Part shown: piece by piece, positions 1 to 34,482 of the stretch
How the letters are laid out: each line of letters opens with the position of its first letter
Numbering within the stretch: position 1 is the first letter of the stretch
From: Candidatus Bathyarchaeota archaeon
Lineage (GTDB): Archaea > Thermoproteota > Bathyarchaeia > 40CM-2-53-6
DNA: 34,482 nucleotides
Assembly (NCBI GenBank): GCA_005888755.1
Contig: VBBQ01000014.1
Span: 1-34,482 of the forward strand
Direction of reading: 5' to 3'
Notes under the pieces: generated by a model
Told to the model about the DNA's origin: nothing
Database searches by the model: none
What the model saw: only the letters and a program-made list of their open reading frames with translations
Translations under genes and position numbers: made by a program

Positions 1-174
1 AAGCTCTGTGCACGAGGGCTAGCCTGCGGCACCTGATTACTCGGGAGCCGAGCCAGTGCAAACTGTCGAGAAAATCTACGTTATCCCAAATAGCTGCAAT
101 TATCGCGATGAAGCCAGTTGCGAGCCCTATTCCAGACTGTACAAACCTCTGGTGCTAGCTGTTCTTTAGCGGCG

Positions 175-3100
175 TTACATTTTGTAGATGGGGTCGAGGT
201 ATCCGTCGGCAAAGTATGGTACTGATGCGGTGATGTCGTACATCACATGGTTCCCCGCGGGGGCGAACCCGATGCTTGTTACTGGGACCCAGCCGTTCTG
301 AGTCCAGAGGTCGTCGCCAGCTTTAATCTGCGTAACCGGCATCCATCCAATTGTACCGGTTGCTGTCTTGACCCAGAGGGTCTGCCGCGGGTTCGCATCT
401 ACTCTGAACGGTGTTCCATCGCTGGTGTGAATGATCAGCATGTTGGTTGTGTCCACGACGGTTATCGAGTTAACTACGGAGATAGTGTACGTGCCAGTCG
501 CGGTATCGTAGCCCAACATTTTGTCTCCGACCTCCAGGTTTTGAACCGGAACCTTGGACCCGTCTCCCATCGTGATCAGCGACCCATGGGCAATACTCCC
601 GCCACCACCACCGCAACCGCAGTTGATGCCAACATAGACTGATGCGGAGTGTGACTGTGGCGGCGAGATGCACATACCTGATGCGCATGAGCCTGTGACA
701 GTCATCGTACCGCTACCGCTCCCGCCAGTTATGGTAACAGTTACGGTTCCTTGGCCGCCAGAGGAGAGTGATACGCTCGACGAGCTCAAGGACACCGTCT
801 GGCCACCGGCTGACACAGAGAGGTTAACGGTCCCCCAGAAGCCTCCTAGACTCGTCACCGTGAGCGTGTCTTGAACTGTGGCACCTTGGGTGAGACTGTA
901 GCTGCAACCTGGAGAGCCGCAGCTGAGTGAGACGCTGAAGTCATAGAACAGGACGGTAATGGTCGCAGAAGTATGACTCAGGGGACCGCTCGTGCCTGTG
1001 ACTGTGAAGGTGTAGGTACCGCCTGTAGTTGCAGAGACACCCGGGCTCGAGGTGGCAGAGGTTGTAGACGAGCTTAGGGCGAGGGATGAAGGGTTCAGTG
1101 TTACGCTGAGACCTGGCGAGGCGTTCGCTGTCAACGTCACGGTGCCGGTGAACCCGTTCACACCATTTACAGTCACGCTGCCGAGATAACAAGTGGTTCC
1201 CACCATTACCGGACAAGCATACGTTATCGGACTACTCGGACCGATAGAGAAGTCTCCAGGATAGGAGAGCGCTATGGTCGTTGGGTGCGAGAGAGAGCCT
1301 GAGGAGCCTGTGACTGTGACAGGGTAAGTGCCTGGCGACAACGAAGACGGCACGGTGATAGTTGCCGTGGAAGTACCTGTACCGCCTGATACCACTGGGA
1401 CTGTTGACGGATTGAATGCCACAGTTATGCCAGCGGGAGCGGAGTATGTGAGTGGAACGTTCGCGGAAAATTGGTTGAGACTCGCCAAGGAGATCGTAGA
1501 CGCTACCGAATTTCCCGGTATGACATTGATGGAGTTCGGATTCGCAGAGATGCTGAAGTCTGCAAAGACCGTGATCGGGATCGTTTTGGAGTGTGTAAGT
1601 ACGCCTGTCGGGTCTCCCCCCGTGATAGCGACTGAGTAAGTGTTAGCCGGGGTGGAACTGGTGGTCTGGATTGTCATGATGGATGATGCTGATCCACCGG
1701 CAGGGAGCGAAACGCTTGTAGAACTGAACGATACGCTGGGACCGTTCTGGACAATTGGTGTTACTGTCCCTGACAGGGATATGGTGGTTGCCAAGTTGTT
1801 GATGCTGTTCAGCGTGATCGTGGAAGTTGCTGAATAGACGCCTCCTCCAAGACTAGATGGGGAAGCTGGAGTTGCAGATATGCTGAAGTCGCCTGCGTCA
1901 ACAGTTAGATCAACACTGGTTGAGCGCCACGGACCGTTCGAGCCGAGCTGAACTTGATACGTGATGGAGAGATGGTGGGCGGAAGGATCACCTGTTGGGA
2001 CTGACCATTGAATCACGTCAAATATCATCGAGTCCGCGGCCCAGCAGCACTGCGGAGGGTTTTCTGTTGAGACAGGTACCTCAATATATCCGGTTTGCTG
2101 CGAGGTCGATAATATGTTTTGAACTGTATACTTTGGCGGGTTAGGCTGCGGGTGAAAATATTGAACCACACTGCCCAGAACGATGCCTCCAGTCTCGAGC
2201 GCAAGGCAACCAAGTCCCCCTACGCCAACGACAAAGCAGACGGCTGCTATCGTGACGGCTTCGGTAACCCTTCCGATCGTGGCGTTGAGGAGGCTGTCCT
2301 GAGGGGGTGGGGGGTTAGAAGTGGCAATGTTAAATCCGCGGACGTATGCCTGAAGGAACTCCACTTTCGCGGGGTCGGCTGTTGATTGTTTGTCAACAAC
2401 TATTTTCGAGTCGCCCACGAAGTAGTTTCCGTCGATATAATGCGGGGAACTCATCCAAACGCCCCCTTTCGAGAACGCTGTGGTCTTGTCAGGAAACAGG
2501 GCAAGATAGCCGGAGGCATCTTCGAGGCCCACGAGACCTTTGACACGGTCGGAGGGATCTTCGAACCCGCTTCCAAAGAGCACGTTTCCCATACCATCAA
2601 TCTCGAATGAGAATGTGTTGACGCATGGCCCTCCGAAACATCTGACAGCTCCTCCTGTCGTCATGACATTGCTCCATTGGACACCGAAACCGCAATTCCT
2701 ACTATTGATAATGTACTTGCCGCAATAATCGATCCATATCTGCCCTTGCGTTGTTCCGTCTGATCTTGGTCGATCATCTAGCGACTTAGCTAGAGGCGCA
2801 ATTATCCCGTCTGGAAGATCCACCAAGTTGCCGTTTGAATCTCGATAATCTGGCTTCGGCATGGATGGGACACCACAATTGTTCACGTCACCAGAATATT
2901 GGAACGCTGCCCAGCCATTGCTGCAAATAAATATCTTGGTGTAAGCGGTCCCCCAGAAGTACACCGGCCAATTCATGAAACTGAGGTCGATCCACTGGCC
3001 CTGATTAAGAGATGGACTCCAAGCCGTACAATAACCAGATTGAGGACAAGGTGCGATAACGTTAGCATACCCTTCGATTGAATATGTATGATCCTTCCGG

Positions 3101-3348
3101 GTGTTCTCGCCCGCGAGAATCCGGAGCGTATAGACGTCCGTTCCAGTACCAGCATAGTTTTGCTGGTAATCGTAGTTCTCTACAGACAACCCCGATGTTA
3201 CATCTGTCCCCGGATAAGTGCTTGAGATTGAGACATTTCCATGGTCTCGGTAGCCGTAATGGTAGTTCGGCGAATCCGAGCTTGGTCGATGACCAGACCA
3301 GCTCGACGCTCCGAGGACTGGTGAAAGCACCATCAGTAACGTTAGCAC
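175..3348 (-). CDS. Secreted Ig-repeat surface protein with C-terminal degenerate Hint domain
   Basis: About 1057 residues. A hydrophobic N-terminus ending near Leu-Gly-Ala-Ser looks like a signal peptide. Residues about 110-300 form a Cys-rich beta domain with a SNGW motif, resembling NIDO-like extracellular domains. Near 355-400 lies a hydrophobic segment. Four Ig-like repeats, each opening with Asp-Phe-Ser, start near 487, 596, 699 and 802. After a Gly-rich linker, residues 918-1057 match a Hint (hedgehog/intein) fold: GSLITMGDG near the start, LEVGD, and YFADG near the end. The usual first Cys is Ser, the block-B Thr..His pair is not apparent, and the terminal His-Asn is replaced by Asp-Pro, so self-splicing is unlikely. 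The listed start is GTG. The frame stays open upstream to a stop at 3421-3423, and that stretch adds a basic n-region (RLKHIR) that makes a better signal peptide but has no ATG, GTG or TTG. The true start is therefore uncertain; a CTG near 3382 is possible. Confidence 0.8.
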   Translation of the reverse strand: MLTLLMVLSPVLGASSWSGHRPSSDSPNYHYGYRDHGNVSISSTYPGTDVTSGLSVENYDYQQNYAGTGTDVYTLRILAGENTRKDHTYSIEGYANVIAPCPQSGYCTAWSPSLNQGQWIDLSFMNWPVYFWGTAYTKIFICSNGWAAFQYSGDVNNCGVPSMPKPDYRDSNGNLVDLPDGIIAPLAKSLDDRPRSDGTTQGQIWIDYCGKYIINSRNCGFGVQWSNVMTTGGAVRCFGGPCVNTFSFEIDGMGNVLFGSGFEDPSDRVKGLVGLEDASGYLALFPDKTTAFSKGGVWMSSPHYIDGNYFVGDSKIVVDKQSTADPAKVEFLQAYVRGFNIATSNPPPPQDSLLNATIGRVTEAVTIAAVCFVVGVGGLGCLALETGGIVLGSVVQYFHPQPNPPKYTVQNILSTSQQTGYIEVPVSTENPPQCCWAADSMIFDVIQWSVPTGDPSAHHLSITYQVQLGSNGPWRSTSVDLTVDAGDFSISATPASPSSLGGGVYSATSTITLNSINNLATTISLSGTVTPIVQNGPSVSFSSTSVSLPAGGSASSIMTIQTTSSTPANTYSVAITGGDPTGVLTHSKTIPITVFADFSISANPNSINVIPGNSVASTISLASLNQFSANVPLTYSAPAGITVAFNPSTVPVVSGGTGTSTATITVPSSLSPGTYPVTVTGSSGSLSHPTTIALSYPGDFSIGPSSPITYACPVMVGTTCYLGSVTVNGVNGFTGTVTLTANASPGLSVTLNPSSLALSSSTTSATSSPGVSATTGGTYTFTVTGTSGPLSHTSATITVLFYDFSVSLSCGSPGCSYSLTQGATVQDTLTVTSLGGFWGTVNLSVSAGGQTVSLSSSSVSLSSGGQGTVTVTITGGSGSGTMTVTGSCASGMCISPPQSHSASVYVGINCGCGGGGGSIAHGSLITMGDGSKVPVQNLEVGDKMLGYDTATGTYTISVVNSITVVDTTNMLIIHTSDGTPFRVDANPRQTLWVKTATGTIGWMPVTQIKAGDDLWTQNGWVPVTSIGFAPAGNHVMYDITASVPYFADGYLDPIYKM

Positions 3349-3870
3349 GAAAAAGGTGGAAACCCAGAGTCTAATATGTTTCAGTCTATTTCCATCTCCG
3401 TAAGGTCGGACAACTTTTGTTTATCCCCAGACGGTATTGTGGAAAACGCAAACCCGTGCGACCCCCAACGGATTTAAGCGAACCCAACCATCCCTACGAA
3501 AAAAAGTAGATTATGGTTGTCTAGTCGAGTGGTGGCCGTTTGTGCGGAAACTCGTCTTGAAAAAGTCTGTTATTCTCGGCTATGACCAAGCCTTACAGAG
3601 ACACTTCCTGGCACCGATTTGGAGAGATGCAGAACCTCGCACCAAGGAAGATGGATTCCGTTCCCTGCGTGGGACCCGGGGTTGCAGTGAGGGATCCAGA
3701 AGGAAGTTTGAACCTTGATTGAGTTTGGTTGAGCAGGGAACAATTAGTCAATATTTGCCTTTGGTTAAGTCCCTACTCGCCCTACATTTTGGAAAGTGGT
3801 GACGGGGGTGACCGATAAGAAGGATAAGAAAAGGGGGAAGTTTCAGCCGGGCGATTGGCTGGAGAGTCTG
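3349..3870. other. Intergenic region upstream of the Hint-domain gene
   Basis: About 520 bases between two minus-strand genes. The part next to the Hint gene encodes the possible extended signal peptide discussed there. A TTAAAT-like box on the minus strand near 3471-3478 could be a promoter. A 93-codon plus-strand open frame (3437-3718) has no recognisable motif and looks accidental. I see no RNA gene or clear repeat. Confidence 0.5.
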
Positions 3871-5178
3871 TTACATGCAGACTTGTCCGTAGTTGATTGC
3901 AACCGTGGCTAGGTCGATTATGTTGACGATGCCATCGCCGGTCACATCCGCGTTCGGGTTCCAGTTTGGAGAGCCGGGCTTTGAGCCGTAGGCCAGCGCT
4001 ACTGTTGCTAGGTCGACGACAGAGACTTTGCAGTCGCCGTTGACGTCTCCTACGATAGAGTGTAGTGCGTAGACGTTACCATTGTTCGTTGACACATACA
4101 CTGTATCTGTGTCTGAATTGACCGCCACGCTGTGGGCGCTGCCGCCTCCCAGCTGGAAGTTGCCCAGGTTGACGTTGGTAAGGGCGTTTATCATCGAAAT
4201 GGTTCCGTCATTGTTGGCCACATAGATCATGTTGGTGTTGGGGTCGACGCCGACGCCTGTCGGGCTTGGGCCGACAGCAATAGGGTTGAGAACCCCGTTG
4301 ATTGTCGTGGCAAGGTTGACAGTTCCGTCGATTACGGTGACGCTGTTCCCTTGAGGCTGCCGGGCGTTGGTGACGTAGATCCGGTTAGTGTTTGGGTTGA
4401 TCGCTACTCCTGCGGGCAAGTTTCCTACTCCGATGTTCGGCGCTGCGATAGCTGTGCCGCTGATTACAGAAACTGCATCGTCCCAGCCGCTGACAGCATA
4501 GATCAGGTTCGTGTTAGGGTTGACCGCGATGGAATTGGGATACCAGTCCACAGTAATCGTGTTGGCTACAGTGTTGGTCAAGCCGTCGATGACTGAGACA
4601 GTGTTTTGCGCGTTGTTGGCCACGTAAACCATGTTTGTATTTGGGTCGACGCCTATGCCCTCAGGTGCCCACCCTACCGTGATGTTGGCGATTATGGTGT
4701 CGGTTGAGCCGTCCATTGCGATTACCGATTTTCCGATTCCGAAACCAGCAACTGTTGGGCCGAAGTCAGCTATGTAGACCATGTTTGTGATAGGGTTGAC
4801 TGCGATGCCGTCTGGTTGAGTCCCGCCTCTTACTGTGTCAATGACTGTGTTCGTGGAAGCGTCGATCACCGAAACTGTATGACCGGAGGGATTCGCGACA
4901 TACACGAGGTTAGTGACGGGGTTGACTGCGACTGCTCCAGAGCCCACGCTTGTGAGTACACCTGTCAGACCGGTCGTGATTAGGGGTGATGAGAGCAAAG
5001 TCCTTGGGGAAGAGGTTGAGGCTGATGAGGCTGTTGTTGTCTCAAGAGTGAATTGGATCTCAGGGTGGCTGGCAGATCTCAACATTGGCGAGCCAACTGC
5101 TGCTAGCAAGAGGGCTAGCAATACTACGGGAAGCGCCGCAGCGAAGACTTTTCTGGATATCAGATTCTTGGTGTTCAT
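3871..5178 (-). CDS. Secreted YVTN beta-propeller protein with C-terminal dockerin
   Basis: 435 residues. The first 35 form a typical signal peptide (basic NLISRK, then a Val/Leu-rich core). Residues about 75-370 are repeats of about 40-45 residues built on VNPxTNxVYVAN and VSVIDxxTNT, the signature of YVTN/NHL-type beta-propellers. The last 60 residues hold two calcium-binding segments, GDVNGDCKVSVVDLATVA and DVTGDGIVNIIDLATVA, the duplicated EF-hand-like motif of type I dockerin. Dockerins bind cohesin domains, which suggests attachment to another surface protein; no cohesin is recognisable in this window. The start is ATG and has no Shine-Dalgarno; a TATA-like box lies about 38 bases upstream, so the leader may be short. 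It sits beside another secreted protein on the same strand, but 520 bases separate them. Confidence 0.88.
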   Translation of the reverse strand: MNTKNLISRKVFAAALPVVLLALLLAAVGSPMLRSASHPEIQFTLETTTASSASTSSPRTLLSSPLITTGLTGVLTSVGSGAVAVNPVTNLVYVANPSGHTVSVIDASTNTVIDTVRGGTQPDGIAVNPITNMVYIADFGPTVAGFGIGKSVIAMDGSTDTIIANITVGWAPEGIGVDPNTNMVYVANNAQNTVSVIDGLTNTVANTITVDWYPNSIAVNPNTNLIYAVSGWDDAVSVISGTAIAAPNIGVGNLPAGVAINPNTNRIYVTNARQPQGNSVTVIDGTVNLATTINGVLNPIAVGPSPTGVGVDPNTNMIYVANNDGTISMINALTNVNLGNFQLGGGSAHSVAVNSDTDTVYVSTNNGNVYALHSIVGDVNGDCKVSVVDLATVALAYGSKPGSPNWNPNADVTGDGIVNIIDLATVAINYGQVCM

Positions 5179-5212
5179 GTTTGGTTTTCTCTAAAGCGAG
5201 GCTTTCACTCGG

Positions 5213-5220
5213 AAAATTAT
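5213..5220 (-). promoter_or_regulatory. Possible TATA box for the dockerin gene
   Basis: The minus strand reads ATAATTTT, centred about 38 bases before the ATG. That spacing would give a leader of roughly a dozen bases. It is supported only by composition and spacing. Confidence 0.3.
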
Positions 5221-5435
5221 GTGGGGCTTTTTCCAGACAGTCGAGACCCGTTCCTAGCTCAGAACTGGGAGTAGGGGAGGGCAAATGGCTGCAAGGTTCG
5301 ATTTGGAGCGCGTTTCTGTCTTCTGTAGCCAAAGCGGAGTAATATGGGCTCAGGTGATGTTCTGGAGCGCGTTTTGGCTCTTAGGCATTTTCCGGGCTGT
5401 CAGGGCAAAGATGGCGTTGACGCTCTGATTCGGGG

Positions 5436-8400
5436 TCAGGCAGGGAGAGTCATTGCCGTGGCGTCAACGAATCGTCTTACAGGTTCCTTCTCATAACTGA
5501 GGCGGACCTTGACAATGTTGCCTCCACGTCCACGGCTGCCTGGGAAGATGCGAAACTCGGCGATCCCTGCTTTGACGAGTCTTTCGAGAGGTTTTCCAAA
5601 TGTGTGTCGGTATCTCGCATCACCGTAGACTTGGCTCTTGGGAATCCGGAGAGATTTCACGATATCAGGGAGTCCCCGCCAGCCGGCATGCTCCAGCGAC
5701 AGTCTCTTTCGCATATAGTCCTCTACGAAAGAATTGACCAAGTAGATCATCAGCGGCGATTTCAGTGATGCCTCTGCACTCGAGGAAGGTTGCGCGGCAC
5801 TGGCAGGGTCCTGAACAACGATCTCCAAGGGCTCAGGTTCGTGGAGCATGTTCTTCCCGTCTTCATCAGCGTAAAGTATTCGTGGTTTCAGTGCGCAGAG
5901 CCCACGGACGTTTGCCTTAAGGGTGAGATTCAGTTCCTCAGTCCTCAGAGGATCGAGACGTCTTCCCTTCAAGATAACATGCTTCTGATCGATCAGAACT
6001 TCTTCGGGCTTGTTCACCAAGTCGAAACCCTCAGGAATAATCTTCTCGACTCTCACAAGCCGAGCGGGTCGCATTCCCGCGTTGGATATTTCCATTTTCA
6101 GACCGAGCGACTCGCCAAGTTTTAGATTGGTCGATGATGAGAACAGGTTCGCGACTATGTGAGGACCGAGGAATCTTTCGGAGCCGATAGGATCTTCTCT
6201 TGCCAAGAGTGAGTGAGTCAGATTCGGTTCCGAGGCCAGAGAGCGAGGCGTCAGGGTGTCGTCGAGGGATATTGTGAATTCTCTTTCTTCTCGAACACTC
6301 TCTAGCAGCTTTAGCGTCTGGTCTTTTTTGCCGATGTATCCAGCTTCTCCGAAGAGCTCGGCGCTTGTTTTCAAAAGGGTTTCAACAGTATTTTGGATTC
6401 GAGCCCTCTTTCCCTGGTCCTGTTCCCTGTTTGCTCTGACAATGTACATATGAGCTTCGAGGAGGCGTCGTGTGGCTTTCGTGTATTCGGAAGCGTTGTG
6501 GAAACCAGCGGTTGTATAGTAGTTACTTGCAATACTGAGGCGCTGGATTGCTGCCCGATAGTCCGCGTCTCTTGTCGTATCGAGGAATTTCGCGGATGTC
6601 TCAAGAGCTCTGCAGTATCGGCTGTGCCCCAGCACGAGCCTCTTCTCCGTCTCTGACGGAAGAGTTTCTTTCGCTTCCTCGAATAGCTCGGAGGCTGTCC
6701 GGTAGAGACGTGGCGACACCTCAGCTTCCGCTCGCGCCATCATCTGAAAGGCTCGGGCGAGTGCGATTATCCGATTCGTCTCAGTCTTATCGATCTCAGA
6801 TTCGAAGTCTATCTGCAATTTTTGGAGAGCATGGATTGCCCAACCATACCTCTCTGAGCTGGTTTTGTGGTCTCCCTTCATGTTGAGCATCTTCGCTTCT
6901 TCTAGTTCTGTTCGCGCGATGCAGTACGCCTCTCTGAGGCGCGAGGTCTGAATGAGTGCCTGTGCTTCTTTCGCTTCTTCAGAGTCTTGGAATCCAGAAG
7001 TGTAAGATTCGACGGAGATCCTTGACCACTGAAAGAGTCTGGAGGCTTCTTTGAACGCATCCAAGGCCTCCTGGCTGAGTTCTTTCCTGCTTCTGTCCAA
7101 TGCAGTCTCTAGTTGAGCGAGCGCCAGGAAGCTTGCTGCGAGATATCTTCTCTTGTCGTTGAGGTTGTGTAATTCGGCAACCTTGCGGTAGTATTCCGCC
7201 GCGGATCCGTATTCGCCGATCCTGTGTTGTTTTCTTGCTTCTTCGATCCTGCTCTTTGTTTCAGCGATTGAGGCTTTGTCCTGGTAAAAGCCTTTGAGGG
7301 GAATGAGAATTTCGGCGGCCTTTCGGTAGTTGCTTTCGGCTTCGCGATAGTCTTCTGCTGCTTTTTCGTAGTTCTCAAGCTCGTCCCATAATGGGGCTGA
7401 CCCCCAATAGCAATCCCCTACACGGCTTGGTTGACCCAGTTCGCGAAAAGATTGGGCTGCGTTTGAAAAGGCGGCTGCAGCTTTCTCTAGTGTGTTCTTA
7501 CTTCCATTGTATCTGTATAGTCTTGTGAGAATTGTTGCGAGTTCCGATTTCATGTGACCGTCTTTAGTCCAGTAGTATTCCATTTTTTCTTCGATCATGC
7601 GACGAAATGGCTGGTCATCAAGAAGTAGAGCGATTGCTTCCTCCTTGTCGTGAACCGCCGCTTCTAAGGCCATGTTCTTCTTATCGTGGTCTTGAATTGT
7701 CTCTGCGAGTTCAGATTTGATATCGGCCAGGTAGCTCGCATCGAGAAACATCGTGTAGTGAAGAGTTTCGAGGTGCTTTGTGAGGCGAATGGATTCAAGC
7801 CTGTGTTTGAGCGCCGCCCCCAAAAGTGTTACCTTGATGTCCCAAGATGTTTCAGTTCTGGATCGAAAGAAGAACGCCTTGCTCGCCACGTGGCGAGCAT
7901 CTTTCTCGGAGTCCAATTGCCCTGATAGTTTGGCCAGCCTTAGATGGGCGGTCGTCGCGTCGGTGGACTTTCGAAGAAGGTCGCGTCTAATCTCGGGGTC
8001 CGTCTGATATAGGGATAGAATTTGATAATACTCGGCTTCGGGTGATCGCACCCAGATTAGACCATGTCGAGTGCTGGCGAAGTTGAGCGGGCGATAACAT
8101 GCTTCTGCCATAATGGCATGCTGGTATGCATCATTGATCAGATCAATAGATTCTTGGAGGGTTTCGGAAATGTGGGCTTTATGGCCAATGTTGTGAGCCA
8201 GCCAGTCATGTGCTAGCCCTATCATGAACCGGTCGCCTGTCAGGAGGGCTCGATGGAGGATTTCTTCGCTCTGTTTGATTGCCCCTTCGATGCCAGTATC
8301 TTCGCCAAAGTCGATCGCTCCTAGAACCCCGACAAGGTCCATTAGAGTGGCTCCTTTGTCGAGCCTTCGTGCCTCTGTCCAGTATCGTTTGGCTCTATCA

Positions 8401-9071
8401 ACACTAGCCTTGATTCCGGGCTCCATTGTCTCGGCAAAATCCAATGCGAGAACCATTAGGAAGGCTGCCGTGACGATATAGGACCTGGCGAGAAGTGTTG
8501 GATTCGCTAGATCTCCTACGAGGCTGATGCAACGTTCGCCGAGCTCAAGACCAGCCCTGTACAGCTGCTCACGGACCTTGTGTTCGGGTTCGAAAAAGTA
8601 GCTCAAGTAACAGCTTACGGCTAGCTCGGTATACGTTTCCCCGAAGCCAGTGGCATCGCCGGATTCTTCGAAACACTTCAAGGAGGCCTTTGCAAGTTGC
8701 CAGGCTTCTTGGAGAGCTCTCTTCTTGCGAGGAGCGTTGGATGTCTCCCAGAATTCGAGGTACGCGACTTTTGCATCGCATCGAAAAGACTCTGCCTTCA
8801 ATCTCTCTTTCTTGAAGAGAAGGCCCGCTTCTCGGTAGGCCGTTCTTGCTTCACGAATTCTTTGCAGAAACTCGGTGGATTTCTTCGACTGCATTGCTAG
8901 CTTGAAGAGCGCGTATCCTCTATTTTCAGAGGTTATGCAACTTTCCCTTGTATCAGTCATGTCGGATGCCAGAGCTTTCTTGTAGGAATTCTCTGCTTCC
9001 TGCCAGTCATACTTCTTTTCATCACTGCCAGCACTTGCCAGGCCCTCCTCCTTTCGGGGTCCGTTTGTCAT
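5436..9071 (-). CDS. Giant TPR-like helical repeat protein with Ig-like and winged-helix C-terminus
   Basis: 1211 residues and no signal peptide, so cytoplasmic. Residues about 15-950 are almost entirely amphipathic helices with TPR-like pairs (Trp..Ala..Tyr..Ala patterns such as YDWQEAENSYKKAL and YGSAAEYYRKVAELH). Residues about 970-1085 are a beta domain resembling DUF11/CARDB Ig-like domains (SNAGMRPARLVRVEKIIPEG). Residues about 1108-1195 form a winged helix: LPDIVKSLRIPKSQVYGDAR as the recognition region, then LVKAGIAEFR and a basic Gly-Arg wing (GSRGRGG). This looks like a scaffold that couples protein interaction to DNA binding. No ATPase domain is visible, unlike bacterial MalT-type regulators. 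A TATA-like box 33 bases before the ATG fits a nearly leaderless transcript. Partner and target are unknown. Confidence 0.85.
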   Translation of the reverse strand: MTNGPRKEEGLASAGSDEKKYDWQEAENSYKKALASDMTDTRESCITSENRGYALFKLAMQSKKSTEFLQRIREARTAYREAGLLFKKERLKAESFRCDAKVAYLEFWETSNAPRKKRALQEAWQLAKASLKCFEESGDATGFGETYTELAVSCYLSYFFEPEHKVREQLYRAGLELGERCISLVGDLANPTLLARSYIVTAAFLMVLALDFAETMEPGIKASVDRAKRYWTEARRLDKGATLMDLVGVLGAIDFGEDTGIEGAIKQSEEILHRALLTGDRFMIGLAHDWLAHNIGHKAHISETLQESIDLINDAYQHAIMAEACYRPLNFASTRHGLIWVRSPEAEYYQILSLYQTDPEIRRDLLRKSTDATTAHLRLAKLSGQLDSEKDARHVASKAFFFRSRTETSWDIKVTLLGAALKHRLESIRLTKHLETLHYTMFLDASYLADIKSELAETIQDHDKKNMALEAAVHDKEEAIALLLDDQPFRRMIEEKMEYYWTKDGHMKSELATILTRLYRYNGSKNTLEKAAAAFSNAAQSFRELGQPSRVGDCYWGSAPLWDELENYEKAAEDYREAESNYRKAAEILIPLKGFYQDKASIAETKSRIEEARKQHRIGEYGSAAEYYRKVAELHNLNDKRRYLAASFLALAQLETALDRSRKELSQEALDAFKEASRLFQWSRISVESYTSGFQDSEEAKEAQALIQTSRLREAYCIARTELEEAKMLNMKGDHKTSSERYGWAIHALQKLQIDFESEIDKTETNRIIALARAFQMMARAEAEVSPRLYRTASELFEEAKETLPSETEKRLVLGHSRYCRALETSAKFLDTTRDADYRAAIQRLSIASNYYTTAGFHNASEYTKATRRLLEAHMYIVRANREQDQGKRARIQNTVETLLKTSAELFGEAGYIGKKDQTLKLLESVREEREFTISLDDTLTPRSLASEPNLTHSLLAREDPIGSERFLGPHIVANLFSSSTNLKLGESLGLKMEISNAGMRPARLVRVEKIIPEGFDLVNKPEEVLIDQKHVILKGRRLDPLRTEELNLTLKANVRGLCALKPRILYADEDGKNMLHEPEPLEIVVQDPASAAQPSSSAEASLKSPLMIYLVNSFVEDYMRKRLSLEHAGWRGLPDIVKSLRIPKSQVYGDARYRHTFGKPLERLVKAGIAEFRIFPGSRGRGGNIVKVRLSYEKEPVRRFVDATAMTLPA

Positions 9072-9399
9072 TAGAATTGTAACTTGAAGCGATGCCTATC
9101 AAATATTAGAGCTATCCCTTCGTTTCAAATGGAGTCATAGCTAAGGCGGTCTAGGGGTCAAGCAGGGAGGCTGTTTGCGTGTGTATCAGTCTTCAATAAA
9201 CGGACGATAAGAATCGGTCGCGAAAATCTAGAAGGTCAAACTGTTCTGAAAAAGAACTTCACTCAAATTATGCTCCAATATAGCACTCTGCGCGTCGTTT
9301 TCATCTTGTTCTCTTTCTCGCTGGTCAGCGCTAAGCTGCAATCTGTTGATGATACGGGGGCTCGTCTATTCATAAGTAGTGGGCCCCATATCCGAGTCA
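9072..9399. other. Intergenic region between the TPR gene promoter and tRNA-Cys 3' end
   Basis: About 330 bases. It carries the promoter of the minus-strand TPR gene at its left end and the region downstream of tRNA-Cys at its right. A plus-strand open frame from 9270 runs into the antisense of the tRNA and gives the well-known spurious GVEPTS peptide, so it is not a gene. I see no T-tract just after the tRNA. Confidence 0.5.
9100..9108 (-). promoter_or_regulatory. Possible TATA box for the TPR/winged-helix gene
   Basis: The minus strand reads TAATATTTG, centred about 33 bases before the ATG at 9071. With usual archaeal spacing, transcription would start only a few bases before the start codon. 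Confidence 0.4.
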
Positions 9400-9427
9400 T
9401 GGAGCCGGGGGTGGGAGTCGAACCCAC

Positions 9428-9450
9428 TTCAGCCATCCATTTCTGGATGC
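9428..9450 (-). other. tRNA-Cys intron at the variable-loop/T-stem junction (23 nt, position 48/49)
   Basis: A full hBHBh' motif is visible. Outer helix CCCG/TGGG, 5' strand TAGT pairing with GCTG as the 4-bp central helix (two G-U pairs), bulges AA^G on both sides, and an inner CATCCA/TGGATG stem closed by a GAAA tetraloop. Excision leaves variable loop AGTAA joined to the T-stem GTGGG, which is what a cysteine tRNA needs. Confidence 0.88.
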
Positions 9451-9461
9451 TTACTACGGGT

Positions 9462-9476
9462 TGCTACGAGATGTTT
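9462..9476 (-). other. tRNA-Cys anticodon-loop intron (15 nt, position 37/38)
   Basis: Canonical archaeal position. The central helix CTGC/GTAG (one G-U pair) lies directly on the anticodon stem, with bulges AG^A and CA^A and an 8-base loop. Removal restores the 7-base loop CTGCAGA. Confidence 0.9.
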
Positions 9477-9499
9477 CTGCAGCCCGTCGCCTGAGCCGA

Positions 9500-9515
9500 T
9501 CGGCCTTCGGTGGAC
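9500..9515 (-). other. tRNA-Cys D-loop intron (16 nt, after position 15)
   Basis: Inferred BHB: D-stem strand GGCT (positions 10-13) pairs with GGCC inside the insert, with 3-base bulges CT^G and GA^T. Excision leaves a 9-base D-loop. There is no inner stem, and neighbouring pairings could shift the junction, so this is the least certain of the three. The tRNA-Arg gene in this window has an intron at the same site with the same layout. Confidence 0.65.
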
Positions 9516-9569
9516 AGAGCCAACCCCGGCCTCGTGCCCCCGGCGATTTGGACTGCGCTTTTCGGAACT

Positions 9570-9577
9570 GTATAAGC
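9570..9577 (-). promoter_or_regulatory. Possible TATA box for tRNA-Cys
   Basis: The minus strand reads GCTTATAC about 43 bases before the first tRNA base, implying a 5' leader of about 17 bases. Confidence 0.35.
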
Positions 9578-9653
9578 TTGTTGAAAACCAGGGGACTTTT
9601 TGGGGGCGTCCAGTTGTCAGGGTCTGGTCCCAGATTGTTCGGTGTCCCAAGCA

Positions 9654-10670
9654 TCAGCGTATCTCGTCCCATATCTCGCGTGCTACCTGCATTGCCCGGT
9701 TCTCCGTGGTGACATTGCCGATCATTAGTCTGCCTGTCTTGAAAACGGAGACTATGTGACTTTGTCTGGTGTATACGAACACGGACTTGGAGCTCGTGAC
9801 CACTGACTCCTTCGGAACCTTGGTCTTGAGAGATTGGAGATCTATCTCTCTATCTTCTTCAGGCAACACGTTGGCAACATTGTCACCGCACAGCATGACG
9901 ACGCTGTCACGGTGAACTGTTTCGGAAAGAGAACCGTTGCATGCTTTACAATCATGTCTCTTCGTAATTCCGGTAAACACGAAATCAGGTCCCGCTAGAT
10001 CGACAGTCAACAAGTGTCCTAGAATATTCGTTGGCAATCCTAGGATCCGCTTCACTGTTTCCGCCGCTGCGAGAGTTCCTATGACTCCTACTGTGGTGGG
10101 GTTGACGCCGAGGGTCTCGCAGCTCTCAGCGGACATGGATCCTGAATTCTGTATCAAACATTCAAGGCAGGGGGTCGATGGGGGATTGAACAGGGAGATA
10201 TGGCCTTGGTTCGCGATCGCGCTTGTGAAGAGATAGGGGATATGGTTCTCCACAGCAAACCTGTTTAGGACGTACCTTGCTCGGAAGTTATCGGTTCCAT
10301 CAATAATCAGGTCTGATTGATCTAGAAGCTCAGAGCTATTCCCGGTCCGAAGAGTTTCGACTACCGCTTCAGTCTCAGTCCAGGGATGCCGCAAATTCAG
10401 TTTTCGTGCGAGGGCCTCTGCTTTCGGCAAGTGGAGATCTTTGTGATCTACGCCAATCAGCCGGTGAAGATTGCTTTCCTCAACAATATCTTGGTCTATG
10501 AGTCTGAGGTGTCCTATGCCTTGGCTGGCTAGGAAGTAGGCTGCTGCGCTTCCAACGCCTCCGGTGCCCACGATTGTAAGCTTGGCTGACTGTAGGATCT
10601 TCAGACCGGCAATCCCAACTTCTTGGACGGCTGTCTGTCTAGAAAAGTAACCCATCATCTGGACTTTCAT
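9654..10670 (-). CDS. E1-like ubiquitin/SAMP-activating enzyme (ThiF/MoeB/UbaA family)
   Basis: 338 residues. Family members adenylate the C-terminal Gly-Gly of small ubiquitin-like or sulfur-carrier proteins for molybdopterin or thiamine synthesis, tRNA thiolation or protein tagging. Visible: nucleotide-binding GTGGVGS (35-41), acidic LIDQD (57-61), the arginine segment ESNLHR (65-70), DGTDNFRARY (124-133), and two CxxC zinc pairs at Cys168/171 and Cys241/244. Cys184 in AESCETLGVNP is in the region of the catalytic Cys. About 90 extra C-terminal residues (248-338) form a small alpha/beta tail, not a rhodanese domain. The ATG lies at 10670; a downstream ATG pair at residues 5-6 is an alternative start. 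It is upstream of tRNA-Cys on the same strand. No sulfur-carrier gene is nearby, so the physiological partner is unknown. Confidence 0.93.
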   Translation of the reverse strand: MKVQMMGYFSRQTAVQEVGIAGLKILQSAKLTIVGTGGVGSAAAYFLASQGIGHLRLIDQDIVEESNLHRLIGVDHKDLHLPKAEALARKLNLRHPWTETEAVVETLRTGNSSELLDQSDLIIDGTDNFRARYVLNRFAVENHIPYLFTSAIANQGHISLFNPPSTPCLECLIQNSGSMSAESCETLGVNPTTVGVIGTLAAAETVKRILGLPTNILGHLLTVDLAGPDFVFTGITKRHDCKACNGSLSETVHRDSVVMLCGDNVANVLPEEDREIDLQSLKTKVPKESVVTSSKSVFVYTRQSHIVSVFKTGRLMIGNVTTENRAMQVAREIWDEIR

Positions 10671-10987
10671 TGTTGCGCGAATTGCGTGCTAGGGTCTTGA
10701 ATTAGCTTCCCCTGTTACAAAGATGGCTTATTATCGCCCGATGCTTCTCGACGACTCGTCTTAGGATATGGTGATTGACGGCCAGGGATTCACTCTCGCA
10801 GGGTCCGAGGGAACCACTCATGCGACGCGAGACAGGTCGCTAAGACCCCTATTTTCTGGAACACTGGCTGCCTGGTAGCGATAATGGGCGAGTCAGGCGG
10901 TTATGAACCCAATCTTGGACTAGATCGCTTGGCGAAAAACGCGATTTGTCCGAACGAATCTAGGGGTGATCTTGCACTTCCCTCCCC

Positions 10988-11020
10988 GATTCAAGATCAA
11001 GGCTGATAATAGGCGATTTT
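10988..11020 (+). repeat. Imperfect 33-bp direct repeat, copy 1
   Basis: Starts GATTCAAGATCA and ends GGCGATTTT. It matches copy 2 at 27 of 33 positions with no gap. Function unknown. Confidence 0.7.
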
Positions 11021-11239
11021 ACCGCCGTGAAACCTCCGGAAAACCGCTCTTGCGTCGCGAGATCGAGTGTGCAATACCCCCCTCCCCTTTCTTTCCCGAG
11101 TTAATTTGCTGTCCGGCATTGATTCCGGGCGATTCTAGCAGATCAGGGAACAATCCGGGCATGATTGAAAAGGCGAAAAGACGGGAAATCTAGGACCAAT
11201 CACGAATGAATTTTCGTTAGAGTAGCGACCATTATTCGG

Positions 11240-11272
11240 GATTCATGATCAGGGCTGAAAACGGGCGATTTC
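11240..11272 (+). repeat. Imperfect 33-bp direct repeat, copy 2
   Basis: Starts GATTCATGATCA and ends GGCGATTTC, 252 bases after copy 1. It lies about 75-110 bases before the nfeD start, where a regulator site could be. A partial third relative (CCGGGCGATTC then GATCAGGG, order changed) is at 11125-11148. Confidence 0.7.
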
Positions 11273-11348
11273 CCCCGGCCAGAACAATTATTCGCGGGGT
11301 TAGCCTTAAGCTGGACTCTTTCCACAATAATCTCAGTGGACTCACTGA

Positions 11349-12648
11349 ATGGTGAAGATCACTAGACAGAGAATCGCGCTATTCCTACTCCTGGCGGCAG
11401 TGGTTCTTACAGTCCAAGCTTCTCTCCCGCAAGAGGCCCATGCGGCATCAAGCGTTTACGTTGCCTCCCTGGACCAGAATATCGACCCTGGCGCCCAAGA
11501 CTTCGTAGTGTCCTCGATTAACGACGCCACTTCCTCCGGCATCCACAATTTCATCCTGATAATCAACACAAATGGTGGAGCAGGGGTCAACATGGAAAAC
11601 ATCATCAGCGCAATCTTCACGTACGAAAATGCTGGAAACCACTTTACAACTCTGATCGCTCCAGGAAGCGCCCACGCGTTCAGCGCCGAGCACCGTCATC
11701 GGATCTGCAACACCGATCGTCTCCGGGATTCCGGTCGGTCAGGAAAATAGCACTTTCACCAAGGACCTCAACGCGTTCACAGAATACATGGCATCGATTA
11801 CACCGGGCTACCGCAACGTGACAGGCACAAAAGTGATGGTCACAGGGGGCATATCGTACAGTTGCCAAACATACGCGTTCTGCTACGCTAAACAACAACA
11901 CGTTGTTGATGTAGCGTTGAATGTCTCCAGCACCCAAGACGCGCTTACAGCAATGGGAGCAGGCGGGGCCCCGATTCACACCCCCGGAGTAACGTCAACA
12001 TTCCTCTCCGTCATCAGCGACCCTAACCTGGACGGCATACTCTTTCTCGCGGGGACGTTCGCGATACTCGCTGATCTTTACCATCCTACCCTCATATTGA
12101 GCGTGGTAGGAGGGGCAGCGATCGCTCTTGCACTATTGGGATTGGGAGTATTCGGCGCGCCCCTTGTCTCGATCATTCTCATGCTGATAGGGGCGGTCTT
12201 CATATTTCTGGAACTGAAAACGCATCACGGCGTCAGCGCGATAGCCGGTGTCATAATATTCATCGTAGGCTTCCTCCTGATCTTCAGCCTCCCTTCATCT
12301 GCCCCAGCGCCCGCAGCGGCTCCGTCGGGATCAGGCACGTTCATCCAGGCAGGAATTCTCACTTACACGATCCTCGGACTTCTCGGAGCTGGAGGAGTTT
12401 TCGGAAGCATCTACCTTTACCGGGTGCGTGAGACTCTGATGAACCAGCCGCCGGCGCAAAATCCCAAGGCTATAATAGGAAAGAAAGGACGTCTCACTAG
12501 TGATTTGAAGGCGGGCGAGTTGGCCACGGCAAACGTTGGTTCCGAAGATTTCTCCGTGACCGGCTCAACAGACTTACCAAAAGGGACACTGGTAAAGGTC
12601 AAGGGCCTCGAAGGGCTCAGGCTGATAGTTGAAGGGGCGGAGGACTAA
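11349..12648 (+). pseudogene. nfeD: NfeD-family membrane protease, broken by internal deletion/frameshift
   Basis: Two consecutive frames belong to one NfeD-type gene. The first (from 11349) has a signal peptide, the ClpP-like core INTNGGAGVNMENIISAI, and APGSAHAFSA, where the family's nucleophilic Ser sits. At about 11685-11690 the frame changes. The second frame continues with STVIGSATPIVSGIP, the next family motif, and runs to 12648 with four to five membrane segments (about 12030-12300 and 12350-12425) and a C-terminal OB-like domain (GKKGRLTSDLKAG...GTLVKVKGLEGL). In intact relatives about 14 residues (GTYIAM...MAPG type) separate the two motifs. They are missing here, so this is a deletion that also shifts the frame, not a single-base slip. 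The visible alternative start of the second part is ATG 11788, which would give only the membrane and OB part. A real mutation and an assembly error are both possible; the downstream partner gene is intact. Confidence 0.82.
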
Positions 12649-12651
12649 CAA

Positions 12652-13605
12652 TTGCTCCTAGACTCTGTTGCCTTGCAGGCTAACGACATTACGCTGTATG
12701 TCGAGATTTTCTTAGTCGCCATTCTCCTAATCGTTATCCTCGCGCTCCTCGCCTCTTCCATCAGGATTGTTCGAGAATACGAACGCGTCGTCCAGTTCCG
12801 CCTCGGTCGACTAACGGGCGCAAAGGGACCGGGAATAATTCTCATACTCCCGGTCATCAATAGACTCGTCAAAGTTGACTTGAGAGAAAGATACCTAGAA
12901 GTCCCGCACCAGACCGCGATCACCAAGGACAACGCCCCGGTGGACATCGACTTCCTCATCTACTACAAAGTGGTTGACGCATCCGCGAGCATTGTCCAAG
13001 TCCAGAACTTTACCGGCGCCTCGGTCGGACTTGCCACAACGACCCTGAGGGCCGTTGTCGGTGACATACCTCTAGACGAGCTCTTGTCAAAGAGAGAACA
13101 GATCAACTCGATCCTCCGGACAAGGCTGGACGAGGTGACGGAGCGATGGGGGATCAAAGTGACCAACGTCGAAATCCGAGAGATCAGACCGCCCAAAGAC
13201 GTCCAGGACGCAATGGTCAAGCAAATGACCGCTGAGAGAAGCAGGCGCGCACTGGTCACTGAATCCGATGGTATCCGAGAGTCCTCCGTTCTCAAAGCCG
13301 AAGGAGCCAAGAACGCAGCCATTCTCCAAGCAGAAGGACAAAAACAGTCTGCGATACTAGTAGCTGAAGGCAACAAGCAATCCCAGGTCCTTGTAGCAGA
13401 TGGTTATGCCCAAGCATTGGCTCTCATATTCTCGGCCGCTAAGAACATAGATTCGAAGACAATGGCGCTCCAGTACCTCGACATGCTCAAGGCACTAGGG
13501 GCCAGCCCATCGACGAAGTACATCTTCCCAATGGAGTTCACGAGCCTAGTCTCTCGGCTGAAGGGCTTTGTCGAAGAGGCCTCCGAAGACAAGACTGAGA
13601 AATAG
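12652..13605 (+). CDS. Stomatin-like SPFH/band-7 membrane protein (slipin)
   Basis: 317 residues. One N-terminal membrane segment (about 16-38) is followed by the SPFH domain: REYERVVQFRLGRL, GPGIILILPVINRL, TKDNAPVDIDFLIYYKV, and the conserved WGIKVTNVEIREIRPP. Then comes an Ala/Glu-rich helix with repeats of AEGxxxxxILxAEG (about 220-260), typical of prokaryotic slipins. Slipins form oligomeric membrane scaffolds and are substrates or partners of NfeD proteases. The TTG start lies 3 bases after the nfeD stop, with GGAGG about 10 bases upstream, so it is cotranscribed and probably translationally linked to nfeD. Confidence 0.93.
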   Translation: MLLDSVALQANDITLYVEIFLVAILLIVILALLASSIRIVREYERVVQFRLGRLTGAKGPGIILILPVINRLVKVDLRERYLEVPHQTAITKDNAPVDIDFLIYYKVVDASASIVQVQNFTGASVGLATTTLRAVVGDIPLDELLSKREQINSILRTRLDEVTERWGIKVTNVEIREIRPPKDVQDAMVKQMTAERSRRALVTESDGIRESSVLKAEGAKNAAILQAEGQKQSAILVAEGNKQSQVLVADGYAQALALIFSAAKNIDSKTMALQYLDMLKALGASPSTKYIFPMEFTSLVSRLKGFVEEASEDKTEK

Positions 13606-13683
13606 CCAGCAACAATCGAGTTAGGACTGAGGGTTGCAGCCCGATGCGGCAGATGGAGTACTGCTTAGCTCAGGTTATGCAAG

Positions 13684-13692
13684 TTTCATAAA
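13684..13692 (+). promoter_or_regulatory. Possible TATA box for the LEA14-like gene
   Basis: TTTCATAAA centred about 27 bases before the ATG at 13715. This fits a leaderless transcript separate from the nfeD/slipin unit. Confidence 0.4.
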
Positions 13693-13714
13693 GACATAGC
13701 GCAGTCGTTCTTCC

Positions 13715-14227
13715 ATGTCTGACGATACCGAAAAGCCGCGTAAGCGGCGTTCTCTGGGAGGCTGGAAATTCATTGTCGCGATTGTCCTCATCCTCGCCTA
13801 TTCCGCTTCTGCCGCCTATGGAATAATGAGCGACACCTCTATCCGGGGGCTCACGGTCAAAATGTTCAACGTCTCACGATACTGCACCAGCAACCAGTCA
13901 ACCAGCCTGAAGACTCTCAGCTACAGTGTTCGCGGGTCGATCTGGAGTACCTCGTCGATCCCTACCAGCCTAAGCCACATGACCTTCACCCTATCCATTG
14001 ATGGCTTAGTTATCGGGACAGGCTCGCAAAACGACGCCTCTTTCGGACCAGGTCAAAGCACCGCGTTCAATCTCACGTTCACCCATCCAACTCTCAACCC
14101 GACCATACTCCCCTTGTCATCGGCTCTCGTCCTAAGCCTGAGTGCAACCGTTGCGGCGGGCCTCTACAGCGCAACCGAGGCAGCCTCCGACAACAATCTC
14201 CAGACCTTTACCAGCACTGGATGCTGA
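13715..14227 (+). CDS. Membrane-anchored extracytoplasmic protein, LEA14-like
   Basis: 170 residues. A basic cytoplasmic start (KPRKRRSLGG) precedes one membrane helix (about 15-36) and an outside beta-rich domain of about 130 residues. Alternating Thr/Ser/Leu strands such as MTFTLSIDGLVIG and STAFNLTFTHP resemble the LEA14/WHy fold, which is common as a single-domain membrane-tethered protein in archaea. The fold assignment is by pattern only. A lone Cys ends the protein. It follows the slipin gene by about 110 bases but has its own TATA-like box. Confidence 0.72.
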   Translation: MSDDTEKPRKRRSLGGWKFIVAIVLILAYSASAAYGIMSDTSIRGLTVKMFNVSRYCTSNQSTSLKTLSYSVRGSIWSTSSIPTSLSHMTFTLSIDGLVIGTGSQNDASFGPGQSTAFNLTFTHPTLNPTILPLSSALVLSLSATVAAGLYSATEAASDNNLQTFTSTGC

Positions 14228-14427
14228 GATCCAACGCATTTCTGACCCTTTCTAGGAATCTACCAGTATCTTTCCCTAGCTTTACCAGGATTTGCAGGCC
14301 CGTAAACCATGGGATCGAGTCGAGTCCTCTAGCCAAACTCGACCTCAAAAATGGCTTTTTCATGCGATAAGCAGACGTTTCTGAACCATGCGGAATGCTT
14401 TTCTTCTCATCGATTCAGCAAATAGCC

Positions 14428-14811
14428 ATGCCGAAAACATCAGGAATACCAAAGTCCATCCTCGCGGACATAAAGAAACTGAAGACCAACCTAGCAACAT
14501 TGGAAAAGAGCCACAACACATTGTTCAAGGACTTCAAGAGCACAATAAAATCGCATTCGGAGATACTCAAAAAACAACAGAGTACCATCGCCCAGCAAGA
14601 GTCTACAATCGCACAGCTTGGCAAGAAATCCGTCAAGAAAGAAAAACGCAAACCCAGCGAATACAACCTCTTCCTGAAAGGGAAGATGACGCAAGGAATG
14701 AGCATGATCGATGCGGTCAAAGCATGGAAGGAAAGAGAAAGCTCCACATCGACCGGCTCTTCAATGCGACAAACGGGCCAAGACTGGCAGTCACCGACAC
14801 AACAATACTAA
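14428..14811 (+). CDS. Small coiled-coil protein with HMG-box-like C-terminal motif
   Basis: 127 residues from the ATG at 14428; an upstream in-frame ATG at 14395 would add 11 hydrophobic residues and seems less likely. Residues about 10-70 form a Lys/Gln-rich coiled coil with the heptad-like repeat QQSTIAQQESTIAQL. A basic stretch (KKSVKKEKRK) then leads into KPSEYNLFLKGKM...MSMIDAVKAWKE. That pattern (basic, Pro-Ser-x-Tyr-Asn-x-Phe, then a second helix ending in Trp-Lys) is what HMG-box/YABBY-like small DNA-binding proteins show. A DNA-bending or nucleoid role is inferred. The tail is polar and probably disordered. A T7 tract follows at 14876. Confidence 0.8.
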   Translation: MPKTSGIPKSILADIKKLKTNLATLEKSHNTLFKDFKSTIKSHSEILKKQQSTIAQQESTIAQLGKKSVKKEKRKPSEYNLFLKGKMTQGMSMIDAVKAWKERESSTSTGSSMRQTGQDWQSPTQQY

Positions 14812-14875
14812 CCATTCCACTACTATCAGGAGGTCTGATGCGAGGATACATCAGCCCATCCTATCGACAAACCCA

Positions 14876-14882
14876 TTTTTTT
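14876..14882 (+). terminator. T-tract terminator after the HMG-box-like gene
   Basis: Seven T followed by GG and seven A, 65 bases after the stop. The sequence is a small inverted repeat, so it reads as a T-tract on both strands. Confidence 0.5.
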
Positions 14883-14947
14883 GGAAAAAAATTGTAAGGA
14901 AAAATCGAGAGTTCGAAGTCGCGCCTCTCCTGTCGCTTAGACCTGAG

Positions 14948-14954
14948 AAAAAAA
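14948..14954 (-). terminator. T-tract terminator after the GYD gene
   Basis: The minus strand reads seven T about 32 bases beyond the GYD stop codon, inside a pyrimidine-rich stretch. This fits archaeal T-tract termination. Confidence 0.5.
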
Positions 14955-14985
14955 GAGAGGAGGACAGATTCTGCTGACAGCACCG

Positions 14986-15255
14986 CTACTCTAGGAGCTT
15001 GACAGCGTCTTCTCTGGGAACCGCGATCAGTGTTTCCGTGTTGAGATAGTCTCCCCACCTCATCAGGGCTTTCAGAGCTGCTCGTTCAGTCGGGGCCTCT
15101 AGTGTGACTATCGCGTCGTATCTGCCAATCGTCCAGTAGGCGCTGATGACTTTGCCTCCTTCCTTTCTAAGTCGATCCCAGAGCTTGTCAGCTTCTCGTA
15201 TCGTCTCCGGAGTAGGCTTCTGCTTCCATTTTGCTAAACTTATGAAAATCGTCGT
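14986..15255 (-). CDS. GYD-domain protein with no standard start codon
   Basis: About 89 residues: TTIFISLAKWKQKPTPETI, then ADKLWDRLRKEGGKVISAYW, IGRYDAIVTLEAPTER and a C-terminal LNTETLIAVPREDAVKLLE. This matches the GYD family of small ferredoxin-like alpha/beta proteins; GRYD is the eponymous motif. Function is unknown. The frame opens after a TGA at 15261-15259, and between it and the first conserved residue there are only GAG, ACG, ACG and ATT codons: no ATG, GTG or TTG. A strong Shine-Dalgarno (GGAGGTGA) lies 6 bases before the first ACG (15255-15253), which is the best-spaced start. A TATA box is about 60 bases upstream and a T-tract follows, so the gene looks complete. Either a non-AUG start is used or the ATG was lost by mutation or sequencing error. 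Confidence 0.8.
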   Translation of the reverse strand, partial: TTIFISLAKWKQKPTPETIREADKLWDRLRKEGGKVISAYWTIGRYDAIVTLEAPTERAALKALMRWGDYLNTETLIAVPREDAVKLLE

Positions 15256-15258
15256 CTC

Positions 15259-15266
15259 TCACCTCC
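15259..15266 (-). promoter_or_regulatory. Strong Shine-Dalgarno for the GYD gene
   Basis: GGAGGTGA on the minus strand, nearly full complementarity to the usual 16S rRNA tail. Six bases separate GGAGG from the ACG at 15255. It is the best Shine-Dalgarno I noticed in the window, and it fixes the translation start region of a gene that lacks AUG. Confidence 0.75.
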
Positions 15267-15312
15267 CTTCATCGATGGACCTTTGCTAGCCCGCCTCGTT
15301 TTTGTCGAAATC

Positions 15313-15320
15313 ATTTATAA
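15313..15320 (-). promoter_or_regulatory. TATA box for the GYD gene
   Basis: TTATAAAT on the minus strand, about 60 bases before the translation start, implying a leader of roughly 35 bases that includes the Shine-Dalgarno. It overlaps one arm of the inverted repeat. Confidence 0.55.
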
Positions 15321-15344
15321 CGGTCGGCGATAAGTCCACCGTTA
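15318..15344. promoter_or_regulatory. Inverted repeat overlapping the TATA box, operator candidate
   Basis: TAACGGT and ACCGTTA are perfect 7-bp inverted arms separated by 13 bases. One arm overlaps the GYD TATA box and the other abuts AAATATT. This is a plausible binding site for a dimeric repressor. Confidence 0.5.
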
Positions 15345-15575
15345 AATATTTGAAATCTTTCATAACGGGCGTTGATTTGTGGCCGGTTTCAAGTTCGTAC
15401 TAGGCTTGGACTAAGCCTCTGCTGGGCGGATATGACAACTGGAATCGTTCGACCGATTGTAAGTGTTAAGTCTTCTGACACTTCAACATGTCATGTCACG
15501 ATACTTGGCGCTTATGCGAGGCAATCATGCTCCAAGTATCATAGATAGCGATACGAATCTACTCAGGTCAGCAAC

Positions 15576-15875
15576 ATGGCGCATCCTTCTAGGGTGAAGA
15601 GTAAGATTGCTGGGGGCATACCACATATGCCCTTCCAGGAGTTCACAGCAACAACCGTAGAGAAGCTACTCGAAGAACTGAAGAACGCCAAGATTCCAGG
15701 TGCACGAGTCGAAGTATCCACGTCTGAGGATGGTCGTCACTATGCTTGTTCAAAACCGCTAGTGAACGTGTTGGTGTACACCTCACAAAGTTTGGGAGAA
15801 GAGCAAGAGTACAAAGATCTCTTAGCACTGTACCAGTATTGTCCAGATTGTAAAAACGCTGTACGAGTTCTATAG
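15576..15875 (+). CDS. Small hypothetical protein with CPDC motif
   Basis: Up to 99 residues from 15576; a second ATG at 15627 gives 82 residues and begins directly at the more regular part (MPFQEFTATTVEKLLEEL). I do not recognise the family. Visible: one amphipathic helix, a beta strand LVNVLVYTS, and CPDCKNAVRVL at the end, a CxxC pair that could bind metal or be redox active. Amino-acid make-up looks protein-like rather than accidental. It lies 114 bases before carA on the same strand. Confidence 0.55.
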   Translation: MAHPSRVKSKIAGGIPHMPFQEFTATTVEKLLEELKNAKIPGARVEVSTSEDGRHYACSKPLVNVLVYTSQSLGEEQEYKDLLALYQYCPDCKNAVRVL

Positions 15876-15989
15876 AGGCCCATCCCTCAGGAATGCTGAC
15901 TTCTTGCTCTGAACAATGAAGGAAAAACTCGAAGTAAAACTTTGAAAAGGGCCGCGCATAATCCCCCTCCTCTGGGTCCATAACACCAC

Positions 15990-17123
15990 ATGGAGTTGGG
16001 GGAACCAGGTAAGAGAGGCGTGCTCGTCCTCGAGGACGGCACCGTCATTCAAGGGATTGGTTTTGGCGCCGAGACCGAAATTTCTGGCGAAGTCGTCTTC
16101 AACACTTCCATGATGGGATATCCAGAGCTGCTTACCGACCCATCTTACCAAGAACAGATTGTAGTAATGACATACCCGATCCTCGGGTCATACGGAGTAC
16201 CGCCTAGCACCATTCACGGTCATGGAGGAGTCCCGCTCCATTTCGAATCCGATTCTGTAAAAGTCAAGGGATTCGTCGTCCACTCTCTCTCCCGGCCAAG
16301 CCACTGGTCTAATCACAGAACACTTGACGAATGGCTGACCGAGCAAGGAGTGCCAGGGATCGCTGGGGTCGACACCAGGGTCCTGACGCAGCGACTGCGA
16401 AACAAGGGAACAATGCTTGGAGTCTTGAAAGTCTCAAGTTCGCCATTCAATCCGGAGGTCGTATCCAAGCGCATCTCCGAGCTTCGAGACCCGAACGAAC
16501 AAGACCTCGTGGGGAGAGTGAGCCCAAAGGAGCCCATCTACTATGATGGGAACGAGAAATCGACTATTGTAATCGTGGACTGCGGTGTCAAATACGGTAT
16601 TCTGCGCAGTCTTCTCGCCAAGGGGGCGAGAGTTGTCCGCGTCCCGTACACCTTTCCTCCGGACAAGATCCTTGAACTGAATCCTCGAGGCATAGTTATC
16701 AGCAATGGACCTGGGGACCCCAAGATTGACCTCAGTACGATAGAGACGACCAGGGGTCTGATGGAGACCGAGCTTCCTATAATGGGAATATGCTTGGGCG
16801 CTCAGATCCTTGGGCTGGCAGCCGGGGCGGAGACCTACAAGCTGAAGTTCGGTCATCGAGCTGTCAACCACCCGTGTGTGGATCTTGAAACCGGTAGGTG
16901 TTTCATTACAACTCAGAACCATGGTTACACGATCGATCGAAACTCCCTGGAAAATACCGACTTCTTAGCGAGCTTCGTTAACATCAACGACAAGACCGTA
17001 GAAGGGATCAAGCACAGGAAGAAACCCTTCTTGGGTATTCAGTGGCATCCAGAAAGCTCGCCGGGCCCCTACGATACTAGATTCCTCTTTGACAGATTCT
17101 TTGAGGAGGCCCTGAAGGCTTGA
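15990..17123 (+). CDS. carA: Carbamoyl-phosphate synthase small subunit (glutaminase)
   Basis: 377 residues, normal length. It hydrolyses glutamine and channels ammonia to CarB to make carbamoyl phosphate for pyrimidines and arginine. The N-terminal CarA domain (FNTSMMGYPELLTDPSY) is followed by a class I glutamine amidotransferase domain: catalytic Cys268 in MGICLGAQ, His353 and Glu355 in QWHPESSPG, and NHG near 310. The residue after the CLG motif is Ala271, where bacterial enzymes often have His. The ATG start gives the expected N-terminus; an ATAATCC stretch about 30 bases upstream may be its promoter. The stop overlaps the carB start. Confidence 0.97.
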   Translation: MELGEPGKRGVLVLEDGTVIQGIGFGAETEISGEVVFNTSMMGYPELLTDPSYQEQIVVMTYPILGSYGVPPSTIHGHGGVPLHFESDSVKVKGFVVHSLSRPSHWSNHRTLDEWLTEQGVPGIAGVDTRVLTQRLRNKGTMLGVLKVSSSPFNPEVVSKRISELRDPNEQDLVGRVSPKEPIYYDGNEKSTIVIVDCGVKYGILRSLLAKGARVVRVPYTFPPDKILELNPRGIVISNGPGDPKIDLSTIETTRGLMETELPIMGICLGAQILGLAAGAETYKLKFGHRAVNHPCVDLETGRCFITTQNHGYTIDRNSLENTDFLASFVNINDKTVEGIKHRKKPFLGIQWHPESSPGPYDTRFLFDRFFEEALKA

Positions 17124-20100
17124 AGATAGACGGCATCAAATCCGTCGTGATTGTAGGAAGTGGTGCTATCAAGATTGGAGAAGCTGGCGAGTTTGACTAC
17201 TCGACCTCTCAGGCGATCAAGGCGCTTCGAGAAGAGGGAATCAGAACAATCGTCGTCAACCCGAATATTGCCACCATCCACACGGACGAGAAGTTTGCTG
17301 ACAAGGTGTATTCGGTTCCGATAAGGATTGACTTTCTCGAGGACATTATCGCTAAGGAACGACCTGACGGTATTCTTCTAGGGTTTGGGGGACAGACTGC
17401 CCTTAACTGTGGGGTAGAACTTGCAGAGCGCGGCATTCTCTCAAAATACAATGTGAAGGTTCTCGGCACCGGAATCGACAGCATCGAGATTGCTGACAAT
17501 CGGGAGTTGTTCAAGAAGACCATGATCGAACATGGTATCCCGGTTCCGAAAAGCCGGAAGGCAATCGATCTGGAAACGGCTCTTGAGGCGGCCCGCGAAA
17601 TAGGTTTCCCCGTCATGGTCCGGGTCGCCTACACGCTCGGGGGTCAGGGGTCAGGTGTAGCCTTCGATGAGTGTACGCTCGGAGAGATTGCCCTCCGAGG
17701 ACTTGCCTACAGTAGGATCAAGCAGGTCTTGATCGAGGAATACCTCGAGAAGTGGAAGGAGGTCGAATACGAGGTTATGAGGGATCGTGATGACAATTGC
17801 ATCATAATCTGCAACATGGAAAACCTCGACCCCATGGGGATCCATACTGGCGACAGCATCGTCGTCGCTCCCTCTCAGACACTCACGAACCGCGAGTACA
17901 ACATCCTTAGAGAAACGGCTCAGAAGGTCATACGAACACTTGGTATAGTTGGAGAGTGCAATATCCAGTTCGCGCTGGATCCCAAGAGCGAAGAATTCAG
18001 AGTAATAGAGGTCAATTCGAGATTATCTAGAAGTTCGGCGCTCGCTTCCAAAGCTACCGGGTATCCGATAGCATACATCGCGGCAAAACTCTCTCTCGGC
18101 TACGTGCTCCCCGAATTGTCGAATAAAATAACTGGAGTGACTTCGGCGTGCTTCGAGCCCGCACTGGATTATGTCGTGGTCAAGGCTCCTCGCTGGGATT
18201 TCCAAAAGTTCCGCAAGGTTAGCAAGGGAATCGGGACCCAAATGAAATCCGTGGGGGAAGTAATGGCGATCGGTAGATGCTTCGAAGAAGCATTGCAAAA
18301 GGCGATCAGGATGCTCGACATTGGAAGGGAGTTGACGGATAACGGACTTGCTGGACGAAGTGTGGAGAGGATCCGTAGAGAACTTCGAGAACCCACTGAT
18401 GAGAGAATCTTCTACGTATCGAAAGCTCTGAAGTCTGGGATAAGCACGGACGAGATAACTAAGCTGAGCGGAATCGACCGATGGTTTCTAGACAAGATCA
18501 ACAATATCCTTGAGATGGAAAAACGGATCGCAAAGGAGAAAATCAACCCGAGTATTGTCAGAAGTGCGAAGGAATTCGGCTTCTCCGACAAGAAGCTAGG
18601 AAAGCTCCTAGGAAAGACTGAAGCTCAAATCCGTGACTACAGAAAAGCCCACGACATACTACCGGTCACGAAACAGATAGACACGATGGCTGCCGAATGG
18701 CCGGCCGCGACAAACTATCTCTATCTAACATACGGTGGTGAGGTGGACGATGTCGCATACGTGGCTGGAGACAAGGTGGTCGTCTTGGGCTCGGGCTGCT
18801 ACCGAATTGGATCAAGCGTAGAGTTCGATTGGTGCTGTGTCAACATGGCCACGGCCCTGAAAAAGAGAGTGTCAGAGGTCATCATGATAAACTGTAATCC
18901 TGAAACTGTATCAACAGATTTCGACATACTGGACAAGCTCTACTTCGAAGAACTAAGTCTGGAAAGAGTCTCCGACATATTGGACAAGGAACAGCCACGT
19001 GGAGTAGTCGTAAGCGTCGGCGGACAGACTGCAAACAATCTGGTCAAGGGGCTGTCCGAACATGAAACGATTCTAGGCACATCCCCCGACAGTATCGATG
19101 CCGCAGAGGACCGCTCAAGATTCGGCCAGTTGTTGGACAGACTCAAGATCGAACAACCGAAATGGGACAAGCTTAGATCTCTCGAAGACGCCAAACGATT
19201 TTCCAAACAAATAGGCTACCCTGTTCTCATCCGTCCATCCTATGTTCTCTCTGGCTCGGCGATGAACGTCGCATTCAACGAGGCACAACTCACAGGCTAC
19301 ATTAGAGAGGCAGCGCGCGTCTCTCGAAAGAATCCGGTCGTCATCTCAAAGTTCCTAACGGGAGCACGAGAGGTCGAAGTGGACGGCGTCTCCGACGGCT
19401 CAAGAGTGTTCATCGGCGCAATCATCGAGCACGTAGAAAACGCCGGGGTCCATTCTGGAGACGCCACGATGACTATACCCACACTCTCAATAACCGAGAC
19501 TGTGAGAAAGAAGCTCCTATTCTACTCGGGAAGAATAGCAAGAAGTCTCAACATCCAAGGACCCTTCAACATCCAATTCCTCGTCAAGAACGGACAAGCC
19601 CTCGTAATCGAATGCAACCTTCGAGCCTCTCGGAGCATGCCATTCGTATCCAAGACAATTGGGACAAACCTGATGGATTTGGCCGCTGAGGCAATAACCA
19701 ACGGGACCATAAAGCCTGGCGAAGGAATTCCGCAAAGAATCGGAGTGAAGGCTCCACAGTTCTCCTTTACGAGGTTGGATAAGGCCGACCCGGTCACCGG
19801 GGTCGAAATGGTATCGACCGGAGAAGTGGCCTGTTTCGGCGATTCTTTTCAGGACGCATTCATCAACGCCTTGACCGCAAGCAACTTCTACATTCCTAAA
19901 AAAGACGACGCCATTCTGATCTCAATGGGTGAGACCAGAAGGGGGATTCTTCCGTACGCTAGAATGCTGGCGCGTGCAGGCTATAGGATATTCGCAACAC
20001 AACATACTGCAGAAGAGTTCTCGAAGAACGGAATCGAGTGCAGGATACTCTACAAGGTGAGCGAGAAGAAGAGACCGAACATAATGGATTACCTCCAAAA

Positions 20101-20404
20101 CAGAGAGATTCGCCTCGTCATCAACATTCCAAGCCACGAAGGAGACCCTGCATCTCATCGGATACTGAAAGACGAATATCTCATCAGAAGAAAAGCGGCT
20201 GAGTTTGGGATTCCGATCGTGACCAACCTCGAACTTGCCAGGGCACTGACAAAAGCGCTTGTTCGTAACAATGCTCGCCAACAATCAAAGACCCAATCCA
20301 GAGCAGAGGCCTTCGTAACTCCCAGCATATCTACGATGGCGCTGCGCGCTCGCCTTGCATGCTCATCCTCTCGAACCGAGCCTATTCCCGTCACCATTCC
20401 TTAG
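17120..20404 (+). CDS. carB: Carbamoyl-phosphate synthase large subunit
   Basis: 1094 residues, a little longer than the usual ~1070. The TTG start overlaps the carA TGA (TTGA), indicating coupled translation. The first ATP-grasp half covers about 1-400 (VVIVGSGAIKIGEAGEFDYS, TLGGQGSG, VIEVNSRLSRSSALASKATG), followed by the oligomerisation region. The second half is about 540-930 (VVVLGSGCYRIGSSVEFDWC, NCNPETVSTDFD, VIECNLRASRSMPFVSKTIG). The MGS-like allosteric domain starts near 930 (ISMGETRRGILPYARMLARAG). The last ~45 residues after LVRNNARQQ form a Ser/Arg-rich tail of no evident family. Visible motifs of both ATP-grasp halves look intact. Confidence 0.97.
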   Translation: MKIDGIKSVVIVGSGAIKIGEAGEFDYSTSQAIKALREEGIRTIVVNPNIATIHTDEKFADKVYSVPIRIDFLEDIIAKERPDGILLGFGGQTALNCGVELAERGILSKYNVKVLGTGIDSIEIADNRELFKKTMIEHGIPVPKSRKAIDLETALEAAREIGFPVMVRVAYTLGGQGSGVAFDECTLGEIALRGLAYSRIKQVLIEEYLEKWKEVEYEVMRDRDDNCIIICNMENLDPMGIHTGDSIVVAPSQTLTNREYNILRETAQKVIRTLGIVGECNIQFALDPKSEEFRVIEVNSRLSRSSALASKATGYPIAYIAAKLSLGYVLPELSNKITGVTSACFEPALDYVVVKAPRWDFQKFRKVSKGIGTQMKSVGEVMAIGRCFEEALQKAIRMLDIGRELTDNGLAGRSVERIRRELREPTDERIFYVSKALKSGISTDEITKLSGIDRWFLDKINNILEMEKRIAKEKINPSIVRSAKEFGFSDKKLGKLLGKTEAQIRDYRKAHDILPVTKQIDTMAAEWPAATNYLYLTYGGEVDDVAYVAGDKVVVLGSGCYRIGSSVEFDWCCVNMATALKKRVSEVIMINCNPETVSTDFDILDKLYFEELSLERVSDILDKEQPRGVVVSVGGQTANNLVKGLSEHETILGTSPDSIDAAEDRSRFGQLLDRLKIEQPKWDKLRSLEDAKRFSKQIGYPVLIRPSYVLSGSAMNVAFNEAQLTGYIREAARVSRKNPVVISKFLTGAREVEVDGVSDGSRVFIGAIIEHVENAGVHSGDATMTIPTLSITETVRKKLLFYSGRIARSLNIQGPFNIQFLVKNGQALVIECNLRASRSMPFVSKTIGTNLMDLAAEAITNGTIKPGEGIPQRIGVKAPQFSFTRLDKADPVTGVEMVSTGEVACFGDSFQDAFINALTASNFYIPKKDDAILISMGETRRGILPYARMLARAGYRIFATQHTAEEFSKNGIECRILYKVSEKKRPNIMDYLQNREIRLVINIPSHEGDPASHRILKDEYLIRRKAAEFGIPIVTNLELARALTKALVRNNARQQSKTQSRAEAFVTPSISTMALRARLACSSSRTEPIPVTIP

Positions 20405-20409
20405 ACAAG

Positions 20410-20418
20410 TAAAAATTC
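20410..20418 (+). promoter_or_regulatory. Possible TATA box for the YcaQ-like gene
   Basis: TAAAAATTC just after the carB stop, centred about 25 bases before the GTG at 20439. It supports that start over the upstream ATG inside carB. Confidence 0.4.
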
Positions 20419-20438
20419 ACTATCTAGCGAGGCACACC

Positions 20439-21701
20439 GTGTCGAAGGAGCTAAGCGGAGAAACCATCGCGATTTCTGCGGAAGATGCGAGGCGTCTCGC
20501 GGTCGCCAAGCAGCATCTCGCGGGCAAGCTGCCGGCAAAGCCGACACGGGAGCATCTCTTGTCAGTGGTGCGCGACTTGACCTTTGTTCAGTGGGATCCG
20601 ATAGCGGTGGTCGCGCCGTCGCATGTGTTGTCCTTTTGGAACAGGGTAGGCGATTTCCCTCTGGCCGATCTGGAAAAACTGTTGTGGGACGAGAAGAAGC
20701 TCATTCTCCATTGGGTTAACTTCGCCGCTTCGCTCGTGCTTACCGAAGACTACCCGCTCTACTACTCGATGATGAAACGATACCCGGAATCGATCGGTAA
20801 GTCGTGGGGGTCGCGGAGGCCGAATACGAGAAAGTTCCTTGTCGAGAACAGAGAGCTGGGCAAGTCGATGCTGAAGCAGTTGAAGAAGGGACCGATGCAG
20901 CTTACCCAGTTCAAAGAGTACAAACCCACCAAAAGTACCGATGGATGGACCCCTGGAAGCCCAGTCACCAGGATGCTCTTCCACCTGGGGATGAAGGGAG
21001 AGATCATGGTCGCTGGCCACCAAGGCAACCGGAACTTATGGGCCTTGTCTGAAGATTTCCTGCCGAGAGGGGTGGAGAAGAAGGAGATAGTGGAAGAAGA
21101 GCTCGAGCGTTTAACCGTGCAGAGGGCTATCCGGGCGCTCGGGACAGCTTCCGCTCGAGAGATCAACTACTATTTCCCGCGCGGCCGTTATCAGAACCTG
21201 AAGAAGGCCTTGGAAAGCCTAGAGGAGGATTCTACGATACGCCGGGTCCGGGTCGCAGGGGTCCAAGAAAGGGACGAGCGATATGTCCATGATCAGGATC
21301 TAAAACTCCTCGAATCGATGAGAGACGATGCGTTTCAACCACGTGTTTCGTTGCTTCCTCCATTCGACAACCTTCTTGGCGTCAGAGGCTGGACAAAAAG
21401 AATCTTTGACTTTGACTACCATCTCGAAATGTTCTTCCCTCAAAACAAACGAAAATTCGGCTATTACGTACTACCGATCCTGTGGGGGGAAAGGTTGATC
21501 GGGAGAATCGACCCTGTTATGGAAAAAGACAACAAGAGATTGCTGATCAATTCGGTGCACGCAGAGCCTGCCGGTCCCCGGGACAAGGAGGTCGCGTCGA
21601 AGATTGGAGATGCGATTCAAAGACTGGCGAAGTTCCTCGGGGCCAGGGAAGTGGTGTACTCGTCAGGTGTCCCTGGGGAATGGAGAAGCTCCCTTCACTG
21701 A
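20439..21701 (+). CDS. YcaQ/AlkZ-type winged-helix DNA glycosylase
   Basis: 420 residues from GTG 20439; an in-frame ATG at 20355 would overlap carB by 50 bases and adds no family-like sequence. The protein matches the HTH_42 (AlkZ/YcaQ) family. Bacterial members unhook interstrand crosslinks or remove bulky alkylated bases. Visible: the catalytic-motif candidate Gln-Trp-Asp in FVQWDPIAVV (residues 51-53 from GTG), matching the Q-phi-D type of YcaQ rather than the Q-phi-Q of AlkZ; HVLSFWNRVGDF; and the C-terminal signature PPFDNLLGVRGWTKRIFDFDY...KRKFGYYVLPILWGERLIGRIDP. The family is known; substrate in archaea is inference. No link with the preceding carAB pathway is evident. Confidence 0.87.
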   Translation: MSKELSGETIAISAEDARRLAVAKQHLAGKLPAKPTREHLLSVVRDLTFVQWDPIAVVAPSHVLSFWNRVGDFPLADLEKLLWDEKKLILHWVNFAASLVLTEDYPLYYSMMKRYPESIGKSWGSRRPNTRKFLVENRELGKSMLKQLKKGPMQLTQFKEYKPTKSTDGWTPGSPVTRMLFHLGMKGEIMVAGHQGNRNLWALSEDFLPRGVEKKEIVEEELERLTVQRAIRALGTASAREINYYFPRGRYQNLKKALESLEEDSTIRRVRVAGVQERDERYVHDQDLKLLESMRDDAFQPRVSLLPPFDNLLGVRGWTKRIFDFDYHLEMFFPQNKRKFGYYVLPILWGERLIGRIDPVMEKDNKRLLINSVHAEPAGPRDKEVASKIGDAIQRLAKFLGAREVVYSSGVPGEWRSSLH

Positions 21702-21785
21702 GCCGAGCAACGAGAAACAAGCGTCACCTTGAAAGACCGGAAAAATATACCTTCTGGACTCCAAAAGGAGACGTGGGAGTTGTAA

Positions 21786-22199
21786 TTGTCAAAGTCAAGC
21801 GTTCTTAGCCAAAAGACCCAGCCCATCATTCCGCTGCGAGTGTACGAGGACATGGAGGCCGCCCAGCGTTTCCTCGTGGACCTCTTCGGATTCAAACGAG
21901 GCCAACTCATTCGAGACTCCAGCGGTCGCCCATTCCACGCCGAGGTATCCACCGGCGACTCCGTAATCTGGATCCACCGCGTCGACCCTGAACACGGCCT
22001 AGTCTCTGCCCGGTCACTACCGGCCCAACCAGGTGGTCTCGTCGTCTTCGTCGAGGACGTAGACAGTCACTATCATCATGCCAAAAGTGCAGGAGCGATC
22101 ATCGATTCTCCGCCTACCGACCAGCCCTATGGTCAGAGGGAGTATGCTGTCCGGGACCCCGAGGGGAACCTCTGGTACTTCGCGACGCGACGACATTAG
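21786..22199 (+). CDS. Glyoxalase/VOC-superfamily protein
   Basis: 137 residues with a TTG start preceded by GGAG. Two beta-alpha-beta-beta-beta modules are visible: PLRVYEDMEAAQRFLVDLFGF, then GGLVVFVEDVDSHYHHAKSAGA and the closing signature YGQREYAVRDPEGNLWYFATR, common in bleomycin-resistance-like VOC proteins. The first module lacks an obvious metal His near its start; His50 and His65-type residues and the late Glu in DPEGN are possible ligands. Substrate cannot be predicted. An AAAAATATAC box near 21740 may be its promoter. Confidence 0.85.
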   Translation: MSKSSVLSQKTQPIIPLRVYEDMEAAQRFLVDLFGFKRGQLIRDSSGRPFHAEVSTGDSVIWIHRVDPEHGLVSARSLPAQPGGLVVFVEDVDSHYHHAKSAGAIIDSPPTDQPYGQREYAVRDPEGNLWYFATRRH

Positions 22200-22331
22200 A
22201 ACAGACTCTTTGAGATAATCTGCACTAGAATCAGTACTCATCCGTCCTGACTATCCTAACCATTGCATAACCAGGTTACTATGCAGGAACTTCGGTGTTC
22301 AAATACTTCAGAAAAGTAACTGACGAGGACA

Positions 22332-22670
22332 ATGAGCCCTGAGAACAGCCAACGGACAAGAGAATTGTCTTCCCTTTCCTGCAACCGTTCTGCCCTAGAC
22401 CAAGAGCAAAGAAAACGACACAACATCTTAACAAAGGACGTGTTCCCGAAACATCTTGAAATCAAGGAACTGCCCGACGGCTATGGGTTCCGTTTCCCGA
22501 ACAACCGCTTGCTTTTCATAGCATTATCGGAGTGGATCACCTTGGAGCAACTTTGTTGTCCTTTCCTTACGCTCGGCCTAGAATTGCATCGTGATCAAGG
22601 ACCGATCTGGCTTAGGGCAACCGGGGAAGATGGTGTTAAGAATTTTCTTCGGGCAGAACTAGGGATTTAG
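22332..22670 (+). CDS. Small conserved protein with CCPFL motif
   Basis: 112 residues. The segment ELPDGYGFRFPNN, then LSEWITLEQLCCPFLTLGLEL, and finally GPIWLRATGEDGVKNFL resembles a small protein family seen in bacteria and archaea, often in metal- or stress-linked settings, with an invariant Cys-Cys-Pro-Phe. I know no assigned function. The N-terminal ~40 residues are polar. GAGG lies just before the ATG. Confidence 0.75.
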   Translation: MSPENSQRTRELSSLSCNRSALDQEQRKRHNILTKDVFPKHLEIKELPDGYGFRFPNNRLLFIALSEWITLEQLCCPFLTLGLELHRDQGPIWLRATGEDGVKNFLRAELGI

Positions 22671-22789
22671 GTTAGACGGCACAGCAAGACCGCACCATCA
22701 GAGGCAATCAAGGCAACTTGCCACGGTCCGTGACTTGAAAGGCAAATTGATAAGGGACTGAACCAACCACCGTCGTCGCTAGCGGTCAA

Positions 22790-22999
22790 ATGTTCACCTG
22801 TACGAAGTGCGACAAGAAGGAATTCCAGCTAACTCAGCTCTCAGAGATGAGATTGCTCGCGGAATGTCCATCCTGTGGTGGGTCCTTCATCATGGATACT
22901 GTAACAGAGAAGCGACCCAGGGTGGAAGCATCCGACCCGAATCAGCATATCATTTGGGACTGGAAAGCCGAGAAGTGGATTCCGGCGAAGAGAAACTGA
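22790..22999 (+). CDS. Small zinc-ribbon protein
   Basis: 69 residues. CTKCDKKEF and CPSCGGSF form two CxxC knuckles spaced 23 residues apart, a zinc ribbon. The tail HIIWDWKAEKWIPAKRN is Trp-rich and basic. No catalytic domain. It is convergent with citrate synthase, four bases from that gene's stop. Confidence 0.75.
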   Translation: MFTCTKCDKKEFQLTQLSEMRLLAECPSCGGSFIMDTVTEKRPRVEASDPNQHIIWDWKAEKWIPAKRN

Positions 23000-23003
23000 T
23001 TCT

Positions 23004-24143
23004 CTAAGCCCGCTGGTCTATCGGCACATACGGAACCTGGGCAGGTCCCACATACTCTGTCAGCGGTCTGATGAGTCTGTTGTCGGCGTATTGTTCATAG
23101 ATATGCGCGATCCAACCTGATATTCTGTTGCATGCAAAGACAGCGGGCATAACATCCCTGGGTACTCCAAGCGCGTTTAGGACGACTGCAGCGTAGAATT
23201 CGATATTCGGCCATAACTTCCTCTTCTCCATAACGACCTTCTCTACTTCTTCTGCAACGTCGAGCCATTTCCTGCTTCCGCGTCCCTCAGTCAATTTTTC
23301 TGCGATTGCCTTCAGGATTCTAGCTCTTGGATCGTAGGTCTTGTAAATCCTATGCCCGAACCCCATTATCCTCCTTCCCGCTGCCAGCTCGCTGTCGACA
23401 TATGCTTCGACTTTCTCCACTGAACCGATCTCTTCGAGCATCTCCATTACACGCTGGTTTGAACCTCCGTGGAGGGGACCTGCGAGAGTGGCTATGGCAC
23501 TTGTGACCGCTCCTCCGAGGTCGGCGAGAGTAGAAGTTGCTACGACGGCGGCGAACGTGGAGGCATTCATCTCATGGTCCGCATAGAGAATGGATAGGGT
23601 GTCGAAGGCGGCTCTTGACTGCTCGTCCGGTTTCTTCCCCCATAAACCGTAGAGAAAGTTCGCGGCGTGTCCGAGACGTGGATCCGGTTTGGTGGTGGTC
23701 TTTCCCTTTCTTATTCGTTCGTAGCTGGCCACGATTGTGGCAAGGGTACCTGTGAGCTGCAATGATTTTCGCCGATTGAACTCGTCGAACGTTTCGCCTT
23801 TCTTCCTCGGGAACAGTGCCATGTAAGACACGGCTGTTCGGGCGACCTCCATTGGAATCGCGCCTTTCGGTATGCTCCTTAGAAGCTTCAGAACCTCTGC
23901 TGGAAGGGGACGGTGAGCTGCGAGTTGTCGCTTGAATTCTGAAAGCTGGGCCTTGTTTGGAAGGTTTCCGTTCCAGAGTAGGTAGGTGGTTTCTTCGAAG
24001 TTCGATTTGGCTGCGAGCTCGTTGATATCAATCCCTCTATACCGGAGGATTCCCCGTTCTCCATCGATGAATGTGATGGCACTTTTTGCAATAACAACTC
24101 CTTCCAGACCTCTCTCGATCTCAGTTGTCGCAGCCATCGCCAT
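23004..24143 (-). CDS. gltA: Citrate synthase
   Basis: 379 residues, the usual archaeal/Gram-positive length. It condenses acetyl-CoA with oxaloacetate. Visible: His190 in YADHEMNAST, active-site His225 in GPLHGGSN, His264 in GFGHRIYKTYDPRA, and the late ACNRISGWIAHIYEQ. The residue that is Asp in most citrate synthases (N-V-D-F-Y) is Glu315 here (PNIEFYAAVV). Glu also occurs there in some CitA-type bacterial enzymes as I recall, so this need not mean loss of activity. A methylcitrate synthase role cannot be excluded from sequence. ATG at 24143 with a second at residue 3. Divergent from the isocitrate dehydrogenase gene. Confidence 0.95.
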   Translation of the reverse strand: MAMAATTEIERGLEGVVIAKSAITFIDGERGILRYRGIDINELAAKSNFEETTYLLWNGNLPNKAQLSEFKRQLAAHRPLPAEVLKLLRSIPKGAIPMEVARTAVSYMALFPRKKGETFDEFNRRKSLQLTGTLATIVASYERIRKGKTTTKPDPRLGHAANFLYGLWGKKPDEQSRAAFDTLSILYADHEMNASTFAAVVATSTLADLGGAVTSAIATLAGPLHGGSNQRVMEMLEEIGSVEKVEAYVDSELAAGRRIMGFGHRIYKTYDPRARILKAIAEKLTEGRGSRKWLDVAEEVEKVVMEKRKLWPNIEFYAAVVLNALGVPRDVMPAVFACNRISGWIAHIYEQYADNRLIRPLTEYVGPAQVPYVPIDQRA

Positions 24144-24301
24144 CGAACCGTTGGAATGGTATTGCTGGTAGCACTGATTCTAGTCCTAGTTAAGGAATAT
24201 CAGGCATAGAGATAACGTACGACAACTTTCCGCGTGGCCATGGAATACGAGAAAGCCTTTTTCAACGCCGATCTGTTGAACCTCCTCTGAGAGACTCATT
24301 C

Positions 24302-25333
24302 ATGCCGACAAAGGTGCACAAGATCGCAATTCTACCTGGAGATGGAATAGGCCCGGAAGTTACAGACGCCACAATCATGGTCCTGGACGCTGTCCAGAAA
24401 ACCGGACTGGTCCAGTTGGAATATCTGAAGGGCGACGCCGGATTCGACGCCATCAAGAAGTACGGGACAAACTTACCTGACAAGACCATTGAGATGATGA
24501 GACGAACTTCTGCGTGCCTCAAGGGTCCTATGACTACGCCGGAGGAGCCCGGAACCCCGCGGAGTGCTGCAGTGACGATGCGCGCTCTCTTCAATCTGTA
24601 TGCCAACGTCCGCCCTGCACGAACCCTGCCAAACGTAACCGCTCTGAAACCTGGTATTGACATGATTGTAGTGAGAGAAAATACTGAGGGGCTGTATTCT
24701 GGGAAGGAATTCGAAGTCACTCCCGATGCCGGGGTAGCAATGAGGATCATCACACGAGCCGCCTCCCAGAGGATCGCGAAGTTCGCGCTCGACTTGGCGA
24801 TGAAAAGGAGAAAGAAGCTTGCATACGTCCACAAGGGGAATATTCTGAAGATCACTGACGGCATTTTCAAACGGTCAGTCTTGGACGTCGCTAAGGACTA
24901 TCCAACTGTCGAGCTTGAGGACCTCCATATCGACGCCGCAGCGATGCAGCTGATCAGACGACCAGAAAGCTTCGATGTAATAGTAACCACGAATCTCTTT
25001 GGAGATATTCTTTCTGACGAGGCCGCTGCAACCGTAGGAGGCCTCGGGGTTGCTGCAGGCGCCAATATCGGTGATAGCTACGGTATGTTCGAGCCCGTTG
25101 GTGGATCAGCTCCAAAATACACTGGCCAGAACAAGGTCAACCCTGTCGCGACTATCGAGGCCGCGAAAATGATGCTTGACTACCTGGGAGAGACTAGGGC
25201 CGCGAATCTAGTTGAGAAAGCTACGAACTCTGTCCTCAAGGAAGGGAAGATTTTGACATACGACCTCGGTGGAAAAGCGCGAACCAGCGACGTGGGCAAA
25301 GCCATAGCTGAGAAAGTCGTGTCTTTGAAGTAG
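24302..25333 (+). CDS. Isocitrate dehydrogenase-family enzyme (beta-decarboxylating)
   Basis: 343 residues, the short NAD-IDH/homoisocitrate/isopropylmalate dehydrogenase type. Visible: [10 protein letters not shown] (11-20), substrate segment Ser88-x-x-Val-x-x-Arg94 with LYANVRPAR, Arg125 in [11 protein letters not shown], Tyr132, Lys178, and metal-binding Asp211, Asp235, Asp239. The cofactor loop reads [15 protein letters not shown]. The Lys272-Tyr273 pair resembles NADP-dependent IDH, but the usual His before Gly-Ser-Ala-Pro is Gly267. NTEGLYSG is also seen in homoisocitrate enzymes. Position back to back with citrate synthase makes isocitrate the likeliest substrate. The stop is 3 bases from that of argS, which converges on it. 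Confidence 0.88.
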
Positions 25334-25336
25334 GAT

Positions 25337-27349
25337 TTACATTCGTTCCGCAAGTTCTAGCCCAAGAAGCCCAGCTAGGGTCTTCAAGACCGTTCTGACG
25401 GCTAGAACAATGGCGACTCTTTCCCACTTGAGTTCGTCGTTGCTGACGTGGGAGATGTCGGATTTTTCGTAGAACTCGTGAAATCTCTGGGCAAGCAGAT
25501 TGGCGGACAGGCAGAGCAGGGTTGGGTTGAGGTCATCGGCGGCCTCAGCGAATGTTTCAGGAAGCTTGGAAAGCTCTAGGACTAGCGCCTGTTCGACCGG
25601 GTCTGTCAATAGGTTGAACGCCTTTGGTTCGGCTATCTTCCCTAGCTTCCGAAGAATTCCGGAACTCCTTGTGTATGCATAATTGATGAAAGCGGCGCTG
25701 TTCGTTTCGAAGTTTAGGACCTTGTCCCAAACAAAGTTCGTGGCTTTGACAGCTTCAACTGAGAGAATGGCATACCTAACGGCTGAAATCGCGATTCTCT
25801 CAGCTGTCCTTTGCCTAAGCTCCTCGGGAATGCTTGGCGATCGTCGATCCACCTCTGTCTTCGCGCGAGTGAGAGTTTCGTCTAGGACTTGATCGAAGGT
25901 CACGTACCGGCCCCGCCTGGCCGACATCCCTTGTCCTTCTAGCAACATGTGGCCGATGGGGAAGTAGATGAACTTCTCAGCCTCCTTCCTGTGCCCGGTA
26001 ATCCAGAATGCCACCTTGACTTGGAACTGTGCAAGAGACTGTTCAGAACCGATCACATTGATGACCCTCTCAGCGTTCTCGAACTTGTAAAGCGTGTATG
26101 CAATGTCTCGAGTTGCGTAGAGGGAGGTTCCATCGGACCGGAGCAGAGTTAGCGGGGGAAACTCGAACGTGGGCGACACTCCAAGTGTCTCGCGTAAGCC
26201 GAATTTTTCGACTGCCTTGGCTACGTCGAGCTCTAATGCTCCTCCCTTGTTGAAGGTGAAACCTGACTCTTTCAGCCGGCCGACGAGTTCAGCGACCCGT
26301 CCCGTCCAGAGGAGATCACTCTCCCAGTCCCACTGGTCGAAGCGGATGCGAGCTCTTCGCAGAGTCTCCGCGAACCCCGTCAGAATTATCTGGGTGACAC
26401 GCCTCACCAGCGCCGTGGTATCAAGATCTTTTTTCTCGTACTTCCTGATGAGGTCGCTGATCGATTTCTCAGGGTCTGGGTCCTTGGAGATTAGCTTGTT
26501 CAGTCTGTCGAATTCTTGTGGGTATTTGCTTTGAAGGTCTGCAGCTACGCCTACCCACTTGTCGAGGGATTTGGTTGTGGCAACGAGGTCCGTGTCTGAC
26601 GCGTTTGTCTTCTTGAATAGCACAAGTCGTTTCTTCAGTTCCTCAATCTCGACAAGCGTTGCGGTCACGGAGTAGATTTTTCCGATGAAATGATCTGGCT
26701 TCCCCTCTGGAGTCGGCTCGCCGAGTAGTTTGTAGCCATAGGCCATGATGACTACCTGTCTGCCCGTGTCGTCAATGTAGAAATGGGTCCGAACGTTGTG
26801 TCCTCTCGCCGCCAAGAGGCGCGCAAGTGCGTCTCCGAATATCGCGCCCTTGGCTGTGCCAATGTGGATTGGTCTGGCGGGGTTCGCGCTAGTATGCTCA
26901 ACAACGGTCCTCTCTGGAGCATGCGTCTTGAGGAGTCCGTACTCGGATCCATACTGTCGAACGGACTTGAGAGTGAGCTCTGTGAGCCTTGCAAGGTTTG
27001 CGCGGAAATTCACGTAGCCAGGCTCAGTCGCCTCAACCGATTCGACAAGGTCGAGTTTTGCGACTTTCTTTGTGGTCTCTGCTAACGTCTTGGCTACTTC
27101 GATTGGCCTCTTCTTCTGGATTTTTGCTAGCTCGAAACTCAGCGAGCTTGCTAGGTGTCCAAAGGTCGGATTGGGTGGATCTTCGAGGGTTGACCCAATA
27201 TCGAGGCTTGGAAAGCTCTGTCCCGAGGTTTTCTTGAGAGATGAGTATCCCGCTTTCAACGCGGTCTCGCATTCGCGCCTGAAAGATCCGAAAGGGTCGG
27301 ACTGATCCTGTCTCTCATGTCCAATTGTCTGTACCAAGTCCGAATTCAC
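25337..27349 (-). CDS. argS: Arginyl-tRNA synthetase
   Basis: 670 residues, class I. Residues about 20-120 form the Add-1 domain that recognises the tRNA D-loop. The first signature is HTSANPARPIHIGTAKGAIFGD with HIGT (162-165) in place of HIGH. FYIDDTGRQV follows. The second signature region is GMSARRGRYVTFDQVLDE (near 465), replacing KMSKS; arginine enzymes often vary here. The C-terminus is the helical anticodon-binding domain ending LAGLLGLELAERM, with the family's terminal Met. A GTG start is read at 27349; no better start is apparent. An intron-bearing tRNA-Arg begins 142 bases away on the other strand. Confidence 0.96.
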   Translation of the reverse strand: MNSDLVQTIGHERQDQSDPFGSFRRECETALKAGYSSLKKTSGQSFPSLDIGSTLEDPPNPTFGHLASSLSFELAKIQKKRPIEVAKTLAETTKKVAKLDLVESVEATEPGYVNFRANLARLTELTLKSVRQYGSEYGLLKTHAPERTVVEHTSANPARPIHIGTAKGAIFGDALARLLAARGHNVRTHFYIDDTGRQVVIMAYGYKLLGEPTPEGKPDHFIGKIYSVTATLVEIEELKKRLVLFKKTNASDTDLVATTKSLDKWVGVAADLQSKYPQEFDRLNKLISKDPDPEKSISDLIRKYEKKDLDTTALVRRVTQIILTGFAETLRRARIRFDQWDWESDLLWTGRVAELVGRLKESGFTFNKGGALELDVAKAVEKFGLRETLGVSPTFEFPPLTLLRSDGTSLYATRDIAYTLYKFENAERVINVIGSEQSLAQFQVKVAFWITGHRKEAEKFIYFPIGHMLLEGQGMSARRGRYVTFDQVLDETLTRAKTEVDRRSPSIPEELRQRTAERIAISAVRYAILSVEAVKATNFVWDKVLNFETNSAAFINYAYTRSSGILRKLGKIAEPKAFNLLTDPVEQALVLELSKLPETFAEAADDLNPTLLCLSANLLAQRFHEFYEKSDISHVSNDELKWERVAIVLAVRTVLKTLAGLLGLELAERM

Positions 27350-27458
27350 ACGACGGCCACCGGGTTCAACGCACGCATCTTATTAGAGCATTCTCGGGAC
27401 GTCGAATTCGCAGTGTCCGCTCTTGCGATGCTGATCGCATCTTTCGGTCCATTACTAG

Positions 27459-27466
27459 TTTTTATC
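27459..27466 (+). promoter_or_regulatory. Possible TATA box for tRNA-Arg
   Basis: TTTTTATC centred 29 bases before the first tRNA base, close to ideal for a transcript starting a few bases before the mature 5' end. Confidence 0.5.
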
Positions 27467-27506
27467 ATGCCGGCCCGACAGAGCGCGAGACGGGACCGTA
27501 GTCTAG

Positions 27507-27542
27507 GTCGCGGGCGACCGAAATACATCCCCGCGAGGACAA
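27507..27542 (+). other. tRNA-Arg D-loop intron (36 nt, after position 15)
   Basis: The D-stem strand GTCT pairs with a second GGAC inside the intron (27537-27540), forming the 4-bp central helix; bulges AG^G and AA^C. A perfect 7-bp inner stem TCGCGGG/CCCGCGA stabilises the intron. The intronic GGAC is identical to the true D-stem strand GGAC at 27551-27554. No outer helix is evident, so the motif is the relaxed type. Confidence 0.88.
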
Positions 27543-27566
27543 CCAGGATAGGACATCGGGCTCCGA

Positions 27567-27584
27567 CACCCATGGAGTGGAGAG
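27567..27584 (+). other. tRNA-Arg anticodon-loop intron (18 nt, position 37/38)
   Basis: Central helix CTCC/GGAG is fully Watson-Crick, stacked on the anticodon stem, with bulges GA^C and AG^A. Removal restores loop CTCCGAA. Confidence 0.92.
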
Positions 27585-27742
27585 ACCCGAAGATCGTGGG
27601 TTCAAATCCCACCGGTCCCGCTTTGACGTCATGGACTTTGTACTGCTTTCATTGGCTTTTCAAACTCAGTCACAGTGAGCGAGCACCTAGTTTCACTGGG
27701 TTCTGAGATGGGAGTCTTCTATGGATTCTCCCGGGTTAACAG

Positions 27743-29218
27743 CTACACAGTAGTTAGTGGCCAGGTAGATCGTTTCCGCTGGTCAGAGGTTTCCTGTGGA
27801 GAAGAGACTGCCTCAGCCCACGCTATGACAAAGTCAACCAGCTGATGACGGAGCTCTTCGCCCTTAGACTGAGACCGTCTAAGGGTCCTGATATTATCGG
27901 CCAGTTGAATCGAACCCAACACATCCTTCGTCCATTTCTCAAAATCCCTCCGTCCAATATGGTACTCCAGAGATTCTAATGGCACGATCTTGAGGGCTTT
28001 CAGGAATTCGCCAATTGAGGAGACGAGTATCCCCGAGTATTGTCCAAGACCAGTGTCAAAGTAGAATGACTTGTCCCTTGGGACCGCCATGATCCCATCT
28101 ACGGTAGCGTCCGCTTCAACGCGAGTATTAGGCCACAGTCGACTCCCGGGCAGAATCTTCGCTCGGTCTCCGAGGGTGCAACCCTGCCCGATTATAGCTC
28201 TATCAATAGTTACGTTGTCGCCCACGATCGCTCGCTCACCGATTATCGTTGATTTTATCGAACAATTGCTTCCGATTGCCGTATGACGAAACGTTACCGT
28301 TTGGTCCAAGTATGTCCCTGAGCGTATCTGGGAATCTTCTTCCAAGACCGTTCCAGGTTGGATCTTAACATCATCTCCAATCTTGGCGTCATTGTCGAAC
28401 CATGATGGACCAGAAATCTGAACGCGTTGACCCACCCTGACGTTTCCACTCACGAAAACCCGCGGTTTAGAATTGCCGAGTGCCCTTGCGTCTATAGGAG
28501 CATCTTGATCTAGCCTGCGTAGGACCCAGCCAGTTCCTTCCAAGTAGCCCTTGAGTTCTCCCACGTCCACCCAGAATGACTTGGAAGCGAATCCGAATAG
28601 ATGTTCACCTACTCGCATTAAGTAGGGGAACAGGTCGCGAGCAAAGTCCCATTTTTCATCCTCTACGTAATCGACGACATCGGGTTCGAGAATGTAGAAG
28701 CCAGTGCTCGCAAGGTTACTAAGCGCGGTGCCTAGGGCTGGTTTTTCTAGAAACTTGACAAGTTCCTCTCTCTTCCCCAGAACTGCGACTCCATAGAGGG
28801 ACGGGTCTTCTACTTCAGTCAGGGCGATCGAGACTTCTCCTCCCCTGTCCGAATGAAATTGAACCATTTCGGTCAGGGGGATTTCGCTGATTGTGTCAGA
28901 TTGGACGACCAGAAATGTTTCGTCCAGTAGATGAGCGGCCAGTTTCAGGCTTCCAGCGGTTCCGAATGCGACTCCTTCCGGTTCGACAACGTATGTGATT
29001 TTGACCCCGAACTGGGAGCCGTCGCCTAGATAGCCCATCAGTTGATCTTTGAGATAGCCAACGATGATGATAATGTCGTGGAATCCGTTGGAGGATAGAT
29101 GGGAGAGTACGTAGTGGATTATTGGGTTGGGACCGAGTGGAAGCATTGGCTTAGGCCGGGTAAAGGTGAGAGGTCTTAGACGGGTTCCTTCGCCCCCGGC
29201 TAGAACAACAGCCTTCAA
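27743..29218 (-). CDS. NDP-sugar pyrophosphorylase with beta-helix and fused DUF5752-like domain
   Basis: 491 residues. The N-terminal nucleotidyltransferase domain (1-235) has LAGGEGTRLRPLT, the KPMLPLG lysine motif, and VVQSDT (usually LxGD) for the metal. Residues about 255-375 are left-handed beta-helix hexapeptides (IGDDVKIQPGTVLEEDS, IGSNCSIKSTIIGERAIVGD). Residues about 385-475 (FYFDTG...YHIGRRDFEKWTKDVLGS...GEELRHQLVDFV) match the free-standing small protein at 31515, a DUF5752-like domain by my recollection. A glucose- or mannose-1-phosphate substrate is likely; supplying NDP-glucose to the nearby glycogen synthase is inference. ATG start; a TATA-like TTTATACG lies about 70 bases upstream. 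Confidence 0.9.
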   Translation of the reverse strand: MKAVVLAGGEGTRLRPLTFTRPKPMLPLGPNPIIHYVLSHLSSNGFHDIIIIVGYLKDQLMGYLGDGSQFGVKITYVVEPEGVAFGTAGSLKLAAHLLDETFLVVQSDTISEIPLTEMVQFHSDRGGEVSIALTEVEDPSLYGVAVLGKREELVKFLEKPALGTALSNLASTGFYILEPDVVDYVEDEKWDFARDLFPYLMRVGEHLFGFASKSFWVDVGELKGYLEGTGWVLRRLDQDAPIDARALGNSKPRVFVSGNVRVGQRVQISGPSWFDNDAKIGDDVKIQPGTVLEEDSQIRSGTYLDQTVTFRHTAIGSNCSIKSTIIGERAIVGDNVTIDRAIIGQGCTLGDRAKILPGSRLWPNTRVEADATVDGIMAVPRDKSFYFDTGLGQYSGILVSSIGEFLKALKIVPLESLEYHIGRRDFEKWTKDVLGSIQLADNIRTLRRSQSKGEELRHQLVDFVIAWAEAVSSPQETSDQRKRSTWPLTTV

Positions 29219-29644
29219 GGTTCACGCGAGTTCTAGGTCAACGATACCCGCATCCGGCCCCCACAAGAGAGTGAAGCCAGTCACGTATAAAGTGCCTAGA
29301 AGGTGGAAAAGAGGGAATCTCTGACCACAAATCTCTTCCGCTCCTAGCGCCGGCTCGATATTGCAATTCTAACAATTGTGATCCTGGTCATTTGGAGACT
29401 AGTTACCATGACAATACAATCTCAACCAAGGAAAAGAGAGCCGCTAAACCCCTGAGATAAGTGAACCGCGTCCTTGGGGACCGACACCTAGTAGCGGCGA
29501 CGCCGACCGAAGACCCGTCATTGTTGGTATTGCAGGAGAATGCTAAAGAATGCTGATTGCCGCTGTTCCTTCGCTAGTAAGGGTTGCGATACCTAACCCC
29601 TTTAAGTTTCGCAGAAAGGACCCTCTTGAAGAAAGGCACTGCAG
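29219..29644. other. Divergent promoter region between nucleotidyltransferase and GH15 genes
   Basis: About 425 bases. A minus-strand TTTATACG near 29285-29292 could serve the nucleotidyltransferase. A plus-strand TTTAAGTTT near 29602-29610, about 38 bases before the GH15 ATG, could serve the other side. I see no RNA gene or convincing small open frame between. Confidence 0.5.
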
Positions 29645-31486
29645 ATGCTCTCGACAAGCCAGCAAGCCCCGATGGGCAATCGTTCTACCCTAATTACCAT
29701 CGGGAAGAACGGAGAACTCAGGCACCTATTCTGGCCCACACACAACTATCCTCAGCATGTTCGGGGATCTCTACCGGGAATCATGTGCGGAAAGGGTCAA
29801 AACGAATCCTTCAGCTGGTTGACAGACGATCCTTGGACAAGAAGACAGAGATACCTTCCCGACAGCACTATTCTTGAAACAACCTTTACTGATAATCGTA
29901 ATGGTTTCGAAGTAAGGGCCACGGATTTCGTCTTGCCCGGCAGGGACGCCCTTGTCAGAGTTTTCGAGATAGCCAGCAAGAACTTGGCTCCCATCGACAC
30001 AAGTTTCCTCTACTACAACGACTTCGACATAGCTGAAACCCCTATCGGTGATGCGTGCTACTACGACCAGAGATCTGACACGATCGTCTCCTACAAGCGA
30101 AACTATTGGTTCGCCTTTGGAGGCGAGAGACGCTCTTCCGCCCATCAATGCGGGGTCCACGAAGAGGCATCAGATGCCTTCGTTGACGCAAAAGATGGCA
30201 AACTGTCCGGAAACTCTCTCGCCCTATATTCAGGGACGAGAGGAGTGAATTCCTGTCTCAAGTGGGACCTTGGAAGTCTGAATCCAGGTGTAAAGGAACA
30301 ACTTGTTCTCTTGATGTGCTTCGCACACAACAAGCAAGACGCGTTGTCTCTAATCGATACTGCAAGGAAGAGTTCGCTCCCGGAGATGGTTAATGACGTC
30401 AACAAATACTGTCAAGACTGGCTTAGAAATGCCAAAGTTACTAGAGTTCCAAACGCTTGGGAGGACCTGCTCAGAAGGTCTCTTCTAACTCTGAGAACCC
30501 TTGTATCTCCAGATTTCGGAGGAATTGTCGCCGCCCCGACGCTAGAGCCAGATTACAGATACGTCTGGTCCCGAGACGGGACATATGTCGCATATGCGCT
30601 AGACCGCTGCGGCTACCACAAAGATGCAGAGGCCTTCTATCGTTGGTGCAAAGAAGCTCAGGAGCCGAACGGTGGATGGAATCAAAGATACCATATTGAA
30701 AGGACTCCCGCGCCTTCCTGGGGAGAGCAGGAAGACCAGTGCGCCACCATCTTATGGGGCTTCGGACAGCACTACGAGCTGACTAAGAATCGAGATTTTC
30801 TGGAAGCCGTTTGGCCCACTATAAAGAAGGGCGTTGAACATCTCTTGCTCGGAAGGGACCCGGAAACCGGTCTCATCGGGCCGTCGCTGGACCTCTGGGA
30901 AGAGAAGAGCGCGCTACATACCTACACGAACTCAGCGGCATGCGGGGGGCTGAGAGAGAGCGCTGAGGTGGCGTCAGTCCTCGGACATGACGCGCTAGCA
31001 AAGTCTTGGAAGAAAGAGAATGGCATTTTGCAGGGTGCCATTCTGAAGCACCTATGGAGTGAACAGAATAATCGTTTCCTGAAATCAGTTAAGCCCGTGG
31101 ACAATGACATTGACACTGCCATCATAGGACTATCCTTCCCGTTTTGCGTATTACAACCTGACGACCCTAGAATGCTGAGCACGGCTCATCAGATCGAAAA
31201 CGCCTTCCACTACACAGCCGAAGGGATCGGAAGATATCCGAGCGACGTTTACCATGGAGGCAACCCTTGGTTCATTACGACACTCTGGATGGCGTTGTAC
31301 CATTGCCAGCTCGGCAACTACCAGAAGGCCAAGACCCTGATCGACTGGTCTGCAAGACACGTTGATGAGCTCCAGCTTTTCGCAGAACAAGTCAACAGAG
31401 AGAACGGAGAACCTGTTTCCGCCTCGCCCCTAGCATGGTCTCACGCCATGTTCATACTTAGCCTTCTAAGCTTCAAGGAAGCCTAG
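29645..31486 (+). CDS. Glucoamylase-type glycoside hydrolase, family GH15
   Basis: 613 residues, no signal peptide, so it acts on intracellular glucan. N-terminal beta-sandwich (about 1-260; NGELRHLFWPTHNYPQH, RATDFVLPGRDALVRVFE) is followed by an (alpha/alpha)6 barrel. Family signatures: YRYVWSRDGTYVAYALDRCGY (about 303-323), the acid-containing QRYHIERTPAPSWGEQEDQ (about 345-365), GLIGPSLDLWEE, SDVYHGGNPWFITTLW, and AEQVN...PLAWSHAMF with Glu581 as candidate base. It probably releases glucose from glycogen or related alpha-glucan; trehalose-cleaving GH15 enzymes exist and cannot be excluded. The ATG at 29645 is used; another ATG is at residue 10. Located between two glycogen-synthesis genes. 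Confidence 0.92.
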   Translation: MLSTSQQAPMGNRSTLITIGKNGELRHLFWPTHNYPQHVRGSLPGIMCGKGQNESFSWLTDDPWTRRQRYLPDSTILETTFTDNRNGFEVRATDFVLPGRDALVRVFEIASKNLAPIDTSFLYYNDFDIAETPIGDACYYDQRSDTIVSYKRNYWFAFGGERRSSAHQCGVHEEASDAFVDAKDGKLSGNSLALYSGTRGVNSCLKWDLGSLNPGVKEQLVLLMCFAHNKQDALSLIDTARKSSLPEMVNDVNKYCQDWLRNAKVTRVPNAWEDLLRRSLLTLRTLVSPDFGGIVAAPTLEPDYRYVWSRDGTYVAYALDRCGYHKDAEAFYRWCKEAQEPNGGWNQRYHIERTPAPSWGEQEDQCATILWGFGQHYELTKNRDFLEAVWPTIKKGVEHLLLGRDPETGLIGPSLDLWEEKSALHTYTNSAACGGLRESAEVASVLGHDALAKSWKKENGILQGAILKHLWSEQNNRFLKSVKPVDNDIDTAIIGLSFPFCVLQPDDPRMLSTAHQIENAFHYTAEGIGRYPSDVYHGGNPWFITTLWMALYHCQLGNYQKAKTLIDWSARHVDELQLFAEQVNRENGEPVSASPLAWSHAMFILSLLSFKEA

Positions 31487-31514
31487 CTACGTGATCCTGC
31501 GATAGCATCCGGGC

Positions 31515-31865
31515 CTAAGCTGCTTTCTTATGGATCTGATCGATTCGCGTCTTAACAACGTCTACGAGACGTAACCGCAACTGTTCTCCAGAAAACTTCT
31601 TCTCCTTCAAACCGGTGATTTGTTGAGCAAGCGAATTGTCACCCAGCATTCTAAGCCAGTTCTCGAAATCTCCGCGTCCAATGTGGAATTGGATGGAGGC
31701 GATATCAATGCTGCTCAAGACTCCTACAAAGTCGGACAGGTTTCGAGCCGCCGCTCCTGTTGGGGCTCCTATCGACCTGTAGAAATAGAACGCATTCTGC
31801 GGCGGAACATCTCGAAGTAAACTGGCTGTTTCCTTCAAAGTCTTGGGCCGGGGCATGAACCTCAC
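31515..31865 (-). CDS. Free-standing DUF5752-like protein
   Basis: 116 residues from GTG, or 113 from an ATG at 31856 with GAGG just before. FYFYRSIG, ASIQFHIGRGDFENWLRMLGDNSLAQQI and GEQLRLRLVDVVKTRI align with the C-terminal domain of the nucleotidyltransferase at 27743-29218 (shared F-Y-F, S-x-x-F/Y-H-I-G-R-x-D-F-E-x-W, L-A-x-x-I, G-E-x-L-R-x-x-L-V-D). The family name is from memory. It is mostly helical, with no catalytic motif. Its repeated presence in this cluster suggests a role in alpha-glucan synthesis or its control. Divergent from glgA, convergent with the GH15 gene. Confidence 0.82.
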   Translation of the reverse strand: MRFMPRPKTLKETASLLRDVPPQNAFYFYRSIGAPTGAAARNLSDFVGVLSSIDIASIQFHIGRGDFENWLRMLGDNSLAQQITGLKEKKFSGEQLRLRLVDVVKTRIDQIHKKAA

Positions 31866-31952
31866 TTTCGAATTGTTTGATAGAAAGATGGTTTCGCTTT
31901 AGGCTTTCTCTCTTTATTATCCCTTAGAGGATTGCGTTGACACCAATCTGGG

Positions 31953-33779
31953 ATGCTGACGAGGAGAGTGACTTCTCAACAACCATCACTGAATCGGGTG
32001 GCGCGTTCAGTAAACCGAGTTTGGATGCTTAGTTACGAGTGCGCAGGAATAGCACAGGCTGGCGGCTTAGGAGAGGCTGTCGCGGGACTTGCCAGGACCC
32101 TCGCGCAGAACTCCAAGATGGACGTCACGGTTCTGCTCCCGAGTCATGGGAGGCAGCTGGACCAGGATTTGAGAACAGCTTACAGTCTAAAGGACGAGAC
32201 GACTTTCATCGCGAATGGGTACAGAACGGGGACAGACCGCGTCCACTATCATTACCTAGCCGGGATTGAAACGGGCTTCAGAGATTCAGTCCGGTATGTT
32301 CTCGTAAAGGGCCTGGATAGAGAGACTAGTAAATGGCTCGATGACCGAACTCTCTACGATAGCAATGTCATATTTGAAAAAATGAGCCTGTTCGCGAGAA
32401 CAGTGAGGACATACTCAGACTACCTGCTCGCCACGGGGTCGCGTAGCGACCTTCCCGATTTGATCCACGCCCACGACTGGCATATGATCCCGGCAGGAGT
32501 TGCTTTGAAGCAATCTCTTGAGACAAATCGTGTCAAGGTTCCACTGGTATTCACTATCCACCTGCTTGGCAGGGTCTCGTTGCCTTGGCATTACGGATCG
32601 GAGGAGTGGTGTGGAATCCAGGATCTTCAGCATGATGTAATGATTGGAAGGAGGGGGGTCTTCACACTTGGATACCGTCAGGTCTGGGAAGAGTACTGTC
32701 ACAACTCCCTAGAAAGGTTTGGATGTTACGAAGCGAATTATGTCACCTCCGTGAGCAGCTCTTACCTTACCCATGATGTTTCCGATTACGTCGGGAACGT
32801 GATCACTGGGAAGAGTGGACACATCTACAATGGATGCGATTGGGATAACGAAGAGATCAATTCAATGGTTCGAGTCGATCAAGCTAGTGAGAGACCCATC
32901 AGTCTGAATGATCAGTACCTAAATCGCTGGGATCTTAGGAGACACCTTCTCACTCAAGGCCTGGCTCAAGCGAAACCGATAGTTGAGGGTGAAAACAATC
33001 TCGATAGATCTCAAGAACAACAAGATCAGAGCAAGCGGCTGATTGAGCCCTTTGAAGAGGACGGACCTCTCGTTCTCATGACAGGGAGGTTGAGCCCACA
33101 GAAAGGTGTTGATATGCTCCTTGACGCGGTGCCACGCGTTCTCAAAGCACTCCCCGGCACCAAGTTTCTATTCTTCCTATTGCCATCAAATAATCCGGAC
33201 TCAAACAAGTCAACCAGTATGGTTGCTGGAGGTTACCCGAGGAATGTTAGACTCATCTTTGGCAGGGACCCTCCCCTCTATCTCCTTTCCCATGTTGCAG
33301 CGGACGTTTACGCAATGCCCTCGAGGGTGGAGCCCTTCGGGATCAGTGCCCTTGAAGCAATGATCACCGGGAACCCCGTCGTCGGAGCTGACGTGGGCGG
33401 CCTTCGAGAAACAGTTCTTGACATCCAAAAATACGGCGATAGGGGAACAGGAATCTTGACTCCGGCCGAAGACGCCAGATCTCTCTCCTCTGTCCTGATC
33501 TCTATGATCATAACGATGAAGATCGACGAATCATCACAGCGTGGGGAAGTAGACATGAACTATTCGGTGGAAGAGATTCCTTCCAAGCCTATCAGAGAAA
33601 TGGTCGGCAAGAACCCGCGGTTCGGATCGATGATCAGGGAGAACGGCAGGAGCAGAGTTGAAGAGAAGTTCAGATGGAAGAACGCGGGTCTCCTCGCACT
33701 TGCCCGCTACGCAAAGGCGAAACAATTATCCGCGGAGCCAACGGTTGATTCAAAAAGGGGGAAGTCGGCCAGAAACTGA
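31953..33779 (+). CDS. glgA: Glycogen/starch synthase-type glycosyltransferase (GT5-like)
   Basis: 608 residues, GT-B fold. The N-terminal domain begins MLSYECAGIAQAGGLGEAVAGLARTLAQ, the position of the K-x-G-G-L sugar-nucleotide loop of GlgA; here the Lys is not evident (Ala-Gln-Ala-Gly-Gly-Leu). HAHDWHMIPAGVAL is typical. The C-terminal domain has TGRLSPQKGVDMLLDAVPRV and SRVEPFGISALEAMITGNPVVG with the acid Glu pair, then GGLRETV. Residues about 300-360 are a polar insert. ADP- versus UDP-glucose use cannot be told. A TTTATTAT box about 35 bases before the ATG may be the promoter. Convergent with glgB, 18 bases between stops. Confidence 0.9.
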   Translation: MLTRRVTSQQPSLNRVARSVNRVWMLSYECAGIAQAGGLGEAVAGLARTLAQNSKMDVTVLLPSHGRQLDQDLRTAYSLKDETTFIANGYRTGTDRVHYHYLAGIETGFRDSVRYVLVKGLDRETSKWLDDRTLYDSNVIFEKMSLFARTVRTYSDYLLATGSRSDLPDLIHAHDWHMIPAGVALKQSLETNRVKVPLVFTIHLLGRVSLPWHYGSEEWCGIQDLQHDVMIGRRGVFTLGYRQVWEEYCHNSLERFGCYEANYVTSVSSSYLTHDVSDYVGNVITGKSGHIYNGCDWDNEEINSMVRVDQASERPISLNDQYLNRWDLRRHLLTQGLAQAKPIVEGENNLDRSQEQQDQSKRLIEPFEEDGPLVLMTGRLSPQKGVDMLLDAVPRVLKALPGTKFLFFLLPSNNPDSNKSTSMVAGGYPRNVRLIFGRDPPLYLLSHVAADVYAMPSRVEPFGISALEAMITGNPVVGADVGGLRETVLDIQKYGDRGTGILTPAEDARSLSSVLISMIITMKIDESSQRGEVDMNYSVEEIPSKPIREMVGKNPRFGSMIRENGRSRVEEKFRWKNAGLLALARYAKAKQLSAEPTVDSKRGKSARN

Positions 33780-33797
33780 GTATTATCCAAGCTACGC

Positions 33798-34482
33798 TCA
33801 CACTTCGTTCTTGAAAAACAGGGCTCCCAGAGGCGGTAGAGTAATCCGAATTGAATGTTCTTTGCCGTGAAATGCGTGAGCGTCAGTGCTTACTCCACCA
33901 AGATTACCCAGACCGCTACCACCATATTCGACGGCATCACTGTTCAGGATTTCCTTCCAATATTCACTTCCATTAACCCCCAATCGATAATTCATTCGGG
34001 GCAGCGGGGTAAAATTCAGCACAACTAGGACTTGACTTTGCCGGGTCTTTTCCTTCCGGACGAAGCTGATTATGCTCTTTTCCCAGTCTTTGGTGTCCAC
34101 CCATTCGAAGCCACTTCTCTCGAAGTCCAGCCGGTGAAGCGCCTCTTCAGTTCGGTAGGTCTTGTTGAGGTCTTTTACCCATTGTTGAAGCCTCCTATGC
34201 GGTTCCTGTTCTAGTAAATGCCAGTCGAGGCCCTTCTCAAAGTCCCATTCGTTCCGCTGCCCGAAATCTCCGCCCATAAAGAGGAGTTTCTTCCCAGGAT
34301 GACCGTACATGTAGCCGTAGAGAAGTCTGAGGTTAGCGAACTTCTGCCAGGTATCACCTGGCATCTTGTCGAGTAGAGAACGCTTCCCGTAGACGACTTC
34401 ATCATGGGATAATGGGAGGACGAAGTTTTCCAAGAACGCGTACCAGAGACTGAAGGTAAGCTGGTCATGATGGTGCTTTCTG
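33798..34482 (-). CDS. glgB: 1,4-alpha-glucan branching enzyme, C-terminal part (5' end outside window)
   Basis: The frame is open through the right edge, so only the last ~228 residues are visible; upstream of residue ENFVLPL the frame continues as HHHDQLTFSLWYAFL. Conserved GlgB features: PLSHDEVVYGKRSLLDKMPGD, the family's region IV with the transition-state His-Asp; GKKLLFMGGDFGQRNEWD; and LDWHLLEQEPHRRLQQWVKDLN. The all-beta C-terminal domain follows (VLVVLNFTPLPR, PPLGALFFKNEV). It makes alpha-1,6 branches in glycogen. The nucleophile Asp and acid Glu lie outside the window. Confidence 0.95.
   Translation of the reverse strand, partial: RKHHHDQLTFSLWYAFLENFVLPLSHDEVVYGKRSLLDKMPGDTWQKFANLRLLYGYMYGHPGKKLLFMGGDFGQRNEWDFEKGLDWHLLEQEPHRRLQQWVKDLNKTYRTEEALHRLDFERSGFEWVDTKDWEKSIISFVRKEKTRQSQVLVVLNFTPLPRMNYRLGVNGSEYWKEILNSDAVEYGGSGLGNLGGVSTDAHAFHGKEHSIRITLPPLGALFFKNEV

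Follow-up and report, generated by a model that had tools for sequence, protein, structure and literature searches.

The window analysed here, a stretch of 34,482 nt, is contig C9 of a 2.0-Mb soil Bathyarchaeota genome (G000); the genomes compared with it are draft MAGs. It carries a tRNA-Arg(CCG) gene on the plus strand (27492-27620). An arginyl-tRNA synthetase (ArgRS) gene (25337-27349, minus strand; NF002446, 597 bits) lies divergent to it, and relatives of this ArgRS among named records come mostly from soil Bathyarchaeota MAGs (best match, 92% identity, VBBR01000082.1). Elsewhere in the window (175-3348, minus strand) is a gene for a repetitive, secreted-looking protein of 1057 aa. Judged by eye, its C-terminus (SIAHGSLITMGDGSKVPVQNLEVGDKMLGYD) is similar to a Hint-type domain, and no NCBIfam match scores above cut-off.

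Neither ARAGORN in bacterial mode nor Rfam at gathering score reported a tRNA in the window, because the tRNA-Arg gene is broken by two introns. When introns were allowed, ARAGORN returned a tRNA-Arg with a 2-kb intron, which is an artefact, and a false Thr call. Introns were located with a purpose-written parser that combines BHB scoring with cloverleaf scoring and does not handle T-arm introns. The gene is parsed as GGGACCGTAGTCTAG^gtcgcgggcgaccgaaatacatccccgcgaggacaa^CCAGGATAGGACATCGGGCTCCGA^cacccatggagtggagag^ACCCGAAGATCGTGGGTTCAAATCCCACCGGTCCCG, and removal of both introns yields a standard cloverleaf by parse and by folding. Its features, all on the plus strand, are listed below.

27492-27620, plus strand: tRNA-Arg(CCG) gene with two introns, mature length 75 nt to G73 (parse; orthologues in 14 genomes)
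27501-27504, plus strand: D-stem 5' strand GTCT (positions 10-13), exon strand of the BHB central helix (parse, 43-gene comparison, covariation)
27505-27507, plus strand: 5' bulge A14 G15 ^ G with predicted 5' splice site 27506/27507 (3-nt BHB bulge; exon AG invariant in 43 genes)
27507-27542, plus strand: D-loop intron of 36 nt, insertion site 15/16 (parse; intronless Arg-CCG orthologues outside the family, L053 and L060)
27508-27514, plus strand: 5' strand of the h' helix, TCGCGGG (parse, covariation)
27530-27536, plus strand: 3' strand of the h' helix, CCCGCGA (parse, covariation)
27537-27540, plus strand: intronic GGAC, intron strand of the BHB central helix (all four positions paired in 43 of 43 genes)
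27541-27543, plus strand: 3' bulge AA ^ C16 with predicted 3' splice site 27542/27543 (orthologue comparison)
27551-27554, plus strand: exonic D-stem 3' strand GGAC (positions 22-25; sequence reading, parse)
27567-27584, plus strand: canonical 37/38 intron of 18 nt with full hBHBh' motif (BHB score 11.2, parse)

The first-pass annotation had described an intron at 15/16 ending in GGAC-AA and a D-stem strand GGAC, and both are confirmed, at 27537-27540 and 27551-27554, respectively.

Recurrence and sequence context of position 15/16 introns

A BLAST search with the gene recovered Arg-CCG genes with a 15/16 intron in 15 genomes of this soil Bathyarchaeota family, the window's own included. Thirteen of the further carriers belong to the same genus and one (G018) to another genus of the family; recurrence in 14 further genomes means that the intron is not a chance reading. 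Among these orthologues the mature exons are near-identical and the intron ranges from 32 to 42 nt. In fetched stretches, an intron-bearing tRNA-Arg lies near argS in nine of 18 named ArgRS loci (e.g., L085, L094); these nine records probably overlap with the genomes compared. Outside the family, the Arg-CCG genes L053 and L060 lack the intron, suggesting that it was gained in the family's ancestor or earlier.

We gathered tRNA genes from the window's own genome and four relatives with the Rfam tRNA model and fetched stretches, obtaining incomplete sets of about 20-30 per genome. In G000 (loci L001-L030 and L252-L255), introns interrupt 25 of the 27 confidently parsed tRNAs (46 introns, 34 non-canonical), and the intron load of the four relatives is similar. 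The 15/16 site is occupied in three tRNAs, Arg-CCG, Gly-CCC, and Pro-CGG, which searches extended to 15, 12, and 16 genes, respectively (43 in total). A Gly-TCC gene of G022 (L263), from another family of the same order, also has a 15/16 intron. Recurrence of D-stem-pairing 15/16 introns in relatives, which the first-pass annotation had proposed to look for, is thereby found in Arg-CCG, Gly-CCC, Pro-CGG, and Gly-TCC. No such intron was present in Gly-CCC from four genomes outside the family (G021, G025, G026, G028), nor among the recovered tRNAs (incomplete sets) of two comparison genomes from the same phylum, tentatively taken for Thermoproteales rich in introns. When 300 genomes of the phylum were scanned for a GGAC-specific 15/16 pattern, most matches were chance ones, as a reversed-pattern control performed similarly; among matches with parsed context, tRNAs were found only in the window's own genome and G022.

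The 15/16 introns were seen only where tRNA positions 10-15 read GTCYAG (Arg-CCG, Gly-CCC, Pro-CGG), and none occurred in any collected tRNA with another D-stem. The same motif is found without a 15/16 intron in Trp, Pro-GGG, Val-CAC, and Val-GAC, the last of which has a 14/15 intron instead. More generally, introns here prefer A at +1 of the 5' splice site (46 of 70) and A at -2 of the 3' site (50 of 70). This comparison supports the view that the 15/16 site is favoured where positions 10-15 read GTCYAG, and to that extent the "preferred insertion rule" of the first-pass annotation stands.

Its other suggestion, a common origin, fared less well. Intron transposition has been proposed for Thermoproteales, and a single origin of the Arg, Gly, and Pro introns by this route would fit their shared site, their shared GTCYAG context, and the presence of all three across the family. 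The Gly and Pro introns are also borderline similar (shuffle fraction 0.048), a weak signal because six pairs were tested. However, once the splice motif is removed the Arg intron resembles those of Gly and Pro no more than shuffled sequence does (fractions 0.996 and 0.998), and lengths and helices differ among the introns. We therefore regard a shared origin by transposition as unlikely.

A tRNA-Cys(GCA) gene on the minus strand of the window had been proposed as a second case with the same design at the same place. Its features are as follows.

9403-9530, minus strand: tRNA-Cys(GCA) gene with three introns (parse, 17 orthologues)
9506-9522, minus strand: first intron, TGGCTCTGTCCACCGAA, best placed at 8/9 (orthologue alignment, parse)
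9462-9476, minus strand: 37/38 intron (parse)
9428-9450, minus strand: third intron, at the border of variable loop and T-stem (parse)

Across the 17 orthologues, the GGC[T/A]..CT stretch varies in base and length, and GGCCGATCGG..CAGGCG is nearly invariant. An intron after position 15 was rejected, as it would put indels and a T/A change of congeners inside the supposed exon 10-15. With the intron at 8/9, all of the variation is intronic, and the mature D-arm gains A14 and a better stem. Thus, tRNA-Cys has no 15/16 intron, and the proposed parallel falls; the exact register of the 8/9 intron is less certain than that of the Arg intron because its central helix contains one mismatch.

Predicted pairing of the D-stem strand before and after splicing

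All 43 genes have 3-nt bulges and an intron tetramer that makes four standard pairs with positions 10-13. We assessed covariation with 27 distinct trimmed sequences, pooled from the three tRNA families in an alignment cut to the structure. The BHB structure is paired in 92.6% of cells (shuffled mean, 70.2), and the numbers from this set lean toward the structure owing to the way the alignment was cut. The covariation score is 0.663 against a shuffled mean of 0.274, with none of 500 shuffles as high and slid versions reaching at most 0.204, a significance inflated by relatedness because the alignment pools three tRNA families. Pairing is complete in the central helix (100% of cells) and reaches 87.7% in the h' helix beside the 5' bulge, where double changes occur in all six scored pairs and are visible within single tRNA families too. 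The native D-stem is paired in 85.2% of cells, with 13-22 unpaired in 16 of 27 sequences. The outer exon helix (h) of the strict hBHBh' motif scores only 0.2 for Arg; thus, the motif is assigned to the relaxed HBh' type, which is known from PMC6379350. On these comparisons of sequence, a relaxed HBh' intron at 15/16 is well supported.

Folding predictions for the G000 precursor place positions 10-13 with the intron at a probability of 0.89-0.91 and with the exon at 0.01; constrained energies are -55.5 kcal/mol for the intronic pairing and -52.8 kcal/mol for the exonic pairing, 2.7 apart. In the spliced form, the D-stem is predicted to form with the exonic GGAC. Two other members, Gly-CCC of G018 and Gly-TCC of G022, fold otherwise, and for neither does the model prefer the BHB form. 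Folding and covariation together bear out, at the level of prediction, the earlier proposal that GTCT pairs with intronic GGAC before splicing and with exonic GGAC after it.

The proposed sequence of events would begin with the intron end (GGRY-NN^) pairing with positions 10-13 to give the 4-bp central helix of the BHB motif. EndA would then cut after G15 and before C16, a ligase would join the exons, and the D-arm would refold, so that the D-stem 5' strand would have two alternative partners, the intron before cutting and 22-25 afterwards. The genome encodes two EndA-like genes, alpha (L102) and beta (L103). The best PDB match of alpha is the A. pernix alpha subunit (3p1z; E 4e-42, nearly whole length), with Tyr, His, and Lys catalytic residues in VYEHG, DHAP, and VRKQF and with K42 aligned to K44 of the Crenarchaea-specific loop; beta lacks the corresponding catalytic triad by inspection. 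A separate alpha with triad and loop lysine, together with a beta without the triad, leads us to predict an (alpha-beta)2 enzyme. Crenarchaeal-type (alpha-beta)2 EndA accepts relaxed motifs. Broad specificity has been attributed to the loop lysine, and D-loops are among the reported locations of BHB motifs (PMC6379350). The Bathyarchaeota enzyme is like A. pernix (alpha-beta)2 EndA in alpha alignment, catalytic residues, and loop lysine; as predicted, it would be a heterotetramer that cleaves relaxed motifs.

We considered whether the cut might instead fall at 14/15 or 16/17, or whether the stretch is unspliced and the gene a pseudogene. The 14/15 parse scores nearly as high as the 15/16 parse (30.9 versus 31.5), but the 15/16 product, AGCCAGG, agrees with the D-loop sequences (AGTCAGG, AGCCTGG) seen in other tRNAs of this set and in orthologues that lack the intron, and the mature exons have been kept in 15 genomes. 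Both of these alternatives are very improbable in our view, and we conclude that the 36-nt element is very likely a relaxed BHB pre-tRNA intron at 15/16 that is removed by the predicted crenarchaeal-type (alpha-beta)2 EndA.

The first-pass annotation had further taken an exact copy of the D-stem 3' strand to be a design principle of the intron. Although pairing with 10-13 is universal among the 43 genes, the intron tetramer equals exon positions 22-25 in only 13 of them, all Arg; in two Arg genes the tetramer is GGAT. A local duplication of the D-stem 3' strand, with the GGAC copy as its relic, could have given rise to such an intron, and AGGACA does occur in both intron and exon of Arg-CCG and of the G022 Gly-TCC. 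However, the A after the tetramer fits the general splice-site consensus described above (A at -2), the intron tetramers of Gly-CCC are GGAC (1), GGGC (10), and GGGT (1) against an exonic TGAC, and Pro-CGG has intronic GGAC against exonic AGAT. (The Pro 22-25 strand was read from L371, a single-intron gene, because a second intron interrupts the other Pro genes.) In both Gly and Pro, positions 10-13 form more pairs with the intron strand than with the native D-stem strand. These existing Gly and Pro data largely refute duplication as a general account, and we consider it highly unlikely. Judged from sequence, what is conserved is complementarity to the exon, a requirement of BHB splicing, rather than copying; the likeness between the intron strand and the D-stem 3' strand arises from their shared need to complement 10-13. 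The copy in Arg follows from BHB geometry: when the cut lies two bases beyond a stem strand, that strand becomes the BHB helix.

Predicted stem-strand exchange across the clade and its significance

We next compared 69 distinct introns with a full central helix from five genomes (G000, G005, G014, G016, and G018). Of the 50 non-canonical ones, 32 have three or more of their four exon bases in a mature stem. All four lie there in 18 introns, and in nine of the 18 the tetramer is identical to the native partner. These nine lie at 8/9 and 9/10 (acceptor stem), at 15/16 (D-stem), and in the 44/45-45/46 region (anticodon stem); for example, CGGG in tRNA-Lys(CTT) at 9/10 and GGCG in tRNA-Asn(GTT) at 8/9 repeat the partner strand at the intron 3' end. 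The parser searches for complementarity, which is therefore partly built in, unlike identity and position. Stem swaps at several stems therefore appear to be a common consequence of where introns sit.

Two further observations concern other sites. In tRNA-Val(GAC) (L016 and orthologues), a 14/15 intron was parsed in five of five genomes; its central helix uses 9-12, and it too opens the D-stem. Three Gly-type tRNA genes (L383, L389, L385) show an apparent T-arm intron (CCCGGG..CGGG-NN^TTCAAAT) with the same stem-strand exchange.

Could the D-loop intron nevertheless be a dedicated switch, under selection to keep the D-arm from closing and so to delay its modification or folding until splicing? 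The predicted occupancy of the intronic partner, about 0.9, is in line with this idea, as is conservation of the site across the family. The genome encodes ArcTGT (TgtA; TIGR00432, 476 bits versus a cut-off of 350), which modifies G15, the archaeosine site, located here in the 5' bulge. ArcTGT has been reported to recognise the D-arm backbone (PMC11298593). However, similar swaps occur at acceptor and anticodon stems, sister families have intronless orthologues, and no further selection is needed, because every BHB intron at 15/16 must use 10-13. A dedicated switch is accordingly doubtful. Of the "strand-swap device" in the first-pass annotation, the exchange of partners stands as real in prediction, but "device" is overstated, since the swap is imposed by BHB geometry at this site. 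A broader and equally doubtful proposal is that Arg-CCG, Gly-CCC, and Pro-CGG pass a maturation checkpoint set by D-stem exchange, and that the clade's non-canonical introns imitate strands of several mature stems. On this view, the D-arm would come into being only with splicing; until then, positions 10-13 would be paired with the intron and G15 would lie in a bulge where the cut falls, and D-arm modifications, including archaeosine at G15, would be ordered relative to splicing.

Non-canonical D-arm BHB introns of archaeal tRNAs have been reviewed (PMC6379350, PMC12397907) and are described in Caldiarchaeum subterraneum (PMC3293823). The present introns resemble them in their BHB-type motif, in the presence of several introns per tRNA, in relaxed motifs, and in being (as predicted here) EndA substrates, but their host differs, being a clade of soil Bathyarchaeota. 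The multi-intron tRNAs of Thermoproteales (Sugahara 2008 and Fujishima 2010, cited in PMC4033280 and PMC8450103) are similar, with most tRNA genes interrupted and with two or three, mostly non-canonical introns. As in canonical 37/38 introns, the 5' exon pairs with the intron 3' end in the central helix; in the canonical case, however, the anticodon loop supplies the exon strand, displacing no mature stem, and the anticodon stem serves as the outer helix. In the few open-access papers searched, no description of the 15/16 site or of D-stem partner exchange was found, and our literature search found no tRNA intron study for soil Bathyarchaeota.

The tRNA-Arg case is one of archaeal tRNA splicing of the ordinary kind, set apart by an unusual intron site, and the advance is modest because known BHB geometry accounts for most of it. 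What it adds for soil Bathyarchaeota is a set of recurrent, comparatively supported D-loop introns in which splicing would decide the partner of a mature stem strand. Whether D-arm modification waits on splicing in these archaea is now a simply testable question.
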